64,000 nt of DNA from a bacterium SCSIO 12696 (GTDB lineage: Bacteria > Pseudomonadota > Gammaproteobacteria > Pseudomonadales > Porticoccaceae). The notes under the pieces are model-generated. The model was not told the DNA's origin and did no database searches. It saw only the letters and a program-made list of their open reading frames with translations. Positions 1-64,000 of this stretch are shown in pieces. Position 1 is the first letter of the stretch. Every line of letters starts with the position of its first letter. A program made the translations under genes and the position numbers. The DNA lies in the NCBI GenBank assembly GCA_024397955.1, contig CP073744.1, positions 2,236,001-2,300,000 of the forward strand, in the 5' to 3' direction.

Positions 1-612
1 GTCCTGGCTGGGGCGCCAGTCGGGTGACATTGACAGCTCTCTGCTTTGGCGGGTGTCTCTGGCTTGCTGCTGACGCCATTGCTTGAGTACCTGTTTGATA
101 AATTTTGAGCCCCAACTGTGCTGAGGCTCACCTCTTTCGCTCCAATAAGTGACAAACTCCGGTACCTGCTCCAAGGCGAAGGCTTGGGGAATGTTGTATT
201 GAGCCAGTTGACGCAACAACTCCGCGTCCGGCTGCCAATTTTGGGCAATGGCGTTGGCGCTGCGAGTGACCACTGGATTGCTAGGTGGTTTAACCGGTTC
301 GTTGCCAGTGCTGGTCTCGTTAACGGCAAAGCGCAGTTGGCCAGATTCACTAAATGGGGCAGAGGCAATCAGTAGAATGCCCTGGTTGCGCAAGTTGGTC
401 GTGATGCGCTGAATATCCCGATCGTTCCAAAACGGCGCGACACGTTGCAGCTGAATTGCAGATACCTCAAGCCAGTCAAAATTGTTGTGTCGTTGAGGGC
501 TGCCGTGGTCCAAAAAGTCCCCCAGAATGCCCAGCAATAGTGCTTCCTCCAGGCCGATGGTGGCCGCCAGTGAAGGAGACAGAGTAAGGGGCTTTTCCGG
601 GATCAATGACAT
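1..612 (-). CDS. DnaT-like ssDNA-binding domain protein (3' end beyond window)
   Basis: Reading frame open from the ATG at 612 (protein begins MSLIPEKPLTLSPSL) to the left edge of the window, about 204 residues visible. Residues from about 141 (NWQPDAELLRQLAQYNIP) to about 185 (SWGSKFIKQVLKQWR) match the DnaT-type domain that helps primosome assembly on single-stranded DNA. A second W-R-P-S block at the very edge suggests another copy of the domain starting. The N-terminal part contains a winged-helix-like stretch. It is transcribed away from the TonB receptor gene, and the terminus lies outside the window. The domain call is by recognition of the tryptophan pattern; a role in replication restart is inferred from the family. 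Confidence 0.75.
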   Translation of the reverse strand, partial: MSLIPEKPLTLSPSLAATIGLEEALLLGILGDFLDHGSPQRHNNFDWLEVSAIQLQRVAPFWNDRDIQRITTNLRNQGILLIASAPFSESGQLRFAVNETSTGNEPVKPPSNPVVTRSANAIAQNWQPDAELLRQLAQYNIPQAFALEQVPEFVTYWSERGEPQHSWGSKFIKQVLKQWRQQQARDTRQSRELSMSPDWRPSQD

Positions 613-636
613 GGCGCCACTTTACCAGAATTTGCC

Positions 637-688
637 AGTGCCCTTTCAAAGTAATTTTGTGACCACGCAATTACCTTGAAAGGGCACT
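637..688. repeat. 20-bp inverted repeat with 12-nt loop
   Basis: Arms AGTGCCCTTTCAAAGTAATT (637-656) and AATTACCTTGAAAGGGCACT (669-688) are complementary at 19 of 20 positions, separated by 12 nt. It lies 24 bp upstream of the DnaT-like start codon and 90 bp upstream of the TonB receptor start. No T-run follows on either side, so it is not a standard terminator. An operator, an mRNA leader hairpin or a REP-like unit are all possible. Confidence 0.7.
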
Positions 689-777
689 AGATGCCCGAAC
701 TCGTTTGCATCTTTTGGTCAGGGGAGTACACTCATTGTGAATAAGAATTAATAACTTACTGCATTACTGGTGCGCCT

Positions 778-2886
778 ATGATTTGGCAATCGAGCCCACA
801 GGATGGGCTGCCGCAAACTCTACTACTGATCGCCTCTTTCTCCATTGGCACAGCCTCCACTCAGATACTGGCTGATGACCTGACCGAACAGGATTTAATG
901 CAAGAAATGCCGATGGTGATGGCAGCCACCCGCTTGCCGCAATCGGTTGTTGATTCCCCGGGCTCCATCACAGTTCTTGATCGCGAGCTGATTGCCGCTT
1001 CCGGTTTTTTGGAAATTGGCGACTTGTTTCGCCTGGTGCCTGGTTTTCAGGTAGCACGCTCATGGCGGGATCACCACACGGTCACCACTTACCACGGCCA
1101 GACTGATGGCTTGTCGCGACGTATGCAGGTGTTGGTGGATGGCCGAACGGCGTTTACTTCCCAGTTCGGTTTGACCGATTGGGATCGCCTCGGCATTACT
1201 GTGCACGATATTGAACGCATCGAGGTGATGCGCGGCCCTGCAGGGTCAGCTTACGGCTCTAACGCGTTTGTTGCCGCCATCAATATCGTCACCCGCAAAC
1301 CGGTAAATGCAAAAGGCAGCGAACTGTTTTTGGCGGCTGGTGACAGCGATACCCAGCTGGCGGGATTGCGTTATCACTACAACGGTTCACAAATGCGTTA
1401 CACCGCCGCTGCCACGTATTTAGGCAGTGACGGTTTTGACGGCGGTAACAGCGGGGTCAATGTACTCAATCTGCGGATGCAGGGGCAGTACCAGTTAAGT
1501 GGCGAACGTACCTTGGAGTTTCAGGTGCTCCATGCAGATGGCCCCTCTGGTCGCGGTGGTAGCCCGAATTCATTGTTTGATCCTGTGGGTGACAAGGAAA
1601 TTCTGGAACAAAATGCCCTGCTTCGCTTTACCAATGTCGTGAACGCCAATAATGAATGGCACTTTCAGTTGGGTTTGGATCGCACCGTACGCGGTGACCA
1701 GGTGCTCCCAGGTTCGGTCGCCGATATTTTGGCTGTTGCCGGAATCGGCCCGGATCAGTTGCAAGATTATCTTGATAATTTTCCGGTGGAATTGCCTGAA
1801 GATATTGCTCAGCAGCAAGCGGTGGCCGGGCCCTATAACTATCGCGCCAATCGCGTGGACTTGGAAGCTCAGCAAACCTATTCGTTCAGTAGTGACTCCC
1901 GTTTGTTGTGGGGCGTGGGTTGGCGCAAGACACGGGTGCGCGGTGGTTTGGTGTTGAACAGTAATGACCATTTTGAAAGTGACAGTGCGCGCCTGTTTGC
2001 CAATTGGGAGTACCGTCAAGATGACTGGCTATTCAATGCGGGGGGATTGTACGAAGAGGGGGATCTGGCAACCGGTGACCTGTCTTCACGACTGGGTGTG
2101 AATTACCAGTTGGCCCCCAATCACACTGTGCGGGCGAGCTTTGCTCGCGGTTGGCGGCAACCGTTTGTGGGTGAGGCCTACCATGAATTGGCCTTGAAGA
2201 CGGAACAGGGCTTCCCTCTGGAGCGCTTTATCGAAGTGGGCTCTGAACGGTTAACGCCAGAGAAAATCACCACTTGGGAGCTGGGTTATGTGGGCGAGTG
2301 GGGTCACTTGCGTACTGAAATTAAATTGTTTGATGAGGCGCTGGAGAACGAAATTCAGGAAGTCTTTGATCCCACTGCCCCAGAACTGTTGTCTCTGTTT
2401 GCTCAAGAAAATGGTCAGCCCCCGGGGGTACTGTTTCGCGTTAACGGTGGCCGCACGGACATCACGGGCGTAGAGGGCAACCTCGATTACCGGATCAGCA
2501 ATCGAACCCGTTTTTGGCTCAGCTATGGGTACAGCAGCGTGACACAGCAGTTGCCGCCGTTATCCATTCGCAGTCTGCAACACAATACCAACGGTACACC
2601 TCGCCATACCGCCAGCGCACTATTGTCCCATCGCTTTAACGGCCAGTGGCAGGCCAGTTTGGGTTATTACTACCTGGATGATACCTCCTGGTTTTTGTTT
2701 GGCAGTGATACCGAAGCTTATGACCGAGTGGATTTGCGTTTGGCGAAGACCGTTGACCTTTGGTCGCAGCCGGTAAAAATGGAGTTTATTGGGCAAAACC
2801 TGTTTGGCAGCGATTACAGTGAATTCAATGTTCAGAATCGCTTTGATAGCATGTTTTTTGTTCGCTTTACCATGGCCCTAGAGTAG
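778..2886 (+). CDS. TonB-dependent outer-membrane receptor (first of tandem pair)
   Basis: A 702-residue TonB-dependent receptor that would import a substrate across the outer membrane using TonB-ExbBD energy. A hydrophobic leader lies at about 13-30. The plug begins near residue 50 (MVMAATRLPQSVVDSP) and includes DIERIEVMRGP near 144 and AINIVTR. The beta barrel runs to the C-terminus with typical aromatic-alternating strands (for example HTVRASFARGWRQPFVGEAYH). An in-frame stop at 742 with no other start makes 778 the only ATG choice. The neighbouring gene is a clear paralogue. No ligand-specific partner (siderophore esterase, ABC importer, heme oxygenase) lies nearby, so the substrate is unknown; the plug resembles the colicin I receptor/CirA-like group. 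Confidence 0.9.
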   Translation: MIWQSSPQDGLPQTLLLIASFSIGTASTQILADDLTEQDLMQEMPMVMAATRLPQSVVDSPGSITVLDRELIAASGFLEIGDLFRLVPGFQVARSWRDHHTVTTYHGQTDGLSRRMQVLVDGRTAFTSQFGLTDWDRLGITVHDIERIEVMRGPAGSAYGSNAFVAAINIVTRKPVNAKGSELFLAAGDSDTQLAGLRYHYNGSQMRYTAAATYLGSDGFDGGNSGVNVLNLRMQGQYQLSGERTLEFQVLHADGPSGRGGSPNSLFDPVGDKEILEQNALLRFTNVVNANNEWHFQLGLDRTVRGDQVLPGSVADILAVAGIGPDQLQDYLDNFPVELPEDIAQQQAVAGPYNYRANRVDLEAQQTYSFSSDSRLLWGVGWRKTRVRGGLVLNSNDHFESDSARLFANWEYRQDDWLFNAGGLYEEGDLATGDLSSRLGVNYQLAPNHTVRASFARGWRQPFVGEAYHELALKTEQGFPLERFIEVGSERLTPEKITTWELGYVGEWGHLRTEIKLFDEALENEIQEVFDPTAPELLSLFAQENGQPPGVLFRVNGGRTDITGVEGNLDYRISNRTRFWLSYGYSSVTQQLPPLSIRSLQHNTNGTPRHTASALLSHRFNGQWQASLGYYYLDDTSWFLFGSDTEAYDRVDLRLAKTVDLWSQPVKMEFIGQNLFGSDYSEFNVQNRFDSMFFVRFTMALE

Positions 2887-2977
2887 CCTGTAACGCTCAG
2901 CAGCGAACGCTTTTGACAGCCGAATCCGCTGGCTTCAAAATGCACTCATCTGTTTTTTTGTCGTTGTGTGAGTGTGT

Positions 2978-4987
2978 ATGCCGTCGAATACCTGCCCCGT
3001 TGTTTCCCTTCTTTTTTTGGCGGCTTTCAGTTCTTCTATTGTGTGCTCAGAAGAACTCACTGAATCGGATTTGATGCAGCAAATGCCGATGGTGATGAGT
3101 GCCACCCGCTTGTCCCAACCCCTGGCAGACACACCGGTGGCTACCACCATCATTGATCGTGAATTGATTGATGCGTCAGCCGCGGTAGAAATTGTCGATC
3201 TATTGCGTTTGGTGCCCGGCATGCAAGTGGGACTCAGTTGGCGCAATCACCACAGTGGTTTTACCTACCACGGCCAGAATGATGGCTTGTCCCGGCGTAT
3301 GCAGGTGTTGGTGGATGGCCGTGTGACTCTGAGTTCACAATTTGGTCTGACTGACTGGGACCGTTTGGGCATTCGCCTGGACGATATAGAACGAATAGAG
3401 GTGGTGCGCGGTACATCCGCTGCCAGCTATGGTTCTCATGCTTATTTGGGCGCTATCAATATCATCACTCGCGATGCTGCTCTGCAGCCTGGTTGGCAAC
3501 TGTCTTCCACACAAGGGGCTAACGGTTTATCCATTGCCAGCGGCCGTTACAGCTATGTCGGTGAGCGCAGTCAACAGCAGCTGCGCTTCGGCCAGTATCG
3601 TACGGATGGCTTTGATAGCGCCAATGATGAAGTACGCGCCCCTTATATTCGCTGGTCTGGCGATTATCAGTTGAGCGGCCAGCAAAGCCTCGATTGGCAG
3701 CTGGGCTACGCCGCCGGTGATGGCGGTGGCGGCGGCGCTAATGAATTCCCCTTGGTGGATACCCCGCGCAGTACCGGCATTGTAGAGAGTCATGCAGTGG
3801 TTCGTTGGAACAACAACTTGTCGCCCAGTAATCAGTGGCATCTGCAGTTGAGCTATAACAACAGCGTCACCGATGATCGTTCCACACATGGGCAGCTGTC
3901 TGACTTTTTTCCTGCAGGCTTGCCTGCCGGAGTGGATGATGAACCCGTGCTATCCGGCGTGATTGATTTGCGGGCAGATCGTACTGACCTGGAGTTTGAA
4001 CAGTCTCTGGTATTGAATTCGGATCAGCGCCTGGTTTGGGGCGCGGGTGCGCGCCTGAATCGCATGCGCGGGTTTCTGACCTTGCAGGATTTTGGTTACT
4101 TTGAGGATCTCAGCTCACGGGTTTTTGCCAATTTGGAACAGCGCTTTGGGCCGTTGTTGGTGAATGCTGGCGTGCTGGTGGAAAAGGGCGATTTAATGTC
4201 AGCGGAAGCGTCCTATCGGGTGGGAGGCAATTACCGCATTAATGACCGCCATGTGGTGCGTGCCACCGTTGCCCGTGGGGTGCGTCAGCCTTTTATTGCC
4301 GAGGCGTTTCACGAGTTGGGTTTAAAAACCGCCAGTGGCCGCTTGGTAGATGCTTTGCTGGTGGTGCCTCAGCCATTGCAACCGGAGAAGATCGATTCTT
4401 ACGCGTTGGGCTTGGTGAGTGAGCTGGGGCCGGTACAGTTGGATGTTAAGCTGTTTCGCGACCGCCTTAGCAATGAAATCATTGAAGCGGCTAACCCATT
4501 CTTCCCGGACTTGGTGACGGCGGTTTTGCCGGGCTCTCTGGTTCGTATCAACGGCGGTTCCACCACGATTAAAGGCGCAGAATTCAGTTTTGATGCGGAA
4601 CTATGGCGCGATAGCCGCTTGTGGGTTGCCTACAGTTACGCCACTGCCGACCAGGAGTCTCCCGCGGCGGCGGTGCGTGCCCAGCAAACTTTAAGTGCGA
4701 CGCCACGTCATACCTTGGCCTTGTCTCTGGCACAGCAGCTGCCGGGACAGTGGCAAGCCAGCTTGAATTACTACTATTTGGCGGAGATGGAATGGTTGTT
4801 TTATGGCCAGCCTTTGTCCAGTTATGACCGTCTTGATATGAAGCTGAGTAAAACCTTCGACATGGGTGGCAGCAGCTTCAAAGTAGAGCTCTTAGGGCAA
4901 AATCTGTTTGGTGCCACCTACAGCGAATTTAACCTCAGCAACCAGTTTGATCGCCGTGGTTTTGTGCGCGTTTCTCTGGATTTTTAA
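2978..4987 (+). CDS. TonB-dependent outer-membrane receptor (second of tandem pair)
   Basis: A 669-residue paralogue of the preceding receptor, separated from it by about 90 bp. Shared blocks include MPMVM-ATRL, the HGQ-DGLSRRMQVLVDGR plug segment, FGLTDWDRLGI and DIERIEV-RG. The signal peptide follows the ATG at 2978; a GTG at 2972 in the same frame adds only two residues and is less likely. The protein ends in phenylalanine, typical for outer-membrane barrels. The pair most likely arose by local duplication and then diverged in the barrel loops, for example a glycine-rich insert near residue 248. Substrate unknown. Transcription probably continues close to radA, 12 bp downstream. Confidence 0.9.
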   Translation: MPSNTCPVVSLLFLAAFSSSIVCSEELTESDLMQQMPMVMSATRLSQPLADTPVATTIIDRELIDASAAVEIVDLLRLVPGMQVGLSWRNHHSGFTYHGQNDGLSRRMQVLVDGRVTLSSQFGLTDWDRLGIRLDDIERIEVVRGTSAASYGSHAYLGAINIITRDAALQPGWQLSSTQGANGLSIASGRYSYVGERSQQQLRFGQYRTDGFDSANDEVRAPYIRWSGDYQLSGQQSLDWQLGYAAGDGGGGGANEFPLVDTPRSTGIVESHAVVRWNNNLSPSNQWHLQLSYNNSVTDDRSTHGQLSDFFPAGLPAGVDDEPVLSGVIDLRADRTDLEFEQSLVLNSDQRLVWGAGARLNRMRGFLTLQDFGYFEDLSSRVFANLEQRFGPLLVNAGVLVEKGDLMSAEASYRVGGNYRINDRHVVRATVARGVRQPFIAEAFHELGLKTASGRLVDALLVVPQPLQPEKIDSYALGLVSELGPVQLDVKLFRDRLSNEIIEAANPFFPDLVTAVLPGSLVRINGGSTTIKGAEFSFDAELWRDSRLWVAYSYATADQESPAAAVRAQQTLSATPRHTLALSLAQQLPGQWQASLNYYYLAEMEWLFYGQPLSSYDRLDMKLSKTFDMGGSSFKVELLGQNLFGATYSEFNLSNQFDRRGFVRVSLDF

Positions 4988-4999
4988 CAGGTAGCTCCC

Positions 5000-6361
5000 T
5001 TGGCAAAGAAAAAGACTCTGTATGTGTGCAGTGACTGTGGTTCCGACTACAGCAAATGGCAGGGGCAATGCAGCGATTGCGGTGCCTGGAATACGCTCAG
5101 TGAAATGCGCCATGCCGCACCCTCTCGAAATGCAGGTGTCGGTGCGGGTTATGCGGGAGCCGCCGACGGTGAAGTTAAGCGCCTGGCGGAAATCGATCTG
5201 CAAGAACTGCCGCGAATCTCCAGTGGTGGCCACGAATTCGATCTGGTGCTGGGTGGCGGTCTGGTTCCTGGTTCTTGCGTATTGATTGGTGGCGAGCCCG
5301 GTGCTGGCAAAAGTACTTTGTTGTTACAGACACTGTGCCATTTGGCAGAATCCATGGAAACCCTGTACGTCACTGGAGAAGAATCCCCTCAACAAGTGGC
5401 CATGCGCGCTAAGCGCCTCGGGCTTGCGACAGACAAGCTCAATATTATGGCGGAAACCAGCGTCGAAACCATTTGTCACACCGCGGAAAAACGCCAGCCG
5501 AAAATACTGGTGGTGGACTCCATTCAGGTTGTGCATCTGGCGGATATCAACTCCGCGCCGGGCAGTGTTTCCCAAGTGCGTGAAGCGGCAGCGCAACTGG
5601 TTCGGTTTGCCAAGCAGACAGGCACGGTATTGTTGTTGGTTGGCCATGTGACCAAGGACGGTACCTTGGCTGGGCCTAAAGTATTGGAACATATGATTGA
5701 TTGCTCGTTGATGTTGGAGGGCTCTGGAGACAGCCGCTTCCGCACCTTGCGTGGCATCAAAAATCGCTTTGGTGCTGTCAACGAGTTGGGGGTGTTCGCA
5801 ATGACCGAAGCGGGTCTCAAAGAGGTCAACAACCCTTCTGCCATTTTCTTGAGTCGCGCCGATGAAGTCGCCTCTGGGAGTTTGGTGACGGTGGTTTGGG
5901 AAGGCACCCGCCCGCTGCTCGTGGAACTCCAGGCTCTGGTGGACGAAAGCCCTTTTAACAACCCACGTCGGGTGGTTGTGGGTTTGGATCATAATCGCCT
6001 GGCCATGTTGTTGGCGGTGTTGCATCGCCACGGTGGCATTATGGCGGCGGACCAGGATGTGTTCGTCAATATTGTCGGCGGTGTCAAAGTGGTCGAAACC
6101 AGTGCAGATTTGCCACTGCTGTTGGCGGTAGTATCCAGCTTTCGCGATCAAACCCTGCCCAGTGATTTGATTGCCTTTGGCGAGGTGGGCCTGTCTGGCG
6201 AGCTGCGCCCGGTTCCAAGTGGAGTAGAACGTTTGCGAGAGGCTGCCAAGCACGGCTTTAAGCGCGCTATTGTGCCGGTGGCCAATGCTCCCAGGCAGCC
6301 GATAAAAGGCATGGAAATCATAGCTGCAAAGACGCTTGCAGAAGCACTGGAAGGGCTTTGA
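5000..6361 (+). CDS. radA: DNA repair protein RadA
   Basis: A 453-residue RadA/Sms, a RecA-like ATPase and branch-migration helicase that processes recombination intermediates. In order: N-terminal C4 zinc finger with C10, C13, C24 and C27; Walker A GGEPGAGKST near residue 98; the RadA-specific KNRFG motif at 254-258; and a C-terminal Lon-protease-like domain (GEVGLSGELRPV near 394). Length is normal. The start is TTG at 5000, chosen because the conserved MAKKKTLYVCSDCG N-terminus begins exactly there and an AGG lies upstream. Cytoplasmic housekeeping gene. Confidence 0.97.
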   Translation: MAKKKTLYVCSDCGSDYSKWQGQCSDCGAWNTLSEMRHAAPSRNAGVGAGYAGAADGEVKRLAEIDLQELPRISSGGHEFDLVLGGGLVPGSCVLIGGEPGAGKSTLLLQTLCHLAESMETLYVTGEESPQQVAMRAKRLGLATDKLNIMAETSVETICHTAEKRQPKILVVDSIQVVHLADINSAPGSVSQVREAAAQLVRFAKQTGTVLLLVGHVTKDGTLAGPKVLEHMIDCSLMLEGSGDSRFRTLRGIKNRFGAVNELGVFAMTEAGLKEVNNPSAIFLSRADEVASGSLVTVVWEGTRPLLVELQALVDESPFNNPRRVVVGLDHNRLAMLLAVLHRHGGIMAADQDVFVNIVGGVKVVETSADLPLLLAVVSSFRDQTLPSDLIAFGEVGLSGELRPVPSGVERLREAAKHGFKRAIVPVANAPRQPIKGMEIIAAKTLAEALEGL

Positions 6362-6429
6362 TTTTTCTTAAACCGGTTTTTATTCAAAACAAATAGATTT
6401 TTATAACAATAAAAATAGCGATATTGTCC

Positions 6430-7077
6430 ATGAAACCATCGTTGCTGTTTTCAGGAGCTGCTTTTCTGCTGTTTACGGGCTGCTCAGCATTACCCCAGCA
6501 AACAAGCACGGCTAAAGATTGGCAGTGGTTGTGCGACCCCAGCCCTGTCATTGAAGAGTGGCGGTGCCAGCAAGTCGCCATTGAAGCGTCTATTCCAATA
6601 GTACCTGGGGTTGTTCAAATGGGCCCTGTCAAGGAGGCCCCAGCAGTTGCCAAAGACGCCCGTTCACAACCTCATACCCCTGTACACACTGAGAGAACGG
6701 TTTTAGAAATAATGCCTGAGGCAATCAGTGATACCAGCGAGGCAGAGGCTTTGGCTAAAGAAGGGTCGTCGGTAGCCCCTGCTGTTGATGTTCAGCCGTC
6801 TTTGTCGGGTTATTTGGTACAGCTGGCGGCTTTGGGCAGCGAAGCCAATGCAGAGCGCTTTTTTGAGCAGCACGCCCTGCCTTCTGCGTCGTTTTTGCGC
6901 CATAAAACGGTTAGCCAGGGCAGAGGTTGGTATGTGATCACCAGCCATCCGGTGGCTACCCGCCGTCAAGCCCTGGCTTTGGCTGGAGGGCTTAAAGCCA
7001 CTTATCCGCAGCTAGACACCTGGGTTCGCTCTGCTGCTTCACTGCAGCGTGCAATTCGTGATGCGGGTGGGCCTTAA
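6430..7077 (+). CDS. SPOR-domain lipoprotein
   Basis: A 215-residue predicted lipoprotein. From the ATG at 6430 there is a short signal with lipobox FTGC (Cys at about 18), then a low-complexity linker rich in A, P, T and S. The C-terminal SPOR-type domain (about 125-205) begins GYLVQLAALGSEANAERFF. SPOR domains bind denuded septal peptidoglycan, so a cell-envelope or division role is likely by family. A TTG at 6424 is also in frame but the ATG gives the better signal peptide. It lies about 70 AT-rich bases behind radA; no partner gene identifies a more specific role. Confidence 0.8.
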   Translation: MKPSLLFSGAAFLLFTGCSALPQQTSTAKDWQWLCDPSPVIEEWRCQQVAIEASIPIVPGVVQMGPVKEAPAVAKDARSQPHTPVHTERTVLEIMPEAISDTSEAEALAKEGSSVAPAVDVQPSLSGYLVQLAALGSEANAERFFEQHALPSASFLRHKTVSQGRGWYVITSHPVATRRQALALAGGLKATYPQLDTWVRSAASLQRAIRDAGGP

Positions 7078-7097
7078 TAATCGGCTATGTATCTTTT

Positions 7098-7385
7098 ATG
7101 GCCTATACTTTTGATATGACAGACGAAGAACTGAAACAACAAATTGCCGAATTGCGTGTCGCTCTGGAAGAGGCCAGCCAAACTGATATACACGTGAAAG
7201 ATATGCTTGGCTTGCTGATGGAAGACATTGTCCGGCTCACTTCTGAAAATGATCAAGCACAGTCAGACAGCCAGCAAGTTCAGTCTCAGCTGAGCCAGCA
7301 AGCGGCGGACTTTGATGCCCAGCACCCAAGAATTTCCGGTCTGTTGCGCCAGCTGATGGACCAGTTAGCCAAGATGGGTATCTAG
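7098..7385 (+). CDS. DUF4404 family protein
   Basis: A 95-residue, mostly helical acidic protein. The pattern ELKQQIAELRVALEE at the start and the ending HPRISGLLRQLMDQLAKMGI fit the DUF4404 family, small proteins of unknown function common in gammaproteobacteria. A second in-frame ATG at 7116 would remove six residues. It follows the SPOR gene by 20 bp and may be co-transcribed. It converges on the ankyrin-like gene with 4 bp between stops. No function can be assigned. Confidence 0.75.
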   Translation: MAYTFDMTDEELKQQIAELRVALEEASQTDIHVKDMLGLLMEDIVRLTSENDQAQSDSQQVQSQLSQQAADFDAQHPRISGLLRQLMDQLAKMGI

Positions 7386-7389
7386 GCGT

Positions 7390-9333
7390 TTATTTCGGTA
7401 AATTTGCAAGGTTGGGAAACGTCTTTTTCGCTTCTGCGTGCAACCGGCGATGCTGCTTGTATATCGGAAACTCGATACTCAATAAATATTCCAGAGTATC
7501 CTTTTTTTCGTGCGTGTAGTTCTGCAAGGTATGAGACAGCGCGTCTTCCAAAAAATGCTCCGCGCCCAGAGTGGCGCCCTTGTCTCGGATGTATTTCGCC
7601 AGCTCTAAGTTATCGTTTTTAATGGCAGTTAAAAATGGTGTAAAACTTGGATAGCGATAGTCAAAAGACAGCCCTTTTGAGTGAAAATAATCCAGAAGTT
7701 CAAAGTCTGAAAATGTGCTTTTTTTCAATGCGTCTGCGAGAGGTCGTCGAACTCTATCGACTTCAAGACCCAGATAAAACAGTCGATCTAGGCTATCTAT
7801 ATCGTGTTTTTTAATACTCCTGGATATCAGACGACGTGGAATCATTTGGTTGATTTCAATCGCAGAGACTTCGCCGGATAAGGCGGCGTTTTCCAAGTCT
7901 TCGATATAGGTAGAGTATGCCCCAAATCGCTTTCGTAAATCAGGGTCTATGGGCGCTTTAACGGAAGTTGGCCGACTGTAGATGCGCTTAAAGTGTATAT
8001 AGCGTGTGGATATTTTTGACAGTGCCTCTTCAATGCGCTTGTCAGAGTAATGTGGCTTCTGTTCATTTAGCCATGCAATAAAGTCCTGCTTGGCCAGTTT
8101 TTTATCCAGCTTTATTTCGTCCAGAGTATTTTTGTAATTTTCTGTACATTCGTCAAAGCTTTCAAGGCTTTCATTAAAACCATAGATATCATCAAGTTTG
8201 ACACCTATCTTGTCGGCTACTCTAAGTATGCTGCTGGAATAAAGGCTTTGGGTGTTCAGTTTTTTAAGTTCGATGACTTCTGGTAGATAGTCCTGGGTTA
8301 TCCATTCTGGAATATTTTTAGCATTATTTTGTAGATGTATTATCGTTAATATGGAAGGGAAAATGTTATTTTCTGACAGCCATTTTAAGAAAATGATTTT
8401 TTGTTCTTGGCTTGTTGATATAGTTTTGTTAGAGGCGTTTTGAATCTCATTTGAGGTGGCGAACTGAATTGCAAAATCGGCGATGTGAGATTTTTTGGGT
8501 ACAAAATCTGTATTTGCCCCTTTGTGTAGAAAAAGCTCAACTATTTCTGCATTTTGATATCTGGCGAGGAAAATGTACGCATAGTCCGAGTCATCGAAGC
8601 TGTTATGGCTGCGTGCAGGCAGGTTTTCTATCTTTTTAATAATTTTTTTCTCTAACCTATTATTAAAAGGCGTTGTTAATGCCAAATACGATATGTGAGC
8701 AAGTGTGTGTAAGTCGGTTACTATTCCTGAGTCCATTAGTCGATCAAACTGTTGTTCAGATAGTGAGATTTTATCAGCCAGCCTGAGAAGATTTGAGCTA
8801 ACTAACGGTCGATCTTTAACAGGTATAGCTTCAATAATTTCTAGAAGATCGTTGCCATTTTTAACGTTTTTTAAATCTTGCACTATACTTGATAGTCGTG
8901 CGGATTTTAGTTGTTCTTTTTTTGCTTTATCTCTCTTTTTCCACACTTCGGCGTCAACACTTCCAACTATGGGGGATTCCTTGAGGTGTTGCAGTAGCGC
9001 ATAAATCGCCTCAACGTCTTCATTGTTGAGGATCATGTTTGATAATTGGTCGGCTATTTGTTCCTGATTGGGAAAATCAGGGTATACACAAAGGTGGTCG
9101 AAATCTGGGTTGGGCTCAAGCAGGACCTTTATGCTTTCAGGAGGAGGTGGTGGAAGGTCAGAGCTGTCGTCTTCGGAAACCTTATTGTCCGGTGGTGTTC
9201 GGGGTTCGTTCGCAGGAGTAGTAAGGAGGGGTTCCTTGTTGGCTAGTGCTTCCTGAGTGTTATGAATTTCTATCCATGCCAGCGCTGCCCCCAGAAGGGA
9301 AACAAGCGATACAACAAATAGCCATTTTTTCAT
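7390..9333 (-). CDS. Secreted/anchored ankyrin-like protein of unknown function
   Basis: A 647-residue protein with an N-terminal hydrophobic segment (about 4-22) followed by a proline/acid-rich linker with a PPPPPE run near 65. The rest is helical. Two stretches resemble degenerate ankyrin repeats: AEIVELFLHKGANTDF near 262, and about 510-600 with phrases such as FELLDYFHSKGLSFD and NDNLELAKYIRDKGATLG. It is richer in A+T than its neighbours. Its start at 9333 has no close rival. No catalytic motif seen. It probably acts in the periplasm or is anchored in the inner membrane; both are inferences. Confidence 0.6.
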   Translation of the reverse strand: MKKWLFVVSLVSLLGAALAWIEIHNTQEALANKEPLLTTPANEPRTPPDNKVSEDDSSDLPPPPPESIKVLLEPNPDFDHLCVYPDFPNQEQIADQLSNMILNNEDVEAIYALLQHLKESPIVGSVDAEVWKKRDKAKKEQLKSARLSSIVQDLKNVKNGNDLLEIIEAIPVKDRPLVSSNLLRLADKISLSEQQFDRLMDSGIVTDLHTLAHISYLALTTPFNNRLEKKIIKKIENLPARSHNSFDDSDYAYIFLARYQNAEIVELFLHKGANTDFVPKKSHIADFAIQFATSNEIQNASNKTISTSQEQKIIFLKWLSENNIFPSILTIIHLQNNAKNIPEWITQDYLPEVIELKKLNTQSLYSSSILRVADKIGVKLDDIYGFNESLESFDECTENYKNTLDEIKLDKKLAKQDFIAWLNEQKPHYSDKRIEEALSKISTRYIHFKRIYSRPTSVKAPIDPDLRKRFGAYSTYIEDLENAALSGEVSAIEINQMIPRRLISRSIKKHDIDSLDRLFYLGLEVDRVRRPLADALKKSTFSDFELLDYFHSKGLSFDYRYPSFTPFLTAIKNDNLELAKYIRDKGATLGAEHFLEDALSHTLQNYTHEKKDTLEYLLSIEFPIYKQHRRLHAEAKKTFPNLANLPK

Positions 9334-9439
9334 CTGAACCCCTGAGCATCCGTTCGCAGCCCTGTATTTAAAACCTATTCACAGGGCTGGTCTAGCACAG
9401 ATGCTCAGTGGGACTGTGGGTGGTGCAGAAGTGAAAAAG

Positions 9440-9940
9440 TTACTTCTTGGGCGGAGTGTGTTTGAATTCCAAACGATTGCCGCTGGGTTCGCGCAGCATC
9501 ATATGCTTTGCCGGGCCGCCGTAGGAAGGTTCTGGCGCAAATTCAATCACGACACCCGGGTAGGCTTTGGCGCGCCGGTGGAGTTCGTCCAGTAGCTCAA
9601 AGCTATCTACTGTAATCGCCAGGTGGTGCAGGCCAACGTTGGATTTGCGGTTGAAATCGGTCAGATTTTTGGTGTCTTGTACTGCCCAAAGGGTGAGAAA
9701 CATCTTGCCGTCACTGACGAAGTTGGCGGGGTATTTGGCATCTCCGCCAACCTTGCGCCAGCCCAGTACATCGGTGAAAAAACCGGTGGAACCATCCAGA
9801 TTTTTCACCGTAAGGCCCACGTGATTGAAACCAGAGGTTAACGGCTTGCTCGGTGCTTTTGCAGGTGCTTCGGCCCAGCTGTAAGCAGGGGTGGCCAGGC
9901 AGGCCAGTGTTAGCAGTGACGTCAATATCTGGTGTTTCAT
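9440..9940 (-). CDS. Exported VOC (glyoxalase/bleomycin-resistance fold) protein
   Basis: A 166-residue protein: a Sec-type signal peptide (residues 1-22, ending AYSWAEA), then one vicinal-oxygen-chelate domain starting SGFNHVGLTVKNLDGS. It has FFTDVLGWRKVG and an HHLAITVDSF half, and closes with RLEFKHTPPKK. The start at 9940 is set by a good AAGGAG ribosome site eight bases upstream; a longer in-frame extension lacks one. VOC proteins are metal-dependent lyases, isomerases or dioxygenases, and an exported single-domain member is less usual. Substrate unknown. Confidence 0.8.
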   Translation of the reverse strand: MKHQILTSLLTLACLATPAYSWAEAPAKAPSKPLTSGFNHVGLTVKNLDGSTGFFTDVLGWRKVGGDAKYPANFVSDGKMFLTLWAVQDTKNLTDFNRKSNVGLHHLAITVDSFELLDELHRRAKAYPGVVIEFAPEPSYGGPAKHMMLREPSGNRLEFKHTPPKK

Positions 9941-10046
9941 CTCGGGGCTCCTTGAATTTAGGGTAGCCCTATTGGGTCGAATCCGCTCGCAAAAGTTCCC
10001 ATTCGTCAGTGGGTTTTGCTGTGCAGTTGAACGGTGCCAATCGATC

Positions 10047-11057
10047 TTAACTGGCCAGTTCAACCCGGTTGCGCCCGTTTTCCTTGGCCTGATAAAGGGC
10101 TTTATCGGCGCGTTCTTTCAGACTGTCAGCGCTGTCATCGGCACTGGCTTGAGCGACGCCGATGGATACGCTGATGTCATTGATGATATCCCCGGTATCC
10201 GCTTGGCGAACGCTGATGGCAGTGACCTGTTCGCGAATGGTTTCTGCAATTTGTGAGGCCGCCTCAGCAGGTTGTTCGCAGATGACCGCAAACTCCTCGC
10301 CGCCATAACGCATAGGGTGGACCTGATCGTTGGCAACGCCTGACAACAGGTCGCCAACTTCTTCGAGAATTCGGTCGCCGGTGACGTGCCCATAGGTGTC
10401 ATTGCATTTTTTAAAGTGATCCAGGTCCAGTAACAGCAATGTGGTGGGTTGGCTGCTGTCCCGCAAGCAGCGAGCGATGGTTTGGTCAAACGCGCGACGA
10501 TTGCCAATTTGAGTGAGCTCGTCCAGTAACGCGGTTTTCTCCGATGCTTGCAGTTGTTGGCGCAGGTTCTCCACCTCTTGCCGCGCCTCTACCAAGTGAG
10601 ATTGAAAGTCCTGAGTCAACTGATTCACCGCGTCAGTATCGCGCAGCAAGTTGCTCAGTGCTTTCTGAACCTCTTTGGGGTCGTCGGTGTTTTGCACCGC
10701 CGCAATGGTGTTTTTCAAAGACTCGCTGTACTGGCTGGTGCCCTCGGTGGCTTTGTTTACCGTGTCAAACAGCTGGCTAAGTAACTCCGCTACCGCGCCT
10801 TGGGTTTCATCTTCTGCGGGCACTTGGTCGCGGACAAAATAGTCGTAAAATAGCTGTTGGCTTTTTTGTGGGTCATAGGTGCCCGCCGCTGGAAATTCAA
10901 ACAGCAAGCGCTCGCTGAGTTCTTTATTGATGTTCTTGACGTGCGAATACCAGAGCGCGTAGTTCAGCGGGTTGGTGGGTATTTGCCGTTGCACCATCAA
11001 TGGAACGGCTTGCTTCAGGTATTGGGCGGAAGCGGCGGAATCTTCATCAAATTGCAT
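10047..11057 (-). CDS. GGDEF-domain diguanylate cyclase
   Basis: A 336-residue protein that would make cyclic di-GMP from two GTP. The N-terminal 165 residues are helical and soluble with no membrane segment, followed by a coiled-coil linker. The C-terminal GGDEF domain begins LLDELTQIGNRRAFD, with LDLDHFKKCNDTYGH and the active-site variant GGEEF near 250. The RxxD inhibitory site expected five residues before GGEEF is absent (the bases encode NDQV), so product inhibition is probably weak. ATG at 11057 preferred over an in-frame TTG at 11081. It stands alone between a VOC gene and msrC. Confidence 0.9.
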   Translation of the reverse strand: MQFDEDSAASAQYLKQAVPLMVQRQIPTNPLNYALWYSHVKNINKELSERLLFEFPAAGTYDPQKSQQLFYDYFVRDQVPAEDETQGAVAELLSQLFDTVNKATEGTSQYSESLKNTIAAVQNTDDPKEVQKALSNLLRDTDAVNQLTQDFQSHLVEARQEVENLRQQLQASEKTALLDELTQIGNRRAFDQTIARCLRDSSQPTTLLLLDLDHFKKCNDTYGHVTGDRILEEVGDLLSGVANDQVHPMRYGGEEFAVICEQPAEAASQIAETIREQVTAISVRQADTGDIINDISVSIGVAQASADDSADSLKERADKALYQAKENGRNRVELAS

Positions 11058-11319
11058 AGTGGCCCCATCGGTCTTGAGCAATCCATGCGGTGTTGTTGTT
11101 TTAATCTGACGCAGAGGTACGGCAGGGATAAACCAGAGTAATCAGCGGCTAAATCTTGCCCAAGACGCAAGTTTGAATCAATCATCAGGTCGCACTTTTT
11201 TGCGCTGGCGGGCATTTTTTTACATTTCGCAGGCATTTGCCGTGGTAAGTCTAAGCGCCATAGCCATCAGGCGTTGGAGAATAAGGTAGACTGGCGCAAT
11301 TTGTTGTGTGAAAGATGAG

Positions 11320-11775
11320 ATGAGCAACAGCTACGACACATTGTATTTACAGCTCCAGGGTTTGCTGGAAAACGAATCTGACTGGATTGCCAACCTGGCC
11401 AATGCCTCGGCACTGCTGTGGATGAGCCTGCCAGACATCAACTGGGTAGGGTTTTACCTGCGCGGTGGCAATCAGCTGGTACTGGGGCCGTTTCAGGGTA
11501 AGCCGGCCTGTACTCGTATCGATATGGGGGCAGGTGTATGTGGCACAGCTGCCGCGAATAACGCCACACAACTTGTGGCAGATGTGCATCAGTTCGATGG
11601 CCATATTGCCTGCGATGCGGCGTCTAATTCGGAACTGGTGGTGCCCATTGCTGTTAATGGCAACGTGGTTGCGGTACTGGATATCGACAGCCCGTTATTG
11701 GGCCGCTTTGACGAGTCGGATCAGCAAGGTATGGAACGGCTGGTTACGCTATTGACGGCCAAATACCCACGCTGA
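11320..11775 (+). CDS. msrC: Free methionine-(R)-sulfoxide reductase (GAF domain)
   Basis: A 151-residue single GAF-domain enzyme that reduces free methionine-R-sulfoxide. Family blocks are WVGFYL, LGPFQGKPAC, GVCGTAA and HIACDAASNSELVVPI; the cysteines in GKPAC, GVCG and IACD are the ones used in catalysis and resolution in fRMsr enzymes. ATG at 11320 is preceded by AAGATGAG; a GTG twelve bases upstream is possible. Its stop overlaps the rlmD start by one base, so the two genes are translationally coupled. Cytoplasmic antioxidant repair. Confidence 0.92.
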   Translation: MSNSYDTLYLQLQGLLENESDWIANLANASALLWMSLPDINWVGFYLRGGNQLVLGPFQGKPACTRIDMGAGVCGTAAANNATQLVADVHQFDGHIACDAASNSELVVPIAVNGNVVAVLDIDSPLLGRFDESDQQGMERLVTLLTAKYPR

Positions 11776-13130
11776 TGCCACCCGATAAGCGCAGACAGCG
11801 CCGCCCTCGCAAGCCGCACCCGATAAAGCTACCTGAACCGGTAGAGGTGACAATCACCGACCTGAATGGTCACGGCCGGGGCGTGTCTCGAGTGGCGGGC
11901 CGAACCCTGTTTATCGACGGCGGCTTGCCTGGTGAACGGGTGTTGGCCCGCTATCGGCAGCGCCGGGGTAAGTTTGACTTGGGGGCAGTGCAGCAGATTA
12001 TTGAGCCATCATCACAGCGAACCGCGCCTCAATGCCGTCATTTTGGCCGTTGCGGCGGCTGCCAGTTGCAACACCTGAATCACTCTGATCAGCTGCACCA
12101 TAAGCAGCTGCTGCTTCAGCGTAATCTCAAACGTATTGGCGGTGTGGAACCGGTGCATTGGTTACCCACTATCCACAGTCGGCCTTGGGGCTACCGTCGC
12201 CGAGCGCGGTTGGCAGTACGCTGGCTAAAAAAGGCCGGTGTGGCTGAGCTGGGTTTCCGCCAGTCTGGCAGCGAGCAGTTGGTGGCTATCAAGCAGTGCC
12301 CGATTCTGGCGCCACCGTTTCAGGAGCTATTGGAACCCATTGCTGCGCTGATTGGTGAGCTACAGGCCCGTGAGCGCATTCCCCAGATTGAACTATTGGC
12401 CATGGATTCCGCCAACGCCATCAACGTACACTTGTTGGGTGAGATGACGGCCACGGACCGGGAAACATTGCGGGCATTTGGCGGTTCACACAATTTGCAG
12501 ATCTATCGCCAGCCCGCGGGAGTCGAAACTGTAGAGTCGTTGTCTGATGGGTCGGCGCTGAGTTATCAGCTACCGGCATCTGATCTCGAGCTGCACACCC
12601 AGCCGGGCAGCTTTGTCCAGGTTAATGGTGATGTGAATCGCCAACTGATTGAATGCGCTTTGGAATTATTGCAGCTTCGGCCCGATGATCATGTGCTGGA
12701 TTTGTTTTGTGGCCTTGGTAATTTCACCTTGCCATTGGCACGGCAGGCGATGGCGGTTCACGGTGTGGAGGGCAGTACAGCGGCCATTGACCTGGCCCGC
12801 CGCAACGCCGACCACAATGGCATCGATAATGTGGATTTTGATGTGGCGGATCTGAGTCGCTGCCAGCGCAATTCCAGCTGGGCCGCCAAAAACTACGATG
12901 TGGTGTTGCTGGACCCACCTCGCTCTGGTGCCCAAGCGGTATTGCCGTTGGTGGCGGACAGCGGTGCCAGCAGGGTGCTGTACGTATCTTGTCACCCCGG
13001 ATCGTTGGCCAGAGATTTGGGAATACTGGTCAGTGAGCATGGCTATCAGTTGGAAAGCGCCGGTGTGGTGGATATGTTTCCACACACGGCTCACCTGGAG
13101 TCGGTTGCTTTGCTGACCAGGAACCAGTGA
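11775..13130 (+). CDS. rlmD: 23S rRNA (uracil-1939-C5)-methyltransferase RlmD
   Basis: A 451-residue SAM-dependent methyltransferase that methylates U1939 of 23S rRNA. A basic N-terminal tail is followed by a TRAM domain (about 18-75) and a four-cysteine iron-sulfur site (CRHFGRCGGCQLQH, with a further Cys later). The C-terminal Rossmann domain has VLDLFCGLGNFTLPLA, LLDPPRSGA and the catalytic cysteine in YVSCHPGSLARDL. Normal family length. The ATG overlaps the msrC stop. A MITE begins six bases after its stop codon. Confidence 0.95.
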   Translation: MPPDKRRQRRPRKPHPIKLPEPVEVTITDLNGHGRGVSRVAGRTLFIDGGLPGERVLARYRQRRGKFDLGAVQQIIEPSSQRTAPQCRHFGRCGGCQLQHLNHSDQLHHKQLLLQRNLKRIGGVEPVHWLPTIHSRPWGYRRRARLAVRWLKKAGVAELGFRQSGSEQLVAIKQCPILAPPFQELLEPIAALIGELQARERIPQIELLAMDSANAINVHLLGEMTATDRETLRAFGGSHNLQIYRQPAGVETVESLSDGSALSYQLPASDLELHTQPGSFVQVNGDVNRQLIECALELLQLRPDDHVLDLFCGLGNFTLPLARQAMAVHGVEGSTAAIDLARRNADHNGIDNVDFDVADLSRCQRNSSWAAKNYDVVLLDPPRSGAQAVLPLVADSGASRVLYVSCHPGSLARDLGILVSEHGYQLESAGVVDMFPHTAHLESVALLTRNQ

Positions 13131-13135
13131 CATTA

Positions 13136-13415
13136 GGGCCTGTTAACACTAATGGAGTCGCCACTGTTGTGACTAAAAAATCGTCAATCAAGGCGCGAGG
13201 AGAGCGGTTTGGTCATTCCCCTCTTCATTATGAGGAGTAGCGACGAGCAACGCCGAGTGACGCTTTTTTAGCCGCAACCCGAAGGGCTGGGGCCATTTTT
13301 CCGCCCAGCTGTGTTATCAGTCGCTTATGTAGAGTGACTACACCGCACTCCTTCTGCCTTGCTGGGCGAAAAAATGGCTCCCAGCAGTGATGATTCCATT
13401 AGTGTTAACAGGCCC
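13136..13415 (+). mobile_element. MITE copy 1 (280 bp, TA-flanked, non-coding)
   Basis: Bounded by terminal inverted repeats GGGCCTGTTAACACTAAT and its complement (23 of the outer 24 bases pair), with TA on each side (13134-13135 and 13416-13417) as expected for TA target duplication in the IS630/Tc1-mariner superfamily. Two internal hairpins are visible: 13168-13187 with 13258-13277 (three mismatches in 20), and 13291-13309 with 13361-13379 (two mismatches in 19). No transposase or credible ORF. Same element as the copies at 28389 and 31739. Confidence 0.88.
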
Positions 13416-13433
13416 TAGCAAAAAGTTTATTTT
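13405..13433 (+). promoter_or_regulatory. Hybrid promoter: -35 in MITE terminal repeat, -10 in flank
   Basis: TTAACA (13405-13410), inside the right terminal repeat of MITE copy 1, is followed after exactly 17 bp by TATTTT (13428-13433). The CpxR-like start codon lies 57 bp downstream. Matches to sigma-70 consensus are 5/6 and 4/6. A prediction from spacing and consensus only. Confidence 0.4.
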
Positions 13434-13490
13434 ACCGGCTGGGGCTGAGCTATGATTGCCGCTTCCAACCGCCGCGAATGGAGTGCTCGA

Positions 13491-14195
13491 ATGAGTGATA
13501 ACAAAAGCAAAATCCTGCTGATTGATGACGATAAAGACCTGACCGGCTTGCTGGCCACCTACCTGAAAGCCAATGGTTTTGAGGCGGATGCGGTACACAG
13601 CGGCGCGGAGGCTTTGGATACTCTGGGAAGTAACGATGATTATGACCTGATCGTGCTGGATATTCAGATGCCCGGCATGACCGGCCTGGAATTGTTGCCG
13701 CAACTGCGTGCTCGTATCAGCACACCGGTGATTATGCTCACCGGCCGCGGCGAAGAGGTGGATCGCATACTCGGGCTGGAAATGGGTGCCGACGATTACC
13801 TGGGCAAGCCGTGCAACCCGAGGGAATTACTTGCCCGCATCAACGCGGTGTTGCGCCGTAGTAAGGCGGTGCAAAAGAAAGTCGAGCAGTCCCAGGTCAG
13901 CCTTCATGGTATGGCACTGGATATGGGCAGCCGTTCAATCACCCACAGCGGCAAAGATCTGGATCTGACCGGCACCGAATTTGAGGTGCTGGCAATGTTG
14001 ATGCAAAACGCAGGTAGTATTGTCAGCAAGGAAGACATGACCCGCAAGGTACTGCACCGGGAACTCACACCTTACGATCGCAGCATCGACGTGCACGTCA
14101 GCCGTGTGCGCCAACAGCTACGCCAATTTTTTGGTGATCAGGAATTGATTAAGACCGTGCGTGGGGTTGGCTACCAGATGATCGCCGAGAGCTGA
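13491..14195 (+). CDS. CpxR-like OmpR-family response regulator
   Basis: A 234-residue two-component response regulator. The receiver domain (about 7-120) has acidic triad D12-D14, phospho-acceptor D57 in LIVLDIQMPG, the T in IMLTGRG and the K in LGKPCNPRELLARI. The C-terminal OmpR/PhoB winged helix (about 138-232) ends TVRGVGYQM. The closest recognisable pattern is CpxR (ILLIDDDKDLTGLL, DRILGLEMGADDYLGKP). ATG at 13491 has GGAG ten bases upstream. It is followed after 9 bp by its histidine kinase. Envelope-stress regulation is inferred from similarity; the target regulon is not visible. Confidence 0.9.
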   Translation: MSDNKSKILLIDDDKDLTGLLATYLKANGFEADAVHSGAEALDTLGSNDDYDLIVLDIQMPGMTGLELLPQLRARISTPVIMLTGRGEEVDRILGLEMGADDYLGKPCNPRELLARINAVLRRSKAVQKKVEQSQVSLHGMALDMGSRSITHSGKDLDLTGTEFEVLAMLMQNAGSIVSKEDMTRKVLHRELTPYDRSIDVHVSRVRQQLRQFFGDQELIKTVRGVGYQMIAES

Positions 14196-14204
14196 TCAAC
14201 CGCC

Positions 14205-15503
14205 GTGCGCAGTGTTTTCTGGAAAATTTTCCTGGTGTTGTGGTTCACCAGCTCCTTGGTGGTGGTCACCAGCTCCGGCCTGCTGTACGTAGAGCTGTTT
14301 GAGCTGGGCGAGCGCATCGACTGGAACGAGGCTCACCAGGATGAGCTGCAAGGCTTGATTGCTCAGTATGAACGCTACGGCAGCCGCGATGACCTGTTTG
14401 GCAATGAGCGCATTCCCTACAACTACGGCCTGAACATGCAGGTGTTCGATGCGGACACCGGCATTATGATTTACGGCATAGAAGATGGCGGCACCACCCG
14501 CTGGCAGACCTTCGATTACATATCCGGCAACGGCCGCAGCTATCAGGTGCAGATTCCCCGCCTGGAAAGCACCTACTGGTTGAGTGTCTACCGCTCTATC
14601 CAGGACGTTACCCTGTTTCGCTGGTTGCTGACGTTGATGGTGTCCGGCGCCTTCAGTGTGTTTTTGGCACTGCTGATTATTCGCCCGGTAAAACGTCTGC
14701 GTTCCCACATCGATATCATGGGTTCCGGTGAGCTGGACACGCGCCTGGATCGAAACCTCACCTCCCGCCGGGATGAGTTTGGCAATCTGGCCAGGTCATT
14801 TAACGATATGGCGGATCATATCCAGCAGTTGGTGGATTCCAAGCAGCAACTGCTGCACGATGTTTCCCACGAACTGCGTGCCCCATTGGCTCGGCTGCAA
14901 GTGGCTGGCGAGCTGGCCCGTTGCGAGGCGCAAGCGGTTGGTGTGGGTGAGGAAATGTACGACCGGGTTGATCGAGAGTGTGTTGCCCTCAATAAACTGA
15001 TCGATGAAATCTTGACCCTTTCCAAAGCTCAATCTGGCAACCCGGGTATTGAAGAACGCCGCGCGCTGAATCTATCGGAGTTGGTGGGCCAAGTGGTGGC
15101 CGATGCCCGCTTTTTGCACACTGGGCAAACCATCAACTTGAATGAATCCGGGCGCTGTAAAAACGTTGTGCTGTCACCGGGTGTGTTTGAAAAAGCCTTT
15201 AAAAATATACTCGAGAACGCCCTGAAGTACGGCCAGGGAAATCCCGTGGACGTCTCTTTGGATTACGGTCGGCGCCGTGTCACCTTGGTGGTGGCGGATC
15301 GCGGGCCGGGTATGTCTGAACAAGACCTGAAACAGATGTTTACCCCGTTTTACCGGGCCAAGGCCTACAACAGCAAAGAAGGTTACGGCTTGGGAATGAG
15401 TATTACCTTGAAAGCCGTACAACAGATGAACGGTGACGTGCAGGCGGTTAATCGCCCCGGTGGCGGTTTGCAGGTTTCGCTGGTGTTGCCTTACAAGCCG
15501 TAG
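14205..15503 (+). CDS. CpxA-like sensor histidine kinase
   Basis: A 432-residue membrane kinase, partner of the preceding regulator. TM1 is at about 5-27, a periplasmic sensor of about 115 residues follows, then TM2 near 143-165, a HAMP linker (RPVKRLRSHIDIMGSGELD), and a HisKA domain with H222 in SHELRAPLARLQ. The HATPase domain has ENALKYGQGNPV, DRGPGMSEQDL and GYGLGMSIT. The start is GTG at 14205. The arrangement and length fit the CpxA group. No CpxP-like periplasmic partner adjoins, so the signal sensed is unknown. Confidence 0.9.
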   Translation: MRSVFWKIFLVLWFTSSLVVVTSSGLLYVELFELGERIDWNEAHQDELQGLIAQYERYGSRDDLFGNERIPYNYGLNMQVFDADTGIMIYGIEDGGTTRWQTFDYISGNGRSYQVQIPRLESTYWLSVYRSIQDVTLFRWLLTLMVSGAFSVFLALLIIRPVKRLRSHIDIMGSGELDTRLDRNLTSRRDEFGNLARSFNDMADHIQQLVDSKQQLLHDVSHELRAPLARLQVAGELARCEAQAVGVGEEMYDRVDRECVALNKLIDEILTLSKAQSGNPGIEERRALNLSELVGQVVADARFLHTGQTINLNESGRCKNVVLSPGVFEKAFKNILENALKYGQGNPVDVSLDYGRRRVTLVVADRGPGMSEQDLKQMFTPFYRAKAYNSKEGYGLGMSITLKAVQQMNGDVQAVNRPGGGLQVSLVLPYKP

Positions 15504-15555
15504 TTTCGATTGTGTTACGGTGGTTTTGTACCGTCAAAAGAACAATATCTGAACC

Positions 15556-16032
15556 ATGAGTAAATTGACCCATTTGGATTCGAGTGGCCAAGCCCATATG
15601 GTCGATGTGGGCGACAAGCCCGACAGTCAGCGCCTGGGTGTGGCAGAAGCCTTTGTCACCATGCAGCCATCGACCCTTGATTTAATTGTGCAAGGCGGTC
15701 ATCCCAAAGGGGATGTGCTTGCGGTGGCGCGAATTGCCGGTGTTCAGGCAGCAAAGCGCACCTGGGAGCTGATCCCCCTGTGCCACCCGATTATGCTGAC
15801 TTCGGTCAAAGTGGCCATTGAGCCTGCAGGCGGCGATTGCCTGCGGGTTGAAGCCCGTTGCAAAAATAATGGTCAAACCGGGGTTGAGATGGAGGCCTTG
15901 ACCGCGGCTTCGGTAGCCGCATTGACGTTGTACGATATGTGCAAGGCGGTGGACCGGGGCATCAGTGTTGACAAGCTGCGTTTGGTCAAAAAAGCCGGGG
16001 GCAAATCCGGCGACTGGGAACGGGATGATTGA
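15556..16032 (+). CDS. moaC: Cyclic pyranopterin monophosphate synthase MoaC
   Basis: A 158-residue MoaC, which converts the MoaA product (3',8-cyclo-dihydro-GTP) to cyclic pyranopterin monophosphate, the first stable molybdenum-cofactor intermediate. Family blocks are [51 protein letters not shown] and KSGDW near the end. First gene of the cluster moaC-moaD-moaE-moaA-moaB-moeA, all on the plus strand; overlaps moaD by 8 bp. Cytoplasmic. Confidence 0.96.
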
Positions 16033-16273
16033 GGTCAAATATTTTGCCGCCTTGCGCGACCAGTTGGGCAGCAGCGGCGAACAGCTGTCAGTACCCTCAG
16101 CGTGCACCGTATTGGAGTTACGTCAGTTGCTTGCTCAGCGGGGAGGCGTTTGGGCCGAGCAGTTACTGGGCAGCCACAACCTGGTGGCGGTCAATCAACA
16201 GATGGCCAGCCCCGACACCGCGATTCATGACGGTGACGAAGTAGCGTTCTTCCCACCGGTAACGGGTGGTTAA
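16025..16273 (+). CDS. moaD: Molybdopterin synthase small (sulfur-carrier) subunit MoaD
   Basis: An 82-residue ubiquitin-fold protein ending in the diglycine VTGG that is adenylated by MoeB and then carries the thiocarboxylate sulfur used by MoaE. The N-terminus [15 protein letters not shown] is typical. The ATG at 16025 lies inside the last codons of moaC, implying translational coupling; a longer in-frame extension upstream would run through moaC and is rejected. Two bases separate its stop from the moaE start. Confidence 0.93.
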
Positions 16274-16275
16274 TC

Positions 16276-16740
16276 GTGAGTGTTCGGATTCAGGCGGAAG
16301 ATTTTGACGTTGGCGCCGAATACCAGCGGCTGCGTGCCAGTGACAGCGGCGCTGTCGTTACGTTTAGCGGCTGCGTTCGCGGTCATAACAGCATTCGGGC
16401 TCTGTTTCTTGAGCACTACCCGGGCATGACAGAGCGTGTTCTACACTCTATTCTGGAAGAAGCCCGGCAACGCTGGCACCTAAACGCCGTTACCGTGATA
16501 CACCGCATTGGCGAGATACTGGTAGGCGAACAAATTGTGTTTGTGGGGGTGGCCAGCGGCCATCGTGGCGAAGCGTTTGCCGCTGGTGAATTTATAATGG
16601 ACTGCCTGAAAACCCGAGCGCCGTTTTGGAAAAAGGAAATCGACGCTGACGGTGAGCGCTGGTTGGCCGCTAAGCCCAGCGATTGCGAACAGGCTCAGCG
16701 TTGGCATCAAGTAAGCACAAATGACAAATCCGATGATTGA
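16276..16740 (+). CDS. moaE: Molybdopterin synthase catalytic subunit MoaE
   Basis: A 154-residue large subunit of molybdopterin synthase; with MoaD it inserts the dithiolene sulfurs into cyclic pyranopterin monophosphate. Blocks seen are [52 protein letters not shown] and the catalytic lysine region [10 protein letters not shown]. The start is GTG at 16276. The 3' end overlaps moaA by 20 bp. Confidence 0.95.
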
Positions 16741-17740
16741 CAGCACTATGCCCGCTGAGTTGGTCGACCCCTTCGGCCGACGGGTGAATTACGTGCGCAT
16801 TTCAATCACGGATCGCTGCGATTTTCGCTGTCAGTACTGCATGGCGGAAAAAATGACGTTCCTGCCCCGGGAGCAGATTTTGAGCTATGAGGAAATCACC
16901 ACTATTGCCCGAGCCTTCAGTGAGCTTGGTGTTGGCAATATTCGTTTGACCGGGGGAGAGCCGCTAATACGCCACGACAGTGAACAGCTGATCGAAACGC
17001 TGGCGGCACTGCGCGGTGTTCGCGAGCTCAGTCTGACCACCAACGGCTCACAGCTGGCAAAAATGGCGCCTGCGCTCAAAGCCGCTGGCGTCAAGCGCAT
17101 CAACATCAGCCTCGACAGCCTCAACAAAGACAAATTCAAACGTATTACCCGGGTCGGTGATTTAGAGGCTGTAATCGCCGGTATTGATGCGGCCTGCGAT
17201 GCTGGCTTTCAGCGCCTTAAACTCAATACCGTGGTGATGCGTGGTTACAATGAAGATGAAGTACTGAATCTGGTGGATTTTGCCATTCAGCGCGCTATGG
17301 ACATCAGTTTTATCGAAGAAATGCCCCTTGGCAATGTGACTCACAGTCGGGCGCTGAGTTACTGTTCCAGCGATCAGGTGCGCGCCTTGATTGAACAGCA
17401 ATACCCGCTGTTGCCCACCACCGAAACCACCAATGGGCCGTCCCGCTATTTTCGTTTACAGAACCACGCGGCTACCCGCATCGGTTTTATCTCTCCCCAC
17501 AGCCACAACTTCTGTGGCAGCTGCAATCGGGTGCGTTTAACCTCTGAAGGGCGCTTGCTGCTGTGCCTGGGCAACGAGCACTCCGTTGATTTGCGCGCGC
17601 TGGTGCGCCGTCGCCCTGGTGATATCGATGCGGTAAAGCGGGCAATTGTCGATGCCATTGCCAACAAACCCAAACAGCATGAATTTGATGTCAATAACGA
17701 GCCACAAATTGTGCGCTTTATGAATATGACCGGTGGCTAG
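16721..17740 (+). CDS. moaA: GTP 3',8-cyclase MoaA (radical SAM)
   Basis: A 339-residue radical-SAM enzyme that makes 3',8-cyclo-7,8-dihydro-GTP. The SAM-cluster cysteines are C33, C37 and C40 ([10 protein letters not shown]). The substrate-binding cluster is in the C-terminal [21 protein letters not shown]-binding GGEPLIR is near 85. The protein ends with the conserved diglycine MTGG needed for activity. ATG at 16721 has AAGTAAG upstream; ATG at 16733 is an alternative. Its position after moaE rather than first is slightly unusual. Confidence 0.96.
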
Positions 17741-17779
17741 CTGCCATGGTTTTTGATCGATGAATTACCTGAGTAAATC

Positions 17780-18283
17780 ATGTCTGACTTTATCCCTCTG
17801 AACATTGCCGTTCTAACCGTTTCCGATACTCGCACGCCGGACACCGACAGCTCCGGCCAGCTGCTTGCAGACAGCGTTGCCGAGGCCGGTCATCAGCTGG
17901 CGGGTCGAGAAATTGTCATTGATGACATCTACCAGATTCGCGCCCGCCTTTCCCAATGGATTGCGGATAAGAGTATTCACGTTGTGCTAGTTACCGGTGG
18001 TACCGGCTTTTCAGGCCGCGACTCCACGCCAGAAGCGGTGATACCACTGTTCGATAAAACCGTAGAGGGGTTTGGTGAGCTGTTTCGCCATCTGTCCCTG
18101 GCACAAATCGGTACCTCGACGGTGCAGTCCCGAGCGGTTGCCGGGTTGGCCAACAACACTCTGGTGTTCTGCCTGCCCGGTTCCAACAATGCTTGCCGAA
18201 CCGGTTGGCAACAGATTATTTGTGAACAGCTGGATTCACGCACCAAACCCTGTAACTTTGTCGCTACCCTGGTAGGCGGCTAA
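17780..18283 (+). CDS. moaB: Molybdenum cofactor biosynthesis protein MoaB (MogA-like fold)
   Basis: A 167-residue MoaB/Mog-family protein with NIAVLTVSDTRTPDTDSSG, VVLVTGGTGFSGRDSTPEAV and FCLPGSNNACRTGW. The family adenylates molybdopterin (MogA activity); some MoaB proteins are inactive paralogues, and the key acidic residues of the GGTG...RD motif are present here. No separate mogA lies in the window, so this may be the adenylyltransferase. 5 bp upstream of moeA. Confidence 0.92.
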   Translation: MSDFIPLNIAVLTVSDTRTPDTDSSGQLLADSVAEAGHQLAGREIVIDDIYQIRARLSQWIADKSIHVVLVTGGTGFSGRDSTPEAVIPLFDKTVEGFGELFRHLSLAQIGTSTVQSRAVAGLANNTLVFCLPGSNNACRTGWQQIICEQLDSRTKPCNFVATLVGG

Positions 18284-18288
18284 CAACG

Positions 18289-19521
18289 ATGGCTGATTGG
18301 TTGACGGTAGAACAGGCGCTGGATCACTTGCGTCAGCAAGTAAAGCCGGTTGCTGAAACAGAAACCGTAAACCTGATCGCTGCCAATGGCCGAGTGCTGG
18401 CCAGCGACCAGATTGCGGTCGTCAATGTGCCCCCCGCAGACAACTCTGCGATGGACGGTTTTGCATTTGCATTTGCCGATTTACAAGCTGGTGGCGAGCT
18501 GCCAGTGACTTTGCCGGTCAGCCAACGCATCCCTGCGGGGTTGGCCCCCGAACCGCTTGAGCCCGGTAGCGCGGCCCGTATTTTTACCGGTAGTGAGATT
18601 CCCCCCGGGGCCGACACGGTGGTGATGCAGGAAAACTGCACGTATTCAGAAGAGGGTGATCAGGTAATTGTTCATCGGGCTCCCAGCAAGGGGGCGGGGG
18701 ACAATGTACGACCCTGTGGCCAGGATATTCGCAGTGGTGAAGTACTGCTAAAAGCGGGCCAGCGCTTGCGGGCGCCGGAGCTGGGTTTGTTGGCTTCTGT
18801 GGGTATTGGTGTTGTGCCGGTGTACCGACGCATCAAGGTGGCGGTGGTTTCGACTGGTGATGAACTGGTGGAGCCCGGCGATTCATTGGCATCGGGGCAG
18901 ATATACAATGCCAATCGGTATTTGCTGGCGGGGTTGCTGCAGGGGTTGGGTGCTGAGGTGGTGGACCTTGGCTGTGCTAAGGACCACCCGGACAGCATTG
19001 AAGTATTGTTGCGCCGTGCAGCCAGTGAAGCGGACTGTGTACTGTCCAGCGGCGGGGTTTCGGTCGGTGAAGAAGACCACGTCAAATCGGTGCTGGCCAA
19101 ACTGGGTCGCCAAGTGTTTTGGAAAATCGCTGTCAAACCCGGCAAGCCATTGGCTTTTGGTCATATTTGCGACACCCCGTTTTTTGGCTTGCCAGGAAAT
19201 CCAGTGTCCGCCTGCGTCACCTTTGCGCTGTTTACCCGTCCCTATTTGTCAGCGATGCAAGGGGCCGGTTTTGTGCAACCGCGCCGCTTTGTTGCCAAAG
19301 CGGGGTTTGATGTTGCCAAACCCCGCCGGCGGGAAGAGTATTTACGAGCCAATTTGGAAGTGATCGATGGCCAATTGACTGCGGTGCCGTTGGCCAATCA
19401 GAGCTCCGGGGTGTTGACCTCCATCAGTCGATCTGATGTTTTGGCAGTGGTGCCGATTCGCAAGACGATTGATCGTGGCGCTGATGTAAAAGTGATACCC
19501 ATTCAAGGGCTGCTCAATTAG
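18289..19521 (+). CDS. moeA: Molybdopterin molybdotransferase MoeA
   Basis: A 410-residue MoeA, which inserts molybdate into adenylated molybdopterin. Conserved blocks are PPADNSAMDGFAF, IFTGSEIPPGADTVV, VVSTGDELVEPG, IYNANRYLL, SSGGVSVGEEDHVK, VKPGKPLAFG and FGLPGNPVSA. Length is normal and all four domains are present. Last gene of the moa cluster. Its 3' end overlaps the end of the convergent DUF1570-like gene by 8 bp, an arrangement that leaves no room for a terminator between them. Confidence 0.96.
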   Translation: MADWLTVEQALDHLRQQVKPVAETETVNLIAANGRVLASDQIAVVNVPPADNSAMDGFAFAFADLQAGGELPVTLPVSQRIPAGLAPEPLEPGSAARIFTGSEIPPGADTVVMQENCTYSEEGDQVIVHRAPSKGAGDNVRPCGQDIRSGEVLLKAGQRLRAPELGLLASVGIGVVPVYRRIKVAVVSTGDELVEPGDSLASGQIYNANRYLLAGLLQGLGAEVVDLGCAKDHPDSIEVLLRRAASEADCVLSSGGVSVGEEDHVKSVLAKLGRQVFWKIAVKPGKPLAFGHICDTPFFGLPGNPVSACVTFALFTRPYLSAMQGAGFVQPRRFVAKAGFDVAKPRRREEYLRANLEVIDGQLTAVPLANQSSGVLTSISRSDVLAVVPIRKTIDRGADVKVIPIQGLLN

Positions 19522-21079
19522 CAGCCTCTGCCGTTTTTTCGTTTTCGAGCAGTTTGCTTAAACTCTGTTTGGCTTTTTTCGTAAACGCATTACGGCTGGC
19601 TGCCAGGTGCCGGTAGAGGTTCTTGGCTGGCTCAGTTTGTTGCTGTTGTTCATACATCTTTGCTAGCTCGAAGTAATACTTCATATCTCCAAATCGATAG
19701 GCTAGCTCCTGTAGTGCAGTAGAGGCTTCTTGCATTCCTTTCCCTTCGCTTAATAAAGATGGATCTTTCCTGTATACCTGTGCCAGCCCTTCCCAGGCAC
19801 GTAAGTGGGCGCTGTCGGCTCTAAGGGCTTTTCGGAATTTACTGCGAGCCTGCTTAAGTAGCTTTGTTGACTCTTCCCCGTTGGTGTCCCAGGCTTTGCC
19901 AAAAAGCAAATCTCCGTACAGTGCATTCAGCCATGGGTCATCTTTGTGATCGGGGTAGATGACGCCTAACTGCTGAATGATTTCATCGGTTTCCTTTGTT
20001 TTCAGCCATAAGTGACGCAGCGCATAGCTTTGAGAGGTGGGGGAAGAGGGGTCCAGTTCTATAGATTTTCTAAGTAATACGGATGCCTCGTCACGGCCGC
20101 TTTTGTGCCTCAGCCACATGACCTGCCCCAAGTGAAAGGCAATTTCGCTATCAGGAAGTTTTCTGATGGAATGAAAGTCATTAACAGCAGGTTTTTCAGG
20201 TTCGTATGTTAGATATGTATATTGTCTTTTTTTTGTGTGTTTTTTTACTAAACGGCCTAAATCGCTGTAAGACATCTCAAAGGCAGCCTGAAAAGCTTTG
20301 TCTATATCGACCCCTTTATTCCATAGGCTCAAATATTTGATAACTTTTTTTTGGTAGTTAGGGTTTGCGAAAAAATAATGTTGCAGTGCCCATGAGGAAG
20401 CATGAAATTCACTTCTTTTAGCGATTTTTTTCGGGTGTTGAGTTGCTTTAAAAATTTCCTCTATTGGTATTACTCTCAATCTGTTGACAGTCCATAAGTA
20501 TCTTTCAGTCCGCATCCCGTATTTAATAATATTGCTGTCAATAACCGTTGCGGAGAGAAATGAATTAAGACCTCCTCGATACCACAGAGGGTAGTTAGTT
20601 GTGTTACCAGTATTCCTTAAAAGGAAGTTTACATAAACTCCAAACAGTGTTTGCCTGGCGGAATTATTTTCTTTCTTTTTTGTTTTAAAATCGCTGGCTT
20701 TAACGACGCTGAAATTGCCATCGTGCCTGGAAAAGGTGAATGCTGCTTGGTATCGGTTGCTGCCTATGTCAATACGGCGGAAATGAGCTGCTTTTTTGAT
20801 GACGAATATCTTATAGCGATTCACACCTTCGATGTTTTTACTGTTGATAAACATTTGTGCAAAGCGTCTAAATGCTTCAAGGTCATGGGCAAACGCCTTG
20901 GCGTAGTTTTCATCAGCGTCTGTAATAATATGAAAGCTTTCCGTTTTGACCTCTAGCCATTCATCATCTAGCAGTTTGAGGGGGCTGCTATCAGCAAAAA
21001 GCGTGCATGATAATAAGCAAGCGATGGTGCTGCTGAGTAGTTTTGAAAAAAGGGCGAAGCGACGTAGGTTGATGAGCAT
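19514..21079 (-). CDS. Secreted DUF1570-like/TPR protein of unknown function
   Basis: A 521-residue protein with a signal peptide (about 8-29, ending LFADSS). The N-terminal half (WLEVKTESFHIITDADENYAKAF, RRFAQMF, YKIFVIKKAAHFRRI) resembles the metallopeptidase-like DUF1570 group. The HExxH zinc motif expected in the helix near 150-175 is missing (that helix reads QTLFGVYVNFLLRN), so peptidase activity is unlikely. The C-terminal half has TPR-like helices (HLRAWEGLAQVYRKDP, YYFELAKMYEQQQQTEPA). AT-richer than the surrounding moa genes and opposite in strand, it splits moeA from moeB and may be a later insertion. Confidence 0.6.
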   Translation of the reverse strand: MLINLRRFALFSKLLSSTIACLLSCTLFADSSPLKLLDDEWLEVKTESFHIITDADENYAKAFAHDLEAFRRFAQMFINSKNIEGVNRYKIFVIKKAAHFRRIDIGSNRYQAAFTFSRHDGNFSVVKASDFKTKKKENNSARQTLFGVYVNFLLRNTGNTTNYPLWYRGGLNSFLSATVIDSNIIKYGMRTERYLWTVNRLRVIPIEEIFKATQHPKKIAKRSEFHASSWALQHYFFANPNYQKKVIKYLSLWNKGVDIDKAFQAAFEMSYSDLGRLVKKHTKKRQYTYLTYEPEKPAVNDFHSIRKLPDSEIAFHLGQVMWLRHKSGRDEASVLLRKSIELDPSSPTSQSYALRHLWLKTKETDEIIQQLGVIYPDHKDDPWLNALYGDLLFGKAWDTNGEESTKLLKQARSKFRKALRADSAHLRAWEGLAQVYRKDPSLLSEGKGMQEASTALQELAYRFGDMKYYFELAKMYEQQQQTEPAKNLYRHLAASRNAFTKKAKQSLSKLLENEKTAEAAN

Positions 21080-21223
21080 TCAGTGGCACTCCTTTGCTGT
21101 AAGTGTTAAAAATTGTTGTCTAGCTTACCAAAAGCCCATCTAAACTTCATAATGCCCTGTTTAATGCTGATCCCCATGATTTCGCACCCCGCTCGGGGTA
21201 AATCACTTTTGCAGGACACGACC

Positions 21224-21757
21224 ATGATCATGAAACACATTGCTCGTCGAGGAATGAAGCTTTTACTGGCTCCGCTGGCATTGATTGCCCTCGGTGGTGC
21301 CAAAATGCCTGAACACAGTTACGTGGGTGCTGGAGATATGGCTCCCGGTTTTTCGGTGACGACCACAGAAGGCAAAGTGGTGGATACCAAGGCTCTAAAG
21401 GGCAAGGTTGTGTTGGTGAATTTCTTCGCCACCTGGTGCCCCTACTGCAAAGTGAAGCTCCCGCTGATTGATAAAACCATTTACCAACAAATTGATCACG
21501 ACGACTTTGTGGTGATTAACTTGGGCCGTGAGCACGACACCGCTGAGATGGTGGAATACAAGGATGAATACAATTTCGCCATGCCGTTTGCCCCAGATCC
21601 CGGGCGCGCGATATACAAGCAGTACGCGGAACAAATGATTCCCCGCAGTGTGGTCATTGGCCGAGACGGCGTTATAGTGCTGCACCAGCAGGACTCCACC
21701 CCGGAAGCCGTAAAAAACCTCAAGCGGGTTATTCAGCAGCAGCTGAGCGCACCCTGA
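21224..21757 (+). CDS. Exported TlpA-family thioredoxin-like protein
   Basis: A 177-residue redoxin. The N-terminal signal or anchor (about 10-26) follows the ATG at 21224; the next ATG six bases on is also possible. Then comes a thioredoxin fold: GDMAPGFSVTTTEGKVV, VLVNFFATWCPYCKVKLP with active-site WCPYC, cis-proline region MIPRSVVIGRDG. TlpA/ResA relatives reduce periplasmic disulfides, for example in cytochrome c maturation. Its stop abuts the moeB start with no gap, so the two are co-transcribed, though a functional link is not obvious. Confidence 0.85.
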   Translation: MIMKHIARRGMKLLLAPLALIALGGAKMPEHSYVGAGDMAPGFSVTTTEGKVVDTKALKGKVVLVNFFATWCPYCKVKLPLIDKTIYQQIDHDDFVVINLGREHDTAEMVEYKDEYNFAMPFAPDPGRAIYKQYAEQMIPRSVVIGRDGVIVLHQQDSTPEAVKNLKRVIQQQLSAP

Positions 21758-22504
21758 GTGGCAGATACGCCGAGCTTACGCTACGCCCGCCAGCGTTTAT
21801 TGCCAGAGGTGGGTGAACAAGGCCAGCAATCGCTGGCCTCTTGTCGTGTGCTATTGGTCGGCGCCGGTGGCTTGGGTGCGCCGGCAGCACTGTATTTGGC
21901 CGGTGCCGGTATGGGCACTCTTATTGTCGCTGATGGTGATGCGGTTGATGTAACTAACTTGCATCGTCAGGTGTTGTACCGAGCAGGCGACTGCGGCACC
22001 AGTAAGTCCGACAGTGCCCAGAGTCAGCTGGAGGCGTTAAACCCTCACACCACTGTGGAGTCCATTGATGAACGCCTGGATCTAGAAGCGTTAGATTACT
22101 ACGTGCCGGAAGTGGACGTGGTACTGGATTGCAGCGATAACCTGGCCACTCGCCTGGCGGTAAACAGCGCCTGCCAGCGCCATGGCACATCACTGGTGTT
22201 TGGTGCCGCGGTAGGTTGGGACGGTCAGTTGGCGGTGTTTGATTACGGCAGCGGGCAGAAGCAACCTTGCTATCAGTGCCTGTTCGGCAATCAATTGCCT
22301 CCGGTGCAGGCGAGTTGTGCGGAGATGGGAGTCATGGGGCCGGTGGTCGGTATGCTCGGAACGGCGATGGCCCTGGAGGCCATCAAACTGCGCTTGGGTA
22401 TGGGGTCTAAAGCACGCAACAGGCTGCAATTATTCGACGGCCAGAATTTTACCTGGCGTTCCATATCGTTGGGGGCAAATCCAGATTGCCCGGTTTGCGG
22501 CTGA
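21758..22504 (+). CDS. moeB: Molybdopterin-synthase adenylyltransferase MoeB / ThiF-HesA family
   Basis: A 248-residue E1-like enzyme that activates the MoaD C-terminus with ATP. Features: nucleotide-binding VLLVGAGGLGAPAALYLAGAG, DGDAVDVTNLHRQVLY, DCSDNLATR, and zinc-site cysteines in CYQCLFG and the C-terminal CPVCG. The start is GTG at 21758, directly after the TlpA stop. The R and Q following NLH are the conserved adenylation residues. ThiS rather than MoaD activation cannot be excluded by sequence, but the moa cluster 2 kb upstream favours MoeB. Confidence 0.9.
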   Translation: MADTPSLRYARQRLLPEVGEQGQQSLASCRVLLVGAGGLGAPAALYLAGAGMGTLIVADGDAVDVTNLHRQVLYRAGDCGTSKSDSAQSQLEALNPHTTVESIDERLDLEALDYYVPEVDVVLDCSDNLATRLAVNSACQRHGTSLVFGAAVGWDGQLAVFDYGSGQKQPCYQCLFGNQLPPVQASCAEMGVMGPVVGMLGTAMALEAIKLRLGMGSKARNRLQLFDGQNFTWRSISLGANPDCPVCG

Positions 22505-22533
22505 GCGATTGCCGTCCCTGGCAGCTTGCTCAA

Positions 22534-24198
22534 TCAGTCTTTCAGCTTTTTGTACTTGATGCGGTGAGGTTGTGCATCTTCGCCTTTGCGCTTGATCAGG
22601 TCTTCGTGGTATTCCGTGTAATTGCCCTCGTAAAACTCGATGTTGCCGTCGTCTTCGTAGGCCAGAATATGAGTGGCAATGCGATCCAGGAACCAGCGGT
22701 CGTGAGAAATCACCATGGCGCAGCCGGGGAAGGTTTGCAGCGCTTCTTCCAGGGCACGCAGGGTTTCCACGTCCAGGTCATTTGAGGGTTCGTCCAGCAG
22801 CAGCATATTGGCGCCCTGCTTGAGGGTATTGGCCAAGTGTAGGCGGCCGCGCTCACCACCGGACAGGTCGCCAACTCGTTTCTGCTGGTCACTGCCTTTA
22901 AAATTAAAGCGGCCCACGTAAGCGCGGGAGCTGACTTCGTAGTTGCCAATGCGCAGTACGTCGTGGCCACCGGAGACTTCTTCCCAAACACTTTTGCTGT
23001 CGTCCAGGTTGGCCCGGCTCTGATCCACAAAACCCACTTGTACGGTTTCGCCGATGTTGATGGTGCCGCTGTCGGGCTGCTCCTGGCCAGTAATCATGCG
23101 GAACAGAGTGGATTTGCCCATGCCGTTGGCACCGATGATGCCGACAATAGCTCCTTTTGGAATGGAGAAGCTCAGGTTTTCCATCAAGGTACGGCCATCG
23201 TAACTTTTGGTGACATTGTCAAACTCAATGACCTTGTCGCCCAGGCGCTCGCCCACCGGAATATAAATTTCGTTGGTTTCGTTGCGCTTTTGGAATTCCT
23301 GGCTGTTCATTTCTTCGAAGCGGGCCAGACGGGCTTTGTTTTTAGCCTGACGGCCTTTGGGGTTTTGGCGTACCCACTCCAGCTCTTGCTTGATGGCTTT
23401 TTGGTGAGACGCTTCGGTTTTTTCTTCCTGGGCCAGACGAGCCTCTTTCTGTTCCAGCCAGCTGGTGTAATTGCCCTCATAGGGAATACCGCGGCCGCGG
23501 TCCAACTCCAGAATCCAGCCAGCGGCGTTATCGAGGAAGTAACGGTCGTGGGTGATGGCCACTACAGTACCGTTGAAGTCCACCAGAAAACGCTCCAACC
23601 AGTGTACCGATTCGGCATCCAGGTGGTTGGTCGGCTCGTCCAGAAGCAGCATGTCCGGGCGCGATAACAGCAGGCGACACAAGGCTACGCGGCGGCGTTC
23701 ACCACCAGACAGCTTGGTGACGTCTGCGTCCCAAGCGGGTAAACGCAGTGCGTCTGCGGCTACATCCATACGGTTCTGGATGTTGTGGGCGTCCCAAGCC
23801 TGAATAATGTTCTCAAACGCTTCCTGTTTTTTTGCCAACTTGTCGAAATCGGCGTCCGGGTCGGCGTAATCGGCGTACACCTGTTCCAACCCTGCGAGGG
23901 CGTCAAAAGCCTCTCTCAAGCCGTCTTCCACGTTGCCTTTGACGTCTTTGTCCGGATCCAGCTCGGGCTCCTGAGGCAAGTAGCCCACCTTGATGTCCGG
24001 CATTGGGCGAGCTTCGCCTTCGTAGTCTTTGTCGACCCCCGCCATGATCCGCAGCAGAGTAGACTTACCGGCGCCGTTCAGGCCAAGTACGCCGATTTTG
24101 GCGCCGGGGAAAAATGACAGGGAAATATCTTTAAGAATTTCGCGCTTGGGGGGAACAATTTTCCCCACCCGGTTCATGGAATAAACGTATTCAGCCAT
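22534..24198 (-). CDS. ettA: Energy-dependent translational throttle protein EttA (ABC-F)
   Basis: A 554-residue ABC-F ATPase that binds the ribosomal E site and gates the first elongation steps according to ATP/ADP level. Two ABC cassettes: Walker A GLNGAGKST and GANGMGKST, signatures LSGGERRR and LSGGERGR, Walker B LLLDEPTNHLD and LLLDEPSNDLD, with a charged inter-domain linker (about 245-305). MAEYVYSMNRVGKIVPPKRE is the EttA N-terminus. No transmembrane segments. Monocistronic. Confidence 0.97.
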   Translation of the reverse strand: MAEYVYSMNRVGKIVPPKREILKDISLSFFPGAKIGVLGLNGAGKSTLLRIMAGVDKDYEGEARPMPDIKVGYLPQEPELDPDKDVKGNVEDGLREAFDALAGLEQVYADYADPDADFDKLAKKQEAFENIIQAWDAHNIQNRMDVAADALRLPAWDADVTKLSGGERRRVALCRLLLSRPDMLLLDEPTNHLDAESVHWLERFLVDFNGTVVAITHDRYFLDNAAGWILELDRGRGIPYEGNYTSWLEQKEARLAQEEKTEASHQKAIKQELEWVRQNPKGRQAKNKARLARFEEMNSQEFQKRNETNEIYIPVGERLGDKVIEFDNVTKSYDGRTLMENLSFSIPKGAIVGIIGANGMGKSTLFRMITGQEQPDSGTINIGETVQVGFVDQSRANLDDSKSVWEEVSGGHDVLRIGNYEVSSRAYVGRFNFKGSDQQKRVGDLSGGERGRLHLANTLKQGANMLLLDEPSNDLDVETLRALEEALQTFPGCAMVISHDRWFLDRIATHILAYEDDGNIEFYEGNYTEYHEDLIKRKGEDAQPHRIKYKKLKD

Positions 24199-24311
24199 GG
24201 CGGCAACTGGCCTCGTGAAAGGTGAATGAAAGTGCGCGGATTCTACCCTATGACGAGCTTGGTTACAGCTTTCCGGGGCCGCTATATAGCGAGTTAATCG
24301 CTCCTAAGGCA

Positions 24312-24340
24312 TTGGCATTATTGGTAATTTGCAGTATGGT
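24312..24340 (+). promoter_or_regulatory. Predicted sigma-70 promoter of the small RNA
   Basis: TTGGCA (24312-24317), 17-bp spacer, TATGGT (24335-24340). Transcription would start near 24347. No start codon or ORF fits between it and the terminator at 24431, which argues for a non-coding transcript. Confidence 0.5.
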
Positions 24341-24346
24341 TGGTGC

Positions 24347-24431
24347 CTAGAAAATCAAGAGCCTGTTAAGGGCCGCATACCCAAAATACTAACCCCTGGC
24401 TGGCATCTCCCTCCGTCACCAGGGGTTTTTT
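24347..24431 (+). ncRNA. Candidate small RNA (~85 nt) with CU-rich terminator loop
   Basis: Between a good sigma-70-like promoter and an intrinsic terminator lies an ~85-nt segment without an ORF. A small 5' hairpin is possible around GCCTGTTAAGGGC (24361-24373). The 3' end is a 9-bp stem with a 19-nt loop containing CTCCCTCC (24407-24414), complementary to Shine-Dalgarno sequences. No family recognised (not 6S, SRP, RNase P, tmRNA). It may act on ribosome-binding sites; this is inference. Confidence 0.45.
24391..24431 (+). terminator. Intrinsic terminator of the candidate small RNA
   Basis: Stem AACCCCTGG (24391-24399) with CCAGGGGTT (24419-24427), followed by T through 24431. The loop is 19 nt and CU-rich, longer than typical terminator loops. 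Confidence 0.75.
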
Positions 24432-24601
24432 GTGTTTTACGCGTTGAATTAGGCGCATATCAAGGTTTTTGATTCACCAGCCTAATTTGTCTAACTTATT
24501 GATTTACATGCCTTAAAGAGGGTGTAAAGTTAGGTAAACCGCATGGTTGAGGGTGCTTGCCCTGTGTATCTTCACCGATTGAAGTTAACCGGCAGGTTGT
24601 T
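24432..24601 (+). promoter_or_regulatory. Structured leader upstream of the TlpA-like gene
   Basis: No gene. Two dyads are visible: AATTAGGC (24447-24454) with GCCTAATT (24480-24487), enclosing a nested ATCAA/TTGAT pair, and CTAACTT (24490-24496) with AAGTTAG further on. A weak AGG ribosome site precedes the ATG at 24602. These may fold in the mRNA leader; the function is unknown and no riboswitch class was recognised. Confidence 0.35.
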
Positions 24602-25885
24602 ATGTTTCACTGCTTTTGCTCCCCGACATCAACGTCAAATCACACAAAATACCGACTGCTGGTGGTTATTGCAGCCTTGCTGTTTGGCCAACTGACTGCG
24701 GTAGCTGACGAGAAGCGCGCGGCTGCCTGGCAAAACATCAATCAGCAGTTTGAAGTCCTGCGCATCGAAATCCAAACATCCAGAAAGCAAGGCAGGAAAC
24801 TTGCCCCCCAGCAAATCGCGCAACGTCGCCAGCAAATCCTCAATCACGTTATTGCTCTCTATCGACAACAACCCCGGGATGCCGTAGCTCTCGATGCCAT
24901 GCTATTGGCTCTGCACTCCAGCAACGATCGCAAGACCCACCTGGAAGTGTGTCGCAACCTGCTGACCAATCATCTGCAAAACCCGTCGCTGTACATGGCT
25001 TTTCCGATGATTGCTTCGTTGATTCACTTCGATGATGACTGTGAACAGTTATTGTTGCAGGCATCGGAGCGCGGTTCCAATGAACAGGTGCGCCATGTAG
25101 CCGCCCTGCAATTGGCGGTGATTTACTCAAAAATGGCTCAGTTGTTGGCCAATACCACTGAGCTGGGTATGTCCATGGAAGAATATGTCACTTCAAAAAC
25201 CCGCTCTTCTTTTGGCGAACTATCCAATCAGGCCGCTGCGAATATTACTCACCCTCTGTGCAGCAATAACTGGCTCGACAGAGACTGGCGCCACGTGCGC
25301 AGCCGAGCGCTTCAGCTGGTACAGGCGGTGATGAACAGCGAGCAACCCATCGGCTTTTATTTGCCCGCTCATAAAAAAAATCCGCGCAAGTCAGCCATGG
25401 AAACCGTAGCAGACGTGGCCGCGGTGGTTCACCATCGGCTCACCAACGCCTCTTCCGGGGTGAAGTTGGAAGAGTTTGCCTTTAAGGACTTTGAAGGAAA
25501 CGCCACTAGCTTGAGCAGTCACTTGGGCAATGTGGTGGTTATTGACGTATGGGCCACCTGGTGTCGCCCTTGTGTCACTGGTATGGCGAGTATGAGGGAT
25601 TTGAATCAACGCATGGCGGGGCGGCCTTTTTCATTGATAACCATCAGTGTTGATAGTGACCTGGGGCTGGCGAAGCGATTTGCCGAACGCAACGACATGC
25701 CGTTCCACAACTGGTATGTGGGTGAAAACAGTGAGTTTCTGACCCGCTGGGGAATCCGTCATATTCCAAAGATTATTGTGCTGGATGAAAAAGGCGTGGT
25801 GCGGACAATTCCCAACATCGGCCATCAAGATCTGGTGAAGCATGTGGATCAGCTGGTAACTGCGGCCCAGCAATCACAACCGTAA
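24602..25885 (+). CDS. TlpA-like thioredoxin protein with long helical N-terminal region
   Basis: A 427-residue exported protein. A hydrophobic signal (about 17-35, ending LTAVADE) precedes about 250 helical residues with no recognised domain (four cysteines, including CEQLLLQ). The last 140 residues form a ResA/TlpA thioredoxin domain: FEGNATSLSSHLGNVVVIDV, active site WATWCRPCVTGM, cis-proline RHIPKIIVLDEKG. ATG at 24602 is chosen because it gives a signal peptide and has AGG upstream; a TTG at 24557 is in frame. Probably a periplasmic disulfide reductase. It lies 196 bp before the ScsB/DsbD gene, which could supply its electrons. Confidence 0.8.
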   Translation: MFHCFCSPTSTSNHTKYRLLVVIAALLFGQLTAVADEKRAAAWQNINQQFEVLRIEIQTSRKQGRKLAPQQIAQRRQQILNHVIALYRQQPRDAVALDAMLLALHSSNDRKTHLEVCRNLLTNHLQNPSLYMAFPMIASLIHFDDDCEQLLLQASERGSNEQVRHVAALQLAVIYSKMAQLLANTTELGMSMEEYVTSKTRSSFGELSNQAAANITHPLCSNNWLDRDWRHVRSRALQLVQAVMNSEQPIGFYLPAHKKNPRKSAMETVADVAAVVHHRLTNASSGVKLEEFAFKDFEGNATSLSSHLGNVVVIDVWATWCRPCVTGMASMRDLNQRMAGRPFSLITISVDSDLGLAKRFAERNDMPFHNWYVGENSEFLTRWGIRHIPKIIVLDEKGVVRTIPNIGHQDLVKHVDQLVTAAQQSQP

Positions 25886-26081
25886 AAAGGCCTTATAGCG
25901 TTATTGGTTTTGTGAGCCGCTATTTACCTTTCTTAAACTATTTCCTTGTATATTAACCATTTGAACAGGCCTGAAACAGATTTCTCAGTGGATTTTCTGT
26001 ACATTGTGCCCCCTAAAAATTTACGCAAAATCACACTTTTTGGTGTCTGATCCACACTGAAAAATTATATCGAGGTGAATA

Positions 26082-28337
26082 ATGAAAGCGGCCCAAAAAG
26101 CGCTTTTAACCCTTTCCTTGCTGGTGTTATCCAGCCTGTCTGTATTCACACAGGCTCAGCCCGTCCGCGCCAGCTACAGTTCTGTGGAGCTGGTTTCTGA
26201 AGTCGCCAGTGTCAAGCCTGGTGAAACCTTTACCTTGGGGTTAATTGTTACCCCCGACCCATCCTGGCACAACTACTGGGTGAACCCAGGCGAAGCGGGC
26301 AAGGAAATGAAGGTGCGCTGGAACAACCTTGCCGAAGGGGTAGAGGTTGGTGATTTCGTGTACCAGGTACCCCATGTCACCTCAATGGGTGGCATCATCA
26401 CCTACGGCTTTGCGGAACAAAACATCATTACCATGGATGTTACGGTGCCCGAAGGGTTTGCCGAGGAAAGTTTACTGTTAGCGGGCCAGGCCAATTATCT
26501 GGTGTGCGATGACGCCAACTGTGTACCACAAAGCGCGCCGGTTTTTCTGAGCTTACCCATTGGCGATGGCGCGCTTAACAGCTCCAATGACTTGCTGTTC
26601 CAGTCAGCTCGCGACCACCAGCCGCAAATGGTGGATTGGGACGCGGCGTTTTACAGCAATGAAGATTTGTCCAAAGTCAGCTTTGATGTGGCCTTTGCCG
26701 AACCAGGTGCCAGCGACATCTATGTCTGGCCTACCGTGCACAAAATGGTTATTCATACCCTGACGCAAACACCGCAGGTCAAAGACGGGTTGCTGAGTAT
26801 CACCATGGACGCGGGCAGGCGCCTGGAACGTTATCAACAAACCGATTTGCTGATCACTTACAAAGACGCCAACGGCAATGAGCAAGCGGGCTATATCACT
26901 GGGGTTACTAAAGCCTCAGGGCCCGGCGCGGTTTCTACGACGGCTAATTCGTCCACCGGGGTGGGCTCCAATACCGGTGATGTCGGCATTTTGTGGGCAC
27001 TGGGTGCTGCATTTTTGGGCGGTTTAATTCTCAACTTAATGCCCTGCGTGCTGCCGGTGTTGAGCCTGAAAATGCTCAGTTTGGCAAAAATGGGAGAGTC
27101 GCACCCACGGGTAGTGCGCACCTCCGGTATTTACTACACCACCGGTGTGATTCTCAGCTTTGTGGCTTTGGCCATTGTGGTGATTGCCATCAAGTCCGCT
27201 GGTGAAGCTGCGTCTTGGGGCTTTCAGCTGCAAAACCCCATTGTTGTGCTCGGCCTGGTGCTGCTCATGACTCTGATTGGCCTAAATCTGCTGGGGGTTT
27301 TTGAGTTTGGCACCGGCATGATGAATGTCGGCTCGAACCTGACCAGCGATGGTGACGGTCACTCGAAAAAATCGTCTTTCTGGACCGGTGTTCTGGCGGT
27401 TGTGGTTGCCACACCTTGCACAGCGCCGTTTATGGCGGGGGCACTGGGTTACGCGTTCACCCAGCCCGTACACATCTCGTTATTGGTGTTCGTGTTCCTG
27501 GGGCTGGGTTTGGCGTTCCCCTATCTACTGATTGCGTTTGTACCCGGTGCGCGTCGTATTGTGCCCAACCCTGGCCCTTGGATGAGTGTGTTTAAAACTG
27601 CTCTGGCGTTCCCCATGTTTGGTACCGCGGCCTGGCTGGTATGGGTGTTGGGAGACAAAGACACGATTTTGTGGACTCTGTTCGCCATGCTGGCGATTGC
27701 CTTGGCTGCATGGGCTTGGGGCAAAGTGCCTGTGGCGGCACGCCCCAATGCCTGGAGAGTGACAGCGGTGGTTTTCTTGGTGGGTACCTTGTACCTGGGC
27801 AACACGGCCATTGAGCGCAAAGAGTCGTCTTTGGCGATGGCTGCTGCAGAGAAGGTGCGTAAAACCCAAAGCATCAAAACCATTAACGCCTTGAAGGCGG
27901 CCCTGCAAGAAGCGGCGCGCACCGGTGGCCAACTCAATGAACAGGCCCAGGCATTATTGGGTAGTCAGTCGGGCAGCCACGATTCGGAAATGCCATTCAG
28001 CGAAAAAGAGCTTATGGCATTGCTGGATAACGGTCAGCATGTGTTTGCTTACTTTACCGCTGACTGGTGTGTGAGCTGTAAAGTGAACGAAAAAGCGTCA
28101 TTGCACAAAGACGCAACTCTGAAGTTTTTTGCCGATCACAATATTCAGGTGATGGTGGGTGATCACACCGATGGTGACCCGGAAATCGACCGCATTATTG
28201 AGTTGTACAAGCACCCTGGTGTGCCGTTGTACCTGTACTACAAGCCTGGAGATCGGCTGCAAGACGGTCGTAAGCTGCCACAGCTGCTGCCCACCCCCAG
28301 TGTACTGATTGATGGTATAAAAGCGTTTCGGGGTTAA
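26082..28337 (+). CDS. ScsB/DsbD-type thiol:disulfide interchange protein
   Basis: A 751-residue three-part electron carrier that moves reducing power from cytoplasmic thioredoxin to the periplasm. Signal peptide 1-25. The N-terminal DsbD-alpha-like domain has the cysteine pair of YLVCDDANCVPQ near 147-152. The membrane domain, about eight helices from 300, carries the redox cysteines in LMPCVLPVLSLKML and VATPCTAPFMAG. The C-terminal thioredoxin domain has DWCVSCKVNE near 663. The long N-terminal region fits ScsB rather than classical DsbD. RBS GAGGTG precedes the ATG. Followed by an intrinsic terminator. Confidence 0.92.
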   Translation: MKAAQKALLTLSLLVLSSLSVFTQAQPVRASYSSVELVSEVASVKPGETFTLGLIVTPDPSWHNYWVNPGEAGKEMKVRWNNLAEGVEVGDFVYQVPHVTSMGGIITYGFAEQNIITMDVTVPEGFAEESLLLAGQANYLVCDDANCVPQSAPVFLSLPIGDGALNSSNDLLFQSARDHQPQMVDWDAAFYSNEDLSKVSFDVAFAEPGASDIYVWPTVHKMVIHTLTQTPQVKDGLLSITMDAGRRLERYQQTDLLITYKDANGNEQAGYITGVTKASGPGAVSTTANSSTGVGSNTGDVGILWALGAAFLGGLILNLMPCVLPVLSLKMLSLAKMGESHPRVVRTSGIYYTTGVILSFVALAIVVIAIKSAGEAASWGFQLQNPIVVLGLVLLMTLIGLNLLGVFEFGTGMMNVGSNLTSDGDGHSKKSSFWTGVLAVVVATPCTAPFMAGALGYAFTQPVHISLLVFVFLGLGLAFPYLLIAFVPGARRIVPNPGPWMSVFKTALAFPMFGTAAWLVWVLGDKDTILWTLFAMLAIALAAWAWGKVPVAARPNAWRVTAVVFLVGTLYLGNTAIERKESSLAMAAAEKVRKTQSIKTINALKAALQEAARTGGQLNEQAQALLGSQSGSHDSEMPFSEKELMALLDNGQHVFAYFTADWCVSCKVNEKASLHKDATLKFFADHNIQVMVGDHTDGDPEIDRIIELYKHPGVPLYLYYKPGDRLQDGRKLPQLLPTPSVLIDGIKAFRG

Positions 28338-28349
28338 CACTCATCTGCA

Positions 28350-28374
28350 AAGCCGGCAATTAGCCGGCTTTTTT
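28350..28374 (+). terminator. Intrinsic terminator after ScsB/DsbD gene
   Basis: Stem AGCCGGC (28351-28357), loop AATTA, stem GCCGGCT (28363-28369), then T through 28374. It lies 13 bp after the stop and 14 bp before the MITE copy. Confidence 0.85.
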
Positions 28375-28388
28375 ATTAAAAGATCCTA

Positions 28389-28653
28389 GGGCCTGTTCAC
28401 ACTAATAAGTCGTCACTGTTGTGACTAAAAAAGCGCCAATCAAGGCGCGAGGAGGGTGGTTTGGTCATTCCAAATGAGCGACGAGCAACACAGAGTGGCG
28501 CTTTTTTAGCCGCAACCCGAAGGGCTGGGGCCATTTTTTCGCTCAACTGTGTTATCAGTCGCTTATGTAGAATGACTACACAGCACTCCTTCTGCCTTGC
28601 TGAGCAAAAAAATGGCGCCCAGCAGTGATGACTTAATTAGTGTGAACAGGCCC
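28389..28653 (+). mobile_element. MITE copy 2 (265 bp, TA-flanked, non-coding)
   Basis: Same element and orientation as copy 1, with terminal repeats GGGCCTGTTCACACTAAT and its complement and TA on both flanks (28387-28388, 28654-28655). It is 15 bp shorter than copy 1, mainly from loss of a short GA-rich tract in the loop of the left hairpin. The matching C in the left end and G in the right end (TTCACA/TGTGAA) is a compensatory change compared with copy 1. It ends only 33 bp before the M13 peptidase start codon. Confidence 0.88.
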
Positions 28654-28686
28654 TAAACAATAACACTCAACAAAAGAGGAAGAGTA

Positions 28687-30747
28687 ATGGGAAAAATAAC
28701 GCTGACAGCCGCTGTCGCCACAATGGCGATGTTGGTTGCCTGTGGTGGCGGTCGTGTCGCTGACACGGGACCACAGCCGGTATACGGGGATTGGGGGGTC
28801 GATTTGACCGCTCAGAATCTGGCGGTAAAACCCGGTGACGACTTTTACCGCTATTCCAGTGGCGCCTGGCTGGACAGCTATAAATTGCCTGCAGACAAAA
28901 CCCGCTATGGGGTGTTTTCGCGCTTGGCGGATGACGCTCAAAAGCAAGTGAAAGCCATTATTCTGGAGCTGGGTGAAGGTTCCTACGAGAAAGGCACCGT
29001 CGAGCAAAAAATTGGTGACCTTTACAAAAGCTATATGGATCTGGAGCGCCGAGACAAATTGGGCATCAGCCCAATCAGTGATCAGCTCGCCGCTATTGCC
29101 GCCATTGCAGACAACAAAGCCTTGGTCGCCGCGTTTGCCAATGCGGACCTGACCGGTGTGGGTGCGCCCATTGGTGTGGGCGGAGGGCTCGATCGCAAAG
29201 ACCCCTCTCAGAAAGTGCTGGCTGCTGGAGTGGGTGGTACCAATTTGCCGGATCGGGATTTTTACCTTGAGGAGCAGTTTGCGCCGATTCGCGATGCCTA
29301 CAAAATTCACATTGCCAAGATGCTGGCGTTTGCGGATTACGGCAAAGCGCGCCGCCAGCAAGCGGCGGAAAATATTCTGGCCCTGGAAACCGAGATTGCC
29401 AAAAAGCAATTAAACCGGGTGGAATATCGCGACCCCAACAAAACCTATAACCCATACACCTACGATGAATTAAAAGCCGCGTTCCCTGGCTTGGACTGGG
29501 ATTTCTTTGTCACGGAAACCGGTTTGAATCCGACCATCAGCGCCGAGAAAAAGTGGATCATCAGCAATCCCGGTGCGATCAATCCGGGGCTTGAACTGAT
29601 CAATGACCCAGACAACCTCGAGGCCTGGAAGGATTACTTGGCGTTTACTCTGATCAGCAGCAACTCCGGTGTGCTCCACAACGAACTGGCACGGGCGGCA
29701 TTTGAATTTCGTCGCATCCTCAGCGGCCAGCAAAAACAAAGTGATCGTTGGAAGCGAGGAGTGGGCTTCGTGTCCAGCCTGTTTGGTGAGGCCATCGGCG
29801 AAGTGTATGTGAAGCGTCACTTCCCCGAGCAGTCCAAAGAAATGATGGGTGAGCTGGTAGCCAATGTAAAAGAAGCCCTGCGCAGCCGAATCCGCAAACT
29901 GGAGTGGATGAGTGATGACACCAAAGCCCAGGCGGAACTGAAAATGGACGCCTTCGGCACCAAGATTGGCTACCCGGAAAAATTTGAAAAGTACGCTGGC
30001 CTGGAAATCACCGAAGGGGATTTGTACGGCAATATCAAAGCGTCTCGGGTGTACGGCCGGGCGAAAGCGGTCAAGGAACTGAGCGAGCCGGTGGATCGTA
30101 CCGAGTGGGGCATGACGCCACAAACCGTCAATGCTTACTACAGCCCTCTGTTTAACGAAATTGTGTTCCCCGCTGCTATTTTGCAGGCGCCATTTTTTGA
30201 CCCAATGGCCGATGCGGCGGTGAACTACGGTGCCATCGGTGTGGTGATTGGCCATGAAATGAGCCACGGTTTTGATGACCAGGGCCGCAAATCCGACGCC
30301 AATGGCGTATTGCGAGACTGGTGGAACGAAACCGATGCAGAGGAATTTAAGCGTCGTGCGGATCAGCTGGTGGCCCAGTTTAATCAGTACGAAGCGGTGC
30401 CGGGTAACTTTGTGGACGGCCGCTTTACCCTGGGGGAAAACATTGGCGACCTGGGTGGGGTTATGATCGCCTATGAAGCCTACCAGCGACACCTCAATGG
30501 TCAGGAAGACAAAGTGATTAACGGGCTAACTGGCGATCAAAGATTTTTCCTCGCTTACGCACAGGTGTGGCGCGGCAAAACCCGTGAGGAGCGCCAGTTG
30601 CAGCTGCTGAAATCCGACCCTCATTCTCCGGGTGAATTTCGGGTCAATGGCATTGTTCGCAACGTGGATGCCTGGTATCAGGCGTTTAATGTGCAGCCCG
30701 GTGATGCGCTTTACCTGCCACCGGAAGAGCGCGTCAGAATCTGGTAA
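28687..30747 (+). CDS. M13-family (neprilysin/PepO-like) metallopeptidase lipoprotein
   Basis: A 686-residue zinc endopeptidase. Lipoprotein signal with lipobox LVAC (Cys about 19), so it is membrane-anchored in the periplasm. The N-terminal M13 domain starts near 45 (PGDDFYRYSSGAWLD). The catalytic core has NAYYSPLFNEIVFPAAILQ, zinc motif HEMSH in VIGHEMSHGFDD, and the third ligand in ENIGDLGG. The family ending is present (REERQLQLLKSDPHSP, then a final W). RBS AGAGGAAG lies between the MITE and the ATG. It cleaves oligopeptides by family; no physiological substrate is indicated. Confidence 0.94.
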   Translation: MGKITLTAAVATMAMLVACGGGRVADTGPQPVYGDWGVDLTAQNLAVKPGDDFYRYSSGAWLDSYKLPADKTRYGVFSRLADDAQKQVKAIILELGEGSYEKGTVEQKIGDLYKSYMDLERRDKLGISPISDQLAAIAAIADNKALVAAFANADLTGVGAPIGVGGGLDRKDPSQKVLAAGVGGTNLPDRDFYLEEQFAPIRDAYKIHIAKMLAFADYGKARRQQAAENILALETEIAKKQLNRVEYRDPNKTYNPYTYDELKAAFPGLDWDFFVTETGLNPTISAEKKWIISNPGAINPGLELINDPDNLEAWKDYLAFTLISSNSGVLHNELARAAFEFRRILSGQQKQSDRWKRGVGFVSSLFGEAIGEVYVKRHFPEQSKEMMGELVANVKEALRSRIRKLEWMSDDTKAQAELKMDAFGTKIGYPEKFEKYAGLEITEGDLYGNIKASRVYGRAKAVKELSEPVDRTEWGMTPQTVNAYYSPLFNEIVFPAAILQAPFFDPMADAAVNYGAIGVVIGHEMSHGFDDQGRKSDANGVLRDWWNETDAEEFKRRADQLVAQFNQYEAVPGNFVDGRFTLGENIGDLGGVMIAYEAYQRHLNGQEDKVINGLTGDQRFFLAYAQVWRGKTREERQLQLLKSDPHSPGEFRVNGIVRNVDAWYQAFNVQPGDALYLPPEERVRIW

Positions 30748-30762
30748 ATGGGATGAATTGAG

Positions 30763-30785
30763 AGGGCCGCTCAGCGGCCCTTTTT
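30763..30785. terminator. Intrinsic terminator of the M13 peptidase gene
   Basis: AGGGCCGC (30763-30770), loop TCA, GCGGCCCT (30774-30781), then TTTT. It runs into the stop codon of the convergent XRE gene. Confidence 0.85.
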
Positions 30786-31054
30786 CACTCTGAATCACCG
30801 ACCGGTAAATTCAGTAAATCAGATATTGGCTGATTAAAAGCACTGGCAATGCGATACAAATTAGCCAGCGTGATGTTCTCTGTTTCGCCACTTTCGATGC
30901 GTTGGTATTGTCGCAGCGACAACCCGAATTGCTGCATGTCTTCTTGAGTGAGGCCATGTTGATGGCGCAGCTCAATAATGCGCTGCCGCAGTGCTCGGGT
31001 AAATTGCTGAAAAGCGGGATGAAGCGGATCCTGTTCGGGAATACTGCGTTTCAT
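30785..31054 (-). CDS. XRE-family transcriptional regulator (module 1)
   Basis: An 89-residue DNA-binding protein with one Cro/C1 helix-turn-helix: LRQRIIELRHQHGLTQEDMQQ, then QYQRIESGETENITLANLYRIASAF. The ATG at 31054 is chosen; ATG codons farther upstream fall inside the palindrome at 31077. It is divergent from the small helical protein at 31146, with two palindromes between them, the usual layout of a self-regulating repressor. No effector domain. Confidence 0.85.
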   Translation of the reverse strand: MKRSIPEQDPLHPAFQQFTRALRQRIIELRHQHGLTQEDMQQFGLSLRQYQRIESGETENITLANLYRIASAFNQPISDLLNLPVGDSE

Positions 31055-31076
31055 AGCTTGGGCTCTGCTGGCTGGA

Positions 31077-31127
31077 CATGACATTAATGTCATGATTAAA
31101 TAGTTCGCGCCACGCCATTAATGGCGT
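31077..31127. promoter_or_regulatory. Two palindromic operators sharing a CATTAATG core
   Basis: CATGACATTAATGTCATG (31077-31094) is a perfect 18-bp palindrome and ACGCCATTAATGGCGT (31112-31127) a perfect 16-bp palindrome. Both centre on CATTAATG with centres 34 bp apart (about three helical turns). They fill the space between the XRE gene and the divergent gene at 31146. Binding by the XRE protein is inferred. Confidence 0.65.
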
Positions 31128-31145
31128 ATCGACAGGGAGGCCCTA

Positions 31146-31451
31146 ATGTCAGCTTCAGGTGGCGGAACTCAAAATAAACACCCATCGGCTTCAGTTAACT
31201 GCCTCACTCAACAATTGGTCCCCCTTTACGATGAGATGGCGGAATTGGAAGCCCTTAATAGCTTTCTCTACGACGCTTTTCTCACCTTGGCTACAGAGGC
31301 GGATGACGCCTTTTCAGCGAGCACCAGCAGTGGGCTGGGCCTTACCTGTCAGTGGTTGCGGCAACGCCAGCAGCGCCTCAAGCGAGAATTTCATCAGCTG
31401 ATCCAGTGTTCTAAAGAACAGCTCTCAGCCCATAACAACCACCCGCAGTAA
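31146..31451 (+). CDS. Small helical protein, partner of XRE module 1
   Basis: A 101-residue protein of unknown function, acidic at the centre and helical. The core LTQQLVPLYDEMAELEALNSFLYDAF matches the product of the gene at 32505 (ITQ-LVQWCDELAELQALGHFF), and both end in a glutamine-rich basic helix (WLRQRQQRLKREFHQLIQ here). RBS GGGAGG precedes the ATG. Divergent from an XRE repressor and followed after 18 bp by the ABM-like gene, with which it probably forms an operon. Confidence 0.65.
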   Translation: MSASGGGTQNKHPSASVNCLTQQLVPLYDEMAELEALNSFLYDAFLTLATEADDAFSASTSSGLGLTCQWLRQRQQRLKREFHQLIQCSKEQLSAHNNHPQ

Positions 31452-31469
31452 ACGAAAGGACGCAGCACC

Positions 31470-31739
31470 ATGCACACCATCATGTACCGAATATGGGTTC
31501 GGCCAGGCCGTGAGCAACAGTTAAAAAGTGTCTGGAAACAGCAAGCGGATATGTTGCGAGAAATGGGGGCGCAGTCCGGTTGGGTGGTCACTTACTCCGG
31601 GGGTGAATGCGCGGCTTACTTGCAATGGCAACAGCGCCAATACTGGGAGAATGTCCGCCAGTATTGCAGCTTGATGGACGAAGTCGCCCGTGCCATGGGT
31701 GATCATATGCTGGGGTGGTTGTCGGAATACCCGGCCTAG
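31470..31739 (+). CDS. Antibiotic-biosynthesis-monooxygenase-like (ABM fold) small protein
   Basis: An 89-residue protein starting MHTIMYRIWVRPGREQQLKSVWKQQ, the beta-strand/helix opening of dimeric alpha-beta-barrel (ABM-like) proteins. Later WVVTYSGGECAAYLQWQ matches the second half of the fold. Enzyme activity and substrate are unknown. RBS AAAGGA. The stop codon TAG is formed by the TA target site plus the first G of MITE copy 3, so the original C-terminus may have been longer. Confidence 0.55.
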   Translation: MHTIMYRIWVRPGREQQLKSVWKQQADMLREMGAQSGWVVTYSGGECAAYLQWQQRQYWENVRQYCSLMDEVARAMGDHMLGWLSEYPA

Positions 31740-32018
31740 GGCCTGTTAACACTAATGGAGTCATCACTGCTGGGAGTCACTTTTTTGCTCAGCAAGGCAG
31801 AAGGAGTGCCGTGTAGTCACTCTACATAAGCGACTGATAACACAGCTGGGCGGACTTCCTGTTTATAAACAGGGGCCCCAGCCCCTGGGGTTGCGGCTAA
31901 AAAAGCGCCACCCGGTGTTGCTCGTCGCTCATTTGGAATGACCAAACCACACGACTCGCGCCATGATTGACGCTTTTTTAGTCACAACAGTGGCGACTCC
32001 ATTATTGTTAACAGGCCC
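31739..32018 (-). mobile_element. MITE copy 3 (280 bp, inverted, TA-flanked)
   Basis: Same element as the copies at 13136 and 28389 but in opposite orientation. Terminal repeat GGGCCTGTTAACACTAAT at the left and its near-complement (one change, TTATTG for TTAGTG) at the right; TA at 31737-31738 and 32019-32020. It sits between the stop codons of two convergent genes. The centre differs from copy 1 by a short palindromic patch (TGTTTATAAACA near 31860). Confidence 0.88.
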
Positions 32019-32028
32019 TAGTAAGGGT

Positions 32029-32406
32029 TTAAGAGCGGCGCTGCTTAATCAGTGCCGCCAGCATATCGACGGCTACCGGTAATTGTTGCGGGGTTAATTG
32101 CCGCGCTGTATCCAGCAATGCTTGCCACTGGGGGTCAGTGGCTTGGTAGTCTGCCCTGGTTTCTGCGACCGCCGATGCCCCCCGCTCATCCATCCAGCCG
32201 TGAGGTTTGTGAAAAGCCCGCTCCAGCTTGCGTGCCAGGCGCTCACCGACGTTACGTAACTTGCCCGACGGCAATGGGGTTCGGTTGATGATCTGGCTGA
32301 TGTACGCGGCATTGGTACCGGCTTGTCGGGCCAACATGGCCTGGTTTCCCTGGCAGTGTTCCAGCAGTTCTTGCAATTTCTGATAACGAATCTCTTGTAC
32401 AGTCAT
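32029..32406 (-). CDS. XRE-family transcriptional regulator (module 2)
   Basis: A 125-residue C1-like repressor. N-terminal HTH (about 8-60) with LLEHCQGNQAMLARQAGTN and AAYISQIINRT; then RLARKLERAFHKPHGWMDE, typical of phage-type C1 N-terminal domains. No LexA-type peptidase domain follows: the rest is a short helical tail (QWQALLDTARQLTPQQLPVA). Divergent from the gene at 32505 across a nested-palindrome promoter. Its stop lies 9 bp beyond MITE copy 3. Confidence 0.85.
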   Translation of the reverse strand: MTVQEIRYQKLQELLEHCQGNQAMLARQAGTNAAYISQIINRTPLPSGKLRNVGERLARKLERAFHKPHGWMDERGASAVAETRADYQATDPQWQALLDTARQLTPQQLPVAVDMLAALIKQRRS

Positions 32407-32439
32407 TGTTTGTCTGTCCTAAAGCATTTACATTTATTT

Positions 32440-32473
32440 TAGCTTGAAACTAATTAGCGTAAAGCTATATATT
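32440..32473. promoter_or_regulatory. Nested palindrome overlapping a promoter (XRE module 2)
   Basis: TAGCTT (32440-32445) and AAGCTA (32462-32467) flank the 8-bp palindrome CTAATTAG (32450-32457); both dyads share one centre. TTGAAA (32444-32449) and TATATA (32468-32473), 18 bp apart, form a plausible promoter for the gene at 32505, with the palindrome in its spacer as expected for a repressor site. Confidence 0.5.
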
Positions 32474-32504
32474 TATACAGTGTTGAATACGAGGGGATGG
32501 TTTT

Positions 32505-32828
32505 GTGCCGGGAAAGCAGCGTTCGTCCAAGTTGGTCGGTGATTGCCGTCAACATCAAATAACTCAACTGGTGCAGTGGTGTGATGAGCTGGCTGAGCTT
32601 CAGGCTTTGGGCCACTTCTTCTCGATGGCTGCAATCGGTGAGTGTGTCGATAATTCTACAAGGGGCGAGGTGGCTAATAACCTGTGGATACGGGGAGCAG
32701 AGTCATTGGCTGGGCAGCTGCAACAGCGTTTGCAAGGCCTGCACAGTCAACTTTATCGGGAGTTGTGCGGTCTTCGTGAACAGTCCCCTGGCGCCAAGTC
32801 GTGCAACATCGCGACAAAAGTTCGCTAA
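32505..32828 (+). CDS. Small helical protein, partner of XRE module 2
   Basis: A 107-residue protein, paralogous to the one at 31146: both carry a DE-AEL-AL--F motif and a C-terminal glutamine/leucine helix (LAGQLQQRLQGLHSQLY here). The start is GTG at 32505 with GAGGGG upstream. No known domain; three cysteines (HxxC-type spacing absent). Being paired with an XRE regulator in the same geometry as its paralogue suggests a co-evolving module, but toxin, antitoxin or anti-repressor roles are all untested. Confidence 0.6.
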   Translation: MPGKQRSSKLVGDCRQHQITQLVQWCDELAELQALGHFFSMAAIGECVDNSTRGEVANNLWIRGAESLAGQLQQRLQGLHSQLYRELCGLREQSPGAKSCNIATKVR

Positions 32829-32868
32829 GCTTTGTCACACTATGACTCAACCAGTCGTCTATAGGGGT

Positions 32869-33468
32869 ATGAAACAGAGCGCATTTGCTATCGACCTGTC
32901 GATGGATGTTATCAGGCGAGCCCAACAGGGCGAGATGGCGGCCTTTAGAACGGTATACGATACCTTCGAAGTGCCCGCGTACAGTCTGGCGCTCAAATTG
33001 TCGCAGTGCCCTGAAGTGGCCAGGGAAATACTTCAGGAAGGCATGTTGCTGGTGTTTCGAAAGATCAGCCAATATCGATTTGATGCCCCGTTTTGGGGCT
33101 GGCTACGCAAACTGTTTCTGAATACGTGCCTCAGTGAGTTGCGACGGCAAAAGCGCTGGCAGCGCTGGCAAGATGTGCCTCTGGATGAAGAAGTACAACC
33201 CGACAATTCGGCAAGAAGTTCTGAAACTGGAGACACCCAGCGGGACTTGGAACAAGCTCTGGCCCAGTTGCCGCCGCTGCGGCGCACGGTGATCTGGTTG
33301 CACGCGGTGGAAGGATACACCCACCGGGAGATTGCCGAGATTGCGGATATTACCGAAGCCAATTCAAGGGCCCAATTGTCCCGTGCCCGCAAAGAGCTGC
33401 AGGCGTGTCTGCCGGAAATGAGAGAGCCGCAAACCAATGGCTCGACAAAAGTAATGAGTGGTATTTAG
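32869..33468 (+). CDS. ECF-type RNA polymerase sigma factor
   Basis: A 199-residue sigma factor with region 2 (IRRAQQGEMAAFRTVYDTFE, REILQEGMLLVFRKISQY, APFWGWLRKLFLNTCLSELR) and region 4 (LAQLPPLRRTVIWLHAVEG, HREIAEIADITEANSRAQLS). No region 3, as usual for ECF. ATG at 32869 has AGGGG close upstream; an ATG at 32842 is possible. It is followed after 2 bp by an anti-sigma-like membrane protein. No clear GGAAC/GTC promoter was found upstream, so autoregulation is unproven. Confidence 0.9.
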   Translation: MKQSAFAIDLSMDVIRRAQQGEMAAFRTVYDTFEVPAYSLALKLSQCPEVAREILQEGMLLVFRKISQYRFDAPFWGWLRKLFLNTCLSELRRQKRWQRWQDVPLDEEVQPDNSARSSETGDTQRDLEQALAQLPPLRRTVIWLHAVEGYTHREIAEIADITEANSRAQLSRARKELQACLPEMREPQTNGSTKVMSGI

Positions 33469-33470
33469 TG

Positions 33471-33950
33471 ATGAGTGAACCCAGCCAACAACACCCGATT
33501 GATCAAGCGCTGCGTGAATTGCCCTTGCAGCATGCGCCAGAGGACTGCTGGCAGCAGATTGCCGCCAACATGGAGCAGAGTAACCAGGTCAGCACCGGTT
33601 GGCGCCGTTGGGGTGCGATGGCGGCCTCGTTAGCGGCGGTGGGTCTCGCGTTTGTTTTGTGGCAGGGCCACGCTCCTTCTGTGAGCAACAATGCTCAACC
33701 TACGGTTGCCAATGGTTTTCAGGTGGCGGAGCCGGGGGATGAGCTATTGGCGAACTACGCCCGCAGCACTTACAGCACCGACCAGGCGCTTGAAGAAGTG
33801 GCGATTTTAAGCTGGATACAGCAGATTGATGAAAATCGTCACTATGGAGACCTGCGTCAACAAGTGTCTCTGCAACGCCAGCGTGACCACCTCAGTACAC
33901 AGCTTTTGGAAGCCAACTTGCAGTTGCCAAGCAGCGGAGTGTGGCTCTAA
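33471..33950 (+). CDS. Anti-sigma-like single-pass membrane protein
   Basis: A 159-residue protein with about 46 cytoplasmic residues, one membrane helix (about 47-64) and a periplasmic tail of about 95 residues ending in a glutamine/leucine-rich helix. No zinc-binding HxxxCxxC motif, so not a ZAS-type anti-sigma. Position directly behind the ECF sigma gene and topology support an anti-sigma role. Start at ATG 33471 chosen because it follows the sigma stop; a longer in-frame extension into sigF-like coding DNA is rejected. Confidence 0.65.
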   Translation: MSEPSQQHPIDQALRELPLQHAPEDCWQQIAANMEQSNQVSTGWRRWGAMAASLAAVGLAFVLWQGHAPSVSNNAQPTVANGFQVAEPGDELLANYARSTYSTDQALEEVAILSWIQQIDENRHYGDLRQQVSLQRQRDHLSTQLLEANLQLPSSGVWL

Positions 33951-33975
33951 TTTTGGAAAGAAGTAGGAGATTATT

Positions 33976-34824
33976 ATGAAAGCATTGCTTGTCGGCCTGG
34001 CCATTGGTGTTTGCAGCCAACTGGCAACGGCAAAAGAAGTCGCTGTCGACATCGATCAGCTGGATTTTGATACCCCGCAGTTTCAAGAGGCACTGCAGCT
34101 GCTGGCAGCTCACGACCCTTTGGAGTACGAAGAGCTGCTGGAGGACTTGAAAGACATCAAGTTGCATAAAAAGCCCGCCGGAGTGATCGGTATCTTGTTT
34201 GACACCACAGAAGACGGCCACATCATCATCACCAAAGTAATGCCCGGTGGTGCCGCTGATGAGGCGGGCATCAAAGGCGGAGATCGCATTGTGCAGGTGA
34301 ACGGTGGAAGGATTGATACCGACGATGGCAGCGGCGATGCGTTGCGCCAGGCTATGGGCTTCTTTGGGCACCCGATGCCCGGTGACGCCATTAGCCTGGT
34401 GGTGGATCGCAACGGCAAGCAATTGGAAAAAAACATGGTTGCCAAAGCCCGCAATAGCGACTTTATGGTGTTCACGGGTAAAGAAAAGGAGATCGAGAAA
34501 ATCCTTGAGCAGGCCGGTTTCCCCGGTGGTTTGATTGCTCTGCGGGAACCGGGTCGCGCCGGACTTGAAATGGCAAACCTGAACAAAGGTCTGGGTAAAT
34601 ACTTTGGCACTGATCGCGGTGTATTGGTACTTACCAGCGCAGATGACAATATTTACCAACTGCAACCAGGCGATGTCATTCTCGATATTGGTGGCCGCAA
34701 AGCCAAGGATCCCCGCTGGGTTACTAACCTGTTGTTTACCTATGGTGCGGGAGACGAACTGTCTATCGGTATTATGCGAGATAAGAAAAAGCGCACTCTC
34801 ACCCTAACGATTCCCAAAGAGTAA
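33976..34824 (+). CDS. Periplasmic PDZ-domain protein
   Basis: A 282-residue exported protein (signal peptide 1-19, cleavage near ATA-KE). A first PDZ domain at about 66-140 (GVIGILFDTTEDGHIIITKV, GGAADEAGIKGGDRIVQVNG). A second, PDZ-like repeat at the C-terminus (RGVLVLTSADDNIYQLQPGDVILDIGG). No serine-protease domain or catalytic triad, so it is a binding or scaffold protein rather than a DegP-type protease. Third gene of the sigma/anti-sigma operon, 25 bp after it; a role in sensing misfolded envelope proteins is an inference. Confidence 0.85.
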   Translation: MKALLVGLAIGVCSQLATAKEVAVDIDQLDFDTPQFQEALQLLAAHDPLEYEELLEDLKDIKLHKKPAGVIGILFDTTEDGHIIITKVMPGGAADEAGIKGGDRIVQVNGGRIDTDDGSGDALRQAMGFFGHPMPGDAISLVVDRNGKQLEKNMVAKARNSDFMVFTGKEKEIEKILEQAGFPGGLIALREPGRAGLEMANLNKGLGKYFGTDRGVLVLTSADDNIYQLQPGDVILDIGGRKAKDPRWVTNLLFTYGAGDELSIGIMRDKKKRTLTLTIPKE

Positions 34825-34884
34825 CCATTCCTGAGACGTGCTCACCTCGGAAAAATACTCATAGTTGATTTTGGTAAGAGGGGT

Positions 34885-34928
34885 TAGCCGGGCCATTGGG
34901 TTGTAGTAACCAGTGGCCCGGCTTTTTT
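34885..34928 (+). terminator. Intrinsic terminator of the ECF sigma operon
   Basis: AGCCGGGCCA-T at 34886-34897 pairs with GTGGCCCGGCT at 34913-34923, followed by T through 34928. Loop about 15 nt. Confidence 0.8.
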
Positions 34929-35067
34929 ATGTTCGCTGTAAAAGTATTGCCAGATAATCCTTTGGGTGTATTTTTTTGCACCTATTTCGGTTTTAGTTGT
35001 TCCTGGCAGTCTTCTTTTCTAGTTTGCCAATCGCCGCGTACAGAGCGGTGATGAAAAGGAGACAGCA

Positions 35068-37143
35068 ATGAAAGTTTTTCAAAAGGTAATTCGACGATGT
35101 TTGGCAGCGGCTGCCGGTGTGGTGCTGTGCAGCCAAGCTGCGGTGGCTGCGGGCTTGATGATCCCCAAATCCAGCAGCCTGCCATCCCTGGAAATCAAAC
35201 AGCATCACGTCAATGTGGTGATTGAAGATGGCTACGCCATCACCTCGGTGGAACAGGTGTTCTACAACCCTAACAGCGCAGAGCTGGAAGCCATTTACTC
35301 GTTCCCGGTGCCGGAAAAAGCCTCAGTAGGGGAATTTACCTACTGGATTGATGGAACACCGGTTACCGGTGAAGTGCTGGAGAAAAAGCAGGCCCGTGAA
35401 CTCTACGAGCGGGAAAAATCCCAGGGCCGCGAAACCGCCATCACCGAGCAGGACGAATACCGCACCTTCGACAGTTCGGTGTACCCGGTACGTGGCAATC
35501 AGGAAGTAAAAATTCGCCTGGTCTACATTCAGCCCGTTCATGTGGATCACAGTATTGGCCGCTATGTATACCCGCTGGAAGAGGGTGGCGTGGATGAACA
35601 ACAACTGGCGTTCTGGAACTACAACGACGAAGTCAGCGAAGCTTTTAGTTTCAACCTCAAGCTGCGCTCTTCTTACCCCATCGACACTCTGCGCCTGCCC
35701 AAACACCCGCAAGCGGTGGCTACCAACAGTTCGCCCCAGGAGTGGCAAGTGACGCTGGCCAATAGCAGTGCCAGTGCTGCCGCTAACACATTAGTGGATG
35801 AGGAGGGCACATCACCCGTTGTCCCTCAAACTGCGCCCCAAGTCATCCAGCGGCTGGATACGGATATCGTGGTCTACTGGCGTCACCAGCAAGGCCTGCC
35901 CGGCAGTATCGATATGGTGGCTCACAAACCGGACGCCAGCGGCCGCGGCACCTTTATGATGACGGTCACGCCGGGTGATGACCTGGCCCGCATCGAACAG
36001 GGTCGGGACTGGGTGTTTGTGCTGGATTTGTCTGGCTCCATGCAAGGTAAATACAGCAGCTTGGTGGAAGGGGTGAATAAGGGCCTCAAGCAACTGAACC
36101 CCAACGACCGTTTTAAAATCGTATTGTTTAACAATAGCGCTCGTGAATTAACACCGGGCTATGTGATGGCAACGCCGGAGGAAGTTAGCCACTACACCCA
36201 ACAGCTGGCAAACACCCCCGCCAGCGGTGGTACTAACCTCTACGCCGGACTGCAAAAGGGCATGCGTGGTTTGGACGCCGACCGCCCCAGCGCCCTTGTT
36301 CTGGTGACCGATGGCGTGGCCAATGTGGGCGTCACCGAGAAAAAACGTTTTCTCAAGTTGCTGGAACAACACGATGTTCGCCTGTTTACCTTTGTGATGG
36401 GCAACAGCGCCAATCGCCCCTTGCTGGATGGTATGACCAAAGTCTCCAACGGCTTTGCCATGAGTGTGTCCAACAGCGACGACATTGTCGGCCAGTTGAT
36501 GTTGGCCACTGAAAAACTCACCCACCAAGCGTTTCACGACATCGATGTGCGTATTAAAGGCGTCAAGGTGGAGGATATGGAACCCACTCGCATCGGCTCC
36601 CTGTATCGCGGCCAGCAGTTGATTGTGTTTGGCCACTATCGCGGTGACGGTGTTGCCGACGTAACTATCTCCGGCAAAGTATCCGGCCAGCCCAAAAGCT
36701 ATCAAACCCGGATTGCTTTCCCTGAAACTGCCGATCTGAAACCAGAGATTGAACGCCTGTGGGCTTATGCCGCTATTGAGGGCCTGCAAGACCACATCGA
36801 TTATTTGGGAGAGGATAGCGACAGCAAACAAGCCATTGTGGATATCGCCCGAGAGTACGGTTTGGTGACCAACTATACATCCATGGTGGTGGTGCGCGAT
36901 GAAGTGTTTCAAGAGCAAGGTATCGAGCGTCGCAACCAGCAGCGGGTGCAGCAGGAGCACAACGCCCGGAAACAACGGGAAGCGGCTCCGGTACGTCACA
37001 ACCGCGCGGACTCACAGCAACCGGCGTTTCAACAACCCCGGGCAACCCCTCGCAAAGGCGGTGGTGGCGGTTCGTTTGGAGTGTGGATGTTGGTGTTGTT
37101 GCCGCTGCTGCTATTCGGAAGAAGGAGATTGGTTCAATCTTAG
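35068..37143 (+). CDS. VIT/vWA-domain surface protein with GlyGly-CTERM-like tail
   Basis: A 691-residue exported protein. Signal peptide 1-28. VIT domain about 35-165 (VEDGYAITSVEQVFYNPNS-type block, YPVRGNQEVKIRLVYIQP). von Willebrand A domain from about 315, with MIDAS VLDLSGSMQGK and GGTNLYAGL. After a QR-rich linker the C-terminus is KGGGGGSFG, a hydrophobic helix, then GRRR: the pattern of GlyGly-CTERM rhombosortase substrates. It resembles the marine sortase-target VIT-vWA proteins but has no LPxTG signal. Probably surface-displayed by processing of the tail; no sorting enzyme is adjacent. Confidence 0.88.
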   Translation: MKVFQKVIRRCLAAAAGVVLCSQAAVAAGLMIPKSSSLPSLEIKQHHVNVVIEDGYAITSVEQVFYNPNSAELEAIYSFPVPEKASVGEFTYWIDGTPVTGEVLEKKQARELYEREKSQGRETAITEQDEYRTFDSSVYPVRGNQEVKIRLVYIQPVHVDHSIGRYVYPLEEGGVDEQQLAFWNYNDEVSEAFSFNLKLRSSYPIDTLRLPKHPQAVATNSSPQEWQVTLANSSASAAANTLVDEEGTSPVVPQTAPQVIQRLDTDIVVYWRHQQGLPGSIDMVAHKPDASGRGTFMMTVTPGDDLARIEQGRDWVFVLDLSGSMQGKYSSLVEGVNKGLKQLNPNDRFKIVLFNNSARELTPGYVMATPEEVSHYTQQLANTPASGGTNLYAGLQKGMRGLDADRPSALVLVTDGVANVGVTEKKRFLKLLEQHDVRLFTFVMGNSANRPLLDGMTKVSNGFAMSVSNSDDIVGQLMLATEKLTHQAFHDIDVRIKGVKVEDMEPTRIGSLYRGQQLIVFGHYRGDGVADVTISGKVSGQPKSYQTRIAFPETADLKPEIERLWAYAAIEGLQDHIDYLGEDSDSKQAIVDIAREYGLVTNYTSMVVVRDEVFQEQGIERRNQQRVQQEHNARKQREAAPVRHNRADSQQPAFQQPRATPRKGGGGGSFGVWMLVLLPLLLFGRRRLVQS

Positions 37144-37161
37144 GCGGCTGTAGCAGGCTTG

Positions 37162-37191
37162 TGTCACCCCCGCGAAGGCGGGGATCCATTG
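37162..37191. repeat. REP-like palindrome after the VIT-vWA gene
   Basis: CCCCGC (37168-37173), loop GAAG, GCGGGG (37178-37183), embedded in TGTCACCCCCGCGAAGGCGG followed by GGATCCATTG. Sequences of this form are scattered between genes in many proteobacteria. It lies between convergent genes and could act as a transcription end hairpin. Confidence 0.5.
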
Positions 37192-37209
37192 TTTGATATT
37201 GTCTGGTGA

Positions 37210-37971
37210 TTACCGCCGATACTGCTCAAACAACGCAAAATGCCACTGCCTCACCGCAATCACTGCGGTGGTGCCGTGGCGCTCATTCAGGGGCAGGGCC
37301 AAATCGGCTTTGCCCAATTCGTTGAACTCACTGGCCAATTTGCGCATCCGTTTTTGAAACTGTTCGCTGGAGGCTGCCGACAAGGTGCCGTTGAGTACAA
37401 TAAACTGCTCACCATCGCTGGCGAAATTCGAGTTAAAAAACTCCCGCTCTACCGAATTCTGGAAAAACTGCTGGATCGGGCCATTGGTTTGCCAGCGGAA
37501 GTTGGGGGCCACCCGCAGCTTGATGCGGTTGCCGGGCAGCAGCTCAATCACGCCCAGGCGGTCCAGTGCCGCCAGCTTACTTATACACTGTGGCTCCGTG
37601 ATGTTGTAATAACTGATGATCTCGGCGAATTGCCACTGGTTGAGTACGCAGCTGGCCACCAGCAGCATAATGGGGTCTGCCACAAGCTCTTGTTCCTGTT
37701 CCATGGTGAGCTGACTCAGGGTGGGTTGCTGGGCTTCTGCCGCCACGCTGAGGCTGGTGATGGTGGTTCCCAGCCAGCTGCACAGGCGGTCGAGCCGCTT
37801 CAGGGACAGATCCCCGGAGGTGAAAATACGCTTTACGCTGGATTCGGAAAGGTCCAATAATTGCGCCACGTCGCGGTAAGTTTTGCCCTGCTGTTTGAGC
37901 GCTTTTTTGAGGGCGTTGATCAGGGCCATGATTTCTGAGTAAGGGCTTTCCGGCCGTGAATTCTCGTGCAT
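37210..37971 (-). CDS. XRE-family regulator divergent from the acyltransferase fusion
   Basis: A 253-residue protein with an N-terminal HTH (about 15-65: ALKQQGKTYRDVAQLLDLS, ESSVKRIFTSGDLSLKRL) and a C-terminal half of about 180 residues. That half contains a winged-helix-like segment (EIISYYNITEPQCISKLAAL) and no recognised ligand domain. ATG at 37971 preferred; a GTG at 37980 is in frame. Probably controls the divergent aas-type operon through the inverted repeat in between. Confidence 0.8.
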   Translation of the reverse strand: MHENSRPESPYSEIMALINALKKALKQQGKTYRDVAQLLDLSESSVKRIFTSGDLSLKRLDRLCSWLGTTITSLSVAAEAQQPTLSQLTMEQEQELVADPIMLLVASCVLNQWQFAEIISYYNITEPQCISKLAALDRLGVIELLPGNRIKLRVAPNFRWQTNGPIQQFFQNSVEREFFNSNFASDGEQFIVLNGTLSAASSEQFQKRMRKLASEFNELGKADLALPLNERHGTTAVIAVRQWHFALFEQYRR

Positions 37972-37985
37972 ATCTGGCACCTGTT

Positions 37986-38012
37986 GAAAAGTATTAATAT
38001 ATAGTACTTTTC
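37986..38012. promoter_or_regulatory. Inverted repeat, likely XRE operator
   Basis: GAAAAGTA (37986-37993) and TACTTTTC (38005-38012), perfect 8-bp arms around an AT-only 11-bp centre, 15 bp upstream of the XRE start codon and 95 bp upstream of the divergent fusion gene. Confidence 0.5.
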
Positions 38013-38107
38013 GTTTGTATTTGAAGACTTTTTAGAAAAAAGTTGTTTTTGGGGGTGCTGTGGCTACATTGGCTCACAGCAAAACAACCATAACTAAGGA
38101 TTGATGC

Positions 38108-41100
38108 ATGACAGCGCTACACCGGATAACCGGCTTTCTGCCCTACATGGTGGTGGTATTTCTCAACGCCTTTGTGGACTTGGGCCATAAGATTATGGTG
38201 CAGAACACCGTATTCAAAATGTACGACGGTTCGGAGCAGGTGGTGCTGACCGCCATCGTCAATTCCTTGATTCTATTGCCCTATATCTTGCTAATGACCC
38301 CTGCGGGCTTTCTCTCCGATAAGTTTGCCAAAACCCGTGTGCTGCAATTGTCAGCGGCAGCGGCTATCGGGATTACCTTATTGATCACTTTGTGCTATTA
38401 CATGGGCTGGTTCTGGCCGGCGTTTGGGTTGACGTTCCTGCTGGCGGTACAGAGTGCGTTTTACTCCCCTGCCAAGTTCGGCTACATCAAGGAGCTGGTG
38501 GGTAAGGAGCAGCTGGGGCGTGGTAATGGGGCTATTCAGGCCATTTCCATTATCGGCATCCTCGGTGGCACCATTTTCTTTTCGGTGTTGTTTGACGGTC
38601 GTCTGGATGGCCAGGGCTTTTCCTCGGAAGGGGATATCCTGCGTTTGATCGCGCCGTTGGGTTGGGCGTTGGTGGCACTGTCCATTGTCGAGTACCTTTT
38701 GTGCCTGCGCTTGCCCACGGTGGAGCGGGGCAAGCGGGATATGGTGTTCCAGTGGGCGGATTATCGCCGTGGCAAAATGCTTAAAAGCACCGTGCACACC
38801 ATCACTCACCGCCGCGTTATCTGGCGTTCCATTGTTGGCCTGGCCATTTTCTGGTGCATTGGCCAAGTGCTGGTGGCCGCTTTCCCTGCCTTCGCCAAAG
38901 AGCAAATGGGGGTGACCAAAACCGCACTGATTCAGGGCGCAGTGGCCTGCTCCGGCATTGGCATTATGTTGGGTTCTCTGATTGCCGGGCGCGCTTCCCG
39001 CTCATACATCGAAACCGGTACCTTGCCAGTGGGTGCCCTGATTATGGCCATTACCCTGCTGCGCATTCCGGGGCTAGAAAGTATTACCGGTGCCATGATC
39101 AACTTTGTGATTCTGGGTATTGGCGGCGGTTTCGTAGTGGTGCCATTGAATTCTCTGGTGCAGTTCCACGCCGACAAACACGAGCTGGGCCGTATTCTGG
39201 CAGGCAACAACTGGGTGCAGAACATCGGTATGTTGGCGGTTTTGATCATTACCGCCCTGGTGTCTGCCGCCGGTGCCGGTACCGAAACCCTGTTCTACTT
39301 TGTGGCTTTGGTGGCCTGCGGCGGTGTGGTGTGGACTCTGTGCAAGCTGCCACAGGCGTTTGCCCGCTACGTGGCGGCGTTGATTATCGGTCGCCGTTAC
39401 AAACTGCGTGTGCAAGGGCTTACTAACCTGCCGGGCCGCGGTGGTGTTCTGCTGCTGGGCAATCACATCAGCTGGATCGACTGGGCCATTGTACAGATTG
39501 CCTCACCACGCCCGGTGCGCTTTGTAATGTACAAAGACTTTTACCAGCGCTGGTATCTGAAGTGGTTTCTGGATTTGATGGGTGCCATTCCCATTGGTGG
39601 CAGCAGTACCAAAGCTGCCATGAAACGTATTACCGAATTGTTGAATCAGGGCGAAGTGGTGTGCCTGTTTCCGGAAGGGGTGATCAGTCGCACCGGCAAT
39701 TTGGCGGAGTTTCAGCGGGGCTTTGAAACCGCTGCTGCGGATACCAACTCGGTGATTGTACCGTTCTACTTGCGCGGCCTGTGGGGCAGTCGCTTCTCTC
39801 GGTCCAGTGACCGCTTGGCGGCCATGACCGGGCGCGGCCTGCTGCGGGATATCATGGTGGCCTTTGGCAAACCGCTGCCCAGCGACACCACTGCCGAAGC
39901 GCTGAAGCGCAAAGTATTCGACCTTTCCATCCACTCATGGGACAGCTACACCAAGTCCCTGTGTTCGCTGCCCAACAGTTGGATTGACACCGTAAAACGC
40001 AACGGTTCGGAAATGTGTGCGGCGGATTCCACCGGTGCCAGCCTGTCGAACTACCGGATGTTGGCGGCGGCCATTGCCTTTTCCCGGCGCATCAAACGCC
40101 AGGCCAAAGAGCAAAATGTGGGCTTTTTGCTGCCCTCCACCAGTGGCACCGCCATTGCCAATATGGCCGCGTTGTTGTTGGGCAAAACCCTGGTGAATAT
40201 CAATTTCACCGCTCCGGTGCAGGCGCAAAAGGCCGCCTTGCAAAAAGCCGGGGTGAACACGGTTTACAGCTCCAGGAAGTTCGTCGCCAAGTTGCGCAGC
40301 AAGGGGGTTGATCTCGACCCACTGCTGGCGGATGTGCAGGTGCATTACCTGGAGGATATGAAAGAGGGCATTGGAAAACAGGAGTTTGTGGGTTGGTTGT
40401 TATTGGTGGTGCTGTTACCCGGACGTCTGCTTAAACGCTTGTTCTGCGCCCGCCGCGACGTGGACGATCCGGCCGCGATTTTGTTTTCCAGTGGCAGTGA
40501 AGGCACACCGAAAGGGGTGGTGCTGAGCCACCGCAATATTCTCACCAACGTCAAGCAAATGACCGAGGTGCTGAATGTGGAAGATGGCGACGTGATTATG
40601 GGCACCTTGCCGCCGTTTCACGCTTTTGGCTTGTCGGTGACTCAATTCCTGCCGCTGATTGAAGGCCTGCCGGTGGTGTTCCACCCGGACCCTACCGATG
40701 CGGTCAATATCGGCAAGGCCATCGCCCGCTACCGCGCCACCATTTTCTGTGGCACCGCCACCTTCCTGCGCCTGTACACCTGCAATAACCGGGTGAAACC
40801 GCTGATGCTGGAATCACTGCGCCTGGTGGTGGCTGGTGCTGAGAAGCTGAGCCCGGATGTACGCGAGGCCTTTAAGCTGAAATTCAACAAGGAAATCTAC
40901 GAAGGCTACGGCGCTACCGAAACCTCGCCGGTGGCCAGCGTTAATGTGCCGGATCGCCTCGACCCCAACGACTTCCGGGTGCAACTGGGCAGCAAAGCGG
41001 GCACGGTGGGTATGCCATTGCCAGGTACCAGTTTTCGAGTGGTGGACCCGCAAACCCTGGAAATACTGCCTGCTGGTGAACAGGGGCTGGTATTGGTCGG

Positions 41101-41569
41101 CGGTGGCCAGGTGATGCTGGGTTACTTGGACGAACCGGAAAAAACCGCAGAAGCCCTTGCCGAAATTGACGGTATTCGCTGGTACAAAACCGGTGACAAA
41201 GGTCATATCGACAGCGACGGATTCCTCACTATCGTCGACCGTTACTCCCGCTTTGCCAAACTAGGGGGCGAAATGGTCAGCCTGGGTGCGGTGGAACAAG
41301 CCGTGCGCGAGGCACTGAGGCAGCCAGAACTGGAGTTGGTGGCGGTAAATCTGCCGGACGCCAAAAAAGGTGAGAGAGTGGTACTGCTGATCGCCGGAGA
41401 ATATCAGGCCAGCAATGTGCGCCAGAGCCTTCTGGATGCAGGTATCAATTCACTGATGATGCCCGCGAAGATTTACCCGGTCGCAGAGGTTCCGAAACTG
41501 GGTTCCGGGAAAACCGATTTTGCCGCCGCCAAGGCGTTGGCTGTGGCATTGGAGGCGGACAGTGAATAG
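38108..41569 (+). CDS. aas: Acyl-[ACP]--phospholipid O-acyltransferase: LplT-PlsC-Aas fusion
   Basis: A 1153-residue fusion of three functions. Residues 1-410: MFS transporter like LplT (lysophospholipid flippase), about 12 helices. Residues about 425-640: PlsC-type acyltransferase with NHISWIDW (HX4D) and FPEGVISR. Residues about 690-1150: AMP-forming acyl-ACP synthetase with FSSGSEGTPKGVVLSHRN, YGATETSP and YKTGDKG. In E. coli LplT and Aas are separate neighbours; together they import lysophosphatidylethanolamine and re-acylate it. All visible catalytic motifs are intact. RBS AAGGA. It overlaps the next gene by 8 bp. Confidence 0.93.
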   Translation: MTALHRITGFLPYMVVVFLNAFVDLGHKIMVQNTVFKMYDGSEQVVLTAIVNSLILLPYILLMTPAGFLSDKFAKTRVLQLSAAAAIGITLLITLCYYMGWFWPAFGLTFLLAVQSAFYSPAKFGYIKELVGKEQLGRGNGAIQAISIIGILGGTIFFSVLFDGRLDGQGFSSEGDILRLIAPLGWALVALSIVEYLLCLRLPTVERGKRDMVFQWADYRRGKMLKSTVHTITHRRVIWRSIVGLAIFWCIGQVLVAAFPAFAKEQMGVTKTALIQGAVACSGIGIMLGSLIAGRASRSYIETGTLPVGALIMAITLLRIPGLESITGAMINFVILGIGGGFVVVPLNSLVQFHADKHELGRILAGNNWVQNIGMLAVLIITALVSAAGAGTETLFYFVALVACGGVVWTLCKLPQAFARYVAALIIGRRYKLRVQGLTNLPGRGGVLLLGNHISWIDWAIVQIASPRPVRFVMYKDFYQRWYLKWFLDLMGAIPIGGSSTKAAMKRITELLNQGEVVCLFPEGVISRTGNLAEFQRGFETAAADTNSVIVPFYLRGLWGSRFSRSSDRLAAMTGRGLLRDIMVAFGKPLPSDTTAEALKRKVFDLSIHSWDSYTKSLCSLPNSWIDTVKRNGSEMCAADSTGASLSNYRMLAAAIAFSRRIKRQAKEQNVGFLLPSTSGTAIANMAALLLGKTLVNINFTAPVQAQKAALQKAGVNTVYSSRKFVAKLRSKGVDLDPLLADVQVHYLEDMKEGIGKQEFVGWLLLVVLLPGRLLKRLFCARRDVDDPAAILFSSGSEGTPKGVVLSHRNILTNVKQMTEVLNVEDGDVIMGTLPPFHAFGLSVTQFLPLIEGLPVVFHPDPTDAVNIGKAIARYRATIFCGTATFLRLYTCNNRVKPLMLESLRLVVAGAEKLSPDVREAFKLKFNKEIYEGYGATETSPVASVNVPDRLDPNDFRVQLGSKAGTVGMPLPGTSFRVVDPQTLEILPAGEQGLVLVGGGQVMLGYLDEPEKTAEALAEIDGIRWYKTGDKGHIDSDGFLTIVDRYSRFAKLGGEMVSLGAVEQAVREALRQPELELVAVNLPDAKKGERVVLLIAGEYQASNVRQSLLDAGINSLMMPAKIYPVAEVPKLGSGKTDFAAAKALAVALEADSE

Positions 41570-42224
41570 TACCGAGCTGCGCAAACTTTCCCTGAAGTGC
41601 TTTATCGGCTTTCTTGCGCTCACCGGTGTGCTGGCGGTGGCCATGGTGCTGGTGGGGCGTTTCGGTGAATTGGAATTGAAGATACTGCTTTCTACTTTGG
41701 TGGTATCTGCAGCCAACGTGTGTGCACTGTCTTGCGCCGCTGCCATGGAGCGCCACGGTTATCGCGTTACCGGGTTGTCGGGGGTTGGCTGTGCAGTGGT
41801 GGCGGGATTGATGAGCCTGTTGGGCATCTGGGTGGAAGTGGATAGCAAAGTATTCTGGCAGACCACCGTCACGGCCATTATCTGCGCTGCCACGATGGCC
41901 CATTTGTTTTTGTTATTGCTGCCTACCTTGCAGCCCCGGCATCGCTGGTTTCAGTCACTTTCGGGTATTACCTTGATTGGGCTGGCAGGAATGCTCAATC
42001 TGTTGGTTTGGGCGGAGCTGGATTCTGAGGGGTATTTTCGTGCTCTGGCTGCCGTGGCCATCACCGCGCTTGTGCAGACACTGGTTATGCCCTTGTTGGC
42101 GCGGCTGGCGAAAGCGACACCGGCACTTCAAACAATCACTTTGGTGTCAGACCCGGAGCGGAGTGATATCTATCGCGACTCCCAAGGCCGCCTTTACCGC
42201 TTGCAGGAAGTTGTGGAGCCCTGA
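41562..42224 (+). CDS. Inner-membrane protein of unknown function
   Basis: A 220-residue protein with about six hydrophobic helices and a polar C-terminal tail (TLVSDPERSDIYRDSQGRLYRL). The start is GTG at 41562, inside the end of the fusion gene, with GGAGG ten bases upstream, so translation is coupled. No family recognised. Location in a lipid-remodelling operon suggests an envelope role, by context only. Confidence 0.65.
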   Translation: MNSTELRKLSLKCFIGFLALTGVLAVAMVLVGRFGELELKILLSTLVVSAANVCALSCAAAMERHGYRVTGLSGVGCAVVAGLMSLLGIWVEVDSKVFWQTTVTAIICAATMAHLFLLLLPTLQPRHRWFQSLSGITLIGLAGMLNLLVWAELDSEGYFRALAAVAITALVQTLVMPLLARLAKATPALQTITLVSDPERSDIYRDSQGRLYRLQEVVEP

Positions 42225-42226
42225 TT

Positions 42227-42883
42227 GTGGCCGATAACTGCGCTATCTTGCTGCATGGCTTGGGTCGCACCCGCCGCTCCATGGTGCCGGTGCAAAAAGC
42301 GCTGACAAAAGCGGGCTATCGGGTTGTAAATATCGGTTACCCATCCCGCCACTTTTCCATTGAGGAACTTGCTACGCGGGCTATTCAAGCCGGGCTGCAA
42401 CAGTGCCCGGCCAGTGCCACGGTGCATTTTGTGACCCATTCAATGGGCGGTATTCTGGTGCGACAATATCTGCGCTATCACCCTATTGCTAACCTGGGTA
42501 GGGTAGTTATGTTGGCATCGCCTAATGGTGGCAGCGAAGTGGTGGATAAGCTGTCTGGTTTGCCAGGCTTTAAATGGGCTAATGGTGAGGCGGGTTTGCA
42601 ATTGGCCACTTCTGACAACAGTGTGCCCAACACACTGGGTGAGGTGTGTTGCGACCTGGGGGTGATTGCCGGCACTCGTTCGGTGAATCCGATTCTATCG
42701 ACCTTTTTGCCCAGCCCGAATGATGGCAAAGTGTCTGTGGCCAGCACTCGAGTTGATGGCATGACCGATCATATCCAGCTGCCTGTGACCCACACTTTTA
42801 TGATGCGCAACAAGAAAGTGATTGAGCAAGTGATTCATTATTTGGCTAACGGCGAATTCAGACGAGAGTTAGTGGATGAATAG
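42227..42883 (+). CDS. Alpha/beta-fold hydrolase (lipase/esterase-like)
   Basis: A 218-residue hydrolase: oxyanion region LLHGLGRTRRSM, nucleophile elbow THSMGG (Ser in VTHSMGGILVRQY), and a late histidine in PVTHTFMM. The pattern resembles short lipases and PGAP1-like esterases. No signal peptide, so probably cytoplasmic or membrane-associated. GTG start at 42227, two bases after the previous stop; its end overlaps the DCC gene by 8 bp. A phospholipid or acyl-ester substrate is inferred from context. Confidence 0.8.
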   Translation: MADNCAILLHGLGRTRRSMVPVQKALTKAGYRVVNIGYPSRHFSIEELATRAIQAGLQQCPASATVHFVTHSMGGILVRQYLRYHPIANLGRVVMLASPNGGSEVVDKLSGLPGFKWANGEAGLQLATSDNSVPNTLGEVCCDLGVIAGTRSVNPILSTFLPSPNDGKVSVASTRVDGMTDHIQLPVTHTFMMRNKKVIEQVIHYLANGEFRRELVDE

Positions 42884-43244
42884 CAATGGCCATAAGGTTA
42901 CTGTCTACTACGATGGTGCTTGCCCCACCTGCGTCCGGGATCGGGATAGCTACCAAAAAATGGCGGGTAGTGCTGCTGACAATCTTCATTGGTTTGATAT
43001 CACTGGGCGAGAGCAGGAACTGCGTGAGTTGGGTATCGACCCCGACAAAGCGTTGACCGAGTTGCACATTCGTGTCGATGATCAAATCCTCAGCGAGATC
43101 GATGCCTACCGGGTGTTGATGCAAAAAGTGCCCCGGCTCCGGCCTCTGGGTTGGTTAATTGGCATACCCGGTATTCGCCAGTTGGTAAGTAGCTGTTACC
43201 ACTGGCAAGTAAATCGCAGACTGCGCAGGCAAGGGCGGTTATAA
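42876..43244 (+). CDS. DCC-family thiol-disulfide oxidoreductase-like protein (DUF393)
   Basis: A 122-residue protein with the DUF393 signature VYYDGACPTCVRD near 10-22 (CxxC) and the closing helix YHWQVNRRLRRQGRL. It has a thioredoxin-like fold, and the family is named for its DxxCxxC motif. Function of the family is unsettled. Part of the run of overlapping genes behind the acyltransferase fusion. Confidence 0.85.
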   Translation: MNSNGHKVTVYYDGACPTCVRDRDSYQKMAGSAADNLHWFDITGREQELRELGIDPDKALTELHIRVDDQILSEIDAYRVLMQKVPRLRPLGWLIGIPGIRQLVSSCYHWQVNRRLRRQGRL

Positions 43245-43256
43245 CAGAGCCATACT

Positions 43257-43511
43257 ATGAATTGTCGCCCTAATTGCGGTGCTTGTTGTATTGCGCCTTC
43301 TATTAATAACCCGATTCCCGGTATGCCCAATGGTAAGCCTGCTGGTGTAGTCTGTGTAAACTTGGACACGAATAACAATCGTTGTCGAATATGGGGTACG
43401 AAAGAATATCCACAGGTGTGTCGTGAATTTCTGCCGGAACCTGATATATGCGGAGAAAACCGTGATCAGGCAGTGCAGTTAATTAGTGATCTGGAGAAAA
43501 TAACAAAATAA
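43257..43511 (+). CDS. YkgJ-family cysteine-cluster protein
   Basis: An 84-residue protein with CRPNCGACC at the start and further cysteines at VVCVN, NRCRIW, EVCR-type and DICGEN positions, eight in all, matching the zinc/iron-chelating YkgJ family. Metal and role unknown. Starts 12 bp after the DCC gene. The next 134 bp before 43646 hold no gene; base composition turns AT-rich there. Confidence 0.85.
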   Translation: MNCRPNCGACCIAPSINNPIPGMPNGKPAGVVCVNLDTNNNRCRIWGTKEYPQVCREFLPEPDICGENRDQAVQLISDLEKITK

Positions 43512-43645
43512 TTGGTTGCCAGTATTAGCTCAATTTCGCTATATGGCTATCCGAATCTTTGAGCTAATGTCGATTAGCCTCTGACAAGTTTGCGCTTGTT
43601 GAATACAACAATTTTAGTGGTTTGGCTACATGGGAACGGGTTTCG

Positions 43646-44815
43646 ATGAAAAATAGATTTCTTTTGGTTCAGATACCGATATTTATTCTTTGTACTTTAT
43701 TTAATTCTTTAAAGGCGGAAGATGCTGATGAAGTTAGCCAGTTCCTTGATAGCATAGATTCGATTATCCAACAGGGTCAAGTAGATAAATTGGAGGAGTT
43801 GATCCATTTTGAGTCATTGGTAGACGAGGCCTTACTCAGAATAAAAGGTCTTCCATATTCAACGAGACAAGCACTAAAGCAAGGCTTTTTAAGTAATACC
43901 AAAGGTTCTGTAAAAGTAATGCTGGATGGTTTGTCTGGTGGTTCCCAAAAACGATTGCGTGTGCACAGTGCCAATAATATCAGCAAAGCACTTTATCGAT
44001 TTGATCTTGGTGATAAGGGTTACAGCTATATCGAGTGGGTGCTAAAGCCAAATCACAAAAATCGAAAACTGCAGATTGTTGATTATTACTCTTATACTCT
44101 TGGTAAAACCTGGTCTGGCATGATTCGAGAGTTTTTTGCCTTTTCGCAATTAAACAACAATAATTTTGAAGAGATATTTCTGGTATTTACTGGGCAGAGG
44201 AATGCTATCAATAAAATTTCCGAAACGATGGTAAATTACTTGCGGACAAAAAAATCAGAACCATTTTTTGATGCTTATGCTCAAGCTACTGAAGAGGTTC
44301 GAAGTAGCGACTCGATTATTGACTTTTATTATCGTGTAGCGTCTGAAACCGGCGATGAAAATCGATATAGAGAAGCTTTAAAAATTCTTGCGAAATACAA
44401 GAGTGAAAACCCCAAATATGCATTTATCTTGATTGATCATTATTTTTATTTAGGGCAATTCGATAAGGCTATGCAAGCTTTGGAAAGCTTCGAATTGGCA
44501 CTTGGAGTGAAAGATTCTGCTATTACCTTTCTGAAAGGGAATGTACAGTTGATGGCAGGTGACCATAAGGCTGCATTGTCTTATTACCGAGCAGCAAAAG
44601 CTATAGAGCCCGCTCTGGAAGAAATATATTGGTCAGAAGTGAGTGTTTATGTGGCTCAAGAAGACTATAAATCCTTGGTTATCCTCTTTAAGGGCATGGA
44701 GTCTGCCTTTGGGTATCTATTTGCCCGTGAAGATTTCTTGTCAGAGCCCTTTTATGGGGATTTTGTAAAGTCCCCAGAGTTTGATTCTTGGCTGAGAAGC
44801 ACAACCTGTGGATAG
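43646..44815 (+). CDS. Secreted TPR-like protein of unknown function
   Basis: A 389-residue protein with signal peptide (about 5-23, ending NSLKAED). The N-terminal half resembles no known domain. The C-terminal half has TPR-type helices (YREALKILAKYKSENPKYAF, LIDHYFYLGQFDKAMQALESF, HKAALSYYRAAKAIEPALEE). AT-richer than its neighbours and monocistronic in appearance. ATG at 43646 with a GGGAACGGG purine stretch upstream; an ATG at 43630 lies out of frame. Function unknown. Confidence 0.65.
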   Translation: MKNRFLLVQIPIFILCTLFNSLKAEDADEVSQFLDSIDSIIQQGQVDKLEELIHFESLVDEALLRIKGLPYSTRQALKQGFLSNTKGSVKVMLDGLSGGSQKRLRVHSANNISKALYRFDLGDKGYSYIEWVLKPNHKNRKLQIVDYYSYTLGKTWSGMIREFFAFSQLNNNNFEEIFLVFTGQRNAINKISETMVNYLRTKKSEPFFDAYAQATEEVRSSDSIIDFYYRVASETGDENRYREALKILAKYKSENPKYAFILIDHYFYLGQFDKAMQALESFELALGVKDSAITFLKGNVQLMAGDHKAALSYYRAAKAIEPALEEIYWSEVSVYVAQEDYKSLVILFKGMESAFGYLFAREDFLSEPFYGDFVKSPEFDSWLRSTTCG

Positions 44816-44818
44816 TTA

Positions 44819-45259
44819 TTAGTTTTTGCGGCTTAATGACGCAAACACTGTGGTAAATGCTGGCTCCAAAAATTTTTTCAGTCCTGTATCTGCAAAGTCG
44901 ATAAACAACGGGGTGTGCTTCAGTTGTTCTTTGATATCGGTATTGGCAATCAGTGACACTTGTAAACCGTCAATCAATTGAATGGCTGCTTCCAGCTTGA
45001 ACCCTACAGCGCCACCGGCAAATTTGCCCTTTTGTGGGCGTGAGCGAATCACCACCTGAGTGATGCCGTAATCGCCCATCAGTTTGGCAAAGGTGCGTTG
45101 AAAGGCTTGCAGCTGTTGTTGGTCATCGGCGTTGCGAATCTGTAGCCGTTGCTGGCGCAAGTCGGGGATAGTGAACAAGTCGCCACTTTTTACCAGCGGG
45201 CAGATCAATACTTCGTTGCTTTTGATCTCAATGCCGCAGGCTTTGGTTTCGCTGGCCAT
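44819..45259 (-). CDS. DUF3010 family protein
   Basis: A 146-residue protein with the DUF3010 pattern KACGIEIKSNEVLICPL, FAKLMGDYGITQVVIR and the well-kept GKFAGGAVGFKLEAAIQL. Cytoplasmic, function unknown; the fold is probably RNase-H/actin-like, judging by the initial beta-strand pattern. It ends 3 bp from the convergent TPR-like gene and is divergent from the gene at 45393. Confidence 0.85.
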   Translation of the reverse strand: MASETKACGIEIKSNEVLICPLVKSGDLFTIPDLRQQRLQIRNADDQQQLQAFQRTFAKLMGDYGITQVVIRSRPQKGKFAGGAVGFKLEAAIQLIDGLQVSLIANTDIKEQLKHTPLFIDFADTGLKKFLEPAFTTVFASLSRKN

Positions 45260-45392
45260 GGTGTGACTCCTGATGCTCAGTATGGGGCTGGTGTGGTTGG
45301 AGCGCGGATACTAACACGATTGCAGTGATTGCCTTAATGGCTCGACCGTGGCAGGCTTGCCCATCTGTTTTAGTAACTGGATATTGCACAAT

Positions 45393-45920
45393 ATGGCCGA
45401 TAACGACACCTCTGCCGCAGCAGCGGAACAATCTACACAGTCCTCCACCCAGCCATCTGGGCAACAGCCCAAGGCCAATTTTCCTGAGCTGTTAAACCTG
45501 TGTAACGGCCTGCTGCATAACCTGTTTTTCAAGCTGCCGAAGCCCAAATCGAAAGAGCTGTTTTCGGAGGTCAAAAAAGGCGGCACCCCAGTGCTGGGTA
45601 ACGTCACTGTGGGCGAGAAGATCACCCTAAAGTTGAAACTGACTCTGGATTACGGCGCGTTTGTGGGGCCTGGCTTTAATTTTGATGTGTTTCGCACCGC
45701 CTTGAAAGGCTTGTTGGAACGTATCAATACCACGCTGCGATTGAAAGCAGATCTTGGCTTGCGCACCAATCAGCAAGGTGGTGTGTTGATTGGTTTTGCT
45801 GGTACGGTCACCAAAAATGACCAGATGAATGCATTGATGATGGTTGTAGATATGGGCAAAGCCGGCGAAATTACCTTGCGCTTGAGCTTTGTGGACCCTA
45901 CTCAGTTTCAGCAAGACTGA
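45393..45920 (+). CDS. Hypothetical protein
   Basis: A 175-residue protein without signal peptide. A disordered A/S/Q/T-rich N-terminus (1-28) leads to a helix (FPELLNLCNGLLHNLFF) and then four or more beta-strands (VTVGEKITLKLKLTLDYG, GVLIGFAGTVTKNDQMN). No family recognised. ATG at 45393. Followed by a strong bidirectional terminator. The 133 bp to the divergent DUF3010 gene would hold both promoters; no motif stands out. Confidence 0.6.
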   Translation: MADNDTSAAAAEQSTQSSTQPSGQQPKANFPELLNLCNGLLHNLFFKLPKPKSKELFSEVKKGGTPVLGNVTVGEKITLKLKLTLDYGAFVGPGFNFDVFRTALKGLLERINTTLRLKADLGLRTNQQGGVLIGFAGTVTKNDQMNALMMVVDMGKAGEITLRLSFVDPTQFQQD

Positions 45921-45937
45921 TCAGAATCCTGAAAAAA

Positions 45938-45966
45938 GGGCGATGCCAATGGCATCGCCCTTTTTT
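45938..45966. terminator. Bidirectional intrinsic terminator
   Basis: GGGCGATGCC (45938-45947), loop AAT, GGCATCGCCC (45951-45960), then TTTTTT; preceded by AAAAAA. Serves the gene at 45393 on the plus strand and yceI on the minus strand. Confidence 0.92.
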
Positions 45967-45980
45967 AATGAACTCAGCAT

Positions 45981-46565
45981 TTATTTGCTGATGCCCTCCA
46001 CATCCAATGTCATGTAGACATGCTCGGCACCTGGCCCCATGGACCGCATGCCAAAGTCTTCCAGCTTCAGCGCCACAGTGCCGCGAAAGCCTGCGTGGTG
46101 AGCAGAGCCCCAAGGGGATTTGCCAGAGCCTATGTGCTCCACATCAATGGCGATCTCTTTGCTAACGCCGCGCAGAGTCAGGTTGCCCTTTAGTTCGGCT
46201 TTGCCGTCGCCTTTGTCGGTGAAGGAGGTACTTTTGAAGGTGGCCTTTGGGTATTCATCCACATTCAGGTACTTTTTGCCGCGCAGGTGCTTGTCGCGCT
46301 CGGCGTGCATGCTGTCGATGCTGGCCACATCAATTTCCACATTTACGGTGGATGCGCTGGGGTTGTCTGGATCGTAGCTGAAGTTGCCGTCAAATTTGTT
46401 GAAGCGCCCGCTGAGCCAGCTAAAGCCTAGGTGCTTGATCTGGAACTGGATAAAGGCGTGGGCACCTTTAATATCGAACTGGTAATCACGGGCAGTGGCC
46501 ACGTTGGTGGTCAGCAGTGTAGCGGCCAGTGCGAGGCCAGCGGTGAGTGTGCGCACGATGGTCAT
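45981..46565 (-). CDS. YceI-family periplasmic protein
   Basis: A 194-residue lipocalin-like protein, which binds isoprenoid or amide lipids in the family. Signal peptide 1-25 (ending VATAR). Blocks seen are GAHAFIQFQIKHLGFSWLSGRFNKFDG, ASTVNVEIDVASIDS and KGNLTLRGVSKE. The start overlaps the end of the cytochrome b561 gene (ATGA), so the two form an operon, a pairing common for YceI. A role in quinone-like lipid handling is inferred. Confidence 0.92.
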   Translation of the reverse strand: MTIVRTLTAGLALAATLLTTNVATARDYQFDIKGAHAFIQFQIKHLGFSWLSGRFNKFDGNFSYDPDNPSASTVNVEIDVASIDSMHAERDKHLRGKKYLNVDEYPKATFKSTSFTDKGDGKAELKGNLTLRGVSKEIAIDVEHIGSGKSPWGSAHHAGFRGTVALKLEDFGMRSMGPGAEHVYMTLDVEGISK

Positions 46566-47113
46566 TTGGAATCTCCTTTAAAGAAAGTCATGCGTTTGAG
46601 AGTGTTGTCTTTGTCAATAAAATGGTGCTTGAGTGCTGCCAAGGCATGCAGTGCCGCCAAGACAATTAATACCCAGGCAAGGATTTCATGGATATCGCCG
46701 GCGATATCTTCCTGGTTGTCGATATCCGTGAGGGTAGCGGGTACGGCAAACCAGTTAAATACATCGATGGCGCGGCCGTCGGCAGTGGAAATCAAGTAGC
46801 CGCTGACCATAATCAGTGCCATCAAGGCATACAGGGTGAGGTGGGCCCAGTGGGCGACGCGTTGCTCATTGGTTGAGCCAATAGGCTGAGGCTGGCGGCT
46901 GCCCATGCGCCAACCCCAACGTATCAGCAGCAGCACGAACAGCAGAACGCCAACACTTTTGTGGATGTGGGGCAGGGTACGATACAGCGGATCGTAGTAA
47001 TCCAGCCCGACCATGTAAATGCCCAGCCCAAACAGGCCAAAAATCGCCAGTGCCATCACCCAGTGCAGTAGTTTCGCCACCAGCCCATAGCTTTGTAGGG
47101 TATTCGGGGTCAT
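46562..47113 (-). CDS. Cytochrome b561-family membrane protein
   Basis: A 183-residue four-helix diheme cytochrome b. Candidate heme histidines are in KLLHWVMALAIF, HIHKSVGVLLF, HWAHLTLYALM and GDIHEILAWVLIVLAALHAL. It would transfer electrons between the quinone pool and a periplasmic acceptor. First gene of the pair with YceI; no Ni/Fe-hydrogenase or other partner nearby. Confidence 0.9.
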   Translation of the reverse strand: MTPNTLQSYGLVAKLLHWVMALAIFGLFGLGIYMVGLDYYDPLYRTLPHIHKSVGVLLFVLLLIRWGWRMGSRQPQPIGSTNEQRVAHWAHLTLYALMALIMVSGYLISTADGRAIDVFNWFAVPATLTDIDNQEDIAGDIHEILAWVLIVLAALHALAALKHHFIDKDNTLKRMTFFKGDSK

Positions 47114-47128
47114 GCTCCAGTCCTTTTA

Positions 47129-47731
47129 TCAGGCCGCTGCTTTGCGGCTCAGTAATGCTTCAGCCTGAGACAGCGATTGTTCTCGAACGTCACTCATGGC
47201 AAGCCCTTCAGCGTAAATAAAGTCGATATCCGTGATCCCCACAAAGCTGAAAATGCGGCGTACGAACTCAGTTTGCGTGTCTGCATCGGTGCCGGCGTAT
47301 TGGCCGCCGCGGGTAGCAATAATATAAAGCTTCTTGCCCTTTAACAGCCCCTCTGGGCCGTTATCGCCGTATTGGAATGTTACGCCGGCGCGGGCTACGT
47401 GGTCGAACCAGGCTTTTAACGTGGAGGGCACGCCAAAGTTGTACATGGGCAGCCCTAGTACAATGGTGTCGCTGGCGCGTAATTCATGGATCAATTGGTC
47501 CGACAGTTCGGCGGCCTGTTGTTGTTCAGGGCTGCGCTCCTCTTGCTTGGCTGAGAAACCGCTAAAACGCTCTGCATTCAAGTGGGGGATATCGCTTGCA
47601 TTGAGATCACGATGAGTGATCTGCAAGCTTGGGTGATGTTTTTGCAATTGCTCAATAAATTGCTGGCTCAGTTTGTTTGAGGTGCCCTCAGGGCCAAACA
47701 AGCTGCTTTGCAGTGATAGCAGGTGGTTCAT
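47129..47731 (-). CDS. azoR: FMN-dependent NADH-azoreductase
   Basis: A 200-residue flavodoxin-fold enzyme that reduces quinones and azo compounds with NADH. Typical blocks are LLSLQSSLFGPEGTSNKLS, LGLPMYNFGVPSTLKAWFDHVAR, GVTFQYG-GPEGLLKGKKLY and ATRGGQY. ATG at 47731 chosen because MNHLLSLQSS is the usual start; a longer in-frame extension has no ribosome site. Divergent from a LysR regulator, a very common arrangement for azoR. Confidence 0.93.
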   Translation of the reverse strand: MNHLLSLQSSLFGPEGTSNKLSQQFIEQLQKHHPSLQITHRDLNASDIPHLNAERFSGFSAKQEERSPEQQQAAELSDQLIHELRASDTIVLGLPMYNFGVPSTLKAWFDHVARAGVTFQYGDNGPEGLLKGKKLYIIATRGGQYAGTDADTQTEFVRRIFSFVGITDIDFIYAEGLAMSDVREQSLSQAEALLSRKAAA

Positions 47732-47839
47732 GATATTTGCTCCAAGGTTGGTTTGTAATCTCAATGATGGCAAGATTACATCCAATTAACTGTTGTTTAA
47801 CTGGTAGATTTTGATCAATTAAATCGAATTTATAGATAT

Positions 47840-48748
47840 ATGCCCGCTGAATGTACCCCAAAAGTCACACTGGAGCAGTGGCGTATGTTGTTGGCGGTGG
47901 TGGAGTACGGTAGCTTTGCCGCCGCTGCCAATCGCCTCCTCAAAAGCCAGTCGACGGTCAGTTACGCGATGGCGCGCTTGCAGGAGCAGCTGCAGGTAGC
48001 GGTGTTTGAGTTGCAGGGCCGCCGGGCAGTACTGACTGAAGCTGGCGAGCTGGTGGTGCGTCGCGCCCGCACCCTGGTGTCCGATGCCCAAGCGCTGGAG
48101 CAGGCAGCTCAGGTGTTGGCGTCCGGTTGGGAGTCAGAGATCCGCATCGTAGTGGATATGATATTTCCCCAGCAATTACTGGTGGCCATCCTGCAGCGCT
48201 TTTCCCCAGGTACCCAACATACCCGAGTGGAACTGATCGAGAGTTCACTGTCTGGCACCCAGGATGCCATTGTCCACGGCGGTGCAGACATGGCATTGGG
48301 CGGCATGTTGCCCACCGGGTTTTTGTCCGAGCCAGTGTGTCAGATGCAGTTTGTTGCAGTGGCACATCCACAGCACCCGTTGGTGCTGCTGAAGCGGCCG
48401 CTGCAAGAGGCGGACATGAAGCAGCAGCGTCAACTGGTTGTGCGGGATTCCGGCCCCCATCGGCGCCTCAATGCCGGTTGGCTGGGCGCTGAGCAACGCT
48501 GGACAGTAAGTCATTTTCACCAATCCATCCGCTTGCTTTTGGGCGGTTTGGGGTACGCCTTTGTGCCCATGCACATGGCCCAGCCTTATCTGGATACCGG
48601 GGAGCTGGTGGAACTGCCCATTGCCAGCGGTTCCACACGAGATGTGCCACTTCGCATGGTATTTGCTGATCGCACCAACGCTGGCCCGGCGTTACAGCGC
48701 TTTGCGGAGATCGTTCGGGAAGAGGGGCGGCTGTATTCAGGGACTTGA
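47840..48748 (+). CDS. LysR-family transcriptional regulator
   Basis: A 302-residue LTTR. Winged HTH at about 10-70 (LEQWRMLLAVVEYGSFAAAANRLLKSQSTVSYAMARLQEQL in two parts), then a substrate-binding domain (IRIVVDMIFPQQLLVAILQRF; the RxLLGGLGYAF-type stretch near 235). Divergent from azoR across 108 AT-rich bp. It probably activates azoR under quinone or electrophile stress; the inducer is unknown. Confidence 0.92.
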   Translation: MPAECTPKVTLEQWRMLLAVVEYGSFAAAANRLLKSQSTVSYAMARLQEQLQVAVFELQGRRAVLTEAGELVVRRARTLVSDAQALEQAAQVLASGWESEIRIVVDMIFPQQLLVAILQRFSPGTQHTRVELIESSLSGTQDAIVHGGADMALGGMLPTGFLSEPVCQMQFVAVAHPQHPLVLLKRPLQEADMKQQRQLVVRDSGPHRRLNAGWLGAEQRWTVSHFHQSIRLLLGGLGYAFVPMHMAQPYLDTGELVELPIASGSTRDVPLRMVFADRTNAGPALQRFAEIVREEGRLYSGT

Positions 48749-48823
48749 GGTAATTGAGTTTTCTCGCCTATGTCGCTACTTTGAGCAGCTATTACATAAT
48801 CATAAAAATACGGAGAACCTGGA

Positions 48824-49582
48824 ATGGATACGTCTTCCCCTTACACATCACCAGAGGCCGAATTACAGAATAATTTGGTCTTTTGCCGGGATTGTGGGCA
48901 AAAAATATCGCGAACCGCACCGACCTGCCCTCATTGTGGCGGTGTTCAATCAACCAATGGCAAGAGCAAGGTTGCTGCCGGGTTGCTGGCATTTTTTCTT
49001 GGGGGCTTGGGCATTCACCGCTTTTATCTGGGGCAATGGTGGGGATTGTTCTATTTGTTGTTTTGCTGGACTGGTATTCCGGGGCTAATCAGTTTTATCG
49101 AAGCCATCGTTTTTTGGTGCAGCAGCGACCAAAGCTGGAATGAAAAGTATGGCCATAAAAAAGGCATGTCAGCTCTGGTAGGTGTGTTGATCGGTTTTTT
49201 TGCCATTATTCCGGTTATCGGCATTTTGGCCGCTATTGCATTGCCCGCTTATCAGGACTACACCTTTCGGGCGCAGGTGGCAGAAGCCATGGCCGCGGTT
49301 CAACCTATTCGGCAGACAGTGGAATCGAATATTCTGGAAGGCACCTATTTTGATCGCGATGTGAATCTCCAACAGGTGAGCAATGACCGCTATTGGGTTG
49401 AGTTAAAAGACGATGCGGATATTGTTATTCACTTTACCCAAGCTAGGTTGCAGGGAACGCTGACCTACAATGCCACCAGTAATGGCGAAGATATCGAGTT
49501 TGGTCGCAGGGTGCATAGCGTTGACTGGGATTGCAAGGGCGGTACGTTAGAGCCGCGCTACCGACCGGTTATGTGCAGGTGA
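48824..49582 (+). CDS. Zinc-ribbon / TM2 / type IV pilin-like fusion protein
   Basis: A 252-residue protein of three parts. A C4 zinc ribbon with C21, C24, C35 and C38 (CRDCGQ, CPHCGG). A TM2 domain at about 47-112 (AGLLAFFLGGLGIHRFYLGQ, FIEAIVFW). Then from about 128 a pilin helix with the near-canonical IGILAAIALPAYQDYTFRAQ, and a globular tail with a C-terminal disulfide pair (WDCKGG to PVMCR), as in major type IVa pilins. The GFTLIE processing site is replaced (GFFAII, no Glu at +5), so it may stay in the membrane unprocessed. No pilus genes nearby. Function unknown. Confidence 0.8.
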   Translation: MDTSSPYTSPEAELQNNLVFCRDCGQKISRTAPTCPHCGGVQSTNGKSKVAAGLLAFFLGGLGIHRFYLGQWWGLFYLLFCWTGIPGLISFIEAIVFWCSSDQSWNEKYGHKKGMSALVGVLIGFFAIIPVIGILAAIALPAYQDYTFRAQVAEAMAAVQPIRQTVESNILEGTYFDRDVNLQQVSNDRYWVELKDDADIVIHFTQARLQGTLTYNATSNGEDIEFGRRVHSVDWDCKGGTLEPRYRPVMCR

Positions 49583-49634
49583 GCCATAAAGGTCGCACTC
49601 TTGAAATGGGGTGATTGTACTTAAAGGGAGTTTG

Positions 49635-50315
49635 ATGAAGACGTTTGTTTTATTGATGTTGTCCGCTATAGCGATCCATACATTTTCGGATCAGGTAGAG
49701 CCTGTTGAGAACAAGTACCTTAGTGAAGCACACAAAAGGCAGTACGGCACGTTTGTTTTAACGCGATACTGGCAAAACGACGATGACAACGGCAACTACG
49801 GTTATCGTATCTGCTCTGAAAAAACAGATGATTGCCTGGATTTTCCAAAGTTTGAGTTTTCGTTAACCACATCTGTGGTCACTACAAACGATGAGGTGTT
49901 TTTGGTGGCCACACCTTTCTATGAGGTGGGTTTGGGAGATGCCGAAAATTGGAATTTGTCGATCTATCGCTGGCGGGATAAACAGCGTTTTGTCACGCTG
50001 CAATCCAGTACAGCGCCCAACTTGGGTGATTACAATGGCGATGGTCGCATCGATTTCTGGCTTGAAAGTGGCGCTGAAGAAGCCTGTGATTGGCACTTTG
50101 GCTATCCGAGGTTTTACACGCTCTCGCAAAACGGATTTGAACAGGTGCCACTGCGACAATTCCCGGAGGCATTGCGTCAATATGTCAAACGTATCAGAGG
50201 CGAGATTGAGCCGCTGAAAACACTCAGCGAGTCAGAATATCGCTTTGCGGCTGAGGTAATAAAGTGTGTGGAAGCTATGGCTGATAAGTGTGAAAGGATT
50301 GCTGAGAGGCAATAG
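49635..50315 (+). CDS. Secreted hypothetical protein with FG-GAP/dockerin-like calcium motif
   Basis: A 226-residue protein with signal peptide (1-18) and no family recognised over most of its length. The segment LGDYNGDGRIDFWLESG near 140 has the DxNxDGxxD calcium-loop pattern typical of FG-GAP or EF-hand-like repeats. Four or five cysteines suggest disulfides. The start is ATG 49635 with AAAGGGAG upstream. Same strand as the pilin fusion, 52 bp after it, possibly one operon, and ends in a bidirectional terminator. Confidence 0.6.
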   Translation: MKTFVLLMLSAIAIHTFSDQVEPVENKYLSEAHKRQYGTFVLTRYWQNDDDNGNYGYRICSEKTDDCLDFPKFEFSLTTSVVTTNDEVFLVATPFYEVGLGDAENWNLSIYRWRDKQRFVTLQSSTAPNLGDYNGDGRIDFWLESGAEEACDWHFGYPRFYTLSQNGFEQVPLRQFPEALRQYVKRIRGEIEPLKTLSESEYRFAAEVIKCVEAMADKCERIAERQ

Positions 50316-50338
50316 TTGATACTTTAAGCCCATAAAAA

Positions 50339-50362
50339 AGCCGGGGAAACCCCGGCTTTTTT
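50339..50362. terminator. Bidirectional intrinsic terminator before ilvE end
   Basis: AGCCGGGG (50339-50346), loop AAA, CCCCGGCT (50350-50357), T to 50362, preceded by a run of A. Serves the gene at 49635 and ilvE. Confidence 0.92.
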
Positions 50363-50364
50363 GT

Positions 50365-51432
50365 TTAGACAACTTCAATAACTTCCGTCCAACCAAATCG
50401 ATCTTCGATATGACCGTACTGAATACCGGTTAACTCATCGTAAATCCGTTTTGCCACTGGGCCAGCCTGATTGTTGTTAATCAGGTACTCCTGGTCACCC
50501 ATGCCGAATTTACCCACTGGCGCAATCACCGCCGCAGTACCACAGCCAAATACTTCGGTAATGGCGCCGGATTTGATGTCTGCCAACACGTCATTGACGT
50601 CAATCTGCTCTTCGGAGATCTCGTAGCCTAAGGAGTTGGCCATCTCCAGCACCGAGTACCGTGTGATGCCCGGCAAAATGCTACCGGTGAGCTTGGGGGT
50701 GATAATTTTGTCGCCATACACAAACATAATGTTCATGGCGCCCACTTCTTCCACATAGCGACCTTCAATGGCGTCGAGCCACAGCACTTGGGAATACCCC
50801 TTGTCGCTGGCTTCCTGACCCACAAACAGGCTGGCGGCGTAGTTGCCACCGGTTTTGGCGTCGCCGACACCGCCTTTTACCGCGCGGCGGTAAGTGTCTG
50901 AGATATAAACCCCCACTGGGTTAAAACCACCTTTGAAGTACGGGCCAACTGGGCCACCAATCACAAAGTGCAGGTAGCGGTTACTGGGCATAACCCCCAG
51001 TGCATTCTGGGTGGCGATCAAGCTGGGGCGAATGTAGTAGGAAGAGCCGGCTTCGGAAGGCACCCACTGGTGGTCCAATTTGACCAGTTCGCGGATGGAT
51101 TCCAAGAATACGGCCTCATCCACAGGTGCCATAGCCATGCGTACCGCAGAACGGGTGAAGCGCTTGGCGTTGTCCCAGGGGCGAAACAGATTAATATTGC
51201 CGTCTGGGCGGCGGTAGGCCTTCAAACCTTCAAAAATTTCCTGTGCGTAGTGAAGCACGGCACAGGACGGGTCCAGGGTAAACGGGGTGTAGGGGCCAAT
51301 AGCCGCGTCGTGCCAGGCACCGTCGCGGTATTCTTGGGTAAACATATGATCTGAGAAAACGCCGCCGAAGCCCAACTCGGTGGGAATGGGTTTGCGTTGT
51401 TCATCGTTTAAGGGGCGTATTGCAATCGCCAT
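50365..51432 (-). CDS. ilvE: Branched-chain amino acid aminotransferase
   Basis: A 355-residue class IV PLP enzyme of the longer (BCAT type II) form, catalysing the last step of valine, leucine and isoleucine synthesis. Blocks seen are LHYAQEIFEGLKAYRR, the PLP-lysine region DAKTGGNYAASL, LDAIEGRYVEEVGAMNIMF, GSILPGITRYSVLEMA and EVFGCGTAAVIAPVG. Start ATG 51432 with GGAGC upstream. The 235 bp to the next gene hold the promoter region and a small GGCCG/CGGCC hairpin near 51450, no other gene. Confidence 0.95.
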   Translation of the reverse strand: MAIAIRPLNDEQRKPIPTELGFGGVFSDHMFTQEYRDGAWHDAAIGPYTPFTLDPSCAVLHYAQEIFEGLKAYRRPDGNINLFRPWDNAKRFTRSAVRMAMAPVDEAVFLESIRELVKLDHQWVPSEAGSSYYIRPSLIATQNALGVMPSNRYLHFVIGGPVGPYFKGGFNPVGVYISDTYRRAVKGGVGDAKTGGNYAASLFVGQEASDKGYSQVLWLDAIEGRYVEEVGAMNIMFVYGDKIITPKLTGSILPGITRYSVLEMANSLGYEISEEQIDVNDVLADIKSGAITEVFGCGTAAVIAPVGKFGMGDQEYLINNNQAGPVAKRIYDELTGIQYGHIEDRFGWTEVIEVV

Positions 51433-51667
51433 GTGTTGCTCCGTTACCAGGGCCGTTCAGCGGCCTTTTACCAAGCGGGGGATTATAGATGAGCTCAGCG
51501 GAATTTTTACTAGCATTTTTCCTAAAAAAACCGGGCAATTCCCTCCGTTTGTCTAAAATAACACTCTTGGAGTAAGTAAAACCCACTTTACCCTCGTAGT
51601 CAGCCATGTAGAATCATCGCTTCATAACCATTTTAACGCTGGATGTTTGGATAACGAGGGTTGCACT

Positions 51668-52033
51668 ATGATTAGCTGTTCGCTGTTTGAAGATATCGAT
51701 GTCTGTCTGCTGGAGCTGGGGGAGCATATTTCCGAGAAGAATATGCTGGAGGCTCGTGACCAGATTAATGAGTACCTCGGCAGCCATCCGAATCTGAGTG
51801 GCCTGGTTATACATGCGGAGTTTTTCCCCTGGTGGTCGGAGTTTGCCGAGCTGGTCGGGCTGTTGAGCTTTAACGGTAACCGTCACCAAACTCTGGTACG
51901 TGTTGCTCTGTGCAGTGATGTGGGTGTGGAAGGCATCCTGCCCCAGATCAGTGAGCACTTTTTTGCCGCTGAGGTAAAAGCTTATAAAGAAGACCAGGTT
52001 TCAGAGGCCCTGCACTGGGCACAAGGGGAGTAA
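51668..52033 (+). CDS. SpoIIAA-like (STAS-related) protein
   Basis: A 121-residue protein with the SpoIIAA-like pattern: a hydrophobic opening strand (ISCSLFEDIDVCLLEL), a helix, GLVIHAEFFPWWSEFAELVG, RVALCSDVG and FFAAEVKAY followed by SEALHWAQ. Members are small cytoplasmic lipid-binding or regulatory proteins; most are uncharacterised. ATG at 51668 follows GAGGG. Followed by an intrinsic terminator. Confidence 0.75.
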   Translation: MISCSLFEDIDVCLLELGEHISEKNMLEARDQINEYLGSHPNLSGLVIHAEFFPWWSEFAELVGLLSFNGNRHQTLVRVALCSDVGVEGILPQISEHFFAAEVKAYKEDQVSEALHWAQGE

Positions 52034-52090
52034 CTTCCTCATCTGGATGCAGAACCCCACTTTAAGGCTGTGGGGCTCGACGAGCGGTCG

Positions 52091-52132
52091 CAGGCAGGTG
52101 CTTTCAAATTGATGCACCTGCCTGATGTTTTT
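52091..52132 (+). terminator. Intrinsic terminator after the SpoIIAA-like gene
   Basis: CAGGCAGGTGC (52091-52101) with GCACCTGCCTG (52114-52124), an 11-bp perfect stem, 12-nt loop, then ATG and a run of six T. Confidence 0.8.
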
Positions 52133-52182
52133 TAGAAGAAAGGTTTTGGAACCAAAGGTTTTAGAAATAAAGGTATTGATCT

Positions 52183-52797
52183 GTGGGCAGTTTTGTCTGG
52201 CAAGATATATTCGCTACTGTCGCGACCTTGTTTTTCATCATGGATTCGCTGGGGGCGATTCCATTGGTGCTGTCGCTGTTAAAGCGCTTCGATGACAGCA
52301 AAAAGCGTCGCATCATCATTCGCGAGCTGCTGATCGCACTGGTTATCCTGGTCGGTATCTTGTTTGCCGGTAACAGTATTCTGGGTTTCCTGGGGCTGCA
52401 GCAACCCACTCTGAATATCGCCGGCGGAATACTGCTGTTTATCATCGCTATCCGAATGGTGTTTCCTCAACCCGCTCGGGAAGAGGAGAGTGCGGTAGAA
52501 GACCCTTTCATTGTGCCGCTGGCTATGCCGATGCTGGCGGGGCCTTCTGCCATTGCGGTGTTGTTGCTGTTGAGTAGCAATCAGCCGGAGCGCATTTGGG
52601 AGTGGACGACGGCACTGGTTATCGCCTGGGGTTTGACGGCAGCGGTGTTATTGGCGGCGCCTCTGTTGCTAAAAATACTGGGCAACCGCGGTTTACGGGC
52701 GGTGGAGCGGTTGATGGGTATGCTGCTGATTCTGATGTCTATCCAAATGTTGTTGAATGGTATTTCCCAGTATCTGGAAGGTTTGCCCAAAGGCTAA
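52183..52797 (+). CDS. MarC-family integral membrane protein
   Basis: A 204-residue protein with six predicted helices and the MarC/NAAT family start (TLFFIMDSLGAIPLVLSL), LNIAGGILLFIIAIRMVFP and PLAMPMLAGPSAI. Function of the family is not settled; early claims of antibiotic efflux were not confirmed. The start is GTG at 52183. Its end overlaps the convergent hemJ by 4 bp. Confidence 0.9.
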   Translation: MGSFVWQDIFATVATLFFIMDSLGAIPLVLSLLKRFDDSKKRRIIIRELLIALVILVGILFAGNSILGFLGLQQPTLNIAGGILLFIIAIRMVFPQPAREEESAVEDPFIVPLAMPMLAGPSAIAVLLLLSSNQPERIWEWTTALVIAWGLTAAVLLAAPLLLKILGNRGLRAVERLMGMLLILMSIQMLLNGISQYLEGLPKG

Positions 52798-53237
52798 AAC
52801 GGTTTTACCACCACCATGATGACGATGCCTATCAGCAACAGTACTGGCGCTTCGTTAAACCAGCGAAAGAACACGTGGCTGAGGTTGCAGTTGTCTTTTT
52901 GAAACTGCTTGAGAAAGTAATAGCAGCCTCCGTGGTAAGCCAGTAGCAGCCCAACCAGTGCCAGTTTGAGGTGCATCCAGCCCTGGCTCATGTAGCTGGG
53001 AATAGCCATCAGCAACAGCATCCCCAGTATCACCGACGCCACCATGGACGGCGTGGCGATACCTCGATAAAGCTTGCGCTCCATCACTTTAAAACGCTCC
53101 TGGCTAACTCGGTCTTCAGCGCTGGCGTGGTACACAAACAGCCTCGGCAAATAGAAGATAGCTGCCATCCAGCAGATAACCGCCACAATGTGAAATGCTT
53201 TGACCCACAAAAAGTGTTCAACTAACCAAGCGCTCAT
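52794..53237 (-). CDS. hemJ: Protoporphyrinogen oxidase HemJ
   Basis: A 147-residue, four-helix membrane protein that oxidises protoporphyrinogen IX to protoporphyrin IX in heme synthesis. Family-specific blocks are LWVKAFHIVAVICWMAAIFYLPRLFVYH (conserved His and Arg, in parts) and LKLALVGLLLAYHGG. Normal length. In Pseudomonas a hemJ gene also sits near the DUF6776-bactofilin-erpA block, consistent with this position. Confidence 0.92.
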   Translation of the reverse strand: MSAWLVEHFLWVKAFHIVAVICWMAAIFYLPRLFVYHASAEDRVSQERFKVMERKLYRGIATPSMVASVILGMLLLMAIPSYMSQGWMHLKLALVGLLLAYHGGCYYFLKQFQKDNCNLSHVFFRWFNEAPVLLLIGIVIMVVVKPF

Positions 53238-53263
53238 CGATTCAAATCATCCCCATGAAAGGG

Positions 53264-55030
53264 TTAGTGGTAGTAGTTTTCGACCTGTTCGCGGGTCAGT
53301 ACCCCTTGAACTTCTGACTGCAGAGGCGCCACGCGAGGGCGGCTGACATACACTGCCTCCACATTGGTCTGGCGCATCAACTGCAAGGCCTCCTGCAGTG
53401 TGGCGCGAGCGTGTATGGGTTTGAGTTCCCTATGCTCTCCAGGAATCTCCCCCAGCTGAATATCGGCATCCTCTTCCCACAGGGTGGCGTCATGTTCTTC
53501 CAGAAAATGGGCCAAATCCGCCGGGCGTATCAGTAATTTTGGCTCGCCAATGTCTTCCACCACCAGGCATTCGGGTTTCTCGGCGAGGATGTCTCGGGCT
53601 TGCTGCCGGGAAATAACATAGCTGCATGTGGCGTATTCGCGACACATCAAGCTGGTAACACCCGCTCGGCTTAACATCTGATAAACCGGGGATGAAAAGC
53701 GGTTGGGGTCGCGGCCCTGCAAAAACAGCCCTGGTTGCCCGGACAGCAAGCGAGCAGTAATTGACGCTACCACAATGGCCAGCATAGCGGGCATTACAAT
53801 ACTGTGGTTATAGGTCAGCTCCACCAGAGCCAACAATGCTGCCAGGGGCGCGTTGAGTACCGCGCCCATCATGGCACCCATACCCACCATGGCGTACAGG
53901 CCAACGGCGGACGCCTCCATGGGCATGATCATGGAGCCGACAATGCCCAGTGCGCCGCCAATGCAAGCACCGGAAACCAGGGTTGGGGAAATCACCCCGC
54001 CCGGTAATCCCAGGCTCACTACCGTCGATGCCACCAGCAACTTGCACAGCCCAATAGCGATTAACAGGCCGATACTGAGCTGCCCCAACAGCGCACTGCT
54101 GATGGTGTCGTACCCCAAGCCGAGTAACTGAGGCAGGGCAGCGCCGGCACAACCCACAACCACAGCGGCAATGGCAGCGCGCAGCAAAATCGGATACTTG
54201 TGCAGGCGCATACCCAGAACATGGAAACGCAGCATGCCTGCGGCAATGGTGCCAATCACCAAGGCACACAAAATCAGATAGGGCAGCTCCCAAAGGTTGG
54301 CCAGTTCCAGCGCGGGTACTAAAAATGCAGGGTCGTTGCCGTAGAAAATCCGGGACACTACTGTGCCGCCCACTGCAGCGAGAATGATGGGGATAAACCC
54401 GGCGATGGTGTACTCCATCAGCACCACTTCCATGGCAAAAATAACCCCGGCCAGCGGTGTATTGAACGAGGCGGCAATGGCGGCGGCGACTCCGCAACCA
54501 GCCAGTACGCGGAGGTTGTTGTTGGGCACTTTCATTTGCCGGCCAATAGCACTGGCACAAGCAGCCCCCAAGTGCACCGCCGGGCCTTCACGGCCCACCG
54601 GTGTGCCGCTGGACAGCAGCAGTGAACCACACACAAACTGCACCAATGCATTGCCACTGGGCAGCCGGCCCTGGTGCTGATGCACTCGATTAACCACATG
54701 GGCAACCCCGGTATCCCGGCGCCGTGGCTTTACAAAATGGCAGATGAGTCCCACCAGCAAAATGCCACAAAAGGGCATCAGGAAGTGGCTCAGAGTCGAC
54801 AGTTGTTCAAACGCCTCTGTACCGGAGCTGTCCAGCATGGCTTTGAGGGGAAGCTCAAATGAGGCCCGAAACAGTACCGCGATCAGGCCCGTTAACAGGC
54901 CACTGATGCACCCCATAATGGCCAATTGTGGCAGCGCATCGGTGTGCGCCAGGCGGTAGCGGAAGTCATCGACCCGGCGTCGTAAATACTGCCAAAGCGT
55001 GGATTCTTCCGTTGTCGGTGATTTTGACAT
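53264..55030 (-). CDS. ClC-type chloride channel/antiporter with C-terminal CBS region
   Basis: A 588-residue ClC protein. About 12-14 membrane helices over residues 30-440, including GREGPAVHLGAACAS, whose glutamate is the gating residue in ClC transporters, and LGLPGGVISPTLVSGA. The first selectivity motif GSGIP is not conserved (the position reads DTGVAHV), so ion preference is uncertain. The C-terminal cytoplasmic part (about 455-588) contains CBS-type halves (ATLQEALQLMRQTNVEAVYV). ATG 55030 chosen because the longer frame enters the promoter region of the divergent gene. Confidence 0.92.
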   Translation of the reverse strand: MSKSPTTEESTLWQYLRRRVDDFRYRLAHTDALPQLAIMGCISGLLTGLIAVLFRASFELPLKAMLDSSGTEAFEQLSTLSHFLMPFCGILLVGLICHFVKPRRRDTGVAHVVNRVHQHQGRLPSGNALVQFVCGSLLLSSGTPVGREGPAVHLGAACASAIGRQMKVPNNNLRVLAGCGVAAAIAASFNTPLAGVIFAMEVVLMEYTIAGFIPIILAAVGGTVVSRIFYGNDPAFLVPALELANLWELPYLILCALVIGTIAAGMLRFHVLGMRLHKYPILLRAAIAAVVVGCAGAALPQLLGLGYDTISSALLGQLSIGLLIAIGLCKLLVASTVVSLGLPGGVISPTLVSGACIGGALGIVGSMIMPMEASAVGLYAMVGMGAMMGAVLNAPLAALLALVELTYNHSIVMPAMLAIVVASITARLLSGQPGLFLQGRDPNRFSSPVYQMLSRAGVTSLMCREYATCSYVISRQQARDILAEKPECLVVEDIGEPKLLIRPADLAHFLEEHDATLWEEDADIQLGEIPGEHRELKPIHARATLQEALQLMRQTNVEAVYVSRPRVAPLQSEVQGVLTREQVENYYH

Positions 55031-55096
55031 AGGGCGTTGGGGCCGTTTGTTTCCTGTATTATACGCGCCTAATTGCTCATTCTGCTGGATATTGTG

Positions 55097-55834
55097 ATGT
55101 CTGACCAGGATCGCCTGGTGGTAACCCCCTACAATCCGCGACGTCGCCAACAAAAGTGGCTGTTGGCCATCGCCGGAGCGCTGCTGTGCCTGTTTGTGGG
55201 CTTATTGCTCGGCGGTCAATGGTTTGACCTGGAAATGATGGACAAGCGTGAGTTGGCAAGGGAATACAACCGCCTTCAAGACGATGTGGATGACCTCAAG
55301 CAGCAGCTGGCCACTGCTCAGCTCAATTCTCAAGTGGATGGCACCGCCCTGGAAACGGTACGCAAGGAGCTGTCTGACCTACAAGGCAAGCTGGCGGAGA
55401 GTCGTGAAGAGCTAAGGCTGTATCGCAATTTGCTGCAAAAAGAAGGCGTTGCTCAGGGCCTGATCATCAATGGTTTTGACCTGTATCGAAACAGTTCCGG
55501 TGAGTTGGAATACCAGCTGATTGTGCAACAGCGAGCGGGTAAGCTAAAAACCGTAAAGGTCACTGCCAAAGTGCAACTGTTGGGTAGTGCTGGCGGTGAA
55601 GACCAGAGCCTTTCGCTGGCCAAGCTGGATGCGGAGCAATCCGGTGATTTACTGCAAATGGAGTTTCGTTACTTTTACATTCATCAGGGCGTATTGCAGT
55701 TACCCGATGGTTTTGAGCCGCAAAACGTGTTGGTTCAGGTGTGGCCTTCAGGCCAGCCAAAGAAAACCGTGGAGCAAGAATTTCAATGGCCGCTGGAGGC
55801 CGAAGCTGTGGAGAACAAGCAACGTGAAAAATAA
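55097..55834 (+). CDS. DUF6776 family protein (single TM, coiled coil)
   Basis: A 245-residue protein with a short basic cytoplasmic N-terminus and one membrane helix (about 24-44). A coiled coil follows (about 55-118: LAREYNRLQDDVDDLKQQLA, LSDLQGKLAESREELRLYRN), then a beta-rich periplasmic domain (GLIINGFDLYRNSSGELEYQ). It matches the DUF6776 family, found next to bactofilin and erpA in Pseudomonas. Overlaps the bactofilin start by 11 bp. Envelope or cell-shape role inferred. Confidence 0.8.
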   Translation: MSDQDRLVVTPYNPRRRQQKWLLAIAGALLCLFVGLLLGGQWFDLEMMDKRELAREYNRLQDDVDDLKQQLATAQLNSQVDGTALETVRKELSDLQGKLAESREELRLYRNLLQKEGVAQGLIINGFDLYRNSSGELEYQLIVQQRAGKLKTVKVTAKVQLLGSAGGEDQSLSLAKLDAEQSGDLLQMEFRYFYIHQGVLQLPDGFEPQNVLVQVWPSGQPKKTVEQEFQWPLEAEAVENKQREK

Positions 55835-56258
55835 AAAATCAGCCGCAAATAACTTCAATAACGGTGCCACCACGCTGATTGCTGAGGGCACCGAAATTTC
55901 TGGGGAAATCCGTTTTTACGGCAATCTGGAGATTGAGGGCAAGGTCATCGGCAATGTGATTGCTATGGACGCTGACAAGTCACGGGTGCGAGTACTGCAA
56001 AGTGGTCAGGTGCAGGGTGAAATTCAGGCGCCTGCGGTGGTGGTCAATGGCCTGGTGGAAGGCGACTTGCAAGTGACCCAGTATCTGGAGCTGGCCGCCC
56101 GTGCGGTTGTGGATGGCAATGTGCATTACCGCCTGATCGAAGTGGAGAAAGGTGCCCAGGTAAACGGCAGTTTTATCCGTATGGCCAAGGAGGAGCAATC
56201 CTCTCGAGATAGGGATTCAGAGGACGCAGACGGTGCGTCTGCCCGGGTAGAAGTGTAG
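55824..56258 (+). CDS. Bactofilin (polymer-forming cytoskeletal protein)
   Basis: A 144-residue bactofilin with the right-handed beta-helix core: AEGTEISGEIRFYGNLEIEG, KVIGNV, GEIQAPAVVVNGLVEGDL, AVVDGNVHYRLIEVEKGAQV. A disordered, charged C-terminus follows. Bactofilins polymerise without nucleotide and localise peptidoglycan enzymes. The start is GTG at 55824 with GGAG upstream, inside the end of the DUF6776 gene. The 131 bp to erpA hold a possible promoter but nothing clear. Confidence 0.9.
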   Translation: MKNKKSAANNFNNGATTLIAEGTEISGEIRFYGNLEIEGKVIGNVIAMDADKSRVRVLQSGQVQGEIQAPAVVVNGLVEGDLQVTQYLELAARAVVDGNVHYRLIEVEKGAQVNGSFIRMAKEEQSSRDRDSEDADGASARVEV

Positions 56259-56389
56259 AATTGTAAAGATTGCGCTTGTGGCGCCACAGCACCCCTTTGA
56301 GTGGCGTGCTGAAATTGCTACAGTTAACCATTGGTGCCGCTAACAACCGGCGGCCCGGCTGTTGAATAGGTAGTACCAGTAGGTATTAG

Positions 56390-56743
56390 ATGTCTGAGAT
56401 CGAATCGTTTGTTCCCCCCACGGTGCAAGTTACGGAAAACGCTGTCACTAAGGTGAAAAACCTGGTCAGCGAAGAGGGCAATGACGCGTTAAAACTGAGG
56501 GTGTTTGTCACCGGTGGCGGTTGCTCCGGGTTTCAATATGGCTTCTCATTTGATGACGACGTTGCCGAAGACGATACTTTGATTGAGCAAAGTGGCATAT
56601 CCGTATTGGTGGATGCACTGAGCTACCAGTATCTGGTCGGTGCAACGGTGGACTACGAAGAGGGTCTGGCTGGCTCGCGCTTTGTGGTTACCAACCCCAA
56701 TGCATCCACCACTTGTGGTTGTGGCGCTTCCTTTTCTCTGTAG
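56390..56743 (+). CDS. erpA: Iron-sulfur cluster insertion protein ErpA
   Basis: A 117-residue A-type Fe-S carrier that delivers clusters to target proteins, including isoprenoid enzymes. The three cluster cysteines are present: one in [11 protein letters not shown] and two in the C-terminal CGCGASFS. Blocks [11 protein letters not shown] and [11 protein letters not shown] are typical. Normal length. The start ATG follows GTATTAG rather than a strong SD. Confidence 0.96.
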
Positions 56744-56752
56744 GGCAATGTG

Positions 56753-57244
56753 ATGAAGTCTGCTCTCTGTGCACTGCTGCTGTTGATGTCTCTGCCGCTG
56801 ATGGCGGGGGCGCAACCCCCAGTGGATGACAGTGTGCTGATCGATGAGCAAAGTCAAAAAGAAGTGCCCCCCGGCTACCTGGCTCGCCTGGAACTGAATA
56901 AGCCCGAAGAGGTGGAAGCGACCCTCCAGCGGGTGGAAGAAATTTACCTCTCTGGTCAACTGAACGCCGAGCAGCCGCCGGTCACGTTCATCATTCACGG
57001 TCCTGAAGCTCTGGTGTTCCTTGAAGAAAACTATGAGATGTATCAGGGCATTGTGGATCTGGCGAAAAAGCTTACCGAAGAGAAGGTGGTGGACATTCGC
57101 ATCTGCCGCAATCGTCTGAGGATAGAGGGCGCGAAAAAGAAACCATTGCAGTCCTTCGTGGGAACGGTTCGCTTTGGCCCTCGGGAAGAGCGTCGCCTGC
57201 GCAGAGCTGAAGACTACGAATACTTTTCCGCCGACAGCCAGTGA
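56753..57244 (+). CDS. Exported DsrE-like protein
   Basis: A 163-residue protein with signal peptide (1-20, ending AGAQPP). DsrE/DsrF-like fold features are PPVTFIIHGPEALVFLEENY, IVDLAKKLTEEKVVDIRICRN (with the family's candidate active-site cysteine), and a basic C-terminal tail (REERRLRRAED). DsrE relatives transfer sulfur, and periplasmic versions are uncharacterised. 9 bp after erpA. Overlaps polB by 4 bp (GTGA). Confidence 0.7.
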   Translation: MKSALCALLLLMSLPLMAGAQPPVDDSVLIDEQSQKEVPPGYLARLELNKPEEVEATLQRVEEIYLSGQLNAEQPPVTFIIHGPEALVFLEENYEMYQGIVDLAKKLTEEKVVDIRICRNRLRIEGAKKKPLQSFVGTVRFGPREERRLRRAEDYEYFSADSQ

Positions 57245-59646
57245 GTGCTGTCTCCAGCACTGATACACCGCCGCTAACGGCATCAGGCTTTTTGATAACC
57301 CGCGCCAGCTCTGATGTTGCAGGTAAGGCTCAGGTTCAGCTCTGGGTGGCCACTGATCGTGGCCCTGCCTTGCTTCGTTGCAACGACCAACGCCCCCTGT
57401 TTTTTATTGATTCCAGCCAACACAGCGATGCTGCATTGCTTTTGCAGCACAACCAGGTGATGGCAGAACTCAAGCAACTGCCCCTGAAAACCTATCACCA
57501 GAAACCGGTCTCTGCGGTTTACTGCGCCAGTCTGCAACACTTTTTTAACGCCAGAAGGGCCTTGCAACAACGGGGCCTGGAACTGTTGGAATCCGACTTT
57601 CGCCTTCAAGACCGCTACCTGATGGAGCGCTTTATCTGCGGTGGCTTGTGTTTTACCGGTAAGCCAGTGCAGCGCGCTGGCTATGTGGAGTACCAGAACT
57701 GCCAGATCAAAAGTGCAGACTACCAGCCAAAGCTGAGCGTGTTGTCACTGGATATCGAATGCGATATGGATGGCGAGCTGTTTTCCGTGGCCCTTTACGG
57801 CAACAGTGCTGCCCAGCCGGTATCGGAAGTTTTGATGATTGGCGAGCCGCAGCCGTGCCCGGGAGTCCAAATGCAGTGGTACCAGGACGAAACTGCTTTG
57901 TTGAATGGCTTGCTGGAGCGCATTCAGCAGCTGGACCCGGACGTATTTATTGGCTGGAACCTGGTGAATTTTGACTTCCGCACCTTGCTGGCCCGAGCAC
58001 AGCACTGCGGTGTGGCATTTGCCATTGGCCGCGGTGGCGCCTTGTCCCGCTGGCGAGATGCGAGGGACAGCAACCAAGGGTACATACACATTCCCGGCCG
58101 TGCCGCCGTAGACGGTATTGAAGCGCTGCGTTCGGCCACTTATTTGTTTAACAGCTTTTCCCTGGAAAACGTGGCCCAGGAGCTGCTGGGCCGAGGTAAG
58201 AAAGCCAAAGATGTGGACGATCGTATGGCGGAGATTCGCCATAATTTTCACCATGATAAACCCGCTTTGGCAGCCTACAACCTGGAAGATGCTCGCCTGG
58301 TGGTGGATATTTTCGAGTACACCCGCCTGCTGGATTACTTGGTGCTGCGCGCTCAACTCACTGGCCTGGAATTGGACCGGAGTGGTGGTTCGGTAGCGGC
58401 GTTTACCAACCTCTACCTGCCGCGCCTGCACCGCGCCGGTTATGTGGCTCCCAACCTGCCCGCAGATGGCGGCTTGGCGAGCCCTGGCGGTTATGTGATG
58501 AACTCCCAGCCTGGATTGTATCGCCATGTGTTGGTGCTGGATTTCAAAAGCCTGTACCCGTCGATTATTCGCACCTTCAAAGTTGATCCTTGGGGGTTGG
58601 TGGAAGGTTTGCTGGCGGCGGAAAAGGATGCTGACCAAGTGATTGAAGGTTTTCGCGGTGCCTGGTTTCATCGCCACAAACATTACTTGCCGGACATCAT
58701 TACCAGCCTATGGCAGCAGCGGGACCAGGCTAAAGCCGAAGGTGACCAGGCGAGATCCCAGGCGTTAAAAATTCTGATGAACTCTTTTTACGGGGTGCTC
58801 GGCTCCGGCGGTTGCCGCTTTTACGACACCCGTCTGGCCAGCTCCATCACCTTGCGCGGCCACCAAATTATGCAAACCACCGCCCAGTGGATAGAGGAAA
58901 AAGGCTATCGGGTGATTTATGGGGATACGGATTCCACCTTTGTGTGGTTGGAGCACTGCTCCAGCAACGAGCACGCGCAACAAGTTGGCAAAAAGCTCGC
59001 CGATACCATCAATACAAAATGGCGCTCAGAGTTGGCTGAAAAACACCGGCTGGACTGCCATTTGGAAATAGAGTTTGAAACCCACTTCAGCCGTTTTTTA
59101 ATGCCCACTATTCGAGGCTCCGAGGCTGGCAGTAAAAAACGCTACGCCGGCATGATCGAAACCGATCAGGGCGAAAAGCTGGTTTTTAAAGGCCTTGAAA
59201 CGGTGCGTACCGACTGGACGGATCTGGCCAAACAGTTTCAGGTGCAACTGTTTGAAAAGCTGTTCCACGACGCTGATCCCTGCGAGCTGATTCGTTGCAC
59301 GGTAAACGATACTCTACGGGGGAAATGCGACGGAGAATTAGTGTACCGCAAGCGTTTGCGCCGTCGTCTCGACCGCTACCAGAAAAATGTACCGCCTCAT
59401 GTGCGTGCTGCCCGTTTGGCCGACCAGAAAAATCAACAGCAAGGTAAGCCGTTGCGTTATCAGCGCAAAGGCTGGATCAATTACGTGATGACCGTTAACG
59501 GGCCAGAACCGGTGGAATACCTGACCAGCCCTATCGATTATCAGCACTACATTGATCGCCAGCTAAAGCCGGTTGCAGACGCCATACTGCCGTTTGCGGG
59601 TTTGGAATTTGAAAGTATTGTGAGTGCACAGATGGGGTTGCTGTAA
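57241..59646 (+). CDS. polB: DNA polymerase II
   Basis: An 801-residue family B polymerase for replication restart and translesion synthesis. In order: N-terminal domain; 3'-5' exonuclease motifs LSLDIECDMDGE near 169, IGWNLVNFDF and YNLEDARLV; polymerase motifs DFKSLYPSIIRT, KILMNSFYGVLG, and YGDTDSTFVW (catalytic aspartates) near 560. Slightly longer than E. coli PolB. The start is GTG at 57241, overlapping the preceding stop. No LexA box (CTGT-N8-ACAG) was seen just upstream, so SOS control is not evident. Confidence 0.95.
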   Translation: MSAVSSTDTPPLTASGFLITRASSDVAGKAQVQLWVATDRGPALLRCNDQRPLFFIDSSQHSDAALLLQHNQVMAELKQLPLKTYHQKPVSAVYCASLQHFFNARRALQQRGLELLESDFRLQDRYLMERFICGGLCFTGKPVQRAGYVEYQNCQIKSADYQPKLSVLSLDIECDMDGELFSVALYGNSAAQPVSEVLMIGEPQPCPGVQMQWYQDETALLNGLLERIQQLDPDVFIGWNLVNFDFRTLLARAQHCGVAFAIGRGGALSRWRDARDSNQGYIHIPGRAAVDGIEALRSATYLFNSFSLENVAQELLGRGKKAKDVDDRMAEIRHNFHHDKPALAAYNLEDARLVVDIFEYTRLLDYLVLRAQLTGLELDRSGGSVAAFTNLYLPRLHRAGYVAPNLPADGGLASPGGYVMNSQPGLYRHVLVLDFKSLYPSIIRTFKVDPWGLVEGLLAAEKDADQVIEGFRGAWFHRHKHYLPDIITSLWQQRDQAKAEGDQARSQALKILMNSFYGVLGSGGCRFYDTRLASSITLRGHQIMQTTAQWIEEKGYRVIYGDTDSTFVWLEHCSSNEHAQQVGKKLADTINTKWRSELAEKHRLDCHLEIEFETHFSRFLMPTIRGSEAGSKKRYAGMIETDQGEKLVFKGLETVRTDWTDLAKQFQVQLFEKLFHDADPCELIRCTVNDTLRGKCDGELVYRKRLRRRLDRYQKNVPPHVRAARLADQKNQQQGKPLRYQRKGWINYVMTVNGPEPVEYLTSPIDYQHYIDRQLKPVADAILPFAGLEFESIVSAQMGLL

Positions 59647-59684
59647 CAGTGGCCCTGTAACTTATACCCGTTGTGAAAATCGGA

Positions 59685-60710
59685 ATGATGAAAGCCTTAA
59701 GCCCTATAAAAAAACCTGTTGAAGTCCCATTAATCCGTGGCGTTTTTATCTGCGTGATTGTTGCCTTAGCAGCCTCGTTTATAGCAAACCACTACGGTGG
59801 CCCGGTGATGTTGTTTGCTCTGCTGCTGGGGATGGCGGTGAATTTTTTGGCGACGGATAAAGCCAGCGCTGCCGGTATCGACTTTTCAGCCAACGTTATT
59901 CTTAAAACCGGTGTGGCTCTATTGGGCGGACGAATCCTGTTTGAAGATATTTCCAGCCTGGGCTTATTGGGGGTGGCAGTGGTCGTCGCCTCCACGCTAG
60001 TCACTATTATGTTTGGCGCTCTGTTGGCCCGTTTGCTCAAGGTGCCCACCAATCTGGGTTTGCTGTCTGGCGGTGCGGTGGCCATTTGCGGGGTTTCCGC
60101 CACCATGACCTTGTCGACGGTAATGCCAAAAAATGAGCAGACCGAACGCTACATTGGCTTAACCGTGGTGATGGTGTCGGTGATTGGCTCTGTGGCGATG
60201 ATTAGTTACCCCATTGTGATGCAACAACTGCAACTGAGTCCCGCTGCTACGGGCTTTATTCTGGGGGCGTCTATTCATGATGTTTCTCATGTGGCTGGTG
60301 CCAGTTTCAGCATCTCCCCGGAGGTGGGACACACTGCCATGGTGGTCAAAATGCTGCGCGTTGCCATGTTGATACCCATTGCCTGGATGTTCTTTTGGTA
60401 TTTTCGAGGTAATGCTGCAGATGCGGGTAATGCAACAGCCACTGATCGCAGTGGCTTGCGCCTGCCGCTGTTTTTGATTGTTTTTGTGGTGCTTTGTTGT
60501 GTGAATAACTTTGGCTGGATTCCACAGCCAGTGGCTGCTGGAATGGAGGTGATTTCCCGATGGTGTTTTGTGATTGCGATTGTCGCCCTGGGAATCAAAA
60601 CGTCGTTTCAGGGGTTGGCGGGTATCGGTTGGCGGCCGGTATTATTGGTGATACTGCAAAGTTTGTTTTTGGGCTTTTTGGCGGTGTTCTGGGCTTTGTA
60701 TAGCTACTAA
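59685..60710 (+). CDS. YeiH-family putative sulfate exporter / membrane transporter
   Basis: A 341-residue protein with about ten helices and the YeiH (UPF0324) blocks MLFALLLGMAVNFLA, LKTGVALLGGRI, GLLSGGAVAICGVSATMTLS, GLTVVMVSVIGSVAMI and GASIHDVSHVAGA. The C-terminal half ends in a long hydrophobic helix. Sulfate or sulfonate export is the family's tentative role. ATG 59685 chosen; a GTG at 59673 is in frame. Its last codons overlap the convergent anmK by 4 bp. Confidence 0.88.
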   Translation: MMKALSPIKKPVEVPLIRGVFICVIVALAASFIANHYGGPVMLFALLLGMAVNFLATDKASAAGIDFSANVILKTGVALLGGRILFEDISSLGLLGVAVVVASTLVTIMFGALLARLLKVPTNLGLLSGGAVAICGVSATMTLSTVMPKNEQTERYIGLTVVMVSVIGSVAMISYPIVMQQLQLSPAATGFILGASIHDVSHVAGASFSISPEVGHTAMVVKMLRVAMLIPIAWMFFWYFRGNAADAGNATATDRSGLRLPLFLIVFVVLCCVNNFGWIPQPVAAGMEVISRWCFVIAIVALGIKTSFQGLAGIGWRPVLLVILQSLFLGFLAVFWALYSY

Positions 60711-61840
60711 CTAGAGTACACGCCGCCCAATATCACATCGCTTTTTGCGCCAGTTACTGCGGGTAGATTTCCGGATAGCTTTTCCAGTGTTCTTTTTGCC
60801 ATCCAGGCAAAAGCGACGCACTCCACCTGTTTGGGATCGATGCCCAGAATCGCGGTAGTCGCTAATTGGGCTGGGTGCAGCATGGCTTCCAGTCGTGCTG
60901 TGAGTTGACCATTAAATGCGCCGCCGCCACAGAGAAATACCTCGTTGACATTGCCGCAGTCTTTAATGGCGTCGGCTACGGTGCGCGCGGTAAATTCCAG
61001 CAGGGTGGCTTGTACGTCTTGCGCCGATAATTCCCGGCCAAGTTCTGCCAGTATTCGTTGTAGCCAGCTCAGGTTAAAGTCTTCCCGCCCAGTGCTTTTG
61101 GGGGTGGGGCGCTGCAAGTAGGGATGAGCCATAAAGCGCTTTAGCAGTTCCAATTGCACCTTGCCGCTGGCGGCCCATTGGCCGTTTTTGTCATAGGGCT
61201 GTTGTAGATGCAGCTGGCACCAGTCGTCCATCACCATATTGGCGGGGCCGGTGTCGTAGCCTACTGCCTCTTGCCCGGCTGGTAGCCAGGTAATATTGGC
61301 AATGCCCCCCAAATTAACTACCGCGCGGTTGCGTTGGGAGTGGCGAAACAGGGCGTTGTGCAAGGCTGGCGCCAGTGGTGCCCCGTGGCCGCCCGCGGCC
61401 ATATCCCGGCGACGAAAGTCTGCCACGGTGGTAACGCCGGTACGCTGGGCGATGATATTGGGGTCGCCAATTTGCAGGGTAAACGGGTGCGCTTCTCCGG
61501 GCTCTGGCGGCCGGTGGCGGATTGTCTGGCCGTGGCTGCCAATGGCTGTAACCTGTTCCGGTTGAACGCCAGCTTTGGCCATGATTTGTTGGGCGGTGGC
61601 GGCAAACAGCTCGCCAATCCAGTGGTCGGTGTGGCCCAGCAAGTCCACGTGATCGTCCCCGGGGGTTGATAACGCCAGAATATCCCGGCGCAAAGCGGGT
61701 GGGATGTCACTTTCAATGTGGGCGATGGTATTGGGCTGTGTGCCGCCGAGTTCAACCAGTACTGCGTCTACAGCGTCCACGCTGGTGCCTGACATCAGGC
61801 CAATAAACAGTTGTGTGGCCTCGGCAGAAGGGGAGGTCAT
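60707..61840 (-). CDS. anmK: Anhydro-N-acetylmuramic acid kinase AnmK
   Basis: A 377-residue ATP-dependent enzyme of murein recycling: hydrolyses and phosphorylates 1,6-anhydroMurNAc to MurNAc-6-P. Blocks are LFIGLMSGTSVDAVDAVLVE, GSHGQTIRHRP, QIGDPNIIAQRTGVTTVADFR, NLGGIANITWLP, GYDTGPANMVMDDW and CGGGAFN. ATG 61840. It follows the M23 peptidase gene by six bases in the direction of transcription, an order shared with Pseudomonas. Confidence 0.95.
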   Translation of the reverse strand: MTSPSAEATQLFIGLMSGTSVDAVDAVLVELGGTQPNTIAHIESDIPPALRRDILALSTPGDDHVDLLGHTDHWIGELFAATAQQIMAKAGVQPEQVTAIGSHGQTIRHRPPEPGEAHPFTLQIGDPNIIAQRTGVTTVADFRRRDMAAGGHGAPLAPALHNALFRHSQRNRAVVNLGGIANITWLPAGQEAVGYDTGPANMVMDDWCQLHLQQPYDKNGQWAASGKVQLELLKRFMAHPYLQRPTPKSTGREDFNLSWLQRILAELGRELSAQDVQATLLEFTARTVADAIKDCGNVNEVFLCGGGAFNGQLTARLEAMLHPAQLATTAILGIDPKQVECVAFAWMAKRTLEKLSGNLPAVTGAKSDVILGGVYSS

Positions 61841-61846
61841 TAGCAG

Positions 61847-63283
61847 TTAGCCTTCGTTTTTTTTCGGCTTACCCAGTTGTGCCAACTGGTTTTGGTCGCG
61901 GTGCTTGGCCAGGCTGGCGATTAGCGGTTGGGTTTGCTTCAGAAATTCCGCTTTGTGTTTTTCAGCGATGGGTTTGGCCTGGGGCAGTTTGACGGTACGC
62001 GGGTTGCGATGCACCCCATTCACCAGAAATTCGTAGTGCAGGTGGGGGCCGGTTGCCAGACCGGTAGCGCCTACAGTGCCGATGGTTTGGCCTTGGCGCA
62101 CGCTTTGGCCGCGTTTCACCTTGCGTTTGTGCAGGTGCAGGTATTTGGTGCTGTAACTTTGGCCGTGCTGAATAACCACGTAGTTGCCATTGGCACGGGT
62201 GTAGCCAGCTTTAACCACTTTGCCATCGCCAGAAGCATATATTGGGGTACCGGTAGGTGCAGCGTAATCAATGCCTCGGTGGGGCCTCACTTTTTTGGTG
62301 ATCGGGTGCAATCGGCGCATATTGAAGCCGGAGCTGACTCGAGCAAAGTTAACCGGTGTGCGCAGGAAGGCTTTGCGCATGCTCAGGCCTTCCGGGGTGT
62401 AGTAATTGGCGTGGCCATTGGCGTCTTCAAAGCGCACTGCTTTAAAGGTTTTGCCTTGGTTGGTGAATTCTGCGGCAAGGATGTTGCCATTGCCTATTTT
62501 TGCGCCGTCCAGAAACTTCTCTTCGTAAAGCACCATAAAATGGTCGCCCTTGCGAATATCCAGGGCAAAATCCACATCCCAGCCAAAAATGCCCGCCAGC
62601 TCCATAATTAGGTCGTGGGGAATGCCCACGTTGTCTGCCGCCACAAACAGGGAGCTGGTGATCTCTGCTTCCCGGTAAGTGGCAGTTACTTGAGGCTCCA
62701 AAACAATATGCTCAGCCTCAAACTGATCGCCTTGATGTTTAAATTGCCAAGATTCCAGCTGTGATATTCGATAGCGCAACGTGTCCAACTGGCCATCTTG
62801 GTTCAGGCCAAACGACAGGGTTTGGCCAGGAATAAGGCGCTTGAGTTGTTTGGCGCTTTTGCTGGAACTGACAAAGCGATGTACGTCCTGAGGGCTTAGG
62901 GAGGCCTTTTTAAACAATGTACTGAGATTGTCGCCAGACTTAACGGTAATCTCTTTCCAGGTTAAAGCGGGTTTACTGGGCAGGGCGACAACGGGCTCTT
63001 CAACAGGCGGCGGTTGAATGATGGCATCAAAGTCGCTGACCGCCACAGCATCGCTTTTTTCAACATCGGTTAGCTTGTGTTTGGCGGATGCCGGCTCGCT
63101 GGGCATCAACGCCAAAGCCGCGACGACGACTATCGTGACGCCAGTCGCTGCCAGTAGGTGGGCGCGAGGCAGCGCCGGGCTAACCAGCCTTTGCCACAGG
63201 CCTGGACGTCGCCGACTGGTCATCGGTTTTGGTGAAGATGCTGATTTCATGGCGGCTTTTATAACAGAATCCGGGACTTGCAT
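61847..63283 (-). CDS. M23-family murein endopeptidase (MepM/YebA-like)
   Basis: A 478-residue cell-wall hydrolase. One anchor helix (about 43-60); OapA/LysM-like region (about 110-180: KSGDNLSTLFKKASLSPQDV); a linking domain; and a C-terminal lysostaphin-type domain with zinc ligands HRGIDYA, and HLH in GPHLHYEF. It cleaves peptide cross-links to allow murein growth. The N-terminus has two ATG candidates (63283 and 63250) with no strong ribosome site, so the exact start is uncertain. Probably co-transcribed with anmK. Confidence 0.93.
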   Translation of the reverse strand: MQVPDSVIKAAMKSASSPKPMTSRRRPGLWQRLVSPALPRAHLLAATGVTIVVVAALALMPSEPASAKHKLTDVEKSDAVAVSDFDAIIQPPPVEEPVVALPSKPALTWKEITVKSGDNLSTLFKKASLSPQDVHRFVSSSKSAKQLKRLIPGQTLSFGLNQDGQLDTLRYRISQLESWQFKHQGDQFEAEHIVLEPQVTATYREAEITSSLFVAADNVGIPHDLIMELAGIFGWDVDFALDIRKGDHFMVLYEEKFLDGAKIGNGNILAAEFTNQGKTFKAVRFEDANGHANYYTPEGLSMRKAFLRTPVNFARVSSGFNMRRLHPITKKVRPHRGIDYAAPTGTPIYASGDGKVVKAGYTRANGNYVVIQHGQSYSTKYLHLHKRKVKRGQSVRQGQTIGTVGATGLATGPHLHYEFLVNGVHRNPRTVKLPQAKPIAEKHKAEFLKQTQPLIASLAKHRDQNQLAQLGKPKKNEG

Positions 63284-63414
63284 AAAGAAGTGAAGTCAAA
63301 CTGTGAGCTGATATTGCCAGCTATAGAGCCGATTTGTGACCTTGTTTTTGTTGCCGGATAGGGTAAGGTGGCGGCCTTTATTCCATTGGCCTTTTGATAT
63401 TTGTGAGTGTTGCC

Positions 63415-64000
63415 ATGACCATGACCGGCGCGGAGCTAATCGCCGATTTACGAGCCCGCGGGCTGATTGCCCAAATGACAGCGGATAAAGAGCTGGAAGA
63501 ACACCTGGATCAGTCGCGCACTCTGTATTGTGGCTTCGACCCCACCGCCGACAGCCTACATATAGGTAGCTTGGTGCCGCTGCTGACATTGACGCGCTTC
63601 CAGTTGGCCGGTCACAAACCCATAGCTTTGGTGGGCGGTGCCACTGGTTTGGTGGGCGACCCCAGTGGCAAGTCGGAAGAGCGCAACCTCAATACACCAG
63701 ATGTGGTCGCCAATTGGGTAGACAAGTTGCGTGCCCAAGTCAGTGCCTTTGTCGATTTTGAGTGCGGTGATAATTCGGCGGTTGTGGTGAATAACCTGGA
63801 TTGGTCCGGTGAGGTCAGGGTGCTGGACTTTCTGCGGGATATCGGCAAGCACTTTGCCGTTAACCAGATGGTTAAGAAGGAATCCGTTAAACAGCGCATC
63901 GAGCGCGAAGGTGAGGGCATCTCTTTTACTGAGTTCAGCTATATGATTCTGCAGTCCTGGGATTTCGCTGAGCTTAATAAAGCCCACAATTGCACCCTGC
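63415..64000 (+). CDS. tyrS: Tyrosine--tRNA ligase (5' part, continues past window)
   Basis: The first ~195 residues of TyrRS. Visible are the class-I signature [16 protein letters not shown] near 40 (HIGH variant HIGS), the region [22 protein letters not shown], and the start of the tyrosine-binding pocket ([34 protein letters not shown]). Start ATG 63415, with a GTG at 63403 and an ATG at 63421 also in frame and no strong SD for any. Divergent from the M23 peptidase across 131 bp. The KMSKS loop lies outside the window. Confidence 0.95.

Follow-up and report, generated by a model that had tools for sequence, protein, structure and literature searches.

Apparently widespread mini-transposons with IS5-type ends and a conserved cloverleaf core, probably mobilised by IS5-family transposases

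The ERIC repeats of enterobacteria target TA, are 127 bp long and adopt one fold, and REPINs are built as inverted pairs of conserved hairpins that, in the REPIN/RAYT system, depend on a dedicated Y1 transposase and lack TA-flanked inverted ends. The elements described here, typically about 265 bp long, share with REPINs the inverted pairing of conserved hairpins but have TA-flanked inverted ends. Like ERIC, which passages of one account class among the MITEs as short, mostly intergenic repeats (PMC10969869), they are small and repeated, but length and description set them apart, given their ~265 bp, their two inverted 97-nt arms and their differing ends. The excerpted report on MITEPsy1 of Pseudomonas syringae describes a gene-less element with IS5-like ends, for which transposition was seen and widespread relatives were suggested; compared by description, it differs from ours in its 100 nt, its 4-nt duplication and its end sequence (PMC3189936). 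The Tn3-derived TIME elements (262 bp) are likewise non-autonomous, of similar size and present in Pseudomonas, but are set apart by description through their 38-bp Tn3-type ends and 5-6 bp duplications, as given in passages of PMC4133298. In the IS427 group of the IS5 family (ISPsp10, IS1248 and others), excerpts of PMC3281130 report ends 13-21 bp long, duplications that are mostly of 2 bp and, in Paracoccus, lengths of about 830-865 bp, and ISPsp10 duplicates TA (passages of PMC4133298). The elements studied here have IS5-like ends and TA flanks, and in contrast to the IS427 group carry no transposase and enclose a cloverleaf core. Literature searches by sequence strings and by topic found no earlier account of this cloverleaf family, which is widespread and apparently undescribed.

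The window analysed here, a 64,000-nt stretch of the genome of bacterium SCSIO 12696, holds three such elements, all gene-less (no transposase), with inverted-repeat ends of about 20-24 bp and with TA dinucleotides, read directly and assigned to no strand, on either side. Copy 1 (13136..13415, plus strand, 280 bp, ends GGGCCTGTTAACACTAATGGA), read directly and recovered by BLAST and by the covariance model (243.1 bits), lies between a left TA at 13134..13135 and a right TA at 13416..13417. Its arm 1 hairpin, which carries a palindromic insertion at its tip, occupies 13166..13277 on the plus strand (61.2 bits under the arm model), and the inverted arm 2 hairpin 13287..13384 on the minus strand (100.8 bits). 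Copy 2 (28389..28653, plus strand, 265 bp, ends GGGCCTGTTCACACTAA, read directly) is flanked by TA at 28387..28388 and 28654..28655, with arm 1 at 28418..28515 (plus, 100.6 bits) and the inverted arm 2 at 28525..28622 (minus, 96.5 bits); its covariance-model score of 271.9 bits holds by construction, since this copy (as L004) sits in the model's alignment, outside which copies 1 and 3 lie. Copy 3 (31739..32018, 280 bp, read directly, 216.1 bits under the covariance model) runs in the opposite orientation, on the minus strand, between TA at 31737..31738 and 32019..32020. Its arm 1 is found at 31891..31988 (minus, 89 bits) and its arm 2, inverted relative to the element, at 31770..31860 (plus, 61.1 bits), and a single mismatch separates its own two ends. 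Copies 1 and 3 measure 280 rather than 265 bp because a palindrome of about 15 bp is inserted in each, at the tip of arm 1 in copy 1 and in arm 2 in copy 3; these extra bases form small palindromes inside the hairpin arms (window positions 13218-13240 and 31850-31872). According to Pfam, copy 1 has a uracil-5 methyltransferase gene and a response regulator gene as neighbours, and copy 2 a DsbD-like gene and a peptidase M13 gene. Folding of copy 1 as DNA gave z = -10.3, with 0 of 200 shuffles as extreme, and a chance origin of the three-copy observation is excluded.

Direct reading bears out the first-pass annotation of the window in its description of three elements of 280, 265 and 280 bp at 13136, 28389 and 31739 with TA on both sides, which is seen at all three, and the arm model matches both of the proposed internal hairpins in each copy. 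The compensatory end change that it reported for copy 2 (TTAACA to TTCACA) has its partner change at the opposite end, and its call of a non-autonomous, MITE-like form agrees with short elements that lack a transposase, have terminal inverted repeats and occur in multiple dispersed copies. It had also expected many copies genome-wide, and searching the full genome with the 280-bp copy and with the arm model yielded 22 related elements. BLAST with copy 1 returned 10 near-full copies, one internally deleted copy and eight interior-only matches, and TAGGGCCTGTTMACAC, the pattern of the ends, has 15 occurrences in this genome versus 0 when read backwards. The arm model gave 41 matches at E <= 0.01, which we counted as the 22 elements: 19 two-armed, one with a deleted arm and two one-armed with other ends. 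The end class of the window copies (class A) is present on 11 copies in this genome, one of them internally deleted; ends GGGTCTGTTGACG or a variant are found on eight further copies with a common interior, and ends GGGGGTGTTAGC on one copy. The one-armed relatives have ends GGGAACCTTTGATTAATTCC (L323, G000:C1:2681224) and AGTGCYCCTTGGGGGTRATTTA (L324, G000:C1:617914), the latter being a weak match (E = 0.0036).

Several side observations concern the ends and their surroundings. At window positions 31736-31740 and in the flanks of other copies of this genome, TA followed by the element's G re-forms a TAG stop codon, which may account for the position of several copies directly at predicted gene ends. 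Solitary ends measuring about 17-20 bp (AGGGCCTGTTMACACTAA or slight variants of it), which continue into sequence that does not resemble the element, occur mostly in intergenic regions of a congener (G001: L097-L101, L103, L104, L107-L109, L105:6603) and once in the SCSIO 12696 genome (L093, G000:C1:418497), most of them losing similarity near the inverted-repeat end. Palindromes such as AGGGCCTGTTAACAGGCCCT correspond to two ends fused without an interior (L105:2260 in G001; G009:C28:49096; G010:C254:2909 and C380:2837) and could have arisen through slippage from one end's palindromic GTTAAC core to that of the other.

To describe the family at large, we filtered the 106 elements detected by length (255-300) and discarded one with N runs, which left 91. 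The typical element folds into a cloverleaf composed of an end stem, a 97-nt hairpin arm, a tiny central hairpin (CCC-N3-GGG, three pairs) and a second, inverted arm; arm 1 and arm 2 can be aligned once one of them is inverted. Conservation lies in the interior, which is common to elements with many different ends, and 66 of the 91 elements are 263-271 bp long. Alignment A1, made up of 51 of 65 length-filtered elements from many genera, is almost gap-free (the arm alignment A2 holds 44 of the 52 arms listed). RNAalifold predicted 83 pairs on A1, with double compensatory changes in 73 of them. None of 500 shuffles reached the observed covariation, and 93.9% of cells were paired, compared with 38-43% in slid structures; these controls leave relatedness in, and the structure was derived from the same sequences. 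An Rfam search of eight loci returned no covariance-model match up to E = 1.

Internal regions of the arms place either GA opposite GA, that is, tandem G-A pairs, or Watson-Crick pairs at the same positions. Across the 91 elements, GA.GA and Watson-Crick states number 55 and 28 at the inner position of arm 1, 76 and 4 at the inner position of arm 2, and 59 and 24 at the outer position of arm 1, with the outer position of arm 2 being less regular (26 in frame, 22 Watson-Crick and 35 shifted by one pair). Tandem G-A pairs of this kind would be sheared pairs. Since they interchange with Watson-Crick pairs, the folded single strand seems to be selected, and such tandems are meaningful only in a folded single strand, on one of the two strands of each arm. 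In arm 1 of eight of the 19 copies in the SCSIO 12696 genome, spanning both end classes, GTCG replaces GGAG and the helix is closed; the partner of GTCG is CGAC in six of these eight. The core is the conserved and probably functional part, and it might act at the RNA level, within read-through transcripts, or as single-stranded DNA when extruded, aiding persistence or movement. Two further ideas about the core were dropped: a low G-U share as proof of pairing at the DNA level (4.1% in the elements versus 5.8% in five tRNAs), and a role as terminator, as the elements have no preference for convergent genes (14 of 80) and scanning copy 1 revealed nothing terminator-like within it.

The full model matched 124 genomes in a sample of 398 from the phylum, representing 60 of 213 genera, in a scan that scored at most five candidates per genome and gave rough E-values; many of the matches belong to a single family in a different class. 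When named genomes were scanned with a pattern, 72 stretches were found, mostly gammaproteobacterial, with two labelled only Proteobacteria, one from Thiobacillus and one from a Pedobacter MAG that may be misbinned. Single arms inside other ends were found in the SCSIO 12696 genome and in one further genome, G157. In the latter (L315, L316, L317, L319 and L320) the arm lies within a repeat with ends AACCTAGAATCCTCAGTTGA, which we take to be reminiscent of IS1380 ends. This suggests that the arm also resides in another transposon type. G157 also has two arms separated by 1.8 kb, near an ORF that by eye looks glycosyltransferase-like. We considered whether they mark an autonomous element in which arms enclose a gene and rejected this, since the two arms belong to two different repeats.

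Both flanks are TA in 60 of the 91 elements, one flank in 25 and neither in six. The base before the left TA is a pyrimidine in 72 of 77 cases and the base after the right TA a purine in 60 of 67, so that YTAR is favoured. A search for empty TA sites in relatives had been suggested as a check, and we searched seven genomes of Stutzerimonas and its kin with the joined flanks of 11 insertions. One element (L176) is absent from four of the six other genomes searched, with no match at the site in the remaining two; in the four, the site is contiguous and of the expected length but reads GA or CA instead of TA. At a second site (L178), one genome read closely (G458) is empty and reads ACTAGG, where the occupied genome reads ACTA, element, TAGG; over a longer stretch, CTATATACTAGGACC stands against CTATATACTA, element, TAGGTCC. 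TA is present once in the empty and twice in the occupied site, by an alignment that lies beside a further difference between the two genomes of about 13 bp just downstream of the insertion. The same joined site has another contiguous match in G455 (69%), and the joined sites of L180 and two of L146 aligned poorly and were excluded from the clean empty sites. As far as these alignments go, the empty sites in Stutzerimonas and kin point to precise insertion and fit a duplication of TA, with TA once against twice at L178 but no TA in the relatives at L176. In six copies from two congeners (G001 and G002), only the element is common with the window. A copy with apparently the same flanks and no TA occurs in three Pseudomonas species (L120, L131 and L161) and is probably an old shared insertion. 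Among 80 placed elements, after 11 of the 91 were left out for short flanks, the gene context is tandem for 48, divergent for 18 and convergent for 14. The joined flanks form one ORF at 26 of these 80, with ORFs called by length only, and some insertions seem to interrupt genes.

The ends vary widely among copies, yet left and right agree within most copies. For the 10 class A copies, the first 20 bases show 0.40 mismatches within versus 2.51 between copies, a value as low being reached by one of 20000 permutations. Over all 91 elements the figures are 0.82 and 8.85, with 0 of 20000 permutations as low, in a comparison biased by a detection step that demanded similar ends and left elements with unmatched ends uncounted; in both tests the permutation ignores relatedness. 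Three copies in one Nevskia MAG have interiors that are 94-97% alike and first 20 bases that are only 55-75% alike. From such cases we infer that ends are exchanged. Template switching between inverted repeats is documented and fixes stems (excerpts of PMC8794818), and it would act on matched ends in the same way as selection for ends that can pair; our data fit both.

Which transposase recognises these ends? The first-pass annotation had assigned the elements to the IS630/Tc1-mariner type, with which the TA flanks of the window copies agree. The corresponding Pfam family DDE_3 (PF13358), however, was not found in the SCSIO 12696 genome and was present in only one of eight genomes searched; around that single locus (L112) there was no close class A end, only matches with three mismatches. 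IS5-family elements, in turn, carry the same ends together with TA flanks. A genome of the same order (G051) contains an NF033580 element of 803 bp that is bounded by GGGCCTGTTCACACTAATT and flanked by CTA/TAG, its transposase scoring 121 bits over the pieces in which it is listed, one of them with a stop. In Paraburkholderia phymatum, an IS5-type ORF with stops upstream in every frame lies between ends GGCCTGTTCACACTA with TA flanks, the ends being of the same kind except for a T in place of the first G on the left. Both of these IS5 elements may be degenerate or frameshifted. Seven of 30 further NF033580 loci, several of which are cut by contig ends, have TA-flanked end pairs around the match, including ends GGGCGTGTTAACACTAAT and GAAGCGGTCTCAAAATT, which resemble two of the less common types of hairpin-element ends (GGGCGTGTTAACAC in L116 and GAAGCGGTCTCAA in L171). 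The IS5 elements found here are 803-881 bp long and TA-flanked. Because IS5 elements have matching ends and TA flanks, and because the IS427 group, to which NF033580 would correspond, mostly makes 2-bp duplications, we assign the ends to IS5 and not to IS630, and consider an IS630-type origin very improbable. Seen from outside, the element is an IS5-type MITE whose own genome yielded no helper: neither PF01609 nor NF033580 detected an IS5 transposase in it. Given that no IS5 or IS630 transposase was found there, present mobility in this genome is unsupported. The arm model had no match at 10 loci with IS5 elements of this type; the core is therefore no remnant of them.

Starting from what was observed directly, namely the copies, their ends and TA flanks, the empty sites in relatives, the IS5 elements with matching ends, the covarying fold and the spread through the phylum, we think it likely that these are non-autonomous elements mobilised by IS5, with exchangeable ends around a conserved folded core. 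An IS5-family transposase (NF033580, IS427-like) would recognise the matched ends and move the element in trans, inserting it at YTAR and duplicating TA. The ends, of about 20-24 bp, would be open to exchange and would determine the IS5 transposase by which a given copy can be moved. The core, in which two 97-nt hairpins, inverted relative to each other, enclose the tiny CCC-N3-GGG hairpin, would be selected as a folded single strand, and this module would repeatedly gain new IS5-type ends. Ends would be kept matched as one is copied onto the other, most simply by hairpin-templated template switching, in addition to selection favouring ends that a single transposase is able to pair.

A more conventional explanation is that the elements are ordinary IS5-derived MITEs whose fold is a functionless by-product of a foldback origin and of hairpin-templated correction. 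The IS5-like ends and the documented ability of template switching to fix stems speak for it, as does the pairing of GTCG with CGAC, which templated correction could give. We nevertheless regard it as unlikely: the core is absent from the 10 IS5 loci, the length is kept in most elements, the family is present in nearly a third of the sampled genomes, and tandem G-A pairs, which neutral correction should erase, persist in most arms. It is also conceivable that the core is an RNA signal useful to the host, such as a 3'-end stabiliser or processing site, that rides in transposon ends and is kept for the host's benefit. The copies that abut predicted gene ends and re-form a stop would suit such a signal, and there are precedents in RNase III, which cuts Correia transcripts, and in ERIC, which affects mRNA decay (both in passages of PMC10969869). 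The one-ORF junctions at 26 of the placed elements and the Rfam result argue against it, and we find it rather improbable.

IS5 mobilisation of a folded core with exchangeable ends, the explanation we prefer, has a bolder extension. As single arms are found inside repeats with quite different ends, swapping may perhaps extend across transposase families, and it is tempting to speculate that the hairpin core is itself the replicating unit of a phylum-wide selfish module that survives by swapping its ends repeatedly, within IS5 and perhaps across families, and acts as folded RNA or single-stranded DNA. We hold this only tentatively; if it were true, the core could live off any transposase at hand.

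The usual view takes MITEs for deletion derivatives bound to a single parent element, whereas here the ends differ and a folded core is kept across genera. What would surprise a specialist is that a cloverleaf of near-fixed length has been kept over large distances while its ends differ, as a well-covarying structural family without a match in the Rfam library searched. This raises two testable questions, whether bacterial MITEs switch the transposase that mobilises them and whether it is hairpin-templated template switching that holds the two ends of a transposon in agreement. If our reading is true, these elements would be an unusually modular genomic parasite.
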